Positions 1-64,000 of a stretch of DNA of 64,000 nucleotides are shown here, one piece after another. Made by a program: the position numbers and the translations under genes. Under the pieces are notes generated by a model. The model had not been told where the DNA came from and searched no databases. It was given only the letters and a program-made list of their open reading frames with translations. How positions within the stretch are numbered: the first letter of the stretch is position 1; every line of letters starts with the position of its first letter. The DNA is from Komagataeibacter saccharivorans (lineage in GTDB: Bacteria > Pseudomonadota > Alphaproteobacteria > Acetobacterales > Acetobacteraceae), in NCBI RefSeq assembly GCF_003207825.1, contig NZ_NKTY01000003.1, forward strand, positions 62,001 through 126,000, in the 5' to 3' direction.

Positions 1-763
1 CTTCGATCGCGGCGACAGTCGCGGCCAGCCTTTCGCTCAGCGCACGTACGGCAGGCGGCAGGTCGACCGCAGCCAGTTCCGCCAGCGCGCCACGCGCCGG
101 ACCCGCCGCATGCAGCAGGCGGATCAGCACCGGGGCCAGTTCACCGCCATGGCGGGCAACGGCGGCCGCGTCCTTGCGGTCCAGCGCGCGCATGAGCGTG
201 CCGCGCACCTGTCCGTCAAACCCGCCCGTATCCAGCAGCGCCGTGGTCAGGGAAGGCATGGTCAGGTCGAATGACACGCCACGCACCTGCAACGTGGCCA
301 GACATTCCGCGGCGATGGCGACGATTTCCGCATCCGCTTCAGGCCGGTCGGGACCGATCAGTTCGATACCGGCCTGCGAAATCTGGCGATCCCCCTCACC
401 CCGATTGCTGGCCATGAGGATACACGGCCCCGCATAGGCAAGACGCAGCGGACGCGGCACGTCCGGCAGCCGTGTTGCGGCAATGCGGGCGATCTGCGGT
501 GTCATGTCGGGACGCAGCGCCATCATGCGGCGTGTATCAGGGTCCATCAGCCGGAACGTCTGCTCCGCCACGGCAGAGCCCGAACCGGACAGCAGCGTTT
601 CCTCGAATTCCAGCAGGGGCGGCGTCACGCGGTCATAACCGTGGGCCGCGAACACGCGCATCAGCGTCTCGACACCGGCGGCCTCGGCTTCAGCCTCGGG
701 GGGGAGCCTGTCCACGAAACCGGCGGGCAGCAGCGCGGGATTGAACGGCGGATCATCAGTCAT
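1..763 (-). CDS. hisZ: ATP phosphoribosyltransferase regulatory subunit HisZ (3' end outside window)
   Basis: HisZ is the catalytically inactive histidyl-tRNA-synthetase-like subunit that activates short-form HisG in the first step of histidine synthesis. Translating the minus strand from the ATG at 763 gives MTDDPPFNPALLPAGF, then a class II synthetase-like core with PPLLEFEE, the motif 2-like stretch FRLMDPDTRRMMALRPDMTPQIAR and YAGPCILMA. The reading frame stays open to the window edge, so about 254 residues are visible and the C-terminus is missing. It lies 74 bases downstream of serC on the same strand, so co-transcription is likely. A true histidyl-tRNA synthetase is less likely because the N-terminal motifs fit HisZ better. 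Confidence 0.88.
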   Translation of the reverse strand, partial: MTDDPPFNPALLPAGFVDRLPPEAEAEAAGVETLMRVFAAHGYDRVTPPLLEFEETLLSGSGSAVAEQTFRLMDPDTRRMMALRPDMTPQIARIAATRLPDVPRPLRLAYAGPCILMASNRGEGDRQISQAGIELIGPDRPEADAEIVAIAAECLATLQVRGVSFDLTMPSLTTALLDTGGFDGQVRGTLMRALDRKDAAAVARHGGELAPVLIRLLHAAGPARGALAELAAVDLPPAVRALSERLAATVAAIE

Positions 764-837
764 ATCGGGGGCCTATCGTGCTGCACCCTGCCCGGCCAGC
801 GGCGGACAGGGTGGAGAGGACATGGAAGCGGATGGCT

Positions 838-2019
838 TCAGGCGTGCTGGGGGCAGACCTGTGCGTAGGCCCAGTCAAGCCACGGCAGCACGGCACGCAG
901 GTCGGATGCCTCCACCGTCGCACCACCCCACAGCCGCAGGCCCGGCGGCGCATCACGGTAGCTGCCCACATCAAGCGCCACACCTTCCTGCCCCAGCAGG
1001 GAGACGATCTTCTTCGCCGCCGCCGTCTGGCCCGCATGGTCCAGCGCGGTAAACCACGGCGCCACGATACGCAGGCAGATGGCGGTGCTGGAACGGTGCG
1101 CGGGATTGGTCGCAAGGAACTGCGCCCAGTCGGACTTTTCTTCCCATTCGGCTATGGCGGCAAGGTTGGCTTCGCTGCGCGCGATCAGCCCCTTCAGCCC
1201 GCCAACGCTTTCGGCCCATTTCAGGCCGTCAAGCGCGTCTTCCACACACAGCATGGACGGGGTGTTGATGGTGTCGCCACGGAAGATGCCGTCAATCAGC
1301 CCCTTGCTGTTGGTCAGGCGGAAGATCTTGGGCAGGGCACGCGGCGCGGGCGTTGAAACCAGTCGTTCAACCGCGCGTGGCGACAGGGCCAGCATGCCGT
1401 GCGCGGCCTCACCACCAAGCACTTTCTGCCACGACCACGTCACCACATCCAGCCTGTCCCATGGCAGGTCCATGGCGAAGGCGGCGGATGTGGCATCACA
1501 GATCACCAGCCCGTCGCGCTGCGCGGAAATGGCGGCGTCATAGGGCAGGCGCGCGCCCGATGTCGTGCCGTTCCAGGTCAGCACCACGTCGCGCGCCCAG
1601 TCGACCTGCGCCAGATCGGGGATTTCGCCGTAATCCGCTTTCAGCACGCGGGCATCGGCCAGTCTGAGCTGGGCAATGATGTCATTGGCCCATGTAGCGG
1701 AAAAGCTTTCGAACGCCAGCACATCCACCGGACGCGTGCCGAGGATGGACCACAGCACCATTTCCACCGCACCCGTATCCGATGCGGGCACGATGCCCAG
1801 AACCCAGTCATCCGGCATGCCCAGCAGCGCCTTCGAGCGCGTGATGACATCATTCAGGCGCGCGCGGCCTTCCGTCGAACGGTGCGAGCGCCCCACCAGC
1901 GCATCGGACAGGGCGGAAAGCGACCAGCCCGGGCGCTTGGCGCACGGCCCGGAAGAAAAGCACGGATTGGCAGGCCGTGCGGACGGCTTGGCAGTAAGGG
2001 GTTCAGGCAAGGGAGACAC
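838..2019 (-). CDS. serC: Phosphoserine aminotransferase
   Basis: This PLP enzyme converts 3-phosphohydroxypyruvate and glutamate to phosphoserine and 2-oxoglutarate in cytosolic serine synthesis. The 393-residue product has the long alphaproteobacterial SerC form: an N-terminal [13 protein letters not shown], a GRSHRS substrate loop and the cofactor lysine in [13 protein letters not shown]. The start is GTG at 2019, because no ATG lies before the conserved N-terminus; AGGAC sits very close upstream. The gene begins 55 bases after a tRNA-Leu read in the same direction and precedes hisZ, so tRNA, serC and hisZ may share a transcript. Confidence 0.93.
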
Positions 2020-2074
2020 GTCCTGTTCGCGACACGGGCAAAAGGGGGCGACACCGCGCGCCGGTGCGCCAGAC

Positions 2075-2158
2075 TGGTACGAGAGAGGGGATTCGAACCC
2101 CTATGCCTTTCGGCGGTCGATTTTGAGTCGACTACGTCTACCATTCCGTCACTCTCGC
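2075..2158 (-). tRNA. tRNA-Leu (anticodon CAA)
   Basis: Read on the minus strand, the 84-base gene has a 7-bp acceptor stem (GCGAGAG with CTCTCGT, first pair G-U), an anticodon stem GTCGA/TCGAC enclosing the 7-base loop CTCAAAA, and therefore anticodon CAA. A long variable arm (CGCCGAAAGGC) marks a class II tRNA. The T arm is AGGGG-TTCGAAT-CCCCT. CCA is genomically encoded. Anticodon CAA plus the long variable arm gives leucine. Confidence 0.95.
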
Positions 2159-2231
2159 ATACAGGCAACCCGCCCGGAGAGGACGGAATGCCACGGCAAT
2201 CGGTCCAGGGACGTCTTGCGGACCCGCTATA

Positions 2232-3167
2232 TCACACGGGCGGCGGCGGTTCCAGCCCAAGCATAAGCGCCACATTCTGCAACGCGGCACCCGAAGCCCC
2301 CTTGCCCAGATTGTCCAGACGAGCGGTCAGCACGGCCTGTCGCATCGTGTCGTCACCATGCACGCGCAATTCCATCCGGTCGGTCCCGGCCAGTGTATCG
2401 GCCACCAGTTTGGCGCAGGGATCGTTCACGGTAATCCGGTCCGATCCCCTGTAATGGGCCGCAAGGGCTTCATGCAGGTCGGCAATGCGGACCTGACCGG
2501 GCAACCGGTCCAGATGCAGCGGCACCGACACGATCATGCCCTGCGGGAAATGCCCGACGGAGGGTACGAAAACCGGCGCATGCGCAAGCCCGGTATAGGC
2601 CATCATTTCAGGCACGTGCTTGTGCCCAAGCCCCAGCCCGTACAGTTCGAAGGCCGGTCCGCCGTCACGCTCATGCGCCTCGATCATGCTGCGGCCACCA
2701 CCGCTGTACCCGCTGACGGCATTGACGCTTACCGGGTAGTCCGCAGGCACCAGCCCCGCTGCAATCAGCGGGCGCAGCAGAGCGATCATGCCGGTGGGGT
2801 AACAGCCGGGGTTCGATACCCGCGCCGCAGCACGGATGGCGGCAGGCTGGCCTGCATCCATTTCGGGAAAACCGTAAACCCATGCCGGATCGGTCCGGAA
2901 CGCCGTGCTGGCGTCCAGCACGCGGGGGGCATCAGCCCCCATTTCATCGGCCATCGCCACGGCTTCGCGTGCCGCCGCATCGGGCAGGCACAGGATGACG
3001 ACATCGACCGACGCCATCATGTCCCGCCGCGCCTGCGGGTCCTTGCGCCGTTCGGGATCAATGGAACGCAGCGTGACCGGCAGGTGCTTCAGGCGGTTAC
3101 GGATACCCAGCCCGGTTGTCCCTGCCTCACCATCGATAAAGACCGCTGCCTGTGCGTCGCTGCTCAT
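2232..3167 (-). CDS. argC: N-acetyl-gamma-glutamyl-phosphate reductase (type 2 ArgC)
   Basis: ArgC reduces N-acetylglutamyl phosphate to the semialdehyde with NADPH, the third step of arginine synthesis. The 311-residue product matches the short type 2 form. It has an N-terminal [13 protein letters not shown] nucleotide-binding stretch and the catalytic cysteine in SNPGCYPTG. The ATG at 3167 (MSSDAQAA) was chosen because it begins just before the conserved N-terminus; the open frame runs upstream to 3371 but that part is not family-like. The gene faces away from mazG and is followed by tRNA-Leu. Confidence 0.93.
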
Positions 3168-3264
3168 GTTCCATGCGTCCCGATAAAAACTTTCCGCCCA
3201 CGCGGTGGCCGATCTATACAAAACCTGCGCAAGACCGCAACCAAAACAGGCAGGAAACCACCCC

Positions 3265-4062
3265 ATGCACGATGCCCCGACCGCCCTGCAACGTCTGCTG
3301 GACATCATGGCCCGCCTGCGTGACCCGCAGACCGGCTGCCCGTGGGACAAGGCCCAGAACTTCGCCACCATAGCGCCCTACAGCATCGAAGAAGCCTATG
3401 AAGTGGCGGACACCATCGCGCGTGAGGACTGGGACAGCCTGCCCGATGAACTGGGCGACCTGCTGCTGCAGGTGGTCTATCACGCGCAGATGGCCGATGA
3501 GCAGGGCCTGTTCGATTTCGCCACCGTCGCCCGGATGATCGGCGACAAGATGGTGCGCCGCCATCCCCATGTATTTGGCGACACCCCGGCCAGTGCGGGC
3601 CAGTGGGAAAACGGCAAGGCGCAGGAACGTCTGGCCCGCAACCGCGGCGGCACGCTGGATGATGTGCCCGTGGGGCTGCCCGCCCTGCTGCGCGCGCGCA
3701 AACTGTCGGCCCGCGCGGCACGCACCGGTTTCGACTGGGACACGGTGGGCGAAGTCGCGGCCAAGGTGGACGAGGAACTGGACGAACTGAAGGTCGAACT
3801 GGAATCGGGCGATCGGGAAAAGATATTCGACGAACTGGGCGATGTGCTGTTTACGCTGGCCACGCTGGCCCGCAAGCTGGACATGGACCCCGAAGCCTGC
3901 CTGCGTCAGGCAAACGCCAAGTTCACCCGCCGCTTCACCGCCATGGAACACGACATCATGGCGCGTGGCCTCAGCCTTGGGGATGTGGACGTAAAGACCA
4001 TGGAAGAAGGCTGGCAGGCGGTCAAACGCCGCGAACGCGCGGATATGATGCCCGAAAGCTGA
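3265..4062 (+). CDS. mazG: Nucleoside triphosphate pyrophosphohydrolase MazG
   Basis: MazG hydrolyses NTPs and dNTPs to monophosphates and pyrophosphate and serves as a house-cleaning enzyme. The 265-residue product has two MazG domains. The first contains [18 protein letters not shown] and the metal-binding [16 protein letters not shown]. The second contains [11 protein letters not shown] and [16 protein letters not shown]. The ATG at 3265 has AGGAAA upstream at about the right spacing, and the family N-terminus ([11 protein letters not shown]) follows at once. It is monocistronic here and convergent with the IMPase gene. In related genomes mazG is often close to hfq-hflX, as it is here. Confidence 0.94.
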
Positions 4063-4201
4063 CCTGCCGCCCCCGGACATCGCGCTGGTAAAACCGTTTA
4101 CGCTGAAATCCCGCGGGGGACAGCCGGACCGTCCCGGCAATCCAGCGGCGATGCGCCTGCAATCCGTGGAGGAGAAAGCCGAGACTCACCCGGCGTATAT
4201 A

Positions 4202-5038
4202 TCAGGTAGGGCCGAACAGCAGGGCGTGCAGGGCGTGCCAGCTTTCCCTGTCCGGCGCATAAAGCAGGCCGCCGCCATGATTGGTCACACGGTAAGGCGT
4301 GCCATCGAACCGGGCGGCATAGCCGCCTGCTTCCGCATGGATCAGCCAGCCCGCCAGATGGTCCCATGGCAGGGTGCGGTTGAACAGCAGGAAATGGCAG
4401 CGCCCGTCCACCAGCATCAGATATTCATGCGCCGCACAGCGGAAATCCCATGATCCCGCCACCTTTGGCAGGTTTCGCGTCACGGCCTCCCGCACGGGCG
4501 CGGGCAGGTAGCGCCAGGAGGCATTGCCCGACATCTGCTGTGGCGGCACGGGGGGCGCAACGTGCAGGCGGCGTTCGCGGCCCCGCTGGTCATGCAGCCA
4601 TGCGCCATGTCCCCGCGCGGCCAGTACCGCGATGTCACAGACCGGATCGACAATCGCCCCGCCGATCACCTCGCCACCGGACAGGGCGGAGACCATGATC
4701 CCGAACAGCGGCACGCCCGCCGCGTAATTCGCCGTGCCATCAATCGGGTCAATCACGAAGGCAAGATCCGCCGACGCCAATCCGTCCAGCAGGGCAGGAT
4801 CGGCTGCCACCGCTTCCTCCCCCACCACCAGCGCACCGGGCCACGCGGCCTGCAGGGCGGCGGTCAGGTCCTGCTCGGTGGCCTCATCCGCTATGGTCAC
4901 GATATCCAGCGCACTGGTCTTGGTGCGGATGTCGGCACGGTCAAGACAGCGGAAATGGGGCATGACATGACGGTTCGCCGCCGCCCGCATCATGCCCACC
5001 ACAATGTGCATGTCCGCCAGTGTGATCCGTACCGTCAT
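4202..5038 (-). CDS. Inositol-monophosphatase-family phosphatase
   Basis: This is a Mg-dependent phosphomonoesterase of the IMPase fold. The 278-residue product shows the metal site motifs in order: GEEAVAADP, IDPIDGTANY and the C-terminal PWDHLAGWLIHAEAGG. The substrate cannot be told from sequence; inositol phosphate, histidinol phosphate (HisN-like) or another sugar phosphate are all possible. The ATG at 5038 was chosen because GGAGG lies five bases upstream. The gene is the last of the minus-strand run after hflX, with a 123-base gap. Confidence 0.85.
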   Translation of the reverse strand: MTVRITLADMHIVVGMMRAAANRHVMPHFRCLDRADIRTKTSALDIVTIADEATEQDLTAALQAAWPGALVVGEEAVAADPALLDGLASADLAFVIDPIDGTANYAAGVPLFGIMVSALSGGEVIGGAIVDPVCDIAVLAARGHGAWLHDQRGRERRLHVAPPVPPQQMSGNASWRYLPAPVREAVTRNLPKVAGSWDFRCAAHEYLMLVDGRCHFLLFNRTLPWDHLAGWLIHAEAGGYAARFDGTPYRVTNHGGGLLYAPDRESWHALHALLFGPT

Positions 5039-5161
5039 TGCCACCTCCGTTATGCGTGTCAGTTCGCGGCCACCCATCCATGCACCCGCAGCAGTGGATT
5101 TTCCACCCCGCCCCGGTCACACCCCGGTCATCGCACTCCGCTCATCGCACGCCGGAACCGG

Positions 5162-6475
5162 CTACGAAGGCTGCATGCACGTCACGACATCACCGAACTG
5201 CATTTCGAACCGCGCGCGATTGGCAGGGGATACACGAACGGTCATGTCAGTGCCGTCCTCTCCGTCCGTCCGGGCGATGACTTCCCCATGTTCGTGCAGC
5301 CATGCCATGGCGGCGCCCTGGGTCAGCGGCACACGGTAGGCGACGACTTCCATCGCCCGCGTCATGCGCTCGTCAATCGCGGCCAGCAGGTCAGGCAGGC
5401 CATCGCCAGTGATGGCGGAAATGACCACATTGCCCGGCCGGGCGCCCACCGCATCACGCCCGCCCACCAGATCGGCCTTGTTCAGCACCTCGATCACGCG
5501 GGACTGCCAGTCCTGTTCGATCGTGCCGGTGCGGGCCATGCCTTCAAGCACCTCGATCACATCATTGCGCTGGGATACGCTGTCCGGATGGGCGACATCG
5601 CGCACATGCAGGATGATGTCCGCTTCCGCCACCTCTTCCAGCGTGGCGCGGAAGGCTGCGATCAGTTCGGTCGGCAGGTCGCTTATGAAGCCAACCGTAT
5701 CGGACAGGATCACCCGCCGACCCGATGGAAGCTGGATGCTGCGCATGGTGGGATCGAGCGTGGCGAAAAGCTGGTCCTGCGCATATACGCTGGCCCCGGT
5801 CAGCGCGTTGAACAGGGTGGACTTGCCCGCATTGGTGTAACCGACAAGGGCCACGATGGGGAACGGCACGCGCCTACGGGCCTGCCGGTGCAGGCCGCGG
5901 GTGCGGCGGACCTGCTCAAGCTCGCGCTTGAGGCGCACGATCCGGTCCCCGATCATGCGGCGGTCGGCCTCGATCTGGGTTTCACCGGGACCGCCAAGGA
6001 AGCCGAAGCCACCGCGCTGGCGTTCAAGATGGGTCCATGTCCGCACAAGGCGGCTGCGCTGGTATTCCAGATGCGCCAGTTCGACCTGCAGCGTGCCTTC
6101 GCGCGTGGCGGCGCGTTCGCCAAAGATATCAAGGATCAGCGCGGTCCGGTCGATCACCTTGCACCCAAGCGCGCGCTCAAGGTTACGCTGCTGCACGGGC
6201 GTCAGGCGGGAATCGATGATGACAACCTTGATGTTGTCCGCCTGGACCGTTTCCTTGAGTGATTCAACCTGTCCGCCCCCCAGCAGGGTGGCGGGCCTGC
6301 GCGCACGCAGCAGCAGCACGGCCTGACAGACGATCACCAGCCCGATGGAGGCGGCCAGACCGACCGCTTCCTCCAGCCGCGCTTCGGCGGCGCGGGCATC
6401 ATCATGCCGGTCGGGACGTTCCCACGGCAGGATGACGGCCGCGCGCGTGGCAGATGACGGCACCACCGCCGTCAC
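5162..6475 (-). CDS. hflX: GTPase HflX
   Basis: HflX is a ribosome-associated GTPase that splits or rescues stalled 70S ribosomes under stress. The 437-residue product has the N-terminal HflX domain ([25 protein letters not shown]), the coiled linker with [12 protein letters not shown], and a G domain with G1 [10 protein letters not shown]3 DTVGFI and G4 NKAD. Its start overlaps the end of hfq by four bases (ATGA), the usual hfq-hflX arrangement, which implies translational coupling. Confidence 0.95.
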
Positions 6476-6756
6476 GACAGGCTGCCATCCGTTACTGCGT
6501 GATCTTCCGCCCCGCTGCTTTCGGCGGGCGGTTCGAACAGGCTGACCGGTGTCGCGGGCATGACCGTGCTGATCGCATGCTTGTAGACAAGCTGCGTATG
6601 CCCGTCGCGCCGCAGCAGGACGGAGAAATTGTCAAACCAGGTGATGATGCCCTGAAGCTTGACACCGTTTACGAGAAAAATGGTGACCGGCGTTTTCGAC
6701 CGGCGGACGTGGTTGAGAAACACGTCCTGTACATTCTGGGAAGGTTCTTTTGCCAC
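6472..6756 (-). CDS. hfq: RNA-binding protein Hfq
   Basis: Hfq is the hexameric Sm-like RNA chaperone that pairs small RNAs with mRNAs. The 94-residue protein has the Sm1 part ([37 protein letters not shown]) and the Sm2 signature YKHAIST. A short acidic tail follows. The start is GTG at 6756, with AAGG about eight bases upstream. It lies between ntrX and hflX and overlaps hflX by four bases. The 127-base gap after ntrX leaves room for its own promoter. Confidence 0.97.
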
Positions 6757-6883
6757 GGGCAGGGCCTTACTTGATTACTTGTTGGGCGGGTTTACACGGC
6801 ACAGTCTCGTGTCATGCTACGGCGTTGCCACCGTCCGTATCACAGTTCGTTGTGTAGCAGTCATGGGTGCACGGGGCAAAAAT

Positions 6884-8275
6884 TCATCCGGCGTTACGAT
6901 CCTCGGATGTGACGCCAAGCTGCTTGAGCTTGCGGTGCAGCGCACTGCGTTCCATCCCGACAAATCCGGCGGTACGGCTGATATTTCCCCCAAAGCGCAG
7001 AAGCTGCGCCTGCAGGTACTGGGTCTCGAACAGGTCGCGCGCCTCCCTCAGGGGCAGGCTCATCACATCCTCGTCAGAATCGAACTTGAGCAGCGCGGGC
7101 GCCCCTTCCCCCACCGTGGACGGCAGCATGTCCGCCCGGATGGGATCGCCGCTGTTGCCCGGCATCATAATGAGCAGCCGCTCCATAAGGTTGCGCAGTT
7201 CGCGCACGTTCCCCGGCCATTCATAACTCTGCAACGCGGCAATCGCATCGCCCGACAGTTCACGCATGGGCAGACCGGCATTTTCCGCCGCACGGTCAAG
7301 GAACATGCGCGCAAGTTCGGGTATGTCCTCGCGCCGTTCCCGCAGGCTGGGAATCCGCAGCGGCACGACGGCCAGACGGTAGTACAGATCCTCCCGGAAA
7401 CGCCCCAGCGCGATTTCGGACTGCAGGTCCCGGTTCGTGGTGGCCAGCACGCGCACATCCACCTTGACCCGCCGCGCGCCGCCGAGGCGCTCGAACGTCT
7501 GGTCCTGAAGGGCGCGGACGATCTTGCCCTGCGTTTCCAGCGGCATGTCCGACACTTCATCCAGCAGCAGCGTGCCCCCATGGGCGCGTTCCAGCACGCC
7601 CGTGCGGCGGCCCGTACCGTTTTCCCCGCCTTCGATGCCGAACAGTTCCTCCTCGAACCGGCCGGGGGCGAGGGTGGCGCAGTTGAGCGCGATGAACGGC
7701 CCTTCCGCCCGGCGGGAACTGGCATGGATCATCCGCGCCGCGATTTCCTTGCCCGTGCCCGCCGCGCCGGAGATCAGGACGCGCGAACCAGTGGGGGCCA
7801 CGCGGTCGATCTGGTTGCGTACGGCGACTATGGCCGCACTGCGCCCCTCCAGCACGGTGCCGGAGCCCGCGCGCAGGCGCAGTTCCGCATTTTCGCGCGC
7901 AAGACGGGAGGCTTCCAGCGCGCGGCGCACGACCACAAGCAGCCGGTCGGCCTGAAAGGGTTTTTCGATAAAGTCGTACGCCCCGTGCTGAAGGGCGGCA
8001 ACCGCCGTCTCGATCGTGCCGTGGCCCGATATCATGATGACGGGAACGGACGGTTCTTCCTTGTGCAGGACATTGAGGATGCCAAGCCCGTCCAGCCGCG
8101 ACCCCTGAAGCCAGACATCGAGCACCACAAGCGAGGGACGACGTTCCCGGAAGGCGGCAATGGCGGAATCGGAATCCCCGGCCAGCCGGGTCTCGTATCC
8201 TTCATCGGCCAGAATACCCTCGATAAGGAGCCGAATATCCGGCTCGTCATCAACGATCAGGATTTCATGCCCCAT
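6884..8275 (-). CDS. ntrX: Response regulator NtrX
   Basis: NtrX is the partner of the sensor NtrY in nitrogen, redox and envelope control in alphaproteobacteria. The 463-residue protein has a receiver domain with the phospho-Asp in VVLDVW, an AAA+ domain with Walker A GAAGTGKE and Walker B GTLLLDEVSDM, and a Fis-type C-terminal helix-turn-helix (NISRTAGFVGMERSALHRKL). The sigma-54 contact loop GAFTGA is missing and is replaced by GIEGGENGTGRRTG, as is typical of alphaproteobacterial NtrX. Direct sigma-54 activation is therefore unlikely. It overlaps ntrY by 11 bases. Confidence 0.94.
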   Translation of the reverse strand: MGHEILIVDDEPDIRLLIEGILADEGYETRLAGDSDSAIAAFRERRPSLVVLDVWLQGSRLDGLGILNVLHKEEPSVPVIMISGHGTIETAVAALQHGAYDFIEKPFQADRLLVVVRRALEASRLARENAELRLRAGSGTVLEGRSAAIVAVRNQIDRVAPTGSRVLISGAAGTGKEIAARMIHASSRRAEGPFIALNCATLAPGRFEEELFGIEGGENGTGRRTGVLERAHGGTLLLDEVSDMPLETQGKIVRALQDQTFERLGGARRVKVDVRVLATTNRDLQSEIALGRFREDLYYRLAVVPLRIPSLRERREDIPELARMFLDRAAENAGLPMRELSGDAIAALQSYEWPGNVRELRNLMERLLIMMPGNSGDPIRADMLPSTVGEGAPALLKFDSDEDVMSLPLREARDLFETQYLQAQLLRFGGNISRTAGFVGMERSALHRKLKQLGVTSEDRNAG

Positions 8276-10526
8276 GGTCGTCCTTTATCGGCAAAATCAA
8301 CGTCGACACAGCTCCCCTGCCCCCGGCGCGGTCCTCAAGCCCGATGCTACCGCCATGATCTTCAAGAATTTTCTTGACGATCGCAAGACCAAGCCCCGTG
8401 CCCTTGGGCTTGTGCGTCACATATGGCTCGGTCAGTCGGGCGCGATCCTCAACCGGCAGCCCGATTCCGTCATCCGCGATTGCGAGCACGACATTCGGGC
8501 CTTCATGTTCCAATGTAATACGGATCGTGCCGATCACGCCATCCCCGCCCGATGCGGCGGCACCGGCGCGCATGGCGATGGCGTCCGCCGCGTTCTGCAG
8601 CAGGTTCGTCAGCGCCTGCCCCACCAGCCTGCGGTCGCAGTTCACCAGCGGCCCGCGATCGGGCAGCGTCGCCTCGTAGATGATTTCGGGATGGGCGTTG
8701 CGTTGCAGGATCAGGGCCTCGCGCACGATGCGTGACAGGTCTTCCACCCGCATCACGGGCTGCGGCATCCGCGCGAACGCGGAAAATTCATCCACCATCC
8801 GCCCGATATCGCCCACATGGCGGATGATCGTATCCACGCACTGGGCAAAGGTATCGGGATCGGAGGCGATTTCACGCAGGAAGCGCCGCTTGAGCCGTTC
8901 GGCGGCAAGCTGGATGGGGGTGAGCGGGTTCTTGATCTCATGCGCGATGCGGCGCGCGACATCCGCCCATGCCGCCTTGCGCTGCGCAACCTGCAGGGCT
9001 GTTATGTCATCAAAGGTGACCACATAACCGTCAGCGAAATCGCCGGTCACGGTGCTCTGCATTTCCGCGCCGATTCGCACCAGCAGCGTGCTGGCACGCC
9101 CACCGGCCAGCACGTTGACTTCCCCCGTCAGTTCCCGCGCGCCGTCATGGGCGATGCGAGCCAGCATGTCGGCCAGTTCGGGCACCACGTCGATCAGGGG
9201 GCGACCGACGCATGCCGCCATGTCACGGTGCAGCAGCACGCTTGCGGCCCGGTTGGGCAGTTCGATCACACGATGCGAATCCAGCCCGATCACCCCGGCG
9301 GAAACGCCGGACAACACCGCTTCGGTAAAGCGGCGGCGTTCATTGATCTGGTTGGTGGCGTTGACCAGTTCGGCCCGCTGGGTCGCAAGCTGGGTGGTCA
9401 TGCGGTTGAAGGCGCGCGACAGGCTGGATACCTCGTCATCGCGATCGCCTTCGGGCACATTGCTGTCCAGATTGCCCTTGCTGACCCGTTCGGACGCCAG
9501 AATGAGCAGACGCAGGGGGCGCACGATCTGGTTGGCGAGCATGAGCCCGATCAGAATGGCCGTGGCCAGGACCAGAACCGCCACCAGCGCGAAGATCAGC
9601 ACGAAGGTGAACTGTATCTTCCCCCGGTTGCCGTTGAGGCGCTGGTAATCAGCCACCACCTGCTCGGTACGGTGCATGTGTTCGAGAATGGCGGGATCGA
9701 CCGGGCGGGCGATCATCAGCATGAGCGGCGGCGTATCGCCCAGCGTAACCACCGCGCGGACGGTTTTTTCATCCGCCGAATCAAGGATCGCGATTTCGTT
9801 GGTGCGCGCCATCAGCGTGGCGGCAGGCGGCGGCAGGTCCTTCAGGTTGGCCGCACGCCCCATCAGCCCGCCGGAAGCGACGACCGTGTTGGTAAACGGG
9901 TCATAGACCACGGCCACATCCAGTCCGCGCAGCGTGGCCTGCGAGTCCAGAACCTGCGACAGGGCATCGGAATCATGCAGCAGGTCGCCACCCGAACCCG
10001 CCAGCCCGTTCTGCGCACTGACAAGGTAATTCGCCAGCGAGAAGGCTTCCGTGCGGATATTGGCGTTATGTTCCTGCAGATAGCCGCGTGATGTCTCCAG
10101 CGCTTCGTTCAGCGCGGTATTCACCCGGTCGCTGAACCAGATCTGGATGCCGTAATGAAAGAATACGGCCGCGAACGTGCCCACGACGATCGTGGGGGCC
10201 ACCGCCACGATACCGAACAGCGTCACCAGCCGCACATGCAGCCGCGCGCCCGCCAGCCCGCTGCGGCGTTCAGCCAGCACACGCCCCACCTTTTCGGTCA
10301 GCGATGTCGCCAGCAGTAGCAGGACAAGGAAGTTCAGGACAAAGACCAGAGCCTGTATCTGCGGATGATGGGCCAGCGACCGGCCACCCGACAGCACCAC
10401 GAACGTCGCCACCCCCAGCACCAGCGCCAGCAGGACCAGAACCAGCGCCACATTGCGGCGCACCAGCATGTCCAGCATGCGACGCGCCAGACGGTAGGCG
10501 GCACCGGGACGGGGCGTGGCGTCCAT
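8265..10526 (-). CDS. ntrY: Sensor histidine kinase NtrY
   Basis: This 753-residue membrane kinase phosphorylates NtrX. N-terminal hydrophobic segments (VALVLVLLALVLGVATFVVL, then FVLNFLVLLLLA and LFGIVAVAPTIVVGTFAAVF) precede a periplasmic loop and a further segment near residues 305-330. A HAMP domain (RPLRLLILASERVSKGNLD), a PAS domain and the HisKA box HEIKNPLTPIQLAAERLKRR follow. The HATPase domain has N-box NLLQNAADAI and G-box GTGLGLAIVKKI. It starts two bases after the stop of ntrC and overlaps ntrX. Confidence 0.94.
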   Translation of the reverse strand: MDATPRPGAAYRLARRMLDMLVRRNVALVLVLLALVLGVATFVVLSGGRSLAHHPQIQALVFVLNFLVLLLLATSLTEKVGRVLAERRSGLAGARLHVRLVTLFGIVAVAPTIVVGTFAAVFFHYGIQIWFSDRVNTALNEALETSRGYLQEHNANIRTEAFSLANYLVSAQNGLAGSGGDLLHDSDALSQVLDSQATLRGLDVAVVYDPFTNTVVASGGLMGRAANLKDLPPPAATLMARTNEIAILDSADEKTVRAVVTLGDTPPLMLMIARPVDPAILEHMHRTEQVVADYQRLNGNRGKIQFTFVLIFALVAVLVLATAILIGLMLANQIVRPLRLLILASERVSKGNLDSNVPEGDRDDEVSSLSRAFNRMTTQLATQRAELVNATNQINERRRFTEAVLSGVSAGVIGLDSHRVIELPNRAASVLLHRDMAACVGRPLIDVVPELADMLARIAHDGARELTGEVNVLAGGRASTLLVRIGAEMQSTVTGDFADGYVVTFDDITALQVAQRKAAWADVARRIAHEIKNPLTPIQLAAERLKRRFLREIASDPDTFAQCVDTIIRHVGDIGRMVDEFSAFARMPQPVMRVEDLSRIVREALILQRNAHPEIIYEATLPDRGPLVNCDRRLVGQALTNLLQNAADAIAMRAGAAASGGDGVIGTIRITLEHEGPNVVLAIADDGIGLPVEDRARLTEPYVTHKPKGTGLGLAIVKKILEDHGGSIGLEDRAGGRGAVSTLILPIKDDHGA

Positions 10527-10528
10527 GG

Positions 10529-11980
10529 TCAGCTACCGCCACGCACGACGGGGATATCGAGATCGCGTATCTTCTTGCGCAGCGTGTTGCGGTTCAGCCC
10601 CAGCATGGCGGCGGCACGGATCTGGTTGCCGCGTGTGGCCGCCAGCGTCATGGTGATCAGCGGGCGTTCGACCTCGGCTATTACCTTGTCGTAGATATCG
10701 CTCATCGGGATGCCGTCCTGCCCCGATGACAGGAAGCGGCGCAGGTGACGCTCCACCGCTTCCGCCAGCGTTTCGGTCAGGCCGGTAGCCTCGCCTTCGC
10801 CCTGTGCCGCCATGTTACCGGCTTCGACCAGTTCGGCATCGATGATGTCCGCGCCGATATTTTCCTGCGGGTGCAGGGCAATGATGCGGCGCATGAGATT
10901 TTCAAGCTCGCGCACGTTGCCGGGCCAGCGATAGGCCTGCAGCCGGGCCACCGCATCATCATCCAGCAGGCGCACGACCCCGCCCTCATCCGCGTTTTCA
11001 TTAAGGAAATGACGGGCCAGAAGGGGAATGTCCTCCACCCGTTCCCGCAGGGGGGGCAGGCGCATGGGCACCACGTTCAGGCGGTAATACAGATCCTCGC
11101 GGAAGGTTCCGGCACGGATCGCCTGCCGCAGGTCGCGGTGCGTCGCGGCAATGATGCGCACATTGGCGCGGATGGGCGCGGTGCCGCCTACGGTCGTGAA
11201 CTCTCCGTCCTGCAGCACGCGCAGCAGGCGGGTCTGGGCTTCGGGCGGCATGTCCCCGATTTCGTCAAGGAACAGCGTGCCACCCGCCGCCTGTTCGAAG
11301 CGTCCGGCCACGCGGGTCGCGGCCCCGGTAAAGGCCCCGCGTTCATGCCCGAACAGTTCGCTTTCGATCAGGTTGCGCGGAATGGCCGCCATGTTGATGG
11401 CGACGAACGGCCCCGTGCGCCTGCGCCCGTATTCATGCAGTGCGCGCGCCACCAGTTCCTTGCCCGTGCCGCTCTCGCCACCGATCATTACGGTCAGGTC
11501 CGAAGTCGTGAGCCGGGCGATGATGCGGTAGATGTCCTGCATCACGACCGAACGGCCGATAAGCGACATCTGCTCGTCCGGCGCGGGGGCGGCCAGCGGC
11601 TGGACCGGAGTTGCCGGTGTCGCCAGCGCACGCGCCACCACCGCCAGCACTTCCTTGAGGTCGAACGGCTTGGGCAGGTATTCGAATGCGCCGCGCTGCG
11701 TCGCCTTGACCGCCGTCATCAGGGTGGACTGCGCACTCATGACCACCACGCGCAGGTCGGGCCGGATACGGCGGATGCGCGGGATCAGGTCCAGCCCGTT
11801 TTCATCGGGCATGACCACATCGGTAATCACGAGGTCGCCCTCGCCTTCCTCGATCCACTGCCACAGGGTCGATGCCTGCGCGGTGGCGCGGACCTGATAC
11901 CCCCCGCGTCCCAGCGCCTGGCTTAATACCGTACGGATGGAGCGGTCATCATCGGCAACAAGAATGGTCGGCAGCGACAT
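10529..11980 (-). CDS. ntrC: Nitrogen regulation response regulator NtrC
   Basis: NtrC activates sigma-54 promoters of nitrogen assimilation genes when phosphorylated by NtrB. The 483-residue product has a receiver domain (phospho-Asp in [12 protein letters not shown]) and an AAA+ domain with Walker A GESGTGKE. The intact sigma-54 loop [13 protein letters not shown] and Walker [13 protein letters not shown] follow. The C-terminus is a Fis-type helix-turn-helix ([16 protein letters not shown]). It lies 35 bases downstream of ntrB. Unlike the neighbouring NtrX it should be fully able to drive sigma-54 promoters. Confidence 0.96.
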
Positions 11981-12015
11981 TCGCTATAAATCTCTCAGGA
12001 ACTGGAATGGGGGCA

Positions 12016-13158
12016 TTACGGGGTCTCGCGGTCTTCCGTCACGACAGGCAGATGCAGCAGTACGTCCGTGCAGCCGGGCTGGCTTTCCACCTCGATCACG
12101 CCGCCGTGGTCTCCCACGATCTTGCCTGCAAGCGCCAGCCCCAGCCCGCTGCCCGTTGTTTTTGTTGTCAGGAACGGCTCGAACAGGTGCGGGCGGATAT
12201 TGTCGGGAATGCCCGGCCCGTTGTCGCGCACCGAAACCAGCAGCGGTAGCTGCACGCGCTGCCCCCCGCCAGTGGAGACCCATATGCCGGGCCGGTAGCC
12301 GGTCGTAAGCGTAATCACGGGGGCGGGCGCGTCGGCGGGATAATCGTGCAGGGCTTCGGCTGCGTTCTTCACAAGGTTGAGCAGCACCTGCACCAACTGG
12401 TCGCGGTTGCCCCATACGGGGGGAAGGGAAGGATCGTATTCTTCCTGAAACCGGATATCGGCGGCAAAGCCCTGCTGGGCCAGCCTGCGTACATGTTCGA
12501 GTACGCGATGGATGTTGACCGGCCTGCGTTCGATCGGACGGTCGCTGAACATGTCCATCCGGTCCACAAGGTCACGGATACGGTTGACCTCGTCCTGGAT
12601 CAGGACCGCAAGCTCCCGGTCGGACTCGCCCACCGATGTTTCAAGCAGTTGCGCGGCCCCCCTTATGCCCGAAAGGGGGTTCTTGACCTCATGCGCCAGA
12701 ATGGCGGCCATGCCCGCCACGCTGCGCGCGGCGGAACGGAAGGTAAGCTGCCGGTCCAGCACGCGCACGGCTGAAAAATCATGGAAGGTCAGGACGACCG
12801 AACCCGGTTCCTCCGGCATGGGCGCGCCCTGCACGGTGACACCGTCATGATGCAGGCGGGGGCTTTCCAGCGTGACCTCATGCTCGACCACGGTATGGTC
12901 CTGCGCGCGCACCTGCTCCATGAGCATGAATACGGGATTGTCGGCAGGCAGCAGGTCGGTCAGCCGCGACTGCGCCAGATAGGAGCGCGACATGCCAAAA
13001 AACGGCTCCGCCGCGCTGTTGACGTAACCGATGCTGTTATCGGCCCGCACGACCATGACCGGCAAAGCCAGCGAATCAAGCACGATCCGGCCATTGCCCG
13101 TTACATTGGCGGGCGTACAGCCACCGGGGCCATCAGAAGGGGACTGGCTTTCCCTCAT
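12016..13158 (-). CDS. ntrB: Nitrogen regulation sensor kinase NtrB
   Basis: NtrB is the cytosolic kinase/phosphatase that sets NtrC phosphorylation in response to PII. The 380-residue protein has an N-terminal PAS domain (about residues 25-130), the phospho-His box HEVKNPLSGIRGAAQLL, an N-box NLVKNAAEAL and a G-box SGLGLALAGKIV. No membrane segments are present. Its ATG overlaps the dusB stop by four bases (ATGA), which makes it translationally coupled to dusB, the nifR3-ntrB arrangement. Confidence 0.95.
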   Translation of the reverse strand: MRESQSPSDGPGGCTPANVTGNGRIVLDSLALPVMVVRADNSIGYVNSAAEPFFGMSRSYLAQSRLTDLLPADNPVFMLMEQVRAQDHTVVEHEVTLESPRLHHDGVTVQGAPMPEEPGSVVLTFHDFSAVRVLDRQLTFRSAARSVAGMAAILAHEVKNPLSGIRGAAQLLETSVGESDRELAVLIQDEVNRIRDLVDRMDMFSDRPIERRPVNIHRVLEHVRRLAQQGFAADIRFQEEYDPSLPPVWGNRDQLVQVLLNLVKNAAEALHDYPADAPAPVITLTTGYRPGIWVSTGGGQRVQLPLLVSVRDNGPGIPDNIRPHLFEPFLTTKTTGSGLGLALAGKIVGDHGGVIEVESQPGCTDVLLHLPVVTEDRETP

Positions 13159-14216
13159 GCCGCCTGTGCGGCGGCCCTTTCCGCCTCCATGGTGGAGGGG
13201 CGTGGCCCGCGCAGATTGCCCGCTTCGATCTGGCGGTCATAGAATTCATGGATCATGCCGATGGCGGCATCAACCGCATCCACACGGTTGATCGCGGCGC
13301 GGAAACCCGCCGAATCGGGCAGCCCCGCCGAATACCAGGACACATGCTTGCGCGCCAGACGCAGGCCGGGATGGGCGCCAAAATGGTCGATCATCATGCC
13401 GTAATGTTCCAGCACGATGGCCTTTTCCGCCGCAAGGTCAGGCTCGGGCACATCCTCGCCGTTCATGAGCGCGCGGGCGACCTGCGCCAGAAACCACGGG
13501 CGGCCATAACAGCCCCGGCCGATCATCACACCCTGCGCGCCGGAACGTTCAAGGGCCACGCGGGCGTCTTCCACCGTCAGGATATCACCATTGACGATAA
13601 CCGGCAGGTCCACCGCATCCACCACCTTGCGCACGAAGCGCCAGTCAGCCGTGCCGTTATAGAACTGCTGACGGGTGCGGCCGTGTACCGTCACCATGCG
13701 GATGCCCGATTCCTGTGCAATCCGGGCCAGCGTGGGGGCGTTCAGGCTGTTATGGTCCCATCCCATGCGCATCTTGAGCGTGACGGGAACGTTCACCGCG
13801 CGCACCACGCCTTCAAGCAGGCGACCGGCCTGCGCCTCGTCCCGCATGAGGGCTGAACCCGCAAGCTGCCCCACCGCCACCTTTTTCACCGGGCAGCCGA
13901 AATTGATGTCGATGATGTCCGCCCCGCGATCAACCGCGATCCGGGCCGCCTGACCCATCGCATCGGGGTCGCAACCGGCAAGCTGCACGGAATTGGGACC
14001 GTCATCCGCCACTTCCGCCATGCGCAGGGTATTCTGGTTTTCGCGGACCATGGCCCATGACGCGATCATTTCCGACACGACCAGCCCGGCCCCGAGCCTG
14101 CGCGCCAGCCTGCGGAACGGCAGGTCGGTCACCCCGGCCATGGGCGCCAGAATGACGGGCGCCTGCAGGATGACCCCACCCCCCAGATCAATAGGCGACA
14201 GCAGTTGAGACGACAT
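13155..14216 (-). CDS. dusB: tRNA-dihydrouridine synthase DusB (NifR3)
   Basis: DusB is an FMN enzyme that reduces uridines to dihydrouridine in tRNA D loops. The 353-residue product has the TIM-barrel start PVILAPMAGVTDLPFRR, the signature INFGCPVKKV followed by LAGSALM, and the FMN phosphate region GAQGVMIGRGCYGRPW. The ATG at 14216 (MSSQLLSP) was chosen because the family N-terminus begins there; the open frame extends 25 codons further. It heads the run into ntrBC-ntrYX-hfq-hflX. Confidence 0.94.
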   Translation of the reverse strand: MSSQLLSPIDLGGGVILQAPVILAPMAGVTDLPFRRLARRLGAGLVVSEMIASWAMVRENQNTLRMAEVADDGPNSVQLAGCDPDAMGQAARIAVDRGADIIDINFGCPVKKVAVGQLAGSALMRDEAQAGRLLEGVVRAVNVPVTLKMRMGWDHNSLNAPTLARIAQESGIRMVTVHGRTRQQFYNGTADWRFVRKVVDAVDLPVIVNGDILTVEDARVALERSGAQGVMIGRGCYGRPWFLAQVARALMNGEDVPEPDLAAEKAIVLEHYGMMIDHFGAHPGLRLARKHVSWYSAGLPDSAGFRAAINRVDAVDAAIGMIHEFYDRQIEAGNLRGPRPSTMEAERAAAQAA

Positions 14217-14287
14217 GAACCCCGCTTCCCTGCCCCTGCACCCGGCCGTGTTCATGACGGCGCAATGGGTGTGGCAGCCACAATCCA

Positions 14288-14536
14288 TCAATAATGCTTA
14301 TGATTTAGGCAGAATACCCCCTCACGCCGCCCCACGCAATCGGCTTCGGTGCATTGAAGCAACATTTCCCCGCGATGGCGCAGGCCGCGCATCTGGCGGG
14401 AAACCGGCGGCAGGAAGCCAATCGGAATGCACCTTCCCTGCGGGTCATGGATCAGCCGCAACGGACAGTCAGCCAGCCGCCGCGCAATGATGCCCATACC
14501 CGAGCGGACGCAGGCCAGCAGCATGACCATCCACAA
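14288..14536 (-). CDS. Small hypothetical protein (unproven ORF)
   Basis: This 82-codon frame ends 71 bases before dusB on the same strand, inside the 363-base stretch between dusB and ispDF. Nothing else was recognised in that stretch. The codons are moderately GC-rich in third position, as in real genes here. An alternative ATG is at 14500 (MGIIARRLADCPLRL). The C-terminal part has two cysteines in LLQCTEADCVGRREG, perhaps a small metal or redox motif. No family was recognised. It may be a real small gene co-transcribed with dusB or a chance frame. Confidence 0.4.
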   Translation of the reverse strand: MWMVMLLACVRSGMGIIARRLADCPLRLIHDPQGRCIPIGFLPPVSRQMRGLRHRGEMLLQCTEADCVGRREGVFCLNHKHY

Positions 14537-14579
14537 CCGCAGTCATTTATTCCCCCGCGATGCTTGACGCGCGGGCGAC

Positions 14580-15770
14580 ATGGCCGCATTGCTCCGCATC
14601 ATGCGTGTTGCAGCCATTCTTCTTGCCGCAGGCCAGGGTAGCCGGTACAGCGCCCAGACCGCGGCCCCCGTCGCCAAGCAGTATGTCACGCTGGGCGGAC
14701 GGCCCGTCATCCGCCATGCGGCGGATGCCCTTGCCCCTCATGTCGGGATGATCCAGCCCGTGGGCGATCCCGCCCTGCTGGGCGCAGCGCTTGAGGGATT
14801 CGCACCCGAAGGCTGCACGGTCCTGCCGGTCGTATCCGGCGGCGATACGCGTCAGGCCAGCGTCAGCGCGGGACTTGAGGCGCTTGACCGCCTTCCCGAA
14901 GGCGAGCGCCCCGATCTGGTGCTGATCCATGACGGTGCCCGCCCCTACGTGCCCGACAGCGTGACGCAGGGCGTGATCGCGGCCCTTTCGCAGCATGCCG
15001 GGGCCATTCCCGCCGTGCCGGTAGCCGATACCATCAAACGCGCCAGGGACGGCATCATTACCGATACCGTGCCCCGCACGGACCTGTTCCGCGCCCAGAC
15101 GCCGCAGGGCTTCCGCTTCGGGCTGCTGCGCGACCTGCATCGCTCCGCCGAGGCTGCGGATGCGACCGACGATGCCGCCCTGCTGGAAAAAGCCGGGCAC
15201 CCCGTCGCCATCGTTCCCGGTTCGGAAGACAATATCAAACTGACCTACAAGGAGGATCTGGTGCGCCTGGAACGCCTGATCGGCCCGACCCTGCTGCCGC
15301 GCACCGGGATCGGCTATGACGTACACGCCTTTGCCGAAAACCGTCCCCTGATCATGTGTGGCATCACCGTGCCCCACACGCGCGGCCTTGCCGGGCATTC
15401 CGATGCGGATGTGGGCATCCATGCCCTGTGCGATGCGATTTACGGTGCGCTGGCCGAAGGGGATATCGGCCGCCACTTCCCCCCCAGCCAGAACGAGTGG
15501 AAGGATGCGGACAGCGCGCGCTTCCTGATCCATGCGGGCGAACGCATCCGCCAGCGCGGCGGCATGCTGGTCAATGCCGATGTGACCCTGATCTGTGAAC
15601 GCCCCAAGATCGGCCCGCATTCGGAAGCGATGCGCGCGCGTCTGGCCGAACTGCTGAAGGTTGATATCGACCGGATTTCGGTCAAGGCCACCACGTCCGA
15701 ACGCCTTGGTTTTACCGGGCGCGAGGAAGGCATAGCCTGTCAGGCCAGCGCCACGGTTCTGGTGCCCTGA
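14580..15770 (+). CDS. ispDF: Bifunctional IspD/IspF (MEP cytidylyltransferase / MEcPP synthase)
   Basis: This fused enzyme performs two steps of the non-mevalonate isoprenoid pathway: CDP-methylerythritol formation and cyclisation to 2,4-cyclodiphosphate. Residues about 8-230 are IspD, with [13 protein letters not shown] and the [10 protein letters not shown] motif. The IspF part starts at GIGYDVHAF with the metal ligands Asp and His, then [19 protein letters not shown], and ends with the conserved [21 protein letters not shown] codons at 14580 and 14601 are both possible; family alignment favours the second (MRVAAILL), giving 389 residues. A strong bidirectional terminator follows. Confidence 0.95.
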
Positions 15771-15780
15771 TTTCCATATG

Positions 15781-15810
15781 AAAACGGCCCGGTTCAGACC
15801 GGGCCGTTTT
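15781..15810. terminator. Bidirectional rho-independent terminator between ispDF and the ATP12 gene
   Basis: A 12-bp perfect inverted repeat (AAAACGGCCCGG / CCGGGCCGTTTT) with a six-base loop lies just after the ispDF stop and just after the end of the convergent minus-strand run. The T tract on one side and the A tract on the other let it work in both directions. Confidence 0.88.
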
Positions 15811-15826
15811 TACTTCCGCGGGGTTC

Positions 15827-16588
15827 TTACCCCGTATGGCACAGGCGCAGGAAGCGGGCCGCGTCCTCCACCTCCGCCGTCAGCAGGCGCAGGGTCTCGA
15901 CCTGTTTTTCATCGCGCCCCCATATCGCCATCTGGGTCAGCTCATCCACACTGGCGATATCAGCGGCGCGCGCGGCTGACAGCGCGCCCGTCGCCACCGC
16001 ATAACCCAGCACAATACTTTTCATGGCGGGCACCATGACGCCAAGGGCGGCCAGCGTCGCATTATCCAGCCTGTCCAGCAGTTCCTGCCACGCCGCCTGC
16101 ACGCCCTGCGGCTGCACCAGCGGCATGATGCCCTGCGTGACCACCATATCGATGCCATGCCGTGCGCGCAGCCATGCAAGCTGCGGGTCCCATTCCGTCT
16201 GCTGGCGGGTGCAGAGCTGGGCGGGATAATCCGCGCGGTAACACAGCAGCTCGCCATCCACATACTGCAATAACGCCGCCACCTGCGCCGCCGGATCGGG
16301 AGCCACGCGTTCGATCATGCTGCCGGTTATACGGGTCATGGGCAGGTCATCGGGGGTGAACATGCCCCCTTTCTCCCCGCCCGCCTGCGCCCATTCCGCC
16401 GCAATGGCTTCAGCCAGCGCGGCGGAGGCAACACAGAGCACCGCCCCGCCGGGCAGACGGATGGGCCGGCCGTCAAGTTCAACCCCGAACAGGCCATCCG
16501 CAGTTGGACGCACGGCCGCATCCGTCCAGAACCGTTTGCGACTGCCCGCTTTCTGCGCGCTGGGTACGCGTACGCCGTCTTTCATCAT
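15827..16588 (-). CDS. ATP12-family F1-ATPase assembly chaperone
   Basis: ATP12 proteins bind the F1 alpha subunit and help assemble the F1 head of ATP synthase; they occur in mitochondria and alphaproteobacteria. The 253-residue product has the family N-terminus (RKRFWTDAAVRPTADGLFGVELDGRPIRLPGG in short pieces) and EAIAAEWAQ. It also has the MTRI region, the YVDGELLCYRADYP motif and WDPQLAWLRARHG. The ATG at 16588 overlaps the stop of the AsmA-like gene (ATGA), which fixes the start. It is the last gene of the run. Confidence 0.9.
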   Translation of the reverse strand: MMKDGVRVPSAQKAGSRKRFWTDAAVRPTADGLFGVELDGRPIRLPGGAVLCVASAALAEAIAAEWAQAGGEKGGMFTPDDLPMTRITGSMIERVAPDPAAQVAALLQYVDGELLCYRADYPAQLCTRQQTEWDPQLAWLRARHGIDMVVTQGIMPLVQPQGVQAAWQELLDRLDNATLAALGVMVPAMKSIVLGYAVATGALSAARAADIASVDELTQMAIWGRDEKQVETLRLLTAEVEDAARFLRLCHTG

Positions 16589-19074
16589 TTCAGGATACCC
16601 AGGCCTTTCAGCAGGCCAGCGGCTTTCTTGAGATTGGGCGCACCCTTGGAATTGCCCAGAATCGCCGCCGCCCCGCCTGACGTGGACGCATCCGCAGCCC
16701 TGGGGGCCGCCGTGGTGGGCTGGGGACCGGGCTGTCCTTCGCGTGCGGCCTTCAGCGTCGCGGGGCACGGATCGGCAATGGCGGTATTCTTGCCCGATCC
16801 ACCCAGCAGCAGACCGATGGCGTAGCGTCCGTCCGAACCCGCATCCATCTTCGGACGCGGCGCGGACAGGGTGCCGCCAACACGCAGCGGCAGGCTGGCA
16901 CCCGTCCCGCCAATCAGCACCTGCGGCACGAGATGCAGGTCCAGATCCTGCGTAACCATCCCCACCGTGCCGTGGCCGGTGACAGTCAGCGCATTGGTCT
17001 GCACGCCGATCGTATCGATATTGGCGCGTCCATCCGCCATATCCATGTGCACGCCAAAACAGCGCAGCGCGATCGGGCCGGACCCCAGCGCCCCCCGCGC
17101 GGTGTCACCCAGCATCGCGCCCAGCGCGCTGCCGCTGACCGTGCCATTGACCATCGACACGCCCATATGGCCCGTCATGCTGTTGCGCAGTTCGGTGCGG
17201 GTATTGCCCTGCGCACGCCCCGTTCCGACCACCTGCAACGCGCCCTGCACCATGTTGGACAGGCCCGCCCTGCTTTCCACCCATGTGGCAGGCAGCACCA
17301 GCGTGCCGATCGTGCCGGATATGGTGGGCACGCTGCCTGATGCATCAACCGTAAGTTGGCCCGATATGCTGCGTCCCGTGCCCTGCGCCTGTATCGGGTC
17401 AATGGTCAGCCGCCCGTTACGCAGGACCACATGCGTCAGGGCGTTGTGGTAGTCGTCGCCCTCAAATTCCATCTGGCCGACACTCAACCGCAGATCCACA
17501 TCCTGCTTGCGCAGTTCGGCAAAGGGCAGCGTATCGCCAGCAGCCGTTTCCTGCGCCGGGGCGGTTACGCCGGTCGCATCGGCCTTCGCGCCCTGCGCCA
17601 TCAGGGCATCCGCATTCAGCCAGCTTGCATCCAGCGTGCCCGCCAGCAGCGGCACGCCGTCATGGCCGCCATGGACCGACAGGTCCAGCGCCCCCTGAAG
17701 GGAGACCTGCGTGCTCTTGACCGCGATATCGGATAGCTGGAAATGCGCGCCGTTGTCCTCGCTCACCAGATGGGTGGAGGCTTCAAGATGGTCGATCCCC
17801 GCCCCATGCGGCAATGCAAGATGCCCGGCGGAAGCCGTAACATTCACCACCGCGCGCGATCCGCCCAGCGTGCCCGCAATCCGCATCGAACCCGGATCGC
17901 CCGATACATCAAGCGAAAGCGGCAGCGGGTCCGACAGGTGGGACAGGACAGCGGCCTCGACCTGCTGGAGCGAACCCAGCGTACCGGACAGTTTCAGCCC
18001 CTGCCCTTCCCACTGTCCCTGCGTGCGGATGGTAACGGTATCCTTTGGACCCGGCGCATCAATGGACAGGCCCTGCAGCGTCAGTCCTGTCACATACAGC
18101 CCCGCATCCACAGCCCCGGTATCCAGATGCAGGCTGTCGAGCAGCGGCGTGCTGCCTTCCTTGTCCGCCGCACTGCCATCCACCACCTTCGCCCTGAGCG
18201 AGAGACGCCGCACATCGGGCAGGTTCAGGCCGGGCACCACGGCCTCGATCGCCTTCAGGCTGGCGATGCTGCCATCAAGTGCCAGGTTGTAGCCCTTCAT
18301 GTGATCCGGGTCGGCCACACTGCCCGACAGGGCCACCTGCCCCACCGGCTGCCCGCCCGAAGTGAAGGCGGCGTTCAACGCGACCGGCCAGCCGGAACGC
18401 GCGGTGGATGTCAGGTTGATCGGGCCGGTATAGCCCGTCAGCGTGAAGCCGCCGCCATCATTATGGCCCGCGATGTCGATCTGCGGTTTTTCACCACTGA
18501 CACCGGACAGGTTGGCATGGTCCAGCACGACCTTGCCCCTGCTGCCCGTCATCTGGTCATCCCAGTCCAGATCGGCGTTGGCGACCCGGATACTGCCGAT
18601 CTGCACCTTCCAGTCAGATGCGGCCTGCGTCGTTGCGGGCTGCGCGGTGGCGGTGGCCTGCGGACCAGCGGGGGACAGGCGCCAGTTGGCCTGCCCCTGT
18701 GCCGTGCGTTCCAGATGGACCACCGGATGGTCCAGCTTCACATCATCAAGCCGGATTTCATGATGCAGCAGCGCCATAAGCCCCACCGTGGCTTCCAGCC
18801 TGTCCGCCGTGACCATGTCCGCATAAGCACCACCGGCCATGTCGGACAGGCCGACATCACGCACGGACAGCGACAGGCTGGGCAAAAGATGCAGGTCCGG
18901 CACGCCCATGCGCACCTGCCGACCTGTCTGTTTCTCTATTGCGGCGATGGCTTTCGTCCGCAGTGCCTCGGGGTCCAGCATGGAGTGGACCATGAACCCG
19001 GCCCCACCGGCCACCACCACTACCGCTGCGGCGGAACCCAGCAATATCCGCCGTGCCTTTGCGTTCTGTGCCAT
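16585..19074 (-). CDS. AsmA-family envelope protein
   Basis: AsmA-like proteins are large inner-membrane-anchored periplasmic proteins of the bridge-like lipid transport group, involved in phospholipid or LPS homeostasis. The 829-residue protein begins with one membrane anchor (ILLGSAAAVVVVAGGAGFMV). An AsmA N-terminal domain follows (LRTKAIAAIEKQTGRQVRMG, then SLSVRDVGLSD), then long beta-rich repeats. The conserved AsmA C-terminal region has LRNSMTGHMGVSMVNGTV and GTVGMVTQDLDLHLVPQV. It starts 32 bases after the pseudouridine synthase gene and overlaps the ATP12 gene. Confidence 0.87.
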   Translation of the reverse strand: MAQNAKARRILLGSAAAVVVVAGGAGFMVHSMLDPEALRTKAIAAIEKQTGRQVRMGVPDLHLLPSLSLSVRDVGLSDMAGGAYADMVTADRLEATVGLMALLHHEIRLDDVKLDHPVVHLERTAQGQANWRLSPAGPQATATAQPATTQAASDWKVQIGSIRVANADLDWDDQMTGSRGKVVLDHANLSGVSGEKPQIDIAGHNDGGGFTLTGYTGPINLTSTARSGWPVALNAAFTSGGQPVGQVALSGSVADPDHMKGYNLALDGSIASLKAIEAVVPGLNLPDVRRLSLRAKVVDGSAADKEGSTPLLDSLHLDTGAVDAGLYVTGLTLQGLSIDAPGPKDTVTIRTQGQWEGQGLKLSGTLGSLQQVEAAVLSHLSDPLPLSLDVSGDPGSMRIAGTLGGSRAVVNVTASAGHLALPHGAGIDHLEASTHLVSEDNGAHFQLSDIAVKSTQVSLQGALDLSVHGGHDGVPLLAGTLDASWLNADALMAQGAKADATGVTAPAQETAAGDTLPFAELRKQDVDLRLSVGQMEFEGDDYHNALTHVVLRNGRLTIDPIQAQGTGRSISGQLTVDASGSVPTISGTIGTLVLPATWVESRAGLSNMVQGALQVVGTGRAQGNTRTELRNSMTGHMGVSMVNGTVSGSALGAMLGDTARGALGSGPIALRCFGVHMDMADGRANIDTIGVQTNALTVTGHGTVGMVTQDLDLHLVPQVLIGGTGASLPLRVGGTLSAPRPKMDAGSDGRYAIGLLLGGSGKNTAIADPCPATLKAAREGQPGPQPTTAAPRAADASTSGGAAAILGNSKGAPNLKKAAGLLKGLGILK

Positions 19075-19106
19075 ATCGCTTCCTGTCCTGTACGTTCCCC
19101 GGCGCG

Positions 19107-20084
19107 TCAGATGCGCCGGCAGGGCGCCGCGGCAGGTGCGACAAACCCGATCTGCCTGAATGTTTCGCGCATGTGGGGGGAAAGCTCCGCCTCCACCACC
19201 AGCCTGCCGCCTGCCGGATGCGGCAGTTCCAGCCGACGTGCATGCAGGTGTAGCCGATCGGCGAAGCCCGCGACATGCGCTATGTCACCGCCATATTTCG
19301 GGTCGCCCAGTATGGGGTTGCCCAGCGCTTCGCAATGCACGCGCAACTGGTGGGTACGACCGGTCAGGGGCGAGAGCGCCAGCCACGACATCTTGCGCGC
19401 GGCCGCATCCAGCACTTCATATTCGCTCAGGGCATGGACGGCATCCGCGTCGCCACGTTCGGCCACCACACTGATCGCGCCCGCACCCGCGCCCAGCTTG
19501 GTCAGCGGCTGATCGATGATGCCCGTCGCCGGGCTGGGCCGCCCGACAACCACGGCCCAGTAGACCTTATGCACGTCGCGCCCACGGAAGGCAGCCGCCA
19601 GCTTGGCGGCAACGCCGGGCGTGCGGGCGACCAGAAGCAGGCCGGACGTGTCACGGTCGATACGGTGGACCAGCCGCGGGCGCGGATCGTCGGGGCTGTC
19701 ACGCAGGCCGTCAAGCAGCGCGTCGATATGATGGGTGATGCCCGGCCCGCCCTGCACGGCAATGCCCGCAGGCTTGTTGAGCACGATCACATGCTCGTCG
19801 CGGTAGATCACCATCTTGTTGATCTCACGCACCTGCCGCTCATCCAGTGGCTTTACCGCCAGTGGCGGCGGACGGTTTGCGTTGGGTATGGGCGGCACGC
19901 GTACCGCCTGCCCCGGCACCAGACGGGTGGCGGCGGTGGCGCGCTTGCCATCCACGCGCACCTGCCCCGTGCGGCACAGCTTCTGCAACGCGCCCTGCGT
20001 CAGGTGTGGGTAATGCCGGCGGAACCAGCGGTCCAGACGGATATCGGCTTCGTCATCGCTGACGGTAAGGGAAACGACACTCAT
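19107..20084 (-). CDS. 23S rRNA pseudouridine synthase, RluC/RluD type
   Basis: RluA-family enzymes isomerise uridines of large-subunit rRNA. The 325-residue protein has an N-terminal S4 RNA-binding domain (IRLDRWFRRHYPHLTQGALQ) and a catalytic domain with the active-site Asp in HRIDRDTSGLLLVART. LSPLTGRTHQLRVH and GDPKYGG lie near the C-terminus. The S4 domain points to RluC or RluD, and RluC is the better guess. The ATG at 20084 overlaps the rarA stop (ATGA), so the two are coupled. Confidence 0.9.
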   Translation of the reverse strand: MSVVSLTVSDDEADIRLDRWFRRHYPHLTQGALQKLCRTGQVRVDGKRATAATRLVPGQAVRVPPIPNANRPPPLAVKPLDERQVREINKMVIYRDEHVIVLNKPAGIAVQGGPGITHHIDALLDGLRDSPDDPRPRLVHRIDRDTSGLLLVARTPGVAAKLAAAFRGRDVHKVYWAVVVGRPSPATGIIDQPLTKLGAGAGAISVVAERGDADAVHALSEYEVLDAAARKMSWLALSPLTGRTHQLRVHCEALGNPILGDPKYGGDIAHVAGFADRLHLHARRLELPHPAGGRLVVEAELSPHMRETFRQIGFVAPAAAPCRRI

Positions 20085-21469
20085 GACCGACGGCTTTCGC
20101 GCACTCTGTTCCAACTGTCCAGTCGTCGCGCCACTTCACGTTCATATCCACGGTCCGTCGGCTGGTACAATTTCGGGCGGCGCATGCCATCGGGGAAGTA
20201 ATTCTGCCCCGATATGCCCCCTTCCGCATCATGGTCGTATTCATAGCCCTTGCCGTAGCCGATATCCTTCATGAGCGTGGTCGGCGCGTTCAGGATATGC
20301 GCCGGTGGCATCAGGCTGCCCGTGGCGCGGGCGGCGCGGCGGGCCATGTTGTAGCCCTTGTAGACCGCGTTGGATTTCGGCGCGGTGGCCAGATGTACCA
20401 CAAGCTGTGCGAGCGCCAGTTCCCCTTCGGGCGAGCCAAGGCGCTCGAACGTTTCCCACGCCGCCACCGCCAGCGGGAGGGCATGGGGGTCGGCCATGCC
20501 CACATCTTCCGCGGCGAAGCGGGTCAGACGACGGGCGATATAGCGCGGGTCCTCGCCACCTTCCAGCATGCGGGCGAACCAGTACAGCGCCGCATCGGGG
20601 TCCGATCCCCGCATGGATTTATGCAGCGCGGAAATCAGGTTGTAATGCTCTTCACGGTCCTTGTCATACAGCGCGGCACGCCGCGCCAGCAGGTTTGACA
20701 GCGCCGCCGGGTCCAGCGGGACAGCCTGTGGCGGCAGGGCAAAAAGCTGTTCGACCATGTTCAGAAGGTAGCGCCCGTCCCCATCCGCCATGGCGCGCAG
20801 GGTGGCGCGCGCTTCAGGTGTCAGGGGCAGCGGCGTGCCGGTCGCAGCTTCCGCGCGGTGCAGGAGCTGTTCCATCGCCGCATCGTCCAGCCGATGCAGC
20901 ACCAGCACCTGACAGCGTGAAAGCAGCGCGCTGTTGAGCGCGAAGGACGGGTTTTCCGTCGTCGCACCCACCAGCACCACAGTGCCATCTTCCACCACCG
21001 GCAGGAACCCGTCCTGCTGCGCGCGGTTGAAGCGATGGATTTCATCCACGAACAGAAGGGTGCCGCCGCCCTGCGCACTGATGCGCCGGGCTTCCTCGAA
21101 CGCGCGCTTGAGATCGGCCACACCGGAAAAGACGGCTGAAAGCTGGACAAAGCGCAGCCCCGCCGCATTGGCCAGCAGGCGGGCGATGGTGGTCTTGCCC
21201 ACACCCGGCCCACCCCACAGGATCAGGCTGGCCAGCGATCCGCGCGCCAGCATCTGCCGCAGGCTGCCCTTTGGCCCCAGCAGGTGATCCTGCCCCACCA
21301 CGTCATCCAGCGTGGCCGGGCGCAGCCTGTCGGCCAGTGGCTGGGTGCGCGCGGGCTGGGCCGTGGCAGCGGGCGGAAAGGCGACCGGATCGCGGTCCCC
21401 CTGGCCAGACGGCAGTCCACCGAACAGATCCGCCGGGCCTTCATCCATACTGTCACGCCTGCCTGCCAT
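20081..21469 (-). CDS. rarA: Replication-associated recombination protein RarA (MgsA)
   Basis: RarA is a clamp-loader-like AAA+ ATPase that acts at stalled replication forks. The protein has ADRLRPATLDDVVGQDHLLG, Walker A GGPGVGKTT, Walker B LLFVDEIHRFN, sensor 1 GATTENPSF and the C-terminal MgsA tetramerisation region with KSNAVYKGYNMA and HILNAPT. ATGs at 21469 (MAGRRDSM, with AGGAG only three bases upstream) and 21448 (MDEGPADLF) are both possible. The open frame reaches 21514. It is coupled to the pseudouridine synthase gene downstream. Confidence 0.93.
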   Translation of the reverse strand: MAGRRDSMDEGPADLFGGLPSGQGDRDPVAFPPAATAQPARTQPLADRLRPATLDDVVGQDHLLGPKGSLRQMLARGSLASLILWGGPGVGKTTIARLLANAAGLRFVQLSAVFSGVADLKRAFEEARRISAQGGGTLLFVDEIHRFNRAQQDGFLPVVEDGTVVLVGATTENPSFALNSALLSRCQVLVLHRLDDAAMEQLLHRAEAATGTPLPLTPEARATLRAMADGDGRYLLNMVEQLFALPPQAVPLDPAALSNLLARRAALYDKDREEHYNLISALHKSMRGSDPDAALYWFARMLEGGEDPRYIARRLTRFAAEDVGMADPHALPLAVAAWETFERLGSPEGELALAQLVVHLATAPKSNAVYKGYNMARRAARATGSLMPPAHILNAPTTLMKDIGYGKGYEYDHDAEGGISGQNYFPDGMRRPKLYQPTDRGYEREVARRLDSWNRVRESRRS

Positions 21470-21573
21470 ATGCTCCTGCCTGTACCGTCCTGTCGCGGCC
21501 CCCTGCGGGACCATCCGTTCAAATTGGGAAGTGCGGCATCATAATACCAGCCCCAACATTACCGCGCACCGTA

Positions 21574-22950
21574 TCAGAACTGGAAATAGATGAAGGGTTC
21601 GGGTGGCCTGCCCCCCATCAGGAACAGCAGCAGCACGAAGGCCACGCCCCCCGCCACCGCCAGCCAGGGTGCCGGGCGCATGCGCTCAAGCACGGCTTCC
21701 TGCGATGATGGACCCACCAGCGCCACCAGAAGCGCCAGCCCCAGAACCACGGGATGCCGGACACTGGCCGCACCGATCCCCTGCGCCCCGCCGATCCCCG
21801 CCAGCATCCGGCCCGCCGTGGGCAGGTCGGCGGCACGGAACACCACCCATGTCAGCAGCACGAAAGCCAGCGTCAGCACCCGCCCACCCCATCGGGGCAT
21901 GACCCGCCCCGTCCGCGTCCATACATGCGCCACCGCCAGCGCAGCGCCATGCAGCAGCCCCCATAGCACAAAGGTCCAGCCCGCCCCGTGCCACAGACCG
22001 GCAAGGCCCATCGTAACCATCACATTGGCCACCTGACGCAGCGGCGCGCAGCGGTTGCCACCCAGCGGGATGTAGATGTAATCGCGCAGGAAACGCGACA
22101 GCGTCATGTGCCACCGCCGCCAGAAATCGCGCACCGACACCGCCCGGTATGGCGCGTTGAAGTTGAAGGGCAGGCGTATCCCCATCATCAGCGCCATGCC
22201 GATGGCCATGTCGGAATAACCGGAAAAATCGAAATAGATCTGAAGCATGTAGGCAACGGCCGCGAGCCATGCCGCCGCCATATCCGGCGCATGTCCCATA
22301 TGGGCTGCATCGAATACCGGCGTACACATGCTGCCCAGCGTATCGGCCAGCCCGACCTTCTTGCCCAGACCGACCAGCAGCAGCAGGCTGCCCCGGCCGA
22401 TATTCTCCCACATCATGGCGCCACGCGGGCTGGCGTCGAACTGCCAGATCAGTTCGTTATGCCGCACGATCGGCCCCGCCACGAGCTGCGGGAAAAAGGT
22501 CACGAATTCCAAGAAATCCGCCAGCCGGTAAACCCGCGCCTGCCCGCGCCCCAGATCCACCAGATAGGAGATTTTCTGGAACACAAAAAAAGAAAGTCCA
22601 AGCGGCAGCACCACCGGCCACGGCGTATGAATCCCCCCCGTGAGGGAGACCAGACAGCCCGCCAGCCAGTCAGCATATTTGAAACCGCCCAGCACCAGCA
22701 GGTTGCCCGCAATGCCCAGCCACAGCCATTCCCGCCTGCGCCGGCACCCCCACGCCATGGCCACCATCTGGTTGAACCCGACCATGCCCAGCAGGAAGGG
22801 CACGAACCGCCAGTCCCATAACCCGTAGAATACAAGCGACGCCGCAATCACCACGCCCTGCCGCGCGGCCCGGCTGCCCGATACGGCGTAATACAGTCCA
22901 AGCACCAGCGGCAGGAACACCACAAGGAAGGACTGCGAGGCAAACAGCAT
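21574..22950 (-). CDS. AlgI-like MBOAT O-acyltransferase
   Basis: MBOAT proteins of the AlgI/PatA group move acyl groups across the inner membrane for acetylation of polysaccharides. The 458-residue polytopic protein has VAGPIVRHNELIWQF, the DFSGYSDMAIGMALMMGI region, the FWRRWHMTLSRFLRDYIYIPLGG signature (in pieces) and the catalytic His in GLAGLWHGAGWTF. No AlgJ/DltD-like SGNH partner lies in the window, so the acceptor is unknown; an exported polysaccharide such as cellulose or acetan is a guess. It shares one base with the stop of the upstream flavoprotein gene (TGATG). Confidence 0.9.
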   Translation of the reverse strand: MLFASQSFLVVFLPLVLGLYYAVSGSRAARQGVVIAASLVFYGLWDWRFVPFLLGMVGFNQMVAMAWGCRRRREWLWLGIAGNLLVLGGFKYADWLAGCLVSLTGGIHTPWPVVLPLGLSFFVFQKISYLVDLGRGQARVYRLADFLEFVTFFPQLVAGPIVRHNELIWQFDASPRGAMMWENIGRGSLLLLVGLGKKVGLADTLGSMCTPVFDAAHMGHAPDMAAAWLAAVAYMLQIYFDFSGYSDMAIGMALMMGIRLPFNFNAPYRAVSVRDFWRRWHMTLSRFLRDYIYIPLGGNRCAPLRQVANVMVTMGLAGLWHGAGWTFVLWGLLHGAALAVAHVWTRTGRVMPRWGGRVLTLAFVLLTWVVFRAADLPTAGRMLAGIGGAQGIGAASVRHPVVLGLALLVALVGPSSQEAVLERMRPAPWLAVAGGVAFVLLLFLMGGRPPEPFIYFQF

Positions 22951-24182
22951 CAGCCGCTACGTTCCGCCACGGCCTGCCCCGCCGCATGGCCGCTGGACCA
23001 TGCCCACTGGAAATTATAGCCGCCCAGCCACCCGGTCACGTCCACGGCTTCCCCCACCATGAACAGCCCCGGCACGTCCCGCGCTTCCATATCGCGCGAA
23101 GACAGGCCGTCGGTATCCACCCCGCCGCGCGTAACCTCCGCCTTGACGTAGCCTTCCGTGCCATGGGGGTTGAGCCGCCATGCGCCAAGCTGGTGCGCCA
23201 CGGCGGTCAGGACGGCATCGGGCATGCCTGCAAGCTGTCCTTCAGGCAGGTAAGCCTGCGCGAAAACCTGCGCCAGCCGCTGCGGCAGCAGCATGGACAG
23301 CATGGCCAGCCCGCCAGCGCGCGGGCGGTCGCGCTTGATGTCCAGCACGCGGCGGCCCGCATCCACGCCCGGCAGCAGGTCGATGTCCAGCGCCTGTCCC
23401 GGCTGCCAGTAGGATGACGCCTGCAATATGGCGGGACCGGACAGGCCACGATGGGTAAAGACCATGCCGTCGCGGAAAATGACCTCCCGCGCATGCCGCC
23501 CCGTCCCGCTGCGGCATGCGATGCCCACGTTGACGGACAGTCCGGCCAGCGGCTCCATCCATTCCCGGTCCTGCGCGCCAAAGGTCAGCGGCACCAGCGC
23601 GGGGGCCGGGGCCACGACACGCAGGCCGAAACGGCGCGCGAGATCATGCGCCAGCCCCGTGGCCCCCAGCTTGGGAATGGACAGTCCCCCTGTCGCCACG
23701 ATCAGGTTACGGGCGCGGAAAACCCCCTGATCCGTTTCAATCCGGTATTCCCCGCCACCATCGCGCGCCACGTCGATGATCCGGTGCGACAGGCGCATGT
23801 CCACCTGTGCCGCAGCACATTCACGCAGCAGCATGTCCACAATGTCACGCGCCGAACGGTCGCAGAATAGCTGGCCCGCCGCCTTTTCATGCCACGGGAT
23901 GCGATGGCGCTGCACCAGGGCCAGGAAATCGGCGGCGGTGTACCGCGCCAGCGCCGACTTCGCAAAATGCGGATTGCCGGACAGGAACTGGCTGGCGCCC
24001 ATATCCATATTGGTGAAATTGCACCGCCCGCCGCCCGAAATCAGGATCTTGCGGCCCGCATGCGGCGCATGGTCCACCACCATGACCCGCCTGCCCGCCT
24101 GCCCCGCCGTGGCCGCCGCCATAAGGCCCGCGGCCCCTGCGCCCAGCACGATGGCGTCGCAGCCCGCGGTCTGTGCCTTCAC
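22950..24182 (-). CDS. HI0933/YhiN-family flavoprotein
   Basis: This family of FAD/NAD(P)-binding oxidoreductases is widespread but poorly characterised. The 410-residue product has an N-terminal dinucleotide fold IVLGAGAAGLMAA, then the family marks GRKILISGGGRCNFTN, FLALVQRHRIPWHEK and LIVATGGLSIPKLGATG. The C-terminal GGVDTDGLSSRDMEA and GLFMVGEAVDVTGWLGGYNFQWAW sit where FAD is bound. The GTG at 24182 (VKAQTAGCDAIV) was chosen because it lies four bases beyond the upstream GST stop and just before the conserved fold. It is coupled to the MBOAT gene. Confidence 0.88.
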   Translation of the reverse strand: MKAQTAGCDAIVLGAGAAGLMAAATAGQAGRRVMVVDHAPHAGRKILISGGGRCNFTNMDMGASQFLSGNPHFAKSALARYTAADFLALVQRHRIPWHEKAAGQLFCDRSARDIVDMLLRECAAAQVDMRLSHRIIDVARDGGGEYRIETDQGVFRARNLIVATGGLSIPKLGATGLAHDLARRFGLRVVAPAPALVPLTFGAQDREWMEPLAGLSVNVGIACRSGTGRHAREVIFRDGMVFTHRGLSGPAILQASSYWQPGQALDIDLLPGVDAGRRVLDIKRDRPRAGGLAMLSMLLPQRLAQVFAQAYLPEGQLAGMPDAVLTAVAHQLGAWRLNPHGTEGYVKAEVTRGGVDTDGLSSRDMEARDVPGLFMVGEAVDVTGWLGGYNFQWAWSSGHAAGQAVAERSG

Positions 24183-24186
24183 GGCG

Positions 24187-24855
24187 CTAGAAATCCAGAT
24201 CCGCGTAATGGGCGGGCGGATTGATGCCGGTGATGCGGTCCTGCAGCAGGGAGCGGAAGCATGGGCGGCTCTTGATCCGGGCGTACCAGTCCTTTGCCGC
24301 CGGTGCCCGCGCCCAGTCCACGTCATCAAGGAAGTCGAGACAGGACAGATGCGCCGCCGCCGCGAAATCCGCCATCGACAGCATGTTCCCCGCCAGCCAC
24401 TGCCGCGTTTCGGCCAGCCAGTCGATATAGGACAGGTGGGTGCGGATATTGGCGTATCCCGCCCGCAGCGCCGCCCCATCGGGATTGCCGCGTCCCGAAA
24501 TGCGCTTCATCACCTTTTCATTAAGCAGGTTGCGCGATACCTCGCGGCCGAATTTCTCGTCAAACCACACCACCAGCCTGCGCACTTCCACCCGTTCGGC
24601 CAGCGTGCGGCCCAGAAGGGGGGTGTCGGGATAGGCTTCTTCCAGATATTCGCAGATCACCCACGAATCCGGAATGCACAGGCCGTTTTCTTCCTGTAGC
24701 ATGGGGACCGTGCCGGCAGGGTTGCGGTCAAGGTATTCGGGACGCTGTTCCCAGATACGCTCGATCTTGAGTTCGAACGGCAGCCGCTTTTCCCCCAGCA
24801 CGAGGCGAACCTTGCGGGAATACGGCGAAAGGGGAAGGTGGTACAGGATGCGCAT
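24187..24855 (-). CDS. Glutathione S-transferase family protein
   Basis: The 222-residue cytosolic protein has an N-terminal thioredoxin-like domain (LYHLPLSPYSRKVRLVL, GTVPMLQ, DSWVICEYLEEAYP) and an all-helical C-terminal domain (LSMADFAAAAHLSCLDFL). The catalytic Ser or Cys cannot be assigned firmly; SPYS near residue 11 is the likely glutathione-activating site. It is first in a minus-strand run and divergent from minC across 166 bases that probably hold both promoters. Its substrate is unknown. Confidence 0.88.
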   Translation of the reverse strand: MRILYHLPLSPYSRKVRLVLGEKRLPFELKIERIWEQRPEYLDRNPAGTVPMLQEENGLCIPDSWVICEYLEEAYPDTPLLGRTLAERVEVRRLVVWFDEKFGREVSRNLLNEKVMKRISGRGNPDGAALRAGYANIRTHLSYIDWLAETRQWLAGNMLSMADFAAAAHLSCLDFLDDVDWARAPAAKDWYARIKSRPCFRSLLQDRITGINPPAHYADLDF

Positions 24856-25021
24856 GCTTCCGCTTTATTGCATCGGGCCGCTCTTCGCCAAGCCCCGAGT
24901 ACGCATGAAAGAAAAAGCACGCGCGCAGGGGCGGTGAAACAGCATCCACCCCTCGACAGTTGGCCCATGGCACGATAGCTGAAAACAGACACGCCCATTT
25001 ACCATACAGGACAGGATCACG

Positions 25022-25759
25022 TTGCCAGACGAACTGCGTCCCCCACCGAAAATCCGCGCACGCGGGCGGTCGTTCCTTGCCCTGGTGCTTTCGCCCGAAC
25101 CCGCGCTGGCGGACTGGCTGCTCGGGCTGGATGCGCAGATCGCGCGGTCCAGCACGTTCTTCGCGGGCAAGCCGGTCATACTGGACCTGTCCCTGCTGGA
25201 TGCCGGGACCGAAGGGCTGGCCGGTCTCTATCCCGCGCTGCGTGAACGTGGCATCCGCATCATCGGCATAGAAGGCGGCGATCCGTCATGGCCCGCCTGC
25301 GCGCAGTGGGACTGGCCCGCCGGCTTCATGGGGGGACGGGCCTCCGGCGCCGTGGAAATCCCCGAGGATACGGCCACGGCCACCGCCCCCGAGGCGCCGC
25401 GCGGTTCATCCATGATCCTTGAACAGCCGATCCGCTCGGGACAGACGATCATGAACCCCGACGGGGACATCATCATCGTGGGGTCCGTCGCTTCCGGCGC
25501 GGAAGTGACGGCAGGGGGATCGATCCATGTTTACGGCCCGCTGCGCGGCCGGGCCATCGCGGGCATGAACGGGCAGCCGGACGCGCGCATCTTCGCCCAT
25601 TCGATGCAGGCCGAACTGGCGGCTATTGACGGTTATTACATTACCGCCGAAGAAATAGATCCGCGCTACGTCCAGCAACCCGCGCAGATCATTCTCAGTA
25701 ATGACACACTTGTTGTGCAGCCACTGGTCCCGCCGACATTCGCAGGCCGCAAAACCTGA
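25022..25759 (+). CDS. minC: Septum site-determining protein MinC
   Basis: MinC blocks FtsZ polymerisation at the cell poles when recruited by MinD. The 245-residue product has an N-terminal FtsZ-inhibiting domain (SFLALVLSPEPALADWLLGLDAQI) and a Pro/Ala-rich linker. The C-terminal beta-helix is typical: PIRSGQTIMNPDGDIIIVGSV, GGSIHVYGPLRGRAIAG and FAHSMQAELAAIDGYY. The start is TTG at 25022, with CAGGACAGGA just upstream. It is first of minCDE, which all run in the same direction. Confidence 0.93.
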   Translation: MPDELRPPPKIRARGRSFLALVLSPEPALADWLLGLDAQIARSSTFFAGKPVILDLSLLDAGTEGLAGLYPALRERGIRIIGIEGGDPSWPACAQWDWPAGFMGGRASGAVEIPEDTATATAPEAPRGSSMILEQPIRSGQTIMNPDGDIIIVGSVASGAEVTAGGSIHVYGPLRGRAIAGMNGQPDARIFAHSMQAELAAIDGYYITAEEIDPRYVQQPAQIILSNDTLVVQPLVPPTFAGRKT

Positions 25760-25870
25760 CGACATCGCACTGATTTCCCATTGCGCCATGCGCGCGCCAA
25801 CCCATACAACCGTATCCATCAGGTCATGAACAAGAAAACACCCCCCAAGAGCGGACAAGGAACTACCCCA

Positions 25871-26683
25871 ATGGCAAAAGTGCTGGTTGTCACATCCGGC
25901 AAGGGCGGCGTCGGAAAGACAACGTCAACTGCGGCACTGGGCGCAGCACTGGCACAGACCGGGCAGAATGTCGTTGTTGTCGATTTTGACGTCGGCCTGC
26001 GCAATCTCGACCTTGTCATGGGGGCCGAGCGCCGGGTCGTGTTCGACCTGATCAACGTGATCCAGGGTGACGCCAAGCTTTCGCAGGCGCTGATCCGCGA
26101 CAAGCGGATCGAGACCCTGTCCATCCTGCCTGCGTCCCAGACACGCGACAAGGACGCCCTGACCGCCGAAGGCGTGGCCAAGGTGATGCAGGAACTGCGC
26201 GAAAAGTTCGACTGGGTGATCTGTGACAGCCCGGCGGGCATTGAACGTGGCGCCCAGCTTGCCATGTACCATGCCGATTACGCCGTTGTGGTGACCAATC
26301 CCGAAGTCTCCTCCGTGCGTGACAGTGACCGGATCATCGGCATGCTGGACAGCACGACAGAACGGGCGAAAGCTGGTGGCAAGATCGAGAAATACCTGCT
26401 GCTGACCCGTTACGACCCGGCGCGCGCCGCACGCGGCGAAATGCTGCGGATCGAGGACGTGCTGGAAATCCTGTCCATACCGCTGCTGGGCATCATTCCC
26501 GAAAGCGAGGAAGTGCTGCGGGCCTCCAACCTTGGTGCGCCTGTAACCATCAGCAGCCCCGACAGCCCGCCGGCCCGTGCCTATGCGGAAGCCGCGCGCA
26601 GGCTGGAAGGTGAAAAACTGGAAGTGACCGTGCCGACCGAACGCAAGGGGCTGTTCGCACGCCTGTTCAAAGGGAGAGGCTGA
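25871..26683 (+). CDS. minD: Septum site-determining protein MinD
   Basis: MinD is the membrane-associated ATPase that carries MinC and is driven off the membrane by MinE. The 270-residue protein has the deviant Walker A KGGVGKTT at residues 11-18, the [18 protein letters not shown] switch region and the C-terminal amphipathic membrane-targeting helix ([12 protein letters not shown]). The ATG at 25871 ([10 protein letters not shown]) fits the family start; an in-frame ATG at 25826 would add 15 residues. The stop overlaps the minE ATG by one base. Confidence 0.97.
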
Positions 26684-26958
26684 TGAGCCTGTTCAGTTCC
26701 TTCTTCGGTCGCGGTAACAAGACTTCCGCCCCCGTAGCGCGTGACAGACTCCAGATCCTGCTGGCCCATGAACGCACGGGCGACGGCACGGAATCCGACC
26801 TGCTTTCCAAGCTGCATGCGGAAATCCTGCAGGTGATCAAGAAGCATATCCCCGTCGATCAGGACAAGGTGCAGGTCAAGCTGGACCGTGGCAACTCCGT
26901 CTCGATGCTGGAAATTGACATCGAAGTGCCGCAGCTCAAGTCATCGGACCGTCCGTAA
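26683..26958 (+). CDS. minE: Cell division topological specificity factor MinE
   Basis: MinE stimulates MinD ATPase activity and keeps the division inhibitor away from midcell. The 91-residue protein has a membrane-binding N-terminus ([10 protein letters not shown]), the MinD-contact helix ([16 protein letters not shown]) and the C-terminal dimerisation domain ([19 protein letters not shown]). It overlaps minD by one base (TGATG). A perfect palindrome follows the stop. Confidence 0.95.
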
Positions 26959-26970
26959 AGGCAACGGCAT

Positions 26971-27000
26971 ATGGACAGGGCCGCATGCGGCCCTGTCCAT
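26971..27000. repeat. 30-bp perfect palindrome, possible terminator between minE and gntR
   Basis: The stretch begins ATGGACAGGGCCGCA and is its own reverse complement across all 30 bases. It lies 12 bases after the minE stop and 12 bases before the end of the convergent gntR gene. As RNA it forms a stem with a tight GC-rich loop, but no T tract follows on either side. It could end transcription in both directions or bind a dimeric protein. Confidence 0.6.
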
Positions 27001-27012
27001 GACAGAGACTGT

Positions 27013-27687
27013 TCAGGAAAGGCGGGGTTCGATCCAGCGGCGGGCATGTTCGAAATCCCGCGCGACCGCCGCCTGTGCCGCCGCCACGTCACGCTGGCGC
27101 AGGGCTGCGATCAGGTCTTCATGCGGATGGGGACGGCCTTCATGTTCCAGATGGATCATGGGGCGTGACAGCGCATAGATCGGACCGATACGCATCCACA
27201 GGTTCCGCAGGATCGTGGCCGTAAGCGGCAGTTCGGCCAGAGTGGCCACCGTTGTATGGAAATCCGCATTGAAGGCGGCCATACCCCCGTCGTCGCGCGC
27301 ACGCGACGCATCCATGAACTGGCGCTGCAGGATGACCAGCGCCTCGATCCCGTGATCGGTCGCGCGCTGGGCTGCGGCGGCAGCCAGACGCATTTCCAGA
27401 TCGGAACGCAGGTCATGGATTTCGGCAAAGCTGCGCTGGGTCATGGCGGGCACCACCGCCGTATTGCGGTCATTCAGTTCCAGCGCATGTTCGGATACCA
27501 GACGCAGCAGCGCTTCGCGCACCGGAGTAGGGCTAAGCCCCAGTTCGGCAGCCAGGGGACGCAGGACCAGACGTTCACCCGAACGATAGCGGCTGCGGAT
27601 CAGCCCACGACGCACGTGGTCATAGGCTTCCTCGCTCAAGGCGCGGCGTGGAAGCTTTTCAGACTGGCCTGCGGTGAATGCTACCAT
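27013..27687 (-). CDS. GntR-family transcriptional regulator (FadR/FCD type)
   Basis: This 224-residue DNA-binding protein has an N-terminal winged helix-turn-helix (AYDHVRRGLIRSRYRSGERL; LAAELGLSPTPVREAL) and a C-terminal FCD ligand domain with ALRQRDVAAAQAAVARDFEHAR, where His and Asp usually bind a metal and an organic acid. The effector is unknown. It is divergent from the ferritin-like gene, and the AT-rich stretch just upstream of its start has inverted repeats that may be its operator. Confidence 0.9.
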   Translation of the reverse strand: MVAFTAGQSEKLPRRALSEEAYDHVRRGLIRSRYRSGERLVLRPLAAELGLSPTPVREALLRLVSEHALELNDRNTAVVPAMTQRSFAEIHDLRSDLEMRLAAAAAQRATDHGIEALVILQRQFMDASRARDDGGMAAFNADFHTTVATLAELPLTATILRNLWMRIGPIYALSRPMIHLEHEGRPHPHEDLIAALRQRDVAAAQAAVARDFEHARRWIEPRLS

Positions 27688-27718
27688 GCCGTTGAATCAT
27701 CCTTAATGCAAATAGGTC

Positions 27719-27743
27719 TTATTAATACGGATCAATAATGATC
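27719..27743. promoter_or_regulatory. AT-rich inverted repeats upstream of gntR (candidate operator)
   Basis: TTATT-N10-AATAA (27719-27738) and the overlapping GATC-AATAAT-GATC (27730-27743) lie 32-56 bases upstream of the gntR start in an unusually AT-rich patch. Position and symmetry suit an autoregulatory operator. No family consensus was matched, so this is inference. Confidence 0.35.
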
Positions 27744-27931
27744 TATGCGTGAATGGCAACGCCTGAAAAAGCGAAAAACCATTTTTTGCTGCATTTGGCG
27801 GGATTCATGGCTGCTTTGTCATGGAAAGCCGCCCCGGCAGGGAACCCCCCGCCCCCCAGACCCGTTATCCCGGCACAGGTTCGTAACATGCCGCTTCCCA
27901 TCACAAGATGGGGAGCAATAAGGAGACGACC

Positions 27932-28495
27932 ATGGCCGACGTCGCAGAAAACACCTTCCTGACCGATGTGCAGACATTGCGCGCACGCGCGAAGCAGGCG
28001 ATCGAAAAAGGTGCGCTGACCCCCGCCTACCAGGGCGACGTCAAGACCGCGATCGAACTGTTGCAGACGGTTGTCGCAACCGAACTTGTGTGTGTCCTGC
28101 GCTATACGATGCATTCCATTTCCGTCGCGGGCATCAACAGTGAAAGCGTCGCGGGCGAATTCGCAACCCATGCGAAAGAGGAACGCGCCCATATGATGTG
28201 GGCAGCGCAGCGCATAGACCAGCTTGGCGGTATACCCAACCTTGCGCCCGAAGGGCTGGCCACGCGTTCGGCAAGTGAATACGGTAAGGGCGGCAATCTG
28301 ATCGAGATGGTGCGCCAGAACCTTGTGGCCGAACGCCTGGTGATCGAGCATTACCGTGAACTGATCCGCTACTTTGCCGACCACGACCCCACAACGCGCA
28401 TCATGCTCGAAAAGATCCTTGCGGAAGAAGAAGAACACGCAACCGATATGCACGACCTGCTGGTTGCCCACGAAGGACATCCCTTCCTGTCCTGA
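27932..28495 (+). CDS. Ferritin-like (bacterioferritin-type) protein
   Basis: The 187-residue protein is a ferritin-like four-helix bundle with a diiron site: Glu in TELVCVLRYT, the EERAHMMW motif and, late in the protein, LAEEEEHATDMHDLL. It is likely to store or oxidise iron; it is neither Dps nor a clear haem-binding Bfr. The ATG at 27932 has AGGAG at 27921-27925. A small hairpin (CCCATC-ACAA-GATGGG, 27897-27912) sits in the leader just upstream of the ribosome site. It is followed by the aldehyde dehydrogenase gene after 135 bases. Confidence 0.85.
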   Translation: MADVAENTFLTDVQTLRARAKQAIEKGALTPAYQGDVKTAIELLQTVVATELVCVLRYTMHSISVAGINSESVAGEFATHAKEERAHMMWAAQRIDQLGGIPNLAPEGLATRSASEYGKGGNLIEMVRQNLVAERLVIEHYRELIRYFADHDPTTRIMLEKILAEEEEHATDMHDLLVAHEGHPFLS

Positions 28496-28630
28496 TTTCC
28501 TGCTTTTCAGCCACCGCGCACTGCGCCTGCCCTTTATGCAATCCTGTCCGCCCGCATGGGCGGGACGGGAGGCCTTGGCGCGTTCATCGTCCTGCGGTGG
28601 CCTTTTCCCATTTCAAACGGAGACCCCATA

Positions 28631-30079
28631 ATGGCTGAGCCGAAAACCCGTGACCTGTTCATCGGTGGTGAATGGACCAGAGCTGAAACATCTGATCGTG
28701 ACACCATCCGCAACCCCGCCACGGGCGAAATACTCGCCACGGTAGCCATCGCCAGCGAAAATGACGTCGGGCGCGCCCTGCGCACGGCACAGGAAGCCTT
28801 TCCCGCATGGAGCCGTCAGGTCGCGACGGACCGCGCCGATTACCTGTACCGCCTGATCGAACTGATAAAGCGCGATACCGAAAAGCTGGCGCGCATCATC
28901 ACCAGTGAAAATGGCAAACCGCTGAAGGAAGCCCGGATCGAGGTCAACTTCGCCATCCAGCTTATCCGCTTCGCCGCCGAAAACGTGCGCAGGCTGGAAG
29001 GCAACATCATTCCCGGCAGCCGCCCAGGCGAGAAAATCCTGATCGACAAGATCCCACACGGCGTAGTGGCTGGCATCTCGGCATGGAATTTCCCGCTGGC
29101 ACTGACCGCACGCAAGCTGGGACCGGCCCTTGCCGCTGGCAACACTTTCGTCATCAAACCGCACGAACTCACCCCGCTTGCCACGCTGGCGCTGGCGGAA
29201 CTGACGGTTGAGGCAGGCTTCCCCAAGGGCATATTCAATGTCGTGACCGGTGGCGGCGCGACCGTGGGCAATGCGCTGGTCACCAACCCCATCACCAAGC
29301 TCATTACCATGACCGGCAGCACGCCTGCTGGCCGCAAGATCATGGCGGCGGCGTCCGAAGGACTGAAGGAAGTCCGGCTGGAACTGGGCGGCAAGGCCCC
29401 CTTCATCGTAATGGAGGATGCCGATCTGGATGCGGCGGTGGATGCGGCGGTGGCCGCGCGCTTCATGAACTGCGGTCAGGTCTGCACGGCCAATGAACGC
29501 ACCTATGTGCATACGGCGGTGTATGACAAGTTCCTCGAGCGCCTGCGCACGCGGATCAAGGCGCTGCGGACTGGCGACCCGCTGGATGAAAAGACCGATA
29601 TGGGACCGAAGATCAGCGCCGCCGAGATGGAAAAGGTCGATGGCATGGTCCAGAACGCCGTCAAACAGGGGGCGAAGCTGGAAGCCGGCGGCAAGCGCCT
29701 GACGGGCGGCGCGTATGACAAGGGCAATTTCTATGCCCCCACCCTGCTGACCGAAGTAACGGCAGAAATGGACATTGCACAGAACGAGGTGTTCGGCCCT
29801 GTCCTGTCGCTGATCCGGGTGCGTGACTTCGATGATGCGCTGACGCAGGCCAACAGGTCACGTTACGGCCTGTCCGCCTACCTGTTTACGCAGAGCCTGA
29901 AGAACATCATGCGCATGACGCGTGAACTCAACTTCGGTGAAGTCTACGTCAACCGCGAAGGCGGCGAAGCAGCACAGGGCTTCCACCACGGCTATGGCGA
30001 CAGCGGCATTGGTGGCGAGGACGGCCAGTACGGGCTTGAAGCCTATGTCACCACCAAAACCATCTACCTGAACGCCTGA
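28631..30079 (+). CDS. aldA: NAD-dependent aldehyde dehydrogenase, AldA type
   Basis: This enzyme oxidises aldehydes, in the AldA group lactaldehyde or glycolaldehyde, to acids. The 482-residue product has the cofactor stretch WNFPLALTARKLGPALAAGN, the general base in LELGGKAPF and the nucleophile Cys in NCGQVCTANER. Its C-terminal half reads very like E. coli AldA from recalled sequence (FGEVYVNREGGEAAQGF; SGIGGEDG). The ATG at 28631 is preceded by CGGAGACC. It is cytosolic, unlike the membrane quinoprotein aldehyde dehydrogenase that acetic acid bacteria use for vinegar formation. Confidence 0.88.
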   Translation: MAEPKTRDLFIGGEWTRAETSDRDTIRNPATGEILATVAIASENDVGRALRTAQEAFPAWSRQVATDRADYLYRLIELIKRDTEKLARIITSENGKPLKEARIEVNFAIQLIRFAAENVRRLEGNIIPGSRPGEKILIDKIPHGVVAGISAWNFPLALTARKLGPALAAGNTFVIKPHELTPLATLALAELTVEAGFPKGIFNVVTGGGATVGNALVTNPITKLITMTGSTPAGRKIMAAASEGLKEVRLELGGKAPFIVMEDADLDAAVDAAVAARFMNCGQVCTANERTYVHTAVYDKFLERLRTRIKALRTGDPLDEKTDMGPKISAAEMEKVDGMVQNAVKQGAKLEAGGKRLTGGAYDKGNFYAPTLLTEVTAEMDIAQNEVFGPVLSLIRVRDFDDALTQANRSRYGLSAYLFTQSLKNIMRMTRELNFGEVYVNREGGEAAQGFHHGYGDSGIGGEDGQYGLEAYVTTKTIYLNA

Positions 30080-30100
30080 TCCATCACGGGTCACGTAATC

Positions 30101-30133
30101 AGGCCGCCCGGCGCAATCCGGGCGGCCTTTTTT
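30101..30133. terminator. Rho-independent terminator between aldA and coaA
   Basis: An 11-bp perfect stem (AGGCCGCCCGG / CCGGGCGGCCT) with loop CGCAAT is followed by TTTTTT on the plus strand. It ends aldA. The stem can also serve the convergent coaA, but with a weaker U tract. Confidence 0.9.
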
Positions 30134-30154
30134 ACTGGCGCGCGGCCCGCGGGG

Positions 30155-31132
30155 TCAGATCTGGCGCATCCACACGGTATCGACCGCGTGGCTGGGGCTT
30201 TTATGCATGACCACGCGGGCGCGTTCGCGCGTGGGCAGGATGTTCTGCCGCAGGTTGGGCAGGTTGATGCGGTGCCAGATATCGCGCGCCATGCGCTCGG
30301 CCTCCGGGCGGGAAAGATCGGCGCAGTGATGGAAATAGGACGTCGGCTTGCGGAACGCCGTCTGCTGCAGCAGCAGGAAACGCTGGACGTACCAGTCCTC
30401 GATCACATCGGTTTCCGCATCGAGATAAATCGAGAAATCGAAGAAGTCCGATGCCATGAACGGCTGTTCGGACACTGTCTGCAGCACGTTCAGCCCTTCG
30501 AATATCAGGATATCGGGCTGGTCGATCACCTGATACCTGTCTGGCACGATGTCGTAGGCCTCATGCGAATAGACAGGCACCTTCAGGTTCCGCTCCCCCG
30601 CTTTCAGCGCCGCGAGGAAGGAAATCATCTGCCGCAGGTCATAACTTTCGGGAAAGCCCTTGCGGTGCATGAGGTCGCGCTGTTTCAGCACCCGTGTGGA
30701 ATGCAGGAAGCCATCGGTCGTGACCAGCGCGACATTGGGGTGATCGGGCCAGCGCGACAGCACGGCCTGCAGCAGTCGGGCAAAGGTGCTCTTGCCCACG
30801 CCCACGCTGCCCGCAATGCCGATCACGAAGGGCATCGTGACCAGTGGTGCGCCCATGAAGGCGCTCTTGACCATATGGTTCAGGCTGCGGGTGGCCATGA
30901 CATGCAGGTTGAGCAGGCGCGAAAGCGGCAGGTAGATCTCGCTTATGTCTTCCAGCGAGACCGGCTCGTTACGCCCGCGCAGGGACGCGATATCCCCCTC
31001 CCCCAGCGACTGGGGCACATTCGCGCGCAACGCCGCCCATTCGGGGCGGGGAAAGATCATGTAAGGCTGCACCGCGCCATGGGAAGGCTGCGTGGAGATG
31101 ACAGGACCCGCGTCCAGCACACAGTTCTCCAT
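30155..31132 (-). CDS. coaA: Type I pantothenate kinase
   Basis: CoaA phosphorylates pantothenate, the first and controlling step of coenzyme A synthesis. The 325-residue protein has the P-loop GIAGSVGVGKSTFARLL, TTDGFLHST, KGFPESYD and the substrate/feedback region PVYSHEAYDIVPD followed by LIFEGLNVLQ. The ATG at 31132 (MENCVLDAG) has AAAGGAC upstream; the open frame extends 25 codons further. It is convergent with aldA and divergent from the glycerate kinase gene. Confidence 0.93.
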   Translation of the reverse strand: MENCVLDAGPVISTQPSHGAVQPYMIFPRPEWAALRANVPQSLGEGDIASLRGRNEPVSLEDISEIYLPLSRLLNLHVMATRSLNHMVKSAFMGAPLVTMPFVIGIAGSVGVGKSTFARLLQAVLSRWPDHPNVALVTTDGFLHSTRVLKQRDLMHRKGFPESYDLRQMISFLAALKAGERNLKVPVYSHEAYDIVPDRYQVIDQPDILIFEGLNVLQTVSEQPFMASDFFDFSIYLDAETDVIEDWYVQRFLLLQQTAFRKPTSYFHHCADLSRPEAERMARDIWHRINLPNLRQNILPTRERARVVMHKSPSHAVDTVWMRQI

Positions 31133-31435
31133 GCCCTTGTCCTTTCTGCTGTGGCGCCTGCCGGTGTGCGCAGGCCATCTGCCGCGTATCATCATCGTTC
31201 GCGCCAATCCAGACAGCGGTGGCCCAATTTAGCGTGTGCTTCCCCGGCCAGCCCGCCATTTCCGGCATCCTGACATAGACGTGACAATTGTGACACACCC
31301 CTTACCCCCACCCTGAATGATATGAAACAGACACGGCGGCAGCACGCGCCACTGGCCATTTTCGCGCTACCGAACCGTAAACCAGCGGCCCACGGAACCC
31401 CGTGGCGGACCGTACCGCATGATCCGGATACCGTA
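31133..31435. other. Divergent intergenic region coaA / glycerate kinase
   Basis: These 303 bases separate two divergent genes and should hold both promoters. No ORF with coding character was seen. The only clear structure is a set of three TGACA repeats at 31271, 31282 and 31291, which may bind a regulator. Confidence 0.4.
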
Positions 31436-32761
31436 ATGAACGACACGACCACACATCCGTTTTCCGCAATGACGCAATCCGTTCAGGCTCCCGGCTGGAC
31501 CGACGAACGCGCGCGCGCCGTCCTGCGCCGCATTCTTGATGCCGCCATCCACAGCGCCATGCCCGATGTGGTGCTGGCCCGTTACCTGCCACCCCGGCCA
31601 GAAGGGAAATGCGTGGTGGTCGGCGCGGGCAAGGCGGCGGCATCCATGGCGGCGGCACTGGAGCAGGCATGGCCGGATGTGGACCTGACCGGCTGCGTGG
31701 TCACGCGCGACGGGCATACCACGTCCACGCGCCGCATCCGCGTGCTGGAAGCCGCCCACCCGGTGCCCGACAGCCGCAGCGAGGCGGCAGCCCGCGCTAT
31801 GCTGGACGCCGTAAGCGGGCTGGGGCCGGATGATCTGGTCATCGCGCTGATTTCCGGCGGGGGATCGGCCCTGATGGAACTGCCACGGGCCGGGGTTACG
31901 CTGGATGACATTCGCGCGATCAACCGCGCCCTGCTGCATTCCGGGGCGAGCATAAACGACATGAACGTGGTCCGCCGCCACCTGTCCGTCATCAAGGGTG
32001 GGGGCCTTGCCGCAGCCGCCGCCCCCGCGCGGGTGGTGACACTGGCCATAAGCGACGTGCCGGGGGATGACCCGCTGACCATCGCAAGCGGCCCAACGGT
32101 CGCGGACCCCACCACACCGGATGACGCGCTGTCCATCCTCGTCCATTACGGTATTCCCATCCCTGAGGCGGTGCGGACGATGCTGGCACAGGCAGCCCCT
32201 GCACGCGCACCTGCGTCGGGATGCAGTTATACATTGATTTCAACGCCGCTCATGGCGCTTGAAGCCGCAGCGGAAACCGCGCGGGAATGCGGTCTTGCAC
32301 CGCTGATACTGGGGGATGCGCTGGAAGGCGAAAGCCGCGATGCGGGAACATTCATGGCCGGGATTGCGCTCTGCGCCCGGTTGCATGGCCTGCCGGTGGC
32401 GGGCCCCGCCGTAATCCTGTCGGGCGGGGAGACCACGGTTACGATCAACCCGGCGGGGCCTGCGCCGGGACGGGGCGGCCGCAATACGGAATTCCTGCTG
32501 GCCATGGCCACTGCCCTGCAGGGACAGGCAGGAATATGGGCCATTGCAGCCGATAGTGACGGTATTGATGGCACCGAGGACGCAGCAGGCGCGACCATCG
32601 CACCCGATACCCTGCCCCGTGCCCGCAAGCTAGGCTGCGACCCGCGCGTCTACCTGCGCGCGCATGACAGCTACAGCCTTTTCCAGCAGACCGGGGATCT
32701 GGTCATGACCGGCCCGACGCTGACCAACGTCAATGATATCCGGATAGTACTGGTGACCTAG
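31436..32761 (+). CDS. Glycerate 2-kinase / hydroxypyruvate reductase (MOFRL family)
   Basis: Proteins of this family, often misnamed TtuD hydroxypyruvate reductase, phosphorylate glycerate to 2-phosphoglycerate. The 441-residue product has the N-terminal DUF4147 region (VVVGAGKAAASMA; LISGGGSALMELP; VRRHLSVIKGGGLA; DVPGDDPLTIASGPT) and a C-terminal MOFRL domain (SGGETTVTI; GRGGRNTEFLL; GPTLTNVNDIRIVL). ATGs at 31436 and 31469 are both possible. The last four bases overlap the end of the convergent lipoprotein gene at a shared CTAG. Confidence 0.87.
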   Translation: MNDTTTHPFSAMTQSVQAPGWTDERARAVLRRILDAAIHSAMPDVVLARYLPPRPEGKCVVVGAGKAAASMAAALEQAWPDVDLTGCVVTRDGHTTSTRRIRVLEAAHPVPDSRSEAAARAMLDAVSGLGPDDLVIALISGGGSALMELPRAGVTLDDIRAINRALLHSGASINDMNVVRRHLSVIKGGGLAAAAAPARVVTLAISDVPGDDPLTIASGPTVADPTTPDDALSILVHYGIPIPEAVRTMLAQAAPARAPASGCSYTLISTPLMALEAAAETARECGLAPLILGDALEGESRDAGTFMAGIALCARLHGLPVAGPAVILSGGETTVTINPAGPAPGRGGRNTEFLLAMATALQGQAGIWAIAADSDGIDGTEDAAGATIAPDTLPRARKLGCDPRVYLRAHDSYSLFQQTGDLVMTGPTLTNVNDIRIVLVT

Positions 32762-33129
32762 TTGGAGGATTTTCCCTGCCGCCCGTAGCTGACCTGCGTG
32801 TCCGGCACGACAAAATGCTTGCCGTCATCACTGTCGGCCGCATCGTCATCGCCCGCCTGATTGGCGTCATAGCCGGAGGAGATCATCTGCATCGCAGCCG
32901 AATCAGGCGGGGTATGATAGGCTTCGGTCTGGCTGTCATCATCATCGGGCACGCGGGCCAGACGTTTGGACAGGGGACGCAGCGCATCGCGCGCACTGGC
33001 GACATGATGTCCCCCGCCAAGGGGTGGCGGTGATTCATCCACATCGGCCGGATCGTTATTGTCATCATGTCCCGCGCTACAGGACGCAAGACAGGCCAGC
33101 AATCCGATCATCGCAAGACGCGGTTTCAT
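32758..33129 (-). CDS. Hypothetical acidic lipoprotein
   Basis: The 123-residue product has a lipoprotein signal peptide, MKPRLAMIGLLACLASC, with lipobox LASC. The mature part is short, Asp-rich and low in complexity (DDNNDPADVD; PDDDDSQTE; DDDAADSDDG), so it is probably unfolded. No family was recognised. Its end overlaps the stop of the convergent glycerate kinase gene. It lies downstream of recA in the same direction, 101 bases away. Confidence 0.7.
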   Translation of the reverse strand: MKPRLAMIGLLACLASCSAGHDDNNDPADVDESPPPLGGGHHVASARDALRPLSKRLARVPDDDDSQTEAYHTPPDSAAMQMISSGYDANQAGDDDAADSDDGKHFVVPDTQVSYGRQGKSSN

Positions 33130-33230
33130 CCCGGCAGCCCTTATCCCCGCTTCATTTCCCCTCCCCCGGGGCGATACGCAGACCGGGGGGTGGAACGATA
33201 GCCCGCCATGACGGCACAGGCCAAGGGCGA

Positions 33231-34277
33231 TCAGTCCCCGGCAGCTTCCTCACCGGGGTCGACCAGCATGGCTTCCGCCACGACACCGGCCTGTTCACGC
33301 ACCCGGCGTTCAATATCCGCCGCCATTTCGGGGTGGTCACGCAGGAACTGTTTCGCGTTCTCGCGCCCCTGACCGATGCGCTGGCTGTCGCAGGAGAACC
33401 ACGCACCGGATTTTTCCACGATGCCGGCCTTGACCCCAAGGTCGATCAGTTCACCAACCTTGCTGATCCCTTCGCCATACATGATGTCGAATTCGACCTG
33501 ACGGAAGGGCGGGGCCATCTTGTTCTTGACCACCTTGACGCGCGTCTGGTTGCCCGTGACCTCGTCCTTGTCCTTGATCGAGCCGATGCGGCGGATATCC
33601 ATACGCACGGAAGCGTAGAATTTCAGCGCGTTGCCGCCCGTCGTCGTCTCGGGGCTGCCGAACATCACACCGATCTTCAACCGGATCTGGTTCAGGAAGA
33701 TCATCATGGTGTTGGAGCGGGAGACGGACCCCGTCAGCTTGCGCAGCGCCTGGCTCATAAGCCGGGCATGCAGGCCGACATGGCTGTCGCCCATGTCGCC
33801 CTCAAGTTCCGCGCGCGGCACAAGGGCTGCCACACTGTCCACCACCAGCACGTCAACCGCGCCGGAACGGACCAGCGTATCCGCGATTTCCAGCGCCTGC
33901 TCACCCGCATCGGGCTGGCTGATCAGCAGGTTGTCCACGTCCACGCCCAGCTTGCGCGCATAGCCGGGATCGAGCGCGTGCTCGGCGTCGATGAAGGCGC
34001 AGGTGCCGCCCTTGCGCTGGGCCTCTGCAATGGCATGCAGCGCAAGCGTGGTCTTGCCCGAACTTTCCGGGCCATAAATCTCGACAATGCGGCCACGCGG
34101 CAGGCCGCCAATGCCCAGCGCGATATCCAGCCCGAGCGAACCGGTGGAAATCACATCGACCTGTTCGCTGGGCCGTTCGCCCATGCGCATGATCGATCCC
34201 TTGCCGAACGCGCGCTCGATCTGGCTCAACGCCCCTTCCAGGGCCTTGCTTTTATCTATACCCGGAGCCTGTGCCAT
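33231..34277 (-). CDS. recA: Recombinase RecA
   Basis: RecA forms filaments on single-stranded DNA, promotes strand exchange and triggers LexA cleavage. The 348-residue protein has Walker A GPESSGKT, the [10 protein letters not shown] helix, Walker [13 protein letters not shown], loop L2 ([19 protein letters not shown]) and the C-terminal domain with a short acidic end. The ATG at 34277 ([12 protein letters not shown]) matches the family start. A near-match to the alphaproteobacterial SOS box lies about 105 bases upstream. Confidence 0.98.
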
Positions 34278-34381
34278 AGCCTGCCTACCCTGGTGCTTAA
34301 TGAAGGTGATGAAACCGAGAACGGGCATCCTGCCCTGCAACGCCTGTACGGGACAGGCGATACATCATGCAGATCAATATG

Positions 34382-34396
34382 GAACAAAACAGGACC
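34382..34396. promoter_or_regulatory. Candidate LexA (SOS) box upstream of recA
   Basis: The sequence GAAC-N7-GACC differs by one base from the alphaproteobacterial SOS box GAAC-N7-GAAC. It lies about 105 bases upstream of the recA start. A second symmetric element, CCTGT-N5-ACAGG, is at 34343-34357, closer to the gene. RecA is normally SOS-controlled, so the position makes sense. A one-base mismatch is weak evidence alone. Confidence 0.45.
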
Positions 34397-34459
34397 ATTT
34401 ACAATGCCCCGTCATGACATCCCCCGATAAAACCCGGGACGCGCGTCACCTGTAAGGAC

Positions 34460-35920
34460 CTAGCGCGGCCCCATGGCCAGACCAGCCCCACGCGGGTCGG
34501 TCGCGGCGGTGCAGGTCGCCGCATCCCCCGGCAGGCCCTGCGGACAGGAAATGGCATTGACGCGGCCCTGCGTTGTGGCCGGACGCACCTCCGGCGTCTG
34601 GCCCGCCATGATCTGGTGCATCTCGATCCCCACGGCGGCGGCGGCGTCATTCTGGCCCGACCCGGCGGCAACGGCACGGAAAGCACGGCCCTGACTGGCG
34701 ATCGCAGCCGTTATCAGCGGCTGCGGCAGGCGCGCGGGGGACGCACCCAGCACGATGCCGGTATTGCCCGCCATGCGCCCGGTACCAAACAGGTTGTTCA
34801 TGCTCAGGCTGCACGCAACCGCCATGCCTGCATGATCGACCACCGTGAACGAGGTGGATGCCGGAAGGGCTGGCAGCCCACCGCCCGAACCACCGCCACC
34901 ATTGACGAAAGCCTGCGCACGGGCGGTCAGGTCATCGCCGGTGCCGCCCGCATGGTTGCCGTTCTGCGCGCGCCATGCGGCCACGCTGGCCTGCGCACGC
35001 TGCATCGCATCGGACGTGGAAGTAGCACTGTAGGCCACCGCACTGCCCAGCCCGCCATCAGCAGGCGGGGGCAGGAAGGCAATCTGGGTTTCGCCACGGC
35101 TGACAACCAGTGGCAGCCGTTCGGAAGGAACCGACTGCCGCAGGTCGGATATCTGCAGCCCGCCACCCGCAGCCTGACTGCCCGCGACAAAGGACTGGCC
35201 CAGCGCGCCATTATACAGATCGCCCACGCCCATGGCGCGAATCTGGTCCAGCGCACCGGACAGGTGCGTCTGCACCAGCGCATCACCTTCCGCCAGCGCC
35301 TTGCCATCCGAACGGCTGAACACCGCCCGCACACCCGGATCAGCCAGCAGCGGCACCTGCACCGCAGCAAGGTCACTGGCAAGCTGGCGGCTGACATTGA
35401 TCCCGTTCGATGCCAGCGTAATCGCGTTGGGCAGCAGTTCGGAAAACGCAGCCGAACCATATTGCAGGTGCATGAGATAAAGCCCGCGCGCCAGCATCGG
35501 CACGGCGGCGGGACGATCCGCAAGCGGCATGTTGGGCGCAGCCACCGTGCCCGCGACAGGCATGAACATGAAGGCGCGGCCGCCGTTCTGATCGCCCGGC
35601 CGGTAGGCCAGACACGCCCCGCCCGACCCCAGCGACGCACGTGAAGGCAGGGTGACAGCCAGCGCCATGCCCATGGCCGTTGCCGCATCCGCCGCATTGC
35701 CACCGCGCTGGAGGATATCACGCCCAACCAGCGTTGCCTCCGGCTCATCAGCGGAAACCGTTCCGATCAGCGCCCCCGGCGACGGGCCAAACATATGGGA
35801 GACCAGCTTGACCGGCGAGTAGCGCTGAAGGGAACAGCCCGTGACGGAAATGGCCAGAACAGCCGACAATGCCGCACGCATGGATCGACGGGCAAAAGGT
35901 GTTATCGAATGCTCAGGCAC
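34460..35920 (-). CDS. Divergent gamma-glutamyltransferase-like lipoprotein
   Basis: The 486-residue product is a GGT-fold (Ntn-hydrolase) protein: ATLVGRDILQRGGNAADAATAMGMALAV and LGSGGACLAYRP match the large subunit, and the small-subunit start aligns at PASTSFTVVDHAGMAVACSL with NNLFGTG after it. It is a predicted lipoprotein (VLAISVTGC). The GTG at 35920 was chosen because GGAGAAG lies just upstream; an ATG at 35881 is an alternative. Ser stands where E. coli GGT has its nucleophile Thr391. The PLSSM and GSPGG motifs are not preserved (PLITAA; GSGQND), so ordinary GGT activity is doubtful. Confidence 0.78.
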   Translation of the reverse strand: MPEHSITPFARRSMRAALSAVLAISVTGCSLQRYSPVKLVSHMFGPSPGALIGTVSADEPEATLVGRDILQRGGNAADAATAMGMALAVTLPSRASLGSGGACLAYRPGDQNGGRAFMFMPVAGTVAAPNMPLADRPAAVPMLARGLYLMHLQYGSAAFSELLPNAITLASNGINVSRQLASDLAAVQVPLLADPGVRAVFSRSDGKALAEGDALVQTHLSGALDQIRAMGVGDLYNGALGQSFVAGSQAAGGGLQISDLRQSVPSERLPLVVSRGETQIAFLPPPADGGLGSAVAYSATSTSDAMQRAQASVAAWRAQNGNHAGGTGDDLTARAQAFVNGGGGSGGGLPALPASTSFTVVDHAGMAVACSLSMNNLFGTGRMAGNTGIVLGASPARLPQPLITAAIASQGRAFRAVAAGSGQNDAAAAVGIEMHQIMAGQTPEVRPATTQGRVNAISCPQGLPGDAATCTAATDPRGAGLAMGPR

Positions 35921-36120
35921 GCACGCTTCTCCATGGGGCAGGTCGGCTTTATCGGTGAACCACGCGCACGCGACCGCGTGATCGTGGCAGGTATTCACGA
36001 CTTAGCGGCCTTACGGGCCATCGGCAACAGCGATGCCCCCCTTGCGTCCGCATGGCCATTCCTTTCCTGTGCCCGATCCTCTACAGACACCCTATCCCGA
36101 CATGACAACGGAGCAAACCC

Positions 36121-36915
36121 GTGACTTCCATTTCCCCACGCCTGCCCCGTCCACGCCTGCTGCACGCCGTGCTGGCCGCCGGGGCAATGGCCATGGCCAT
36201 GCCTGCTAATGCGCCGCGCGCCGTGGCGGCTGACACCACCAGCTTCACCCCGGCCCAGCGGCAGGAAATTGTCGGAATCATGCGCGATGCACTGAAGAAC
36301 GACCCCACCATCCTGTCGGACGCCATCGCCGCCCTGCGCAGCAGCGCCAACGCCGCACAGCAGAATGCTGCCCGCAGCGCGCTGGAAAGCCATCGCAGCG
36401 ACCTGCTTACCCCCAATGCCAGCGACGCCATACTGGGCACGGCCACGGCCCGTACCACCGTTGTCGAATTCTACGATCCGCGCTGCCCTTACTGCCGCAA
36501 GGTCCTGCCCGATCTCGATCGCCTCACACATGAGGACCACGACCTGCGCATTATCGAAAAGGTCATTCCCGTGCTGGGACAGGGCAGCCTGATTACGTCG
36601 CAGGCGCTGGTGGCAGCCTTCATCCAGGGCGGGCAGGATGCCTATTTCCGCATGCAGCGCGCGATCATGAGCGATTCCACAGCCCCCACGGTCGAGCGCA
36701 TGCGCACGCTGGCCACACAGTCCGGCCTGAACGCCACAACGCTGGCCACCGACATGAACGGTCCCAAGGTGACGGCCATATTGCAGGCGAACATGGATCT
36801 GGCGCGGGCCATCGGTCTGGATGGTACGCCGACCTTTGTTTTCAACGCCCGCCAGATCATTCCCGGCGCTGTTGATTATGACGATCTGAAAAAAGCGATC
36901 GCGCAGAACCGTTAA
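36121..36915 (+). CDS. DsbA-family thiol:disulfide oxidoreductase (exported)
   Basis: The 264-residue protein has a signal peptide (HAVLAAGAMAMAMPANAPRAVAA), a helical N-terminal extension like that of ScsC/BcfH-type proteins (QRQEIVGIMRDALKNDPTIL), and a thioredoxin fold with the active site DPRCPYCRKV and the cis-proline loop GLDGTPTFVFN. It probably makes or isomerises disulfides in the periplasm; the extension suggests an oligomeric isomerase rather than classical DsbA. The start is GTG at 36121 with GGAG ten bases upstream. It is divergent from the GGT-like gene. Confidence 0.87.
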   Translation: MTSISPRLPRPRLLHAVLAAGAMAMAMPANAPRAVAADTTSFTPAQRQEIVGIMRDALKNDPTILSDAIAALRSSANAAQQNAARSALESHRSDLLTPNASDAILGTATARTTVVEFYDPRCPYCRKVLPDLDRLTHEDHDLRIIEKVIPVLGQGSLITSQALVAAFIQGGQDAYFRMQRAIMSDSTAPTVERMRTLATQSGLNATTLATDMNGPKVTAILQANMDLARAIGLDGTPTFVFNARQIIPGAVDYDDLKKAIAQNR

Positions 36916-36945
36916 GCCGGACACTGCCGATACGAACCCCGGTCA

Positions 36946-36975
36946 CTGCGCTTCACCCTGTCAGGTGAAGCGCAG
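36946..36975. terminator. Hairpin between dsbA-like gene and hemA
   Basis: A 12-bp perfect inverted repeat (CTGCGCTTCACC / GGTGAAGCGCAG) with a six-base loop lies between two convergent genes. No clear T tract follows on either strand, so its terminator role rests on position and stem strength. Confidence 0.6.
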
Positions 36976-36981
36976 CGCCGT

Positions 36982-38262
36982 TCAGGCCATGGCCGGTACG
37001 GGCTGTTCCGTCAGGTCATTAAGCCGCAGCAGATGGCTCAGGGCGGTAACCATCTCGTCCATCATCGCATCCGTGTGGAACGGCCCCGGCGTCAGACGCA
37101 GGCGTTCGGTCCCGCGCGGCACGGTGGGATAATTAATGGGGGTTGCGTAGATATTGTAATCGCTCAGCAGCCGGTCGCTCAGTTCGCGGCAACGCTGCGC
37201 GTCGCATACGGGGATCGGCACGATATGGCTGGGCGTCATGGTAAAGGGAATGCCCGCCTTGCGCAGCTTGTCGCGGAAGGTGTTCACGCGCTCGAACATG
37301 CGTTCACGCCGCCAGCCATCCTTGCGCACCTGCTTCACGCTGGCCAGCGCCGCCGCCACCACGGCAGGCGGCAGGGATGTGGTGAAGATGAAGCCCGAAG
37401 CCGAAAGCCGCAGGTATTCCACGATATTGCTGGTCGCGGTGATGTAGCCGCCATGCACGCCAAAACCCTTGGCCAGCGTGCCTTCGATAATATCGACCTG
37501 ATCGGCCACGCCATCACGCTGTGACACGCCACCGCCCTGTTCGCCATACAGGCCCACGGCATGCACTTCGTCCAGATAGGTCATGGCCCCGTATTTACGG
37601 GCCAGCGCGCATGTCCCGGCGATGTCGGAGATGTCGCCATCCATGGAATACACGCTCTCGAACGCGATCAGCTTGGGCGCGTCCTTCGGGGCCGCCGCCA
37701 GCTTGGCCTCAAGGTCTGTCAGATCGTTATGTTCGAAAATGACGGTGCTGGACCCGCGCGCGCCCTTGATGCCCGCGATCATGGAGGCATGGTTCAGCCG
37801 GTCCGAAAAACATATCCAGCCGGGCATGCTGCTCAGGATGGTCTGGAGCGTGGCCTGATTGGAGACGTAACCGGACACGAACAGAAGCCCGGCTTCCTTG
37901 CCATGCAGGTCGGCCAGTTCAGCTTCGATCGCGGTATGCAGCGGGCTGGTGCCCGCGATGTTGCGCGTGCCACCGGCACCGGCGCCATGTTCATGGATGG
38001 CCTGGATGGCGGCTTCGACCACCACCGGCTCGACCCCCATGCCCAGATAATCGTTGGAAGACCAGACCACCACTTCCCGGTCCCGCGCGCAGGCCGGGGT
38101 TGACGGGGTGGCTACGGTTTCCGGCTGGTCATACAGGGGATAGCGTTCGGCCTGACGCGCCAGTGGCGTGAACTGCCGGTATCGACCCTGTGCGCGGATG
38201 TCCTCCAGCGCCGTCCGGCAGAACCGGAAGAACGGATGCCCATCCACATGATTACTGGACAC
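36982..38262 (-). CDS. hemA: 5-aminolevulinate synthase
   Basis: This PLP enzyme condenses glycine and succinyl-CoA to 5-aminolevulinate, the alphaproteobacterial entry to haem. The 426-residue product has [52 protein letters not shown] and the cofactor Lys in [13 protein letters not shown]. The GTG at 38262 was chosen because GGAG lies upstream at 38268-38275; the frame is open to an ATG at 38310 without a ribosome site. It is likely monocistronic. Confidence 0.94.
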
Positions 38263-38447
38263 TGCTGTTTTTCTCCATGTACACCCCGGATACGCCTGCG
38301 GGGCCTTCATTCATTTCGGTCGCCATCCGGATGGCCATACCCGGTGGTTCCATTCCCTTGCGCAGGGCACGCTATCGGCGGCGGTTAACCGGCGTCAGGG
38401 CTGCCTTTATGGCATGACGGAAGCAGGAATTGCAAAACCGCATTGGA

Positions 38448-38912
38448 CTACTGCACGTAAATGCAGATCTGGGTTGCGCCTGTGGGGGAGACGCTGCGCG
38501 CGTCCAGTTCCGTCTGCGCGCTGCCAGCACCCGCATCCATGACCGCCTGCAGCACGGGCTGCCCGTCAGCGACCGTCCCCTGCCGCATGTCCGGCGGAGC
38601 GCCCGCGGCATTGGCGGGCACATCGACCACGACCGTAAACAGGGCATTGGGCTTGCGTGACAGCGCATCCATCACCGCAGCCCTGACAATGGGCTTCCAC
38701 TGCGTATCGGGCGTGCCCGCCGTGATCGTGACCAGCGCCGGGCTGTCTGGACCGGGTACGGGTGGTGGCGGCGTCTGGGGCAGTCTGGGCGGGTCCCCGG
38801 CATGACGGTCGAACGTTTTCTGGCTGACCAGCGTGCATCCGCCCATCACCGGCACGCACAGGGCGGCGAGCAGGATGGCACGGCAGGCAGGGCGGCGGAA
38901 CGGACGGGTCAT
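38448..38912 (-). CDS. Hypothetical lipoprotein
   Basis: The 154-residue product has a lipoprotein signal (AILLAALCVPVMGGC, lipobox MGGC). A Pro-rich linker (QTPPPPVPGPDSP) follows, then a small domain beginning ALVTITAGTPDTQWKPIV with predicted alternating strands and helices. No family was recognised; the domain could be an envelope adaptor. It is divergent from the transketolase-like gene and lies upstream of hemA in the same direction. Confidence 0.72.
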   Translation of the reverse strand: MTRPFRRPACRAILLAALCVPVMGGCTLVSQKTFDRHAGDPPRLPQTPPPPVPGPDSPALVTITAGTPDTQWKPIVRAAVMDALSRKPNALFTVVVDVPANAAGAPPDMRQGTVADGQPVLQAVMDAGAGSAQTELDARSVSPTGATQICIYVQ

Positions 38913-39046
38913 GGCCCCTTACCGATACAGTATCCCCCCCGCCGGGCATAGTGGAACAACGCGGCAATGTTGCCGCCGCGCGCGCGCAACGGTAGTCATT
39001 GCAGGCGCGCCCCCACCGCCCATGCCGCACATATGGACGACGCCGA

Positions 39047-40957
39047 ATGCCAAAAGACCACGCCACCGCATCCCTGCCCACCGACCTGGCTGCTGCCACC
39101 GGCATGCCCGACCGGCTGGCGACGGCCATCCGCCATGCGGTCACCATTCATGAAACCGACCCCCGCTACGCCCCGCAGGCGCGGGTCATGGCCGGTTTCT
39201 GCGCCGTGTTATGGAGTCGCTTCCTGCGTTTCGATCCCGCCAGCCCCGAATGGCCGGACCGGGACCGCTTCATCGTTTCATCCCCGCCTTACCGCGTGCT
39301 GCCCGGCATCATGGCCGAACTGTCGGGACAGGCGCCCCGCCCGACCGACCCGAACGCACGGGCCAGTGAACGGCAGGCCTGCGGCCCCAACGGGCAGGGG
39401 CTGGGTGCTGCCATCGGCATGGCGCTGGCCGAACAGAAGCTGGCGGCACGTTTTGGCCGGTCGGTCGTCAACCATCGGGTATGGGCCGTTGGCTGCTGGA
39501 CGGAACTGTCCACCGGCGTAGCGCTGGAAAGTGCCGCACTGGCGGGGCAGCTTGGTCTTGACCGGGTGACGCTGGTGGTCGGGCTGTGGGAAAGCGAACG
39601 TCCGCAGGTGGAGGCCATCCTGCCGCGCTACAGCGCATCGGGGTGGTCGGTGCGCAAGGTGGACGCCTGCAACGCCGAACAGATCGCAGCCGCCATCGCA
39701 TCATCGCAGCGTACCCATAAACCATGCCTGATCGCATGCGTCGCCACACCTGAACCCGCGTCCTCCCCCGCCGTCATTGATGATCCGGGCCTGTGGGCAG
39801 GGGCGGCGCGACGGGGGGCAAGCGCACGGCGGTCATGGCTGCGCAGGCTGCTCAAGGACCGGCAGAAAACCGAATTCGAACGCATGGCGCACAACCAGCG
39901 CCCCGCCTTCTGGCAGCAGGACTGGCAGCGTTCATGGCGTGACGGAAGCGGAACAGGCCGCCCCGCACCACCCGTTGCCGCCCGGCGCGGGCTGGAGACA
40001 CTGCATGAACTGCTGCCCGAACTGACCTGTCTGCGTTCACGGCAGGGCATCATGGCCGATCTGTCCGTCCGCCGCGCCGGGGCCGAAACGGACCAGTCAT
40101 GCGGCACGCAGGTCAATGGCATGGCGGCACTGCTCAATGGCATCGCCATGCATGGCGGGCTGCTGGCCTGCGGGGCTTCGACCATCATCGCCGTGGACCG
40201 CATGCGCCCTGCCCTGCGCTACGCCGCAATGACGGACCAGCAGGTCATCTACCTGCTGACCGATGACGACCTGCACCGGGGCGAAAGCGCGGGCGGCTGG
40301 CAGCCCGTGGAACAGCTTGCCAGCCTGCGCGCCATGCCCAACATGATGGTCTTCCGCCCCGCCGATCACCGGGAGACCATGGAATGCATGGAACTGGCCC
40401 TGCGCCGCACGAACGGGCCGAGCCTGCTGACACTGGAATCCGCCATTTCATGCTCCGCACATGAACGTGAACAGTATGGACTGACCAATCTGTGCGCCCG
40501 TGGGGGTTATGTTGTGGCCGAAGCCGAACATGCCCGTCAGGTCACGCTGGTCGCCACCGGGCATGAGGTGATCCTGGCGCTGAAGGCGCGCAGACTGCTG
40601 AAGGAGGCGGGGATGGAGGCAGCCGTGGTGTCGCTTCCGTGCTGGGAACTGTTCGCCGCCCAAAAAATGACGTATCGTAATGCGGTGCTGGGGACAGCAC
40701 CCCGGATCGGGATAGAGGCCGCTTCGGGTTTTGGATGGGAACGATGGCTTGGCCCCGACGGGCTGTTCGTCGGTATTGACGGGTTCGGGGCCACCCCTGC
40801 CCCCGACCGGCCGGACAGCGCGGCGGACATCACGCCCGAACGGATCTGCCGCGACGCCATGCGGCTGGTGCGCCGCCTGTCCGAAGCCACGATGCAGACC
40901 GCGGGAGGAAACGGCGCGGCCCCGCCCGGAATGGCATCGGTCGATGCCTGTGTGTGA
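39047..40957 (+). CDS. Transketolase-like protein with a degraded active site (probable pseudoenzyme)
   Basis: The 636-residue product aligns along its whole length with transketolase: [73 protein letters not shown] and [11 protein letters not shown]. Key residues are lost. Mg/ThDP ligand Asp of GDG is Trp151 (CWT), the Asn ligand is Trp181, the catalytic Glu of REFGM is Val356 (QVNGM), the His of THQPVEQ is Trp418, and SGHPGAP and SNGHGS are replaced. It should not bind ThDP normally. The ATG at 39047 is used, with a weak ribosome site. gap follows after 31 bases and then pgk, so a shared operon is likely. Confidence 0.85.
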
Positions 40958-40988
40958 AATGTCTGACCTTTACGGAGAAAATAAGAAA

Positions 40989-42011
40989 ATGGCTGTCAAA
41001 GTCGCAATAAACGGTTTCGGTCGCATCGGTCGCCTCGTGCTGCGCGGCATTATTGAAAGCGGCCGCACCGATGTGGTGCCTGTCGCCATCAATGACCTGG
41101 GCAGCGTGGCAGACAACGCACACCTGCTGTCCTATGACAGCGTGCACGGCCGCTTCCCCGCCGATGTGAAGGTGGAGGGCGACAAGATCCTCATCACCGC
41201 CAATGGCCGCACCTATGCCCCGATCACCGTCTCGGCCGAGGCCGACCCCATCCGGGTTCCCTTCCAGGGGGTGGACGTGGCGCTGGAATGCACCGGCCGC
41301 TTCACCGACAAGGAAAAGGCCGCGCAGCTCATTACCGCCGGCGCGCGCAAGGTGATCGTCTCCGCCCCTGCTTCGGGCGTGGATGCAACCATCGTTTACG
41401 GCGTGAACCAGGATGTCCTGACACCGGACATGACGGTTATCTCCAACGCATCATGCACCACCAACTGCCTTGCCCCCGTGGCGAAGGTGCTGGACGATAC
41501 GTTCGGCATCGAATGCGGCTACATGGTCACCATTCATTCCTACACCGGCGACCAGCGCACGGTTGATACCCTGCACAAGGACCTGCGCCGCGCACGCGGG
41601 GCGGCGCTGAACATGATCCCGACCTCCACCGGCGCCGCGCGCGCGGTGGGTCTGGTCCTGCCGCACCTGAAGGGCAAGCTTGATGGCACCGCCATCCGCG
41701 TTCCCACGCCCAACGTCTCGCTCGTCTCGCTCGACTTCGTGCCGACAAAGGCACCGGCCTCGGTTGAGGAAGTGAACGAAGCCCTGCGCAAGGCGTCCGA
41801 GTCCGGGCCGCTGAAGGGCATCCTGGCCTATAACACCGCGCCGCTGGTCAGCACGGACTTCAACCACTCCCCCGCCTCATCCACCTTTGACGCGACCCAG
41901 ACGGCCGTGATCGATGGCGGCAGGCTTGTGCGCATCTGCAGCTGGTATGACAACGAGTGGGGCTTCTCCAACCGCATGGCCGATACGGCTGCCGTATTCG
42001 GAGCATTGTAA
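40989..42011 (+). CDS. gap: Glyceraldehyde-3-phosphate dehydrogenase, type I
   Basis: GAPDH interconverts glyceraldehyde 3-phosphate and 1,3-bisphosphoglycerate. The 340-residue product has the nucleotide fold [13 protein letters not shown], the catalytic Cys in [23 protein letters not shown] and the C-terminal [13 protein letters not shown]. The ATG at 40989 is preceded by ACGGAGAAAATAAG. Its stop overlaps the pgk ATG by one base (TAATG), so the two are coupled. It follows the transketolase-like gene by 31 bases. Confidence 0.97.
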
Positions 42012-43234
42012 TGGCCACCATCGCCTTCAAGACGCTCGATCACCTTGATGCCGCCGGCAAGAAGGTGCTCCTGCGCGCTGACCTGAATGTTCCCGTGCGG
42101 GACAGGCAGATCACCGACGCCACGCGCATCCTGCGCCTGCTGCCCACCATACAGGAACTGGCGCAGAAGGGTGCAAAGGTGATTGTCGTCAGTCACTTCG
42201 ACCGCCCCAGGGGCCAGCGCGTTCCCGCCCTGTCGCTCGGTCCGATTGCCGATGCGCTGGGCGATGCGCTGGGCCGTCCGGTCACGTTCGTCGATGACTG
42301 CATCGGCCCCGCCGCGCAAAAGGCGGTGGACAGCATGCAGAACGGCGATGTGGTGGTTCTGGAAAACACCCGCTTCTATCCGGGTGAGGAACAGAACGAC
42401 CCCGAACTGGCCAAGGCCTTCGCCGCACTGGCGGACTGTTACGTCAACGATGCGTTTTCCGCGGCACACCGCGCCCATGCCTCGACCGAAGGGGTGGCCC
42501 GGCTTCTGCCCTCCTTCGCCGGACGGCTTATGGAGACGGAACTCAACGCGCTGAACATCGCGCTGGAAAACCCCGAGCGCCCCGTTGGCGCGATCGTGGG
42601 TGGTTCCAAGATCTCCACCAAGCTCGACCTGATCGGCAACCTGCTTGAAAAGGTGGACATGCTGATTATCGGTGGCGCGATGGCCAATACGTTCCTGGCC
42701 GCGCAGGGCGTGAATGTGGGGCGTTCGCTGCAGGAAGCGGACATGCACGACACTGCACGCGCGATCATGGCCAAGGCCCATGACAGGGGATGCGAGATCG
42801 TCCTGCCGGTCGATGCGGTGACCGCAACCGACTTTCAGGCCGATGTTCCCACCCGGATCGTGCCGGTCAGCGCCATCCCTGCCGATGCGATGATGCTGGA
42901 CGTGGGACCGGAGACGGTGAAGCTGATCTGCACGAAAATCGCGACGCTGAAGACGCTGGTCTGGAACGGCCCGCTGGGCGCGTTCGAGATCACGCCCTTC
43001 GATGCCGCGACCAACGCGGTTGCGCGTGAAGTGGCCAGACTGACCGATGCGGGCGTTCTGAAAAGCGTGGCCGGGGGTGGCGATACGGTCTCCGCCCTGC
43101 GTCATGCGGGGGTGGAGGGGCATATCTCCTACATCTCCAGCGCAGGCGGGGCCTTCCTTGAATGGCTGGAAGGCAAGACGCTGCCCGGTATCATGGCGCT
43201 GGAAAACATTTTCGAGCGTGCGCTGCCGATCTGA
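42011..43234 (+). CDS. pgk: Phosphoglycerate kinase
   Basis: PGK transfers phosphate from 1,3-bisphosphoglycerate to ADP. The 407-residue protein has [33 protein letters not shown], the hinge region [27 protein letters not shown] and the nucleotide site [14 protein letters not shown]. It starts inside the gap stop codon and is followed by a strong terminator, which ends the operon. Confidence 0.97.
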
Positions 43235-43256
43235 TTTCGCGCCAGAATTTCAATAA

Positions 43257-43290
43257 AAAAGGGACCATCGCAAGGTGGTCCCTTTTCTGT
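43257..43290. terminator. Rho-independent terminator after pgk
   Basis: AAAAGGGACCA / TGGTCCCTTTT forms an 11-bp perfect stem with an eight-base loop. It ends in a T-rich tract 22 bases after the pgk stop. The A tract on the other side lets it serve the convergent lysE-family gene too. Confidence 0.88.
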
Positions 43291-43292
43291 TT

Positions 43293-43919
43293 TCAGCTTC
43301 TGGAAAAGCCCAGCCGGAGACCGAAGCCGATAAACACGCAGCCTGTGAGACGGTCCATGAACCGGGCCGCCGCCTCGCGCCGCAGCAGGCGGGCAAGAGA
43401 ATGCCCCATGAAGGCCACGGAAATGAGCCACGTAAAACTCAGCACCGACTGCAACCCCGACAGCATGAAAAGATAGGGACCGACCTGCACATTGCCCGGC
43501 ACGAACTGCGGCAGGAAGGAGATATAGAATACGCCGATCTTCGGGTTGAGAAGGTTCTGGAACAGCCCCTTCAGAAAATATCCCCGATGGGGAACGGCGT
43601 CCTGTTCCCCTGCGGGCGCAAGCTCTTCACCGCGCGGGCGCAGAAGCATTTTCACCCCCGCCCATAACAGGTAAACCGCACCGACAACGCGGATTACGTC
43701 AAAGGCGAAACGTGATGCCTGCAACAGCGCGCCCAGCCCCGTGGCGGCGGCCAGTCCCCATGCCAGACAGCCACAGGTAATGCCCAGCGCGGCTTCAATC
43801 GCCCGATCCCGTCCTGCCCCCGTTGCCGTGCGCAGGACAAGCGCCGTGTCCAGACCCGGCGTTATGACCAGAATGACGGCCGCCAGCGCGAATGATAGAA
43901 GGGACTGCGATATGGTCAC
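43293..43919 (-). CDS. LysE/RhtB-family exporter
   Basis: These small inner-membrane proteins export amino acids or related solutes. The 208-residue product has about six membrane segments. The family N-terminus is SFALAAVILVITPGLDTALVLRT, and the central signature is GYFLKGLFQNLLNPKIGVFYISFLPQFV (in pieces). A cytosolic charged loop (LLRPRGEELAP) lies between segments three and four. The substrate cannot be told. Confidence 0.88.
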   Translation of the reverse strand: MTISQSLLSFALAAVILVITPGLDTALVLRTATGAGRDRAIEAALGITCGCLAWGLAAATGLGALLQASRFAFDVIRVVGAVYLLWAGVKMLLRPRGEELAPAGEQDAVPHRGYFLKGLFQNLLNPKIGVFYISFLPQFVPGNVQVGPYLFMLSGLQSVLSFTWLISVAFMGHSLARLLRREAAARFMDRLTGCVFIGFGLRLGFSRS

Positions 43920-44041
43920 TGCTTTTTCCTGTCAGCGGGCACGGACCGCGCACCGGGTTAAATAAAGCAAAATCCCCTGCCTTCCTGCGCGCCTGAAGGC
44001 TTTGCACCCGCCCCTGCGGCGACAGGATGCGGACGGAAGGG

Positions 44042-45052
44042 TCAGCCCGGCTGCGCGCCGTGATCTTCAGGCGTGGGGGATGACGTATTTTCAGCCCCCT
44101 CCGCCGGGGCATCCTCACGCTCGATCACCTTGATGGAGTCACCGACCAGCCCGTGGGCGAAAGCCTCCGCCGAGAAGGGACGCAGGTCCTCCGCCTGTTC
44201 TCCCACCCCGACCAGATGGACCGGCAGGCCGAATGCATCAGCCAGCGCCACCACAATGCCGCCACGGGCCGAACCATCAAGCTTGGTCACGACCAGCCCG
44301 GTCACATTGACCAGTTCCTTGAACACCCGCACCTGCTCCACCGCGTTCTGACCGGTGGTGGCATCCAGCACCAGCAGCACGGAATGGGGCGCCGTTTCGT
44401 CAAACTTGCGCATGACGCGGATGATCTTGGCCAGTTCCTCCATCAGCGCGCTTTTATTGTGCAGGCGCCCGGCGGTATCGACCAGAAGCAGATCGGCCTT
44501 TTCCGCCGTGGCGCGCTTGAGGGCCTCGAACGCCAGTCCCGCCGCATCGGCATTGGGCTTGCCCGCAATGACGGGCGCACCCGTGCGTTCGCCCCATACC
44601 TGCAACTGCTCGACCGCGGCGGCGCGGAAGGTATCGCCCGCGACCATCATCACCTTCTTGCCCTGCTCGCCATAGAAGCGGGCCATCTTGCCGATGGTGG
44701 TGGTCTTGCCCGTGCCGTTCACGCCCACCACCAGCACAACATGCGGCTTGCGTTCGGGATCGGGTTCAAACGGGATGGCTACGGGTTGCAGGATCTGGGC
44801 GATCTCATCGGCCAGCGCCTCGCGCACTTCCTCATCCGTCACTTCCTTGCCGAATTTGGAGCGGCGGAAGGACTCAATCACCTTTTCCGCGACGCTGGGA
44901 CCAAGATCGGCGGAAATCAGCAGGTCCTCAAGTTCCTCCAGCGCCTGATCGTCAAGCTTGCGCCGGGTGAATACGGAGGCGATGCCACCGCTGAGTTTCT
45001 GTGTGGAGCGCGACAGCCCCGCCTTGAGACGTGAAAAGAAGCCAAGAGCCAT
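44042..45052 (-). CDS. ftsY: Signal recognition particle receptor FtsY
   Basis: FtsY docks ribosome-SRP complexes at the membrane. The 336-residue protein has the N domain (RKLDDQALEELEDLLISADLG) and the G domain with G1 GVNGTGKTTTIGKMA, DTAGRLHNK and TKLDGSARGG. The long acidic A domain of E. coli FtsY is absent and only a short amphipathic start (MALGFFSRLKAGL) precedes the N domain. It starts one base after the mtaB stop, completing dapF-mtaB-ftsY. Confidence 0.96.
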   Translation of the reverse strand: MALGFFSRLKAGLSRSTQKLSGGIASVFTRRKLDDQALEELEDLLISADLGPSVAEKVIESFRRSKFGKEVTDEEVREALADEIAQILQPVAIPFEPDPERKPHVVLVVGVNGTGKTTTIGKMARFYGEQGKKVMMVAGDTFRAAAVEQLQVWGERTGAPVIAGKPNADAAGLAFEALKRATAEKADLLLVDTAGRLHNKSALMEELAKIIRVMRKFDETAPHSVLLVLDATTGQNAVEQVRVFKELVNVTGLVVTKLDGSARGGIVVALADAFGLPVHLVGVGEQAEDLRPFSAEAFAHGLVGDSIKVIEREDAPAEGAENTSSPTPEDHGAQPG

Positions 45053-45053
45053 A

Positions 45054-46301
45054 TCAGAGAATTTCCGCAACCAGTCCGTTATCGTCAACCGCCACCGGGC
45101 GCACCGTCTCGATCCGCCCGGCCGCGGATACCGCGCCGTCCGCCAGCCTTACCGGGGCAAATTCCTCGGAATGTCCAGCCGTGTCCGTTTCCATCAGAAC
45201 GCGCAGCGTGCGCCCGATCAGGCGGGTATGAAAATCATGGGCGGCCTGCGCCCCCGCATCACGCAGGCGGGCCGCGCGCGCCTTGCGTTCGCTTACCGCT
45301 ATGGCGGGCATGCGGGCCGCCGGTGTGCCCGGTCGCTCACTATAGGGGAAGACATGCAGGTAAGGCAGCGCGTTATCGCGCACAAAATCGAGTGTCTGGC
45401 CAAACAGGTCCTCATCCTCGGTCGGGAAACCGGCGATGATGTCCGCCCCGATGCCGATATCGGGCCGCAACTGCCGCGCGCGCGCCACGACTGCGGCCAC
45501 ATCCGCCGTAAGATGGCGGCGCTTCATGCGCTTGAGGATGATGTCACACCCCGCCTGCAGCGAAAGGTGCAGATAGGGCATGAAACGCGGCTCGTTTTCC
45601 AGAAGCTTCCAGATATCCTCGTCAATCTCGACCGGATCGACCGATGACAGCCGCAGCCGTTCCAGTTCGGGCACCAGCGCCAGTAGCCTGCGGCACAACT
45701 GCCCCAGCATGGGCCGCCCCGGCAGATCCCCACCCCAGGATGTGATGTCCACACCCGTCAGCACCACTTCCCGATAACCGGCCTGTACCAGCGTGCGCAC
45801 CTGTTCCACCACCACGCCAACGGGAACGGAGCGTGACGGCCCGCGACCGAAGGGAATGATGCAGAAGGTGCAGCGGTGGTCACAGCCCTGCTGCACTTCC
45901 ACAAACGCGCGGGTGCGGCCCGCGAATTCGGTCACGAGATGGGGGGCCGTTTCGCGTGCGGCCATGATGTCGGACACGGCATTGCCCTGCCCCAGCGCCA
46001 GTTCGCTCCAGCTTGCGGCATCCAGCTTTTCGCGGTTGCCCAGCACGCGCGTCACGCCGGGCAGTGCGGCCCAGCGGTCCGGATCGATCTGGGCGGCGCA
46101 GCCGGTGACCACGATGCGCGCATCGGGCCGCTCGCGGTGGGCGCGGCGCACGGCCTGCCGGGCCTGACGCTCGGCCTCGCCCGTGACCGCGCAGGTGTTG
46201 ACGATCACCACATTATCCAGCCCGGCGGCGTGCGCGCGCATCACCTCGCTCTCATAGGTGTTGAGGCGGCAGCCGAAAGTCAGGATGTCCGGCTTCTTCA
46301 T
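45054..46301 (-). CDS. mtaB: tRNA t6A37 methylthiotransferase MtaB
   Basis: MtaB is a radical-SAM enzyme that adds a methylthio group to t6A at position 37 of tRNA. The 415-residue protein has the UPF0004 domain with cysteines in FGCRLNTYESE, NTCAVTGEAE and VTGCAAQ. The radical SAM cluster motif is CDHRCTFCIIPFGRG, and LHLSLQAGCDIILKRMKR follows. The C-terminal TRAM domain is degenerate. It overlaps dapF by four bases and abuts ftsY. Confidence 0.93.
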   Translation of the reverse strand: MKKPDILTFGCRLNTYESEVMRAHAAGLDNVVIVNTCAVTGEAERQARQAVRRAHRERPDARIVVTGCAAQIDPDRWAALPGVTRVLGNREKLDAASWSELALGQGNAVSDIMAARETAPHLVTEFAGRTRAFVEVQQGCDHRCTFCIIPFGRGPSRSVPVGVVVEQVRTLVQAGYREVVLTGVDITSWGGDLPGRPMLGQLCRRLLALVPELERLRLSSVDPVEIDEDIWKLLENEPRFMPYLHLSLQAGCDIILKRMKRRHLTADVAAVVARARQLRPDIGIGADIIAGFPTEDEDLFGQTLDFVRDNALPYLHVFPYSERPGTPAARMPAIAVSERKARAARLRDAGAQAAHDFHTRLIGRTLRVLMETDTAGHSEEFAPVRLADGAVSAAGRIETVRPVAVDDNGLVAEIL

Positions 46302-47119
46302 CGGGGATAATCTTCCGGGCTGAACGTGCCTTGGAAACTGGTCGTGGCGGGGCCTGTCATCAACACATGGCCGTCGCTTTCACGCCATGTGATGCACAGT
46401 TCCCCGCCATCCATCGTAACGGTGCAGGTACGCTCCACCAGACCGCGCCGCACGGCGTTGACCACGGCGGCGCACGCGCCCGAACCGCAGGCCAGCGTCA
46501 GTCCGCTGCCACGTTCCCATACCCGCAGGCGCATCGCATCGCGTGACGTGACATGGGCGAAACCGATATTGGCACGTTCGGGAAACAGGGCATGATGTTC
46601 CAGTCCCGGCCCGGCCACGGACGGGTCCACGCTGTCCGGGGCGGGCAGGAAGAACGTCGCATGCGGATTACCCATGGAAACCGCGGCAGGGTCCCCTGCG
46701 ATGGGCAGGTGCAGCGTATCGCGTTCTTCCGCCAGCGGCACATCAGTCCAGCCCATCGCGGGCGCACCCATATCAACCGTAACCAGACCGGGCCGCACGA
46801 CCGTTGCATGCAGCACGCCCGCGCGGGTCTGCAGGCCGACATGCTCCTGTCCCGTCTCGCGCGCCAGCAGGTCGGCCACGCAACGCGACGCATTGCCGCA
46901 CGCCCCGGATTCCGATCCATCGGCGTTGAAGAAGCGCACGAACACATCCGCCCCTTCCGCGCAGGCGGAGCGCAATGTCACGAACTGGTCGCACCCTATG
47001 CCCTGATGGCGATCGCACAGGGCGGCAATCCGGGCGGGTGTCAGATCATGGCGGTGGACGCGTTCATCCACCACCACGAAATCATTACCCAGCCCGTGCA
47101 TCTTGAGAAAACCGGTCAT
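46298..47119 (-). CDS. dapF: Diaminopimelate epimerase
   Basis: DapF interconverts LL- and meso-diaminopimelate for lysine and peptidoglycan. The 273-residue protein has FLKMHGLGNDFVV and both active-site cysteines, in ESGACGNASRCV and LACGSGACAA. The second ATG of an ATGATG pair (47119) was chosen because AGGA is then at the better spacing; 47122 is the alternative. It is first of dapF-mtaB-ftsY. Confidence 0.95.
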   Translation of the reverse strand: MTGFLKMHGLGNDFVVVDERVHRHDLTPARIAALCDRHQGIGCDQFVTLRSACAEGADVFVRFFNADGSESGACGNASRCVADLLARETGQEHVGLQTRAGVLHATVVRPGLVTVDMGAPAMGWTDVPLAEERDTLHLPIAGDPAAVSMGNPHATFFLPAPDSVDPSVAGPGLEHHALFPERANIGFAHVTSRDAMRLRVWERGSGLTLACGSGACAAVVNAVRRGLVERTCTVTMDGGELCITWRESDGHVLMTGPATTSFQGTFSPEDYPR

Positions 47120-47195
47120 CATCCGTCCTGTATAGCGCCCACCCGTCCCCGTTGGCGAGCGGGATGGCACCACGGGCGCGCGCTTGCAAGCCCGA

Positions 47196-47597
47196 TCAGA
47201 GAAAACGCCCCGGCGCGCCGCGCTGCAACACTTCGATCCGGTAGCCATCGGGATCGGTAATGAAGAAGAACCGCCCCACAAACCGTGCGCCGCACGACAT
47301 GTCCTTTACCGCAAGCGGTGACAGGCCAGCCGCCGCCAGCCGGGCATGTTCCGCATCCACATCCGCCACCGACACGGCCAGATGGCCATAACCGTCGCCA
47401 AGGTCGTACGGCGTGGTCCGGTCATGGTTTACGGTCAGTTCCAGCTCGAATGTCTGTTCGGCGTTGGACAGGTAGATAAGGGTAAAGCTGTCGAAAACAA
47501 GCCGGTCGGCTACCTTCAGGCCAAAGGCCGTGTCATAGAAACGCACGCTCGCGGCTTCATCACGCACGCGGATCATGGAATGGATCATACGGGCCAT
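47196..47597 (-). CDS. VOC-family protein, lactoylglutathione lyase-like
   Basis: The 133-residue protein is a vicinal-oxygen-chelate fold close to glyoxalase I, which turns the methylglyoxal-glutathione adduct into lactoylglutathione. It has MIHSMIRVRDEAASVRFYDTAFGL, FELELTVNHD, YGHLAVSVADVD and ITDPDGYRIEVLQR, with His, Glu and Glu ligands in plausible places. The ATG at 47597 is preceded by AGGAGAAAAG. It is divergent from the methyltransferase gene. Confidence 0.87.
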   Translation of the reverse strand: MARMIHSMIRVRDEAASVRFYDTAFGLKVADRLVFDSFTLIYLSNAEQTFELELTVNHDRTTPYDLGDGYGHLAVSVADVDAEHARLAAAGLSPLAVKDMSCGARFVGRFFFITDPDGYRIEVLQRGAPGRFL

Positions 47598-47687
47598 TAT
47601 GCTTTTCTCCTGTTCCATGCGGCGCGGGGCATGATACGCCCGGCCACCGCATAGGGCATTGTTGCTTCCATACTGTCTGGCATATTC

Positions 47688-48332
47688 ATGAACGACCTGC
47701 ACGGGTTCCACCCGCAATCCTTTACCGCTGCATCGGCTGAGTCCGACACGGTCTTCTATTCCCGCCGCCCCGCCGGTCCCATGCTGGACGCGGGCGCGCA
47801 GAGGGCCATCACGGCGCTGTACCGCACCCTTCTGCCCGAAGATGGCAACATCCTTGACCTTATGGCCGGTCCCGACAGCCACCTGCCCACGGACATGGAA
47901 TTCGACAGCGTGATCGGCATCGGCGTCAACGCGCAGGCGCTGGACAGCAATTCACGGCTGACCGACCGCGTGGTCAGCGACATCAACGAAACCCCCGACC
48001 TGCCCCTGGCCGATGAAAGCATGGACGCCGTCCTGCTGTGCGATGTGGTGCCTTACCTGCGCCAGCCGGTACAGGTCTTTCGTGAAGCCGCGCGCGTGCT
48101 GCAACCCGGTGGCCTGATCGTCATTACCTTCGGTACGCGTCTGATCCCGCAGAAGGCGACCGCCCTGTGGCAGGCGCTGGATGAAGGGGACCGCCGCCGC
48201 ATGCTGACCGTCCTGCTCCAGCGCGCCGGATTCGGCCCGGTGGACAATGGCAACGTCACCCCCGCGCCCGAGGACATGTTCTGGCACGACGCCGTCCACG
48301 CCATGACCGCGCGTCGTCCTGACGTTGTGTAA
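47688..48332 (+). CDS. Class I SAM-dependent methyltransferase
   Basis: The 214-residue protein has a Rossmann-type core. Motif I is unusual, ILDLMAGPDSHLP in place of DLGCGxG, with SVIGIGVNAQAL after it. The later motifs LPLADESMDAVLLCDVVPYLRQP and EAARVLQPGGLIVITFGTR are typical of methyltransferase type 11. The substrate is unknown. No clear ribosome site precedes the ATG at 47688. An AT-rich stretch follows the gene. Confidence 0.82.
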   Translation: MNDLHGFHPQSFTAASAESDTVFYSRRPAGPMLDAGAQRAITALYRTLLPEDGNILDLMAGPDSHLPTDMEFDSVIGIGVNAQALDSNSRLTDRVVSDINETPDLPLADESMDAVLLCDVVPYLRQPVQVFREAARVLQPGGLIVITFGTRLIPQKATALWQALDEGDRRRMLTVLLQRAGFGPVDNGNVTPAPEDMFWHDAVHAMTARRPDVV

Positions 48333-48496
48333 CATTACGTAAATAATGCCGTAGCAGACTGCCGCGTGCAGGGTGACCAAAACAGCACAGGCGATAAAAT
48401 CCGTGTATATTAAAAGAAATTATCATTTACCTATGGAATGGGAAATGTTTTGACATAAAATAGAAGAACACCTGTTTGGGGGCCTCCTGACACTAA
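48333..48496 (+). promoter_or_regulatory. AT-rich leader of the porin gene
   Basis: These 164 bases are far more AT-rich than the rest of the window and should hold the porin promoter. A TTGACA hexamer is at 48450-48455, but the matching -10 (TGTTTG at 48473) is poor. A run GTGTATATTAAAAG upstream (about 48402) could be another -10. The start region reads GGGGGCCTCCTGACACTAA before ATG. Confidence 0.4.
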
Positions 48497-50356
48497 ATGC
48501 GGATTCCGTTTTTTTCTACGAACCGGCATGGCCGTTTTGCCGGCATGCTGATGCTGTGTTCAGCACTGGGGCCCATTCCGCTGGCATGGGGTGATGAAGA
48601 CCCCGAATCGCTGGATATCATGGAACGCCAGATGGAGCATCTGCAGCAGCAGCAGATGTCGCTCCAGAACGAACTCATGGCCATGCGCCAGCAGATCGCC
48701 CAGCATCGCGCCCATCTGGGCGGCACGTCGGGGGGAAGCGGTACGCATCCGCTACAGGTAACGGCGTCGGGTGGCCATGTCCACGGCGGCTGGACACCGG
48801 TTGAAGGGCGCGGCGCGGCAGCCCATGCCAACGGGGGCGAGCCGGTCGGTCGCCCCTATATCGGCGGGCATTCCGACCCGATGCCGATGCTTGATGACAA
48901 GCCGACATATGAATCCGTCGTGGCCCACCGCGAGGAAGACCTGATCGCCCACATGGCCAACAACAATGTCGGCCCCCACAACCGCGAAACGGTGGGCGCG
49001 CAGTCCGCAGGCGCGCTGCGTAGCAAGGTGTTCCACCTCGGTCCGGTTTCCATCATCCTCGGCGGTTTCTTCGATGCTGCGGCGCTGGTGGAAAACCGGC
49101 AGGTTTCATCAGGCATCTTCAACTACTGGAATGCCATTCCCTTCCGCAACAGTTCGAATTACCACACCACCAATTTCAACGGCGATGCGCGGTATTCGCG
49201 CTTCTCGCTCATGGCGCGGGGACAGCTTAACCCGCACCTGACGGTGGCGGGCTTCGTGGAAACGGATTTTGGCGCCAGCGCCGAAACCACCAATCCGTAT
49301 GAAAGCAATTCCTACGTGCCACGCCTGCGGCAGGCTTACCTGACGCTGGACGATTCACGCGCCAACATGCACTTCCTGATCGGTCAGGCATGGACCATGC
49401 TGACGCCAGACCGCGTGGGCATCGTCCCCCGACAGGAAAGCCTGCCCGAAACGATCGAATCCTCCATTCTCGCGGGGCAGACATGGTCGCGGCAGTGGCA
49501 GGTGCGCGCGGTCAAGGATTTCATGCAGCATCGCCTGTGGGCGGGCATCTCGATCGAAAACCCGGCGACGATCTACGATACGACCGGATTTTCCGCCGCG
49601 GATGACAACGGGGAATACACCCTTGCCAACGGTGGCTACGCCAAGGTCGGCTCCAATGGCGTGGGGCTGAGCAGCGCGACCACCAACTACTCCAACGAAA
49701 TCGCGCCCGACGTGATCGGCAAGCTGGCATGGGACCCGAAATGGGGCCATTACGAAGTCGAGGGCGTCGTCCACTTCCCGCATGACCGCTCCGTCATCAA
49801 TGGCGTGGGCGAGAACCATACCGCCATTGCGTGGGGCGCGGGTGGATCAATGATCCTGCCGGTCATCCCGCACCGGCTGGAAGTGCGGCTGACGGGGCTG
49901 GCGGGCCGGGGTATCGGCCGTTATGGCTCCGTTCTGCTGCCGGACGCCACATTGCAGCCCAATGGCGCACCCGCCCTGCTGTCGAGTGCCCAGACCACGG
50001 CTGGCGTTATCGCGCACCCGAACAAGCTGATTGATGTTTACGGGTATTTCGGCATGCAGCGTTCGGGCCGCAGCTACTTTGATGAAGGCGGACAGGCTTA
50101 TGGTTATGGCAACCCCATGTCGTCCAACATGGGCTGCTGGACCGAAGGCTCGACCGACTGTACCGCCAGCATCCGCTCGGTGGAGGAGTTCACCATCGGT
50201 GCGTGGTACCGCTTCATCCATGGCCAGTATGGCACCGTGCAGGCAGGGACCCAGCTTGCCTATTCCCGCGTCAATACATGGGCGGGCATGGGGGGCGCGC
50301 CCACCACGAGCCTGAGCGAGATCTTCTTCGATTTCCGTTACCTTCCCTTCCAGTAA
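48497..50356 (+). CDS. Large outer-membrane porin with N-terminal coiled coil (DcaP-like)
   Basis: The 619-residue product has a signal peptide (FAGMLMLCSALGPIPLAWG). A Gln/Met-rich coiled coil follows (MERQMEHLQQQQMSLQNELM, residues about 42-75), then a His/Gly-rich linker. From about residue 185 comes a long beta-rich barrel ending in Phe-rich strands (SLSEIFFDFRYLPFQ). N-terminal coiled coil plus barrel is typical of trimeric DcaP-type porins; the solute is unknown. One loop holds a likely disulfide (GCWTEGSTDC). The AT-rich leader has no clear Shine-Dalgarno. Confidence 0.8.
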   Translation: MRIPFFSTNRHGRFAGMLMLCSALGPIPLAWGDEDPESLDIMERQMEHLQQQQMSLQNELMAMRQQIAQHRAHLGGTSGGSGTHPLQVTASGGHVHGGWTPVEGRGAAAHANGGEPVGRPYIGGHSDPMPMLDDKPTYESVVAHREEDLIAHMANNNVGPHNRETVGAQSAGALRSKVFHLGPVSIILGGFFDAAALVENRQVSSGIFNYWNAIPFRNSSNYHTTNFNGDARYSRFSLMARGQLNPHLTVAGFVETDFGASAETTNPYESNSYVPRLRQAYLTLDDSRANMHFLIGQAWTMLTPDRVGIVPRQESLPETIESSILAGQTWSRQWQVRAVKDFMQHRLWAGISIENPATIYDTTGFSAADDNGEYTLANGGYAKVGSNGVGLSSATTNYSNEIAPDVIGKLAWDPKWGHYEVEGVVHFPHDRSVINGVGENHTAIAWGAGGSMILPVIPHRLEVRLTGLAGRGIGRYGSVLLPDATLQPNGAPALLSSAQTTAGVIAHPNKLIDVYGYFGMQRSGRSYFDEGGQAYGYGNPMSSNMGCWTEGSTDCTASIRSVEEFTIGAWYRFIHGQYGTVQAGTQLAYSRVNTWAGMGGAPTTSLSEIFFDFRYLPFQ

Positions 50357-50442
50357 TCCCGGCCCGCGCGCCGGATATTGCGCCCCGCAGGGAAAAGGAG
50401 GATGGTGGGCCGCGATTGGGAATGATGGAGAGGTCGGCGCTT

Positions 50443-50814
50443 ATGTCAGTCAGGTTACGTCACGTGATGCTGTCCGCGTGGCTTTGCGCCGCTATGGTAC
50501 CAGGTGTGGCGCGGGCTGATGCCGGCCATGCCGATGCCGGTAACGAAGACCCCGGCGAGGCCTCGCAGCGCCAGTCAACCATGCACCAGCTTTCCAAACG
50601 CCCGCCGCTGCCGCGCCTGCATATGGATTACGGACAGTACCGCTATATTCCCAAGGGCGACGTCATCAAGGAACAGCCGGACCTGAACCGCCTGCTGTTC
50701 TGGACCAAATCCGGCGAACCGGACGGCTATGCCGAAAAACGCGGTAACGCCGTGCTGTATTACGACCGCACGGGCAAGGCCGTGCGGGTGGATATGAACC
50801 CGTCCAGCCGGTAA
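50443..50814 (+). CDS. Small exported hypothetical protein
   Basis: The 123-residue product has a signal peptide (MLSAWLCAAMVPGVARA) cleaved before DAGHADAG. The mature part is charged and has YGQYRYIPKGDVIKEQP and a small beta-rich end (NAVLYYDRTGKAVRVDMNP). No family was recognised. ATGs at 50422, 50425 and 50443 are in frame; 50443 is preferred for GGAGAGG upstream. It lies 86 bases after the porin gene on the same strand and may be its partner. Confidence 0.72.
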   Translation: MSVRLRHVMLSAWLCAAMVPGVARADAGHADAGNEDPGEASQRQSTMHQLSKRPPLPRLHMDYGQYRYIPKGDVIKEQPDLNRLLFWTKSGEPDGYAEKRGNAVLYYDRTGKAVRVDMNPSSR

Positions 50815-50844
50815 GGGACGCTTTCCCAAAAGCAGAATCAGGGA

Positions 50845-51591
50845 TTAAATCGCCGTCTGGCCGTGGGGCGCGTAAAGCCTGTCCACCATGTCGGCGCATA
50901 ATACCGTTTCTGCCGGGCCATCGCCCATAATCCGGCCATCGCGCAGCAGCACGGCGCGGTCAAATACCCGTGCCGCCTGAAACGGGTCATGTGTTGTCGC
51001 CACGACGGCATGGCCCTGTTCCGCCAGCCTGCGCAGCAGGGCGTACAGGCGCTGTTTCTGCCCATGGTCCAGCCCGGTTTCCGGTTCATCCAGAATAAGG
51101 GTCCGCGCCCCCTGCGCCAGCGCACGCGCCAGCAGCACGGCCTGCCGTTCCCCGCCTGACAGATCGGTATAGGGCCGTCCGGCCAGCCGGGTTATGGCCA
51201 GTTCCGCCATGGCATGTTCGACCGCACTGCAATCCGTCGCCCGCAGCGATGGGGCAAACGGTGTTTCCGCCAGTCGCCCCATGCCGACAATATCACGCAC
51301 GGTATAGGGAAAAAGCGGCACATGCCCCTGCGGCACATAGGCGATGCGCCGCGCGACCTCGCGCCGTGACCAGTCGGCCATGGGCCGCCCGTCCAGCCAG
51401 ACCTGCCCCGTGTCGGGCTGCGCAAGGCCCAGCATCAGGCGTAGCAGCGTGGTCTTGCCTGCACCGTTCGGCCCCAGCAGCGCGGTCAGTTCACCCGCAT
51501 GGATTGCAAAGGACAGATCATGCAGCACCGTACGCCTGCCATGGCGGAACCTCACATGATCCAGACACAGCACGGGCGTATCGGCCTTCAT
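50845..51591 (-). CDS. FecE/BtuD-type ABC transporter ATPase
   Basis: The 248-residue ATPase powers a metal-chelate importer. It has Walker A LLGPNGAGKTTLLRLM, the Q-loop in AYVPQG, the signature DLSGGERQAVLLARALAQ, Walker B TLILDEPETGLD and the H-loop TTHD. The ATG at 51591 overlaps the permease stop (ATGA); a GTG at 51600 is less likely. It is last in a three-gene importer operon. Confidence 0.93.
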   Translation of the reverse strand: MKADTPVLCLDHVRFRHGRRTVLHDLSFAIHAGELTALLGPNGAGKTTLLRLMLGLAQPDTGQVWLDGRPMADWSRREVARRIAYVPQGHVPLFPYTVRDIVGMGRLAETPFAPSLRATDCSAVEHAMAELAITRLAGRPYTDLSGGERQAVLLARALAQGARTLILDEPETGLDHGQKQRLYALLRRLAEQGHAVVATTHDPFQAARVFDRAVLLRDGRIMGDGPAETVLCADMVDRLYAPHGQTAI

Positions 51592-52616
51592 GCCCGCCAC
51601 CCACGCCGCAGCAGCGGCAGGACCGATACGAACACCACAACCCCCAGCAGATCGGCAATCAGGCCCACTGGTATTTCCTCCGCCGACAGGCTGCGCGCCA
51701 GATCATCGCATACCAGCAGGAAGATCGCCCCGATACACGCACTGACCGGCAGTACGCGCATATTGCACGGCCCCACCAGCAGCCGCGCCACATGCGGCAC
51801 CACCAGCCCCACCCAGCCGATCATGCCCGCGACCGACACCGTCAGCGCCGCCAGCACCGTAGCCCCGCCGATCACCCCGTAACGCAGCGCCATGACGGGA
51901 ATGCCAAGGGTACGGGCCTCCTCGTCCCCCATGGCCAGCCCGTCCAGCATCCGCCCGCAGGCCGACAGCAGCATGGTCCCCGCCAGCACCGGCAGCACCA
52001 GCACGGACAGCGCGCGCGGCGTCACCTGCGTCAGGCTGCCCAGCAGCCAGAATACGATATCGGGCAACTGGTTCTGCGGGTCCGCCACGTATTTGAGCAA
52101 TGACAGCAATGCGGTGAACAGCGCCGAACTGATCAGCCCGCCAAAGACCAGCATCAGCATGGAAGCCGCATCGAACATATGCGCAACCCCCACCCCGAAC
52201 GCCACGGCCGCCAGCCCCCCTACAAAGGACAGGCCCGCCACCCCCGCAGGCCCCGCACCCCATACGATCCCCAGTGCGGCACCGGTTCCGGACCCCGCCA
52301 GCACGCCCAGCAGACCGGGGGAGACCAGCGGGTTACGGAACACGGCCTGATACGCCGCCCCCGCCACCGACAGCGCCGCGCCCACACAGATCGCCCCCCC
52401 GATACGGGGCAGGCGCGCGCCGAACAGGATGGTATGCACCATGTCCGCATCCGGTGGCGGCGGGCCGGGATTCATGCCTGCCGCCGCAAGCATCGCGTGC
52501 AGCACCTGCCCCGCGTGCAGCGGAAAACGCCCCACGCAGGCTGATACCATCGCCACCACGATCAATCCCGCAAAACACAGGCATCCGACCACTGACGCAC
52601 GCATGCGCAGGATCAC
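51588..52616 (-). CDS. FecCD-family ABC transporter permease
   Basis: The 342-residue inner-membrane protein has the family's roughly ten helices. Its family marks are LPRIGGAICVGAALSVAGAAYQAVFRNPLVSPGLLGV (in pieces), FWLLGSLTQV, AAGMIGWVGLVVPH-like VAGMIGWVGLVVPHVAR and EEIPVGLIADLLG. It imports siderophore, cobalamin or another metal chelate. Its GTG start overlaps the stop of the binding-protein gene (GTGA), so the operon is coupled. Confidence 0.92.
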   Translation of the reverse strand: MILRMRASVVGCLCFAGLIVVAMVSACVGRFPLHAGQVLHAMLAAAGMNPGPPPPDADMVHTILFGARLPRIGGAICVGAALSVAGAAYQAVFRNPLVSPGLLGVLAGSGTGAALGIVWGAGPAGVAGLSFVGGLAAVAFGVGVAHMFDAASMLMLVFGGLISSALFTALLSLLKYVADPQNQLPDIVFWLLGSLTQVTPRALSVLVLPVLAGTMLLSACGRMLDGLAMGDEEARTLGIPVMALRYGVIGGATVLAALTVSVAGMIGWVGLVVPHVARLLVGPCNMRVLPVSACIGAIFLLVCDDLARSLSAEEIPVGLIADLLGVVVFVSVLPLLRRGWRA

Positions 52617-53668
52617 CGGCTCCTGTCCGGGGCTGCCTGCGGGGGCTGGGCTGCGAGAATGCGCGCGGCATCCCCCGCATTCAGGTCGTAATGGAAATAG
52701 GTGCGGTAGAAATCACGTGTTACGGCCACCATGTCCACATCCGCGAAACGGTCAGGGTGAAGGGTTCTGGCCGCCCAGCGGATCTGTAGCGGCAGTTCGC
52801 TGCCGTAACGGTCCCATGGGAAAACGCCCGATGGATTCTGGTAAACCCGTCCGGCCCGGACGGCGGTCATGCGCTGCCACACACCACCATCGGCATTCTG
52901 GTCCAGCGTGCCACTATCGGGGCCAAGAATTATGACATCGGGATTCCATGCCGCCACCTGTTCGGCAGAGACCGGTTTCATGTTCCCGCTGATCCCCGTC
53001 GCCGCGTTCACGCCACCGGCAAGGGTAATCCATTCATCCACGATACTGTCCGTCCCATCCACCCGAAGCGGATGCAGCGACTGGATATGCACGACGCGCG
53101 GACGCGCCATAGCAGGCAGGTCCGCCAGTCGCGTGCGGATACTGTCCACCGTATCGTGCATCATGGCACGGTAGGCCGCCGCCGTGGCGCGGGCGGTATC
53201 CGTGCCCAGCGCGGTGGCGGTCATATCCACGACACGCAGCAGTCCGTCGCTGTCATGGAAGGATGAGACAAGGACCGGCACCCCCACCGCGCGAAAGGCC
53301 GCGATGGTGGCGGAGGCTTCGGGCACGAATACAAGGTCCACCCTGTCACGCAGCAGGGTTTCGGCATTGACCTGCGGGCCGTTGACCGCATGGGCCTGAT
53401 ACAGAACGGGAAAGACCTGGTACATCCATGGCCTTGCCTGCGGGCGGTCAACGGTCATGACGATCTGGGGCGCGCCACCCAGCATCAGCACCAGTTCATT
53501 ATGGGCGAACCACAGATCGGCAATGCGGGCGGGATGATCCGGCACGGATGAAGACGTGCCCGCCATATCGGTAATGTCGCGCGCGCTGGCGGCTACAGGG
53601 GCGGCGGCGCCGGTCATCAGGCCCCATGCCAGCGCCCCCATGGCTACACTCCATCTGCCCCAGTTCAT
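52613..53668 (-). CDS. Periplasmic metal-chelate-binding protein of the FecCD importer
   Basis: The 351-residue protein has a signal peptide (MGALAWGLMTGAAAPVAASA) and a TroA/FecB-like two-lobe fold: SSVPDHPARIADLWFAHNELVLMLGG, DLVFVPEASATIAAFRAVGVPVLV and AAWNPDVIILGPDSGTLD. The N-terminal Arg and Trp-rich loops suggest an organic chelate rather than a bare ion, but the ligand is unknown. No TonB receptor lies nearby. The ATG at 53668 has GGGGACC upstream. Only 73 bases separate it from gcvP, including an AT-rich inverted repeat. Confidence 0.85.
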   Translation of the reverse strand: MNWGRWSVAMGALAWGLMTGAAAPVAASARDITDMAGTSSSVPDHPARIADLWFAHNELVLMLGGAPQIVMTVDRPQARPWMYQVFPVLYQAHAVNGPQVNAETLLRDRVDLVFVPEASATIAAFRAVGVPVLVSSFHDSDGLLRVVDMTATALGTDTARATAAAYRAMMHDTVDSIRTRLADLPAMARPRVVHIQSLHPLRVDGTDSIVDEWITLAGGVNAATGISGNMKPVSAEQVAAWNPDVIILGPDSGTLDQNADGGVWQRMTAVRAGRVYQNPSGVFPWDRYGSELPLQIRWAARTLHPDRFADVDMVAVTRDFYRTYFHYDLNAGDAARILAAQPPQAAPDRSR

Positions 53669-53694
53669 GGTGGTCCCCGCTCCGGTCGTGTTGT

Positions 53695-53712
53695 TATATC
53701 CTTGCAGATATA
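53695..53712. promoter_or_regulatory. Inverted repeat upstream of the ABC importer operon
   Basis: TATATC-CTTGCA-GATATA lies 27-44 bases upstream of the binding-protein start, in the short AT-rich gap after gcvP. Place and symmetry suit an operator or promoter of the importer. No known consensus (Fur, MntR, B12) was matched. Confidence 0.35.
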
Positions 53713-53741
53713 TACACGAACCGGAGGGACGCAATCAGTTC

Positions 53742-56636
<2,895 letters not shown>

Positions 56637-56663
56637 ACTCCGTAAGGGTAGGAAAGTGGAAAA

Positions 56664-57029
56664 TCAGCCAACCAGCGCGGTATAGGTCGCGTGGTCCATC
56701 AGCCCCTCAAGCTGCGAGGCATCGGCCACGGTCATGCGCACGATCCAGCCTTCGCCTTCCGGGTCACGGTTAACCAGAGCCGCGTCATCACCCAGCGCGT
56801 CGTTGAACGCCAGCACATCGCCCGTTACCGGCGCGTAGATGTCCGATGCCGCCTTGACCGATTCCACCACGGCCACGCTGTCGCCCTGCTCCACCGTGGT
56901 ACCGGGGTCGCGTGCCTCGGCAAAGACCAGCTCGCCCAGTTCATTGGCCGCATGGGCGGTGATGCCGACAACCGCGACATCGCCTTCGACCCGCAGCCAT
57001 TCATGTTCTTTTGTGTAATAGACGGTCAT
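56664..57029 (-). CDS. gcvH: Glycine cleavage system H protein
   Basis: GcvH carries the lipoyl arm that shuttles between the P, T and L proteins. The 121-residue protein has YTKEHEWLRVEGDVAVVGIT, LGELVFAEARDPGT and the lipoyl-lysine motif VESVKAASDIYAPVTG, then EGWIVRMTV. It lies between gcvT and gcvP with short gaps (48 and 27 bases). Confidence 0.97.
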   Translation of the reverse strand: MTVYYTKEHEWLRVEGDVAVVGITAHAANELGELVFAEARDPGTTVEQGDSVAVVESVKAASDIYAPVTGDVLAFNDALGDDAALVNRDPEGEGWIVRMTVADASQLEGLMDHATYTALVG

Positions 57030-57077
57030 GTCCGTGCTCCATAAATTACAATGGTCTGTGAAAAATCCGCGCAGGGT

Positions 57078-58211
57078 TCAGCGGCGGAATGTCGGTGCGA
57101 CGAAAGGCAGCGCCGCCACCTGAACCGGCAGGAACCGCCCGCGCACGCCAGCGAACAGCCGCGTGCCGGGGGTTGCAAGATGGGTGGGCACATAGCCCAT
57201 GGCGACGGGGCCGCCCGCGCTGGGCCCGAATGCGCCGGAGGTCACGCGCCCTGCCGGGATCTGGCCTGCTTCATCGGCAAACAGTTCGGCACCACCACGC
57301 ACCGGCGCGCGCCCTTCCGCCCGCAGGCCCACCCGGCGGCGTGTCGCGCCATCCGCAAGCTGGTCCGCCACGATCCGGGCACCGGGATAGCCGCCTGCAC
57401 GGGCGCCACCGGGCTTGCGGCTTTTCTGGATGGACCATTCCAGCGCGCCTTCGACGGGCGTTGTGGTCAGGTCGATATCGGAACCATACAGGCACAGACC
57501 GGCCTCAAGCCGCAGGCTGTCACGCGCGCCCAGACCGGCGGGGGCAACCCCCGGCTGCGCCAGCAGGGCGCGGGCAACGGTGGATGCGGCGGCATTATCC
57601 ATGCCGATTTCATAACCGTCCTCACCCGTGTAGCCCGAGCGCGAAACGATGCAGGGCACACCGGCCAGATCAAGCCCGGCCACGTCCATGAAGCGCATCG
57701 CCGCCGCTTTCGGGTTCAGGCTGGCCACGGCTGCTTCCGCCGCCGGTCCCTGCACCGCGATCAGCGCGCGGTCAGACAGCATTTCCACCGTGCAGCTATC
57801 GGCCAGTGCGGCATTTACATGGGCGAAATCCGCATCCTTGCACGCCGCGTTGACCACCAGCAGCAGCCAGTCGCCCATATTGGCCACCATCAGATCATCG
57901 CTGATGCCGCCATCTTCCGTGGTGAACAGGGCGTAACGCTGGCGGCCCGGCTTCAGGGCGACGATATCGGCGGGGACAAGCGCCTCAAGCGCGCGGGCGG
58001 CGTCGGCCACCTGTCCCGAACGGGCACGGACGCGCACCTGTCCCATATGGGACACGTCAAACAGCCCCGCGCTGGCGCGCGTATGCAGGTGTTCGGCCAT
58101 GACGCCCGCAGGATACTGCACGGGCATGTCATAACCCGCGAACGGCACCATACGGGCGCCAAGTTCAAGGTGAAGGTCGTAAAGCGGGGTGCGCAGCAGG
58201 GGCTGGTTCAT
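57078..58211 (-). CDS. gcvT: Aminomethyltransferase, T protein
   Basis: GcvT releases ammonia and makes methylene-tetrahydrofolate from the aminomethyl group on GcvH. The 377-residue protein has LLRTPLYDLHLELGARMVPFAGYDMPVQY, FDVSHMGQV, SRSGYTGEDGYEI and LRLEAGLCLYGSDID. The ATG at 58211 (MNQPLL) fits the family start, but its own ribosome site is weak. It overlaps the stop of a 49-codon upstream ORF (ATGA), so coupling may drive its translation. The glycine riboswitch lies upstream. Confidence 0.95.
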   Translation of the reverse strand: MNQPLLRTPLYDLHLELGARMVPFAGYDMPVQYPAGVMAEHLHTRASAGLFDVSHMGQVRVRARSGQVADAARALEALVPADIVALKPGRQRYALFTTEDGGISDDLMVANMGDWLLLVVNAACKDADFAHVNAALADSCTVEMLSDRALIAVQGPAAEAAVASLNPKAAAMRFMDVAGLDLAGVPCIVSRSGYTGEDGYEIGMDNAAASTVARALLAQPGVAPAGLGARDSLRLEAGLCLYGSDIDLTTTPVEGALEWSIQKSRKPGGARAGGYPGARIVADQLADGATRRRVGLRAEGRAPVRGGAELFADEAGQIPAGRVTSGAFGPSAGGPVAMGYVPTHLATPGTRLFAGVRGRFLPVQVAALPFVAPTFRR

Positions 58212-58357
58212 GCGGGCTGGGCCTTGTGCAGGTCCGCGTGCGCGCATGCGTTCGCGCACGCAGGGCATGCGGGTGCAGTGGCACGGTACGCGCCAGCGGA
58301 ACAGGAAATGGAAAACGGAGAACAGACGGAAAAATAGGCAGGTAGCGTTGTGGACAT
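58208..58357 (-). CDS. Leader ORF between the glycine riboswitch and gcvT
   Basis: This 49-codon frame begins MSTTLPAYFSVCSPFS and is rich in Ala, Cys and His (TAPACPACANACAHAD). AGGAG lies six bases upstream of its ATG, much better than the site before gcvT. Its stop overlaps the gcvT ATG (ATGA). No family was recognised, and third-position bias is weaker than in real genes here. It may be a leader peptide that couples gcvT translation to the riboswitch rather than a protein with its own job. Confidence 0.5.
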   Translation of the reverse strand: MSTTLPAYFSVCSPFSISCSAGAYRATAPACPACANACAHADLHKAQPA

Positions 58358-58382
58358 GCGGCACTCCTGTCGAACCCGGATA

Positions 58383-58556
58383 GGTTCCAAGTGCCCCTTC
58401 TGTCGCATGTGCCTGAGATCGCTATCCCGTCGGCGGGCGCCCGTTGCCGGACGCCTCTTTCCAGAAGTCTTGGCCGACCGGTCCTTTGGCCTGAGAGTTT
58501 CCGGGGCGGTTGCTCCTTCGGCGCTGGCGCTGGGCCAGTCTCTCCCGTGTCGACAG
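58383..58556 (-). ncRNA. Tandem glycine riboswitch (gcvT element)
   Basis: Read on the minus strand, the first aptamer has GGGAGAGACUGG, GCCGAAGGAGCAACC and GGAAACUCUCAGGC followed by AAAGGACC, all hallmark glycine-aptamer sequences. The second aptamer (about 58397-58467) has a closing stem CUUCUG/CAGAAG, with GGAAAGAGGCG, GCCGACGGGAUAGCGA and UCUCAGGC inside it. Two aptamers in a row are typical of the cooperative glycine switch that turns on gcv genes when glycine is plentiful. A hairpin GAACC/GGUUC near 58374-58387 next to the leader ORF ribosome site is a likely expression platform. Confidence 0.93.
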
Positions 58557-58661
58557 GCCTGACTTGACATGACCGGATATGCCAAGTCAATCCATGAAAG
58601 GCGCTCAGTGTGACAGGTCGTTGCCCCGTGCGCCCGGAACAGAAATAAGGATCATCCAGCC

Positions 58662-58973
58662 ATGACCACCGCCCCGCTGACCATCGTGGCCGAATTTCGC
58701 GTATCTGCCGAAAACCGGGCGCGTTTTCTCGAACTCTGCGCCTATGACAGCGAACGCTCGGTCGCGGATGAAAAAGGCTGCCAGCGCTTCGAGGCCGTAA
58801 GCCCGATCGACGATCCGCAGACCATCATCCTGGTGGAAGTGTATGACGATGAAGCCGCATTCGACACGCATCTCGCCACGCCGCACTTCAAGGTCTTTGC
58901 CGATGGGGTAAAGGAACTGGGGGTAAAGGAAATCAGCGTGCGCAAGACGGCCCGCTACGCGCCCAGGGCCTGA
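58662..58973 (+). CDS. ABM-domain protein (putative quinol monooxygenase)
   Basis: The 103-residue protein is a small dimeric alpha/beta-barrel of the antibiotic-biosynthesis-monooxygenase family, like E. coli YgiN. It has LTIVAEFRVSAENRARFLEL, EKGCQRFEAV, TIILVEVYDDEAAFDTHLATPHFK and VRKTARYA. The role may be cofactor-free oxidation of quinols or other aromatics, but the substrate is unknown. It is divergent from the gcv operon and closed by a strong terminator. Confidence 0.87.
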   Translation: MTTAPLTIVAEFRVSAENRARFLELCAYDSERSVADEKGCQRFEAVSPIDDPQTIILVEVYDDEAAFDTHLATPHFKVFADGVKELGVKEISVRKTARYAPRA

Positions 58974-58994
58974 TCCTGCCTGCGGTCCAGACAG

Positions 58995-59032
58995 AAAAAA
59001 GGCCGGGGAACTGCTGTTCCCCGGCCTTTTTT
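58995..59032. terminator. Bidirectional rho-independent terminator between the ABM gene and speE
   Basis: A 16-bp perfect stem (AAAAAAGGCCGGGGAA / TTCCCCGGCCTTTTTT) with loop CTGCTG lies between the ends of two convergent genes. The T tract is good on both strands. Confidence 0.95.
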
Positions 59033-59056
59033 CATACCCGCAGACCGTAGTACCTG

Positions 59057-59920
59057 TCAGCGCGGCAGGTTCTTTGCGATATAGGGCGGCAGGACAAAGG
59101 ACGCGCCATGGATTTCCGGCGTCCAGTACCGACAGCCTTCGCCAATGCCCGCGCGCTGCGCGCGCTCGCGGATCACCTCAACGCTGTTGCGGCCCGGCAC
59201 GCCCCCCTTGGCGGCCACACCCAGCGTCATGAACCCGCCGACATAGGTCGGCACGGCGGCGACATAGGCCGAAACATGCGCGAAAAACTGCGCACGGCGC
59301 GCACTGGTGTCACGCAGTTCGTCCGCCTGCATGAACGGCACGCCACACTGGTTCACGATAATGCCGTTGGCGCTGAGGATACGCGCGCAGTGCCGGTAGA
59401 ACGAATCGGTAAACAGCACTTCACCCACACCGATCGGGTCGGTGCTGTCCACGATGATGACATCGAACGAGCCATCGGCGGCATTGGACACGTATTCGAT
59501 GCCGTCGCCCACGATCACGTCAGCGCGCGGGTCGTTCCATGCGTCACCGGCGATGGAGGGCAGGAATTTCTTGGACAGTTCGATGACCTCGCCATCGATC
59601 TCGACCATCACCGCCTTTTCCACCGTGCCGTGTTCCAGCACGCGCCGCAGCACACCGCCGTCGCCCGCGCCGATGATCAGCACGCGCTTCGCATCGCCAT
59701 GCTCCAGCAGCGGCACATGGGTCAGCATTTCCTGATAGACGAATTCGTCCCGTTCGGTGATCTGGACCACGCCATCAAGCATCAGGACCCGGCCAAGATC
59801 GACATTCTCGAACACGGCGATATCCTGAAACGCGCTTTTGGTACGCGCCAGCATCCGGTCCACACGCAGTTCCTGCCGCCAGCCCTCGTACAGGCCTTCG
59901 CTGATCCACTCACGGGACAT
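59057..59920 (-). CDS. speE: Spermidine synthase
   Basis: SpeE transfers an aminopropyl group from decarboxylated SAM to putrescine. The 287-residue protein has LMLDGVVQITERDEFVYQEM, the SAM-binding GAGDGGVLRRVLEH, VEIDGEVIELSKKFLP and the active-site DSTDPIGVGEVLF. It is read after speD, 125 bases downstream, with a small hairpin in the gap. Confidence 0.95.
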   Translation of the reverse strand: MSREWISEGLYEGWRQELRVDRMLARTKSAFQDIAVFENVDLGRVLMLDGVVQITERDEFVYQEMLTHVPLLEHGDAKRVLIIGAGDGGVLRRVLEHGTVEKAVMVEIDGEVIELSKKFLPSIAGDAWNDPRADVIVGDGIEYVSNAADGSFDVIIVDSTDPIGVGEVLFTDSFYRHCARILSANGIIVNQCGVPFMQADELRDTSARRAQFFAHVSAYVAAVPTYVGGFMTLGVAAKGGVPGRNSVEVIRERAQRAGIGEGCRYWTPEIHGASFVLPPYIAKNLPR

Positions 59921-59962
59921 TGCGGTTCCCCTTCCGTCTAATCAATGCACATGAAAAAGCAC

Positions 59963-59984
59963 GGGCCGGAAATCAATCCGGCCC
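59963..59984. repeat. Hairpin in the speD-speE gap
   Basis: GGGCCGG-AAATCAAT-CCGGCCC is a 7-bp perfect stem between speD and speE. No T tract follows, so it may be an mRNA-processing or partial-attenuation structure rather than a full terminator. Confidence 0.45.
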
Positions 59985-60045
59985 GACACTTCGTTATTTA
60001 AGGAGGGCATGCCGGTCTGGTCATCACCAGCCCGGCGAAGGCAGG

Positions 60046-60510
60046 CTAGAGCTGCACGCGCCCGCGACGCTGTTCGTCCACTTCGATCCGGCCGGCCTGA
60101 AACAGGCGCTGCATGACCGGAATCGCAAGGTGCGGATCGCACGCGCCACACATGAAAATATCCACGGCGGCAAAATTCCGCTCGGGCCATGTGTGGATCG
60201 AGATATGGCTTTCAGCCAGCACGACCACACCCGACACGCCGCCATTGGGCGTGAAATGATGGAAATGGCTGTGCAGGATGGTGGCCCCGGCCGTCACTGC
60301 GGCTTCGCACAGGGTACGGTCGATCTGTTCCGGATCATCAAGATTCCGGGCATCCCAAAGATCGACGAGGAGATGCGTTCCCGCAAATTTCATTCCGTCT
60401 TTTTCGACGAAATAGTCCTTCCGGTCGTCCTCGGACGAAAACGGCGCTGAAGAGATCTGGTTATCGCTCGGGTGTTCCGAGACCATCCCCAGTTGAGCAA
60501 GTGCGTTCAT
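60046..60510 (-). CDS. speD: S-adenosylmethionine decarboxylase proenzyme
   Basis: SpeD makes the aminopropyl donor for spermidine. The 154-residue product is the short prokaryotic proenzyme; self-cleavage between Glu and Ser in LAESHISIHTWPE gives the pyruvoyl group. HFHHFTPNGGVSG and FMCGACDPHLAI are also conserved. It has an N-terminal extension of about 40 residues relative to the shortest homologues. The ATG at 60510 is chosen because the family start follows; four upstream codons are also open. Confidence 0.93.
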   Translation of the reverse strand: MNALAQLGMVSEHPSDNQISSAPFSSEDDRKDYFVEKDGMKFAGTHLLVDLWDARNLDDPEQIDRTLCEAAVTAGATILHSHFHHFTPNGGVSGVVVLAESHISIHTWPERNFAAVDIFMCGACDPHLAIPVMQRLFQAGRIEVDEQRRGRVQL

Positions 60511-60669
60511 CACGTACCCCAAAACCAGTAGATAGCCTGTTGGGCATTATTGCCCCCTTGGGCCAAGAGAGGCGCTGATAGGGCCTGCCGACGGTACGAT
60601 GCAAGTATTTTCCGCATCATCACGCCAGTTTTTTTCAGGCCCCACCATCCAGCACCGGTGGCGGCGCGC

Positions 60670-63600
60670 CTATTTTACGCTTTTGCGACGGGTTTTTGCC
60701 GGTTTTTCCTGCTTTTTTACCACTTTCGGCTCCGCCGCCACTGTGGCTTTTTTGCCGCGCCCCTTTCGCCCCGCCACCGGCGCGGGCGCAGGCGGCACCA
60801 GCGGCTGCCTGTCCAGCAGGGGCTTGAGGAATCGCCCCGTATGGCTTTCGGCGCAGGCCGCGACCTGCTCGGGCGTGCCACAGGCGACGATCTGGCCACC
60901 GCCATCACCACCCTCCGGCCCCATGTCGATCACCCAGTCCGCCGTCTTGATGACTTCGAGGTTATGCTCGATCACCACCACGGTATTGCCCTGCTCCACC
61001 AGCGCATGCAGCACTTCGAGCAGCTTGCGCACGTCTTCGGTATGCAGTCCGGTGGTTGGCTCATCAAGGATATAGAGCGTGCGCCCCGTGGCCCTGCGCG
61101 CCAGCTCCTTGGACAGTTTCACGCGCTGCGCCTCGCCACCTGACAGCGTGGTCGCCTGCTGGCCAAGGGCGACGTAGCCCAGCCCCACCTTCTGCAATAT
61201 GGCCAGCCGGTCGCGGATGCGCGGCACGGCGGAGAAGTAGGGCAGCGCCTCATCCACCGACATGGCCAGCACATCGGCAATGGACTTGCCCCGGAACTTC
61301 ACGTCCAGCGTCTCGCGGTTGTAACGCGCGCCCTTGCAGGTATCGCAGGTGACGAACACGTCGGGCAGGAAGTGCATCTCGATCTTGAGTACCCCGTCCC
61401 CCTGGCATGCCTCGCACCGGCCACCCTTCACATTGAAGGAAAAGCGCCCCGGCTTGTAGCCGCGCGCCTTGCTTTCGGGCAGTTCGGCAAACCAGTCACG
61501 GATGGGACCGAACAGGTCGGTATAGGTTGCCGGGTTGGAACGCGGCGTGCGCCCGATGGGGGACTGATCGATGTCGATGATCTTGTCGAGCTGATCCAGC
61601 CCATCGATGGCCGTATAGGGTGCCGGGTTCTGCCCCGATCCCATAAGCCTGCGCGACAGGGCTTTGTACAGCGTGTCGATTACCAGCGTGGACTTGCCGC
61701 CACCCGAAACCCCGGTAACACAGGTAAAGGTGCCCAGCGGGAATCTGGCCGTAACATCCTTCAGGTTGTTGCCTGTGGCCCCGCGCAGCACCAGCTCCCG
61801 TCTGGGATCGATTTTCCTGCGTTTCGCGGGGACAGGGATACATTTGCGCCCCGACAGGTAAGCGCCCGTCAGGCTGGCGGGATTTGCCGCGACCTCCGCC
61901 GGGGTGCCTGCGGCGACGATATTGCCGCCATTGATGCCCGCACCCGGCCCCATGTCGATCAGCCAGTCCGCGGCGCGGATGGCATCCTCGTCATGCTCGA
62001 CCACGATCAGGGTATTGCCCAGCTTCTTGAGCCGGTCCAGCGTCCCCAGCAGGCGTTCGTTATCGCGCTGGTGCAACCCGATGGAGGGTTCATCCAGCAC
62101 GTACAGCACGCCGGTCAGACCGGAACCGATCTGGCTGGCCAGCCGGATACGCTGGCTTTCGCCCCCCGACAGGGTGGCCGAACCGCGCGAAAGCGTCAGG
62201 TAATCCAGTCCCACGTCATCCAGAAAGCGCAGGCGATCAAGGATTTCACGCAATATGCGTCGCGCGATCTCGGCGCGCTGGGGTGTCAGGGTTTCCTCCA
62301 CCGTGCCGAACCAGTCCAGCGCCTTGCGGATGGGCATGTCGGATGCCTGCGCGATGTTCAGCCCCGCCACCTTGACCGACAGGGCCTCGGGCCGCAGCCG
62401 CGCGCCATCGCACACATGGCATGGCTTTTCGGACTGGTAGCGCGACAGTTCCTCGCGCACCCATACGCTGTCGGTTTCCGCCATGCGGCGGCGCAGGTTC
62501 TTGACCACGCCCTCGAACGGCTTGGTCAGGCTGTAGCTGCGGCGGTCATCGCGGTATGTGAACTCGATCGGGTCTTTTCCCCCCTCAAGAATCACATCGC
62601 GCACGTTTTCGGGCAGGTCTTCCCACGGCGTATCCATCGATACGTCATAATGCTTCGCGATGGCGGCCAGCGTCTGGGTGTAATACGGGCTCTGGCTATT
62701 GCGCCACGGGGCGATCGCCCCTGCCGCGAGCGAGAGCGAATCGTCCGGCACGATCAGGCGCGGATCGAAAAATGTTTCCTGACCAATCCCGTCACAGGCC
62801 GGACACGCACCCTGCGGCGCGTTGAAGGAGAACAGGCGGGGTTCGACCTCCTCCAGCGTAAAGCCGCTGACCGGGCAGGCGAAGCGTGAGGAAAAGACGG
62901 TGCGCGGGGCTTCCTCGCCTTCCGGGGCGTTCTTCACCACCTCTTCCGCATAGACCAGACCATCGGACAGGCCGAGCGCTGTCTCGAAACTGTCGGCCAG
63001 ACGGCTTTCGATGCCTTCCTTGACCACGATGCGGTCCACCACGGCCTCGACCGTATGGCGCAGGCGGCGGTTGAGTTCCGGCACTTCATCAATTGTATGG
63101 AGCGTGCCGTCCACCTTGGCGCGGGTGAAGCCCTTGCGCTGGAGTTCGGCCAGTTCCTTTTTACACTCACCCTTGCGGTCGCGCAGCACCGGGGCCAGCA
63201 ACATGAGGCGCGTGCCCTCGGGCATGGCCATCACGCGGTCAACCATCTGGCTGATCGTCTGCGCCTCGATCGGCAGGCCGGTGGCGGGCGAATAGGGCAC
63301 GCCCGCGCGCGCCCACAGAAGGCGCATGTAATCATGCACTTCCGTCACCGTGCCAACGGTGGAACGGGGGTTTTTGGATGTGGTTTTCTGTTCGATGGAA
63401 ATGGCGGGCGACAGCCCTTCTATCGAATCGACATCCGGCTTTCCCATTAGTTCAAGGAACTGGCGCGCGTAGGCGGACAGACTTTCCACGTACCGGCGCT
63501 GGCCTTCGGCGTAGATGGTGTCGAACGCCAGTGACGACTTGCCTGAACCTGACAGGCCGGTCATGACCGTCAGCGCATCGCGCGGGACATCCACATCGAC

Positions 63601-63699
63601 GTTCTTGAGATTATGCGCACGCGCCCCACGCACGCGAATGGACTGCTGGCTGACATGCTGTGCCGCCGGAACCTGTTCCGGACGCGAAGAAACGCTCAT
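60670..63699 (-). CDS. uvrA: Excinuclease ABC subunit UvrA
   Basis: UvrA finds bulky DNA damage and loads UvrB in nucleotide excision repair. The 1009-residue protein has two ABC modules: Walker [10 protein letters not shown] and GVSGGGKST, signatures [12 protein letters not shown] and [12 protein letters not shown]. It has zinc-binding cysteine pairs ([21 protein letters not shown] and CDTCKG). The Lys-rich C-terminal tail ([25 protein letters not shown]) is long for the family. The ATG at 63699 has GGGAG five bases upstream. Confidence 0.97.
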
Positions 63700-64000
63700 G
63701 AACTCTCCCTGTTCCGCTCCCGTGCGGGAAAGCGGATACCGGCCACCATTGCGGACCCACATCTAATCTGGGCCTGCCGGTCCATCACGACAAGGGCCGT
63801 GACTGACCGGCCACGACAGCGCCCGTTACATGCCTGCTGCCACGCCCCATGCCGGCGTTGATCGCGGTATCGTCCTCACACTCGCATTTTAAGGGACGAT
63901 CCGGTAAGATCGCCGCATATATCCGCCACGGCCGCCATCGGGCTGCCTGTGGCGGCAGTCGGCAGCGGTTCAGCCACTGCCGGTCCCATACTCGAACTGC
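63700..64000. other. Region upstream of uvrA
   Basis: These 301 bases should hold the uvrA promoter. GTTC-N7-GTGC at 63711-63725 is one base off an alphaproteobacterial SOS box but lies very near the start codon. No gene could be supported. A minus-strand stop at 63970-63972 follows an open frame from the window edge that is too short to name. Confidence 0.3.

Follow-up and report, generated by a model that had tools for sequence, protein, structure and literature searches.

We identified, in a 64,000-nucleotide window from Komagataeibacter saccharivorans (the whole stretch of DNA analyzed here), a full-length transketolase (TK) homologue that has lost the catalytic residues of the enzyme and evolves under purifying selection, the combination that characterizes a pseudoenzyme. 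This protein, referred to here as the pseudo-TK, is encoded at the head of a gap-pgk locus, and its relatives occur across the Acetobacteraceae in genomes that carry another TK. Our preferred interpretation, held tentatively and at slightly less than even confidence, is that the pseudo-TK is a true pseudoenzyme that arose more than once, in lineages where the presence of a second TK released the operon copy, and that has been kept for an inherited non-catalytic role, most likely as a TK-fold scaffold or as a regulator of central carbon enzymes. The features of the locus are collected in Table 1.

Table 1. Features of the pseudo-TK locus (window coordinates) and the basis of each assignment.
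Feature	Position	Strand	Basis or remark
Divergent small lipoprotein-like ORF	38448..38912	-	Named from sequence; similar-looking ORF beside the pseudo-TK in L219
Pseudo-TK, eroded TK homologue, 636 aa	39047..40957	+	ORF, Pfam, TIGR00232, homologues
W151 codon, replaces Mg/ThDP Asp of GDGD	39497..39499	+	Alignments
W181 codon, at or beside site of missing Mg-ligand Asn	39587..39589	+	Paired in 1 of 3 alignments
Linker helix between domains, basic (net +7), residues 250-283	39794..39895	+	Charge and conservation analysis
V356 codon, replaces cofactor-activating Glu of REH	40112..40114	+	Alignments
W418 codon, replaces catalytic His of THQP	40298..40300	+	Alignments
C-terminal TK domain, residues 480-605	40484..40861	+	Pfam, column conservation
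gap (glyceraldehyde-3-phosphate dehydrogenase)	40989..42011	+	31 bp after pseudo-TK; named from sequence
pgk (phosphoglycerate kinase)	42011..43234	+	One-base overlap with gap; named from sequence
Terminator-like hairpin after pgk	43257..43286	+	Pattern match only

The frame is stop-free over its 636 codons, as the first-pass annotation had read it, and the end-to-end relationship to TK claimed there agreed with Pfam, where Transketolase_N, Transket_pyr, and 2 C-domain models scored over cut-off in the usual TK order. Homology to TK in sequence and fold spans the PP, Pyr, and C domains, whereas the NCBIfam equivalog model TIGR00232 gave 285.5 bits against a cut-off of 682.25, which places the protein outside that equivalog family. 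The predicted structure (pLDDT 81.7, pTM 0.85) has a TK fold, with TM scores by query length of 0.74-0.78 against 50 listed solved structures, each a TK by its title or by a separate check. The active-site loop was poorly predicted in this model and in that of an intact control (residues 482-488), and the weak loop was dropped as evidence because the control was also weak there. The smallest share of canonical-invariant positions was lost in the C-terminal domain (15 of 52, residues 471-605).

We scored 17 catalytic or substrate sites in E. coli numbering, with the intact TK of the same genome as the reference, which shows the expected letter at all 17 by construction because it served as the reference. 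The window protein kept 1 of the 17, a glycine, in each of 3 alignments. The replacements of Asp by Trp151, of the activating Glu by Val356, and of the catalytic His by Trp418 noted at first pass were exact in the alignments; for the fourth, Asn to Trp181, the loss of the Asn held, with Trp181 occupying that column in 1 alignment and a gap in the other 2. We take W151, the W181 site, V356, and W418 to correspond to D155, N185, E411, and H473 of the E. coli enzyme. The Mg/ThDP ligands (the GDG Asp and the Asn) and the activating Glu are therefore all absent, as is the catalytic and substrate set of His, Arg, and Ser residues, so that on both counts the protein falls outside the active TKs. The His residues of both N-terminal motifs, already reported as lost, are absent from the alignments, and equivalents of R358, S385, H461, and R520 are missing as well. 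The TK segment bearing H258 is deleted (residues 233-250 of the window protein), and at the H258 position 53 of 56 acetic-acid-bacteria pseudo-TKs and 11 of 16 from other lineages show a gap. Sugar-phosphate binding at the old active site, one of the functions first offered for the protein, appears unlikely because the phosphate-binding residues are lost.

The pseudo-TK lies in line with gap and pgk at the spacing and orientation given in Table 1, as had been described. Pattern scans, a weak form of evidence, found no terminator between the pseudo-TK and gap and no promoter-like site between the pseudo-TK and gap/pgk, and the terminator scan gave 3 matches in the region against 3.2 expected in shuffles. 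The hairpin after pgk, with 13 pairs and a T-rich tail, is possibly the operon terminator. Among 80 named loci, which are the best of 250 ranked by similarity to the eroded form and not a random sample, gap adjoins the TK in 79 (it was not found in L099) and pgk lies within the fetched stretch in 76; wherever gap was identified (136 loci, duplicate loci of the same genome included), it shares its strand with the adjoining TK. Among 9 loci representing other families of the class, 8 likewise have the TK next to gap. The arrangement is thus an old one, with the eroded gene being the operon TK itself rather than a late insertion.

Selection on the pseudo-TK was estimated from 21 Komagataeibacter pairs, in which its median omega was 0.21 (NG86) and 0.10 (YN00), while in the same pairs the intact TK gave 0.08/0.05 (NG86/YN00), gap gave 0.05/0.02, and the 146-148 codons available of pgk gave 0.12/0.07. 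Gluconacetobacter had an omega (NG86) of 0.24, and Acetobacter, at a median dS of 1.2, one of 0.20; 7 further pairs, 4 of them outside the acetic-acid-bacteria clade, gave 0.14-0.37 (NG86; dS 0.75-2.0), with gap at 0.03-0.17 in the 6 of them that could be computed. Omega of the pseudo-TK exceeds that of the intact TK by a factor of 2.2-2.6, so constraint is relaxed over part of its length; the protein is constrained, less tightly than the enzyme. No stop was found within the matched frame in any of the 80 named loci, of which 27 are intact or nearly so, and frameshifts, stops, and an omega near 1, the hallmarks of a pseudogene, are absent from the pseudo-TK. The earlier expectation that selection keeps the frame is thus borne out by the omega of about 0.1-0.2 in Komagataeibacter and by the absence of stops, and homologues that were mostly frameshifted, as in a decaying pseudogene, were not what we found. 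Taken with the second TK described below, these results uphold the designation as a pseudoenzyme, with the loss of activity itself predicted from the residues.

Loss has fallen preferentially on the catalytic sites. The 33 intact operon TKs have 283 invariant columns (at least 95%), and the 56 acetic-acid-bacteria pseudo-TKs keep 126 of these (at least 80%), with 1 of 16 catalytic columns kept versus 125 of 267 other invariant columns (Fisher p=0.0012). The 16 pseudo-TKs of other lineages keep 165 columns (at least 60%), and 111 are common to both sets versus 73.5 expected (partial rows L044, L170, and L182 dropped); fold stability alone could explain much of this overlap.

All 7 sampled Komagataeibacter genomes, host included, carry the pseudo-TK, with 79-83% identity in the 6 others, and it was also identified in Novacetimonas, Gluconacetobacter, Acetobacter, Endobacter, Lichenicoccus, Tanticharoenia, and further Acetobacteraceae. 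The best 80 of 250 loci kept 16-17 of the 17 sites in 26 cases, 14 in 1 case, and 10 or fewer in 53 cases (including L044, which is cut by a contig end). The residue losses are more than chance, being common to the genus and to related genera. A class-wide search of 190 genomes (3 of the same family) gave a best score outside the family of 619 bits versus 1010 for the window protein, most rows outside the family being scored by similarity and not by catalytic residues.

Active-site loss at the operon TK probably arose several times over. On a tree of gap and pgk from the 62 of 96 loci with both genes complete, the eroded label needs 7 changes, 5 of them forced by well-supported branches; the window row, from a locus with partial pgk, is absent from this tree, and other Komagataeibacter stand in for it. 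Forcing together the 36 eroded rows, a group defined from residues and not from the tree, costs 252 log-likelihood units (p-AU 0.0005), and a single ancestral erosion was rejected on this tree. The TK tree of 91 rows needs 3 changes, 2 of them forced, and groups most eroded rows, although long branches meet there and the program flagged a risk of false joins. The gap+pgk tree, for its part, could be misled if gap-pgk had moved between lineages, and both trees are quick ones; more than one independent erosion was observed. Mapped in this way, as the first-pass annotation had proposed, the loss is recurrent on either tree.

A separate intact TK is encoded on another contig of the same Komagataeibacter genome, which supplies the second, intact tkt on which the first reading of this protein had depended. 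Another full-length TK is present in all 46 residue-checked eroded genomes, a set that leaves out G261, which is cut by a contig end, as well as G179 and G233, whose assignment relied on similarity. A single TK was found in 8 of 10 residue-checked intact genomes (G047, G063, G216, G005, G203, G230, G021, and G067), and G017 and G094 carry an intact operon TK plus a second TK without erosion; the TKs of G230, G021, G067, and G094 are the same as those of the named loci L094, L110, L074, and L086, respectively. When 27 additional or repeat genomes with an operon-type TK were examined, 26 had exactly 1 TK (E<=1e-100); for this set G178, G039, and G165 were set aside and most operon TKs were taken without a residue check. 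Erosion of the operon copy going with the presence of a spare TK is well supported by these counts.

Spare TKs fall into 2 groups, class B, to which that of the host belongs, and A', with about 44-46% and 53-62% identity to intact operon TKs, respectively, and those checked keep 15-17 of the 17 sites (11 class B, including the reference, and 9 A'). Six A' TKs (L146, L148, L152, L154, L156, and L179) are much alike across different genera, which suggests horizontal transfer, and the spare TK was probably often gained in this way. In 3 Komagataeibacter genomes we observed an additional class B TK that shares 81% identity with that of the host (G060:C1:276508-278625, G184:C63:8333-10453, and G222:C12:51216-53333). 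Genus g92 contains several stages, with 1 TK keeping 17/17 sites in G230, 14/17 beside further TKs in G151, and a second TK in both G092 (10/17) and G194 (4/17). The operon TK of G151 (L089) carries H258R, F434Y, and H473Y and possibly represents erosion in its first steps. Mainly from G017, G094, and genus g92, we infer that outside this genus, too, the spare came first and erosion followed.

The mechanism that we propose would start from the catalytic tkt of an old tkt-gap-pgk operon, of which the pseudo-TK would be the positional descendant. A second TK, present in several Acetobacteraceae lineages, could take over catalysis, and the operon copy would then lose ThDP, Mg, and substrate binding with its fold still under purifying selection. 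The operon TK would already have had a second, non-catalytic role, which may now be what selection keeps; we infer its inheritance from the constraint and from the recurrence of erosion. The protein would presumably form a dimer with the TK fold and serve, together with GapA and Pgk from the same operon, as a scaffold or regulator; this role, suggested by gene linkage and preserved surfaces, is the weakest step.

The chief rival keeps the pseudoenzyme and changes its partner. By analogy with human TKTL1, the pseudo-TK might heterodimerize with the intact TK and titrate or reshape its activity, which we consider rather unlikely. Each TK active site is built by 2 subunits, and the best conserved windows of the pseudo-TK are residues 113-149, 419-455, and 527-581 (C domain), the first 2 of which we take to lie at the TK dimer interface. 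Its co-occurrence with another TK in every residue-checked eroded genome fits such a partnership and is not independent evidence for it, because another TK is needed once the operon copy dies. There is a precedent in that human TKTL1, in the excerpts of 2 reports, heterodimerizes with TKT (PMC6555833; PMC3485151). The partner TKs would, however, come from 2 groups, class B and A', and among the 122 positions that are strongly conserved in acetic-acid-bacteria pseudo-TKs, 47 have the character of gap-linked TKs rather than of class B.

The same 122 positions bear on the idea that the TK fold was reused, with a rebuilt pocket, as a new catalyst or ligand-binding protein. A Trp at the His473 position in 47 of 56 acetic-acid-bacteria pseudo-TKs and R385 in at least 95% of that set would suit a new pocket, but when the 122 are compared with intact gap-linked TKs, only 21 prove to be new or variable, and most of the old catalytic columns vary in the set, some even within Komagataeibacter; we regard this idea as improbable.

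An RNA- or DNA-binding regulator, for example one that autoregulates the operon through the basic linker helix, is less probable still. Mean net charge of the linker is highest in the 72 eroded TKs (+7.5), followed by 33 intact gap-linked TKs (+5.8), 9 A' (+3.2), and 11 class B (+0.4), and the linker is the slowest region in Komagataeibacter (omega 0.066). However, it is not the slowest in Gluconacetobacter or Acetobacter, its windows rank 50 to 63 of 176 in the eroded set, and 2 of 9 other-family TKs also have strongly basic linkers (+7 and +9). The basic linker is a trait of Acetobacteraceae gap-linked TKs, whether intact or eroded, that class B lacks and that was kept through erosion. As the single retained feature it was set aside, having held only in part in view of its rates in other genera and the rank of its windows.

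The gene is dispensable and not essential everywhere. In all 15 examined genomes whose sole full-length TK lies elsewhere, gap-pgk is present, and no TK-like remnant was found in the 5.6-6.4 kb fetched upstream of gap. In addition, G117, from the genus code holding Acetobacter pasteurianus, has an intact pseudo-TK ORF (L219:6071-7951) on a contig other than that of gap-pgk (separated loci L219 and L218), beside lipoprotein-like and 5-aminolevulinate-synthase-like ORFs as in the window, these names being drawn from sequence. An aconitase-like ORF, also named from sequence, lies downstream of this copy on the same strand. Because the copy is away from gap-pgk, polarity on gap cannot explain it, and its unlinked persistence weakens a strict link to GapA/Pgk. 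With regard to a putative link to gluconeogenesis or the TCA cycle, PPDK scored over cut-off in 20 of 23 genomes retaining the gene versus 4 of 15 losing it, and sdhA in 22 of 23 versus 7 of 15 (G219, where sdhA spans contigs and falls short of the cut-off, was scored as having it), a comparison that includes only 2 supported independent pairs.

These genomes also bear on the explanation that the ORF is kept only since stops would be polar on, or uncouple, gap-pgk translation, with a junk protein or a slow pseudogene as the product. The tight co-directional order and the lack of intervening signals in the pattern scans noted above would suit it, but omega well under 1, the stop-free frames, the 126 intact-invariant columns kept, the G117 copy, and the 15 clean absences with gap-pgk intact do not. 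Simple decay and retention for operon polarity were rejected on these grounds, and we see little chance of either. Residual, altered ThDP chemistry in less eroded members (for example L029 and L111), with full loss later, is the least probable of all: L028 and L029 keep the GDGD, REH, and HDS motifs, but the window protein keeps a single site, and the N185 and H473 residues are absent in all 30 members of the first residue table.

The scaffold or regulator reading extends to the family as a whole, where we hold it a shade less firmly than for the pseudo-TK itself. Gap-linked TKs of the Acetobacteraceae may have an ancestral second job that outlives catalysis, the 2 jobs having been split repeatedly (at least 5 times on the gap+pgk tree) by a spare TK followed by site loss, and the dead TKs may organize or regulate lower glycolysis. 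Pseudoenzymes are usually explained singly, and here the same conversion seems to be repeated. Because intact, incipient, and advanced stages occur inside 1 genus, the idea of a hidden second job is directly testable, and the hosts concerned produce vinegar and bacterial cellulose.

Genome papers on related bacteria, as far as their excerpts go, list 4 and 2 tkt genes as plain transketolases (PMC5908849 and PMC3751514, respectively), and 1 gene in each list is probably a dead TK. Annotation and metabolic models may be affected where dead TKs are listed as transketolases. No paper on a bacterial pseudo-transketolase was among the matches listed in our literature searches, which mostly left subscription journals outside; pseudoenzymes, including 1 TK-like pseudoenzyme, are known already, and the present case is a bacterial dead TK at the gap-pgk locus.

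Compared with transketolase (EC 2.2.1.1), the pseudo-TK is alike in fold, domain order, homology, and operon place with gap and pgk, and differs in having lost the Mg/ThDP ligands, the activating Glu, and the catalytic and substrate residues, and in scoring far under the TIGR00232 cut-off. E. coli TktA, which reportedly binds MarR, offers an earlier example of a bacterial TK with a non-catalytic role, although, unlike the pseudo-TK, TktA stays active. Human TKTL1, described in the reports cited above as binding TKT and as virtually inactive alone (PMC6555833; PMC3485151), resembles the pseudo-TK as a TK-fold paralogue that stands beside an active TK and has lost part of its N-terminal half, and the deletion in the N-terminal part of TKTL1 is partly mirrored by the loss of the H258 segment in pseudo-TKs. 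The 2 proteins have separate origins, however, and the pseudo-TK is bacterial, with nearly all of its catalytic residues replaced, apparently several times, at the gap-pgk operon.
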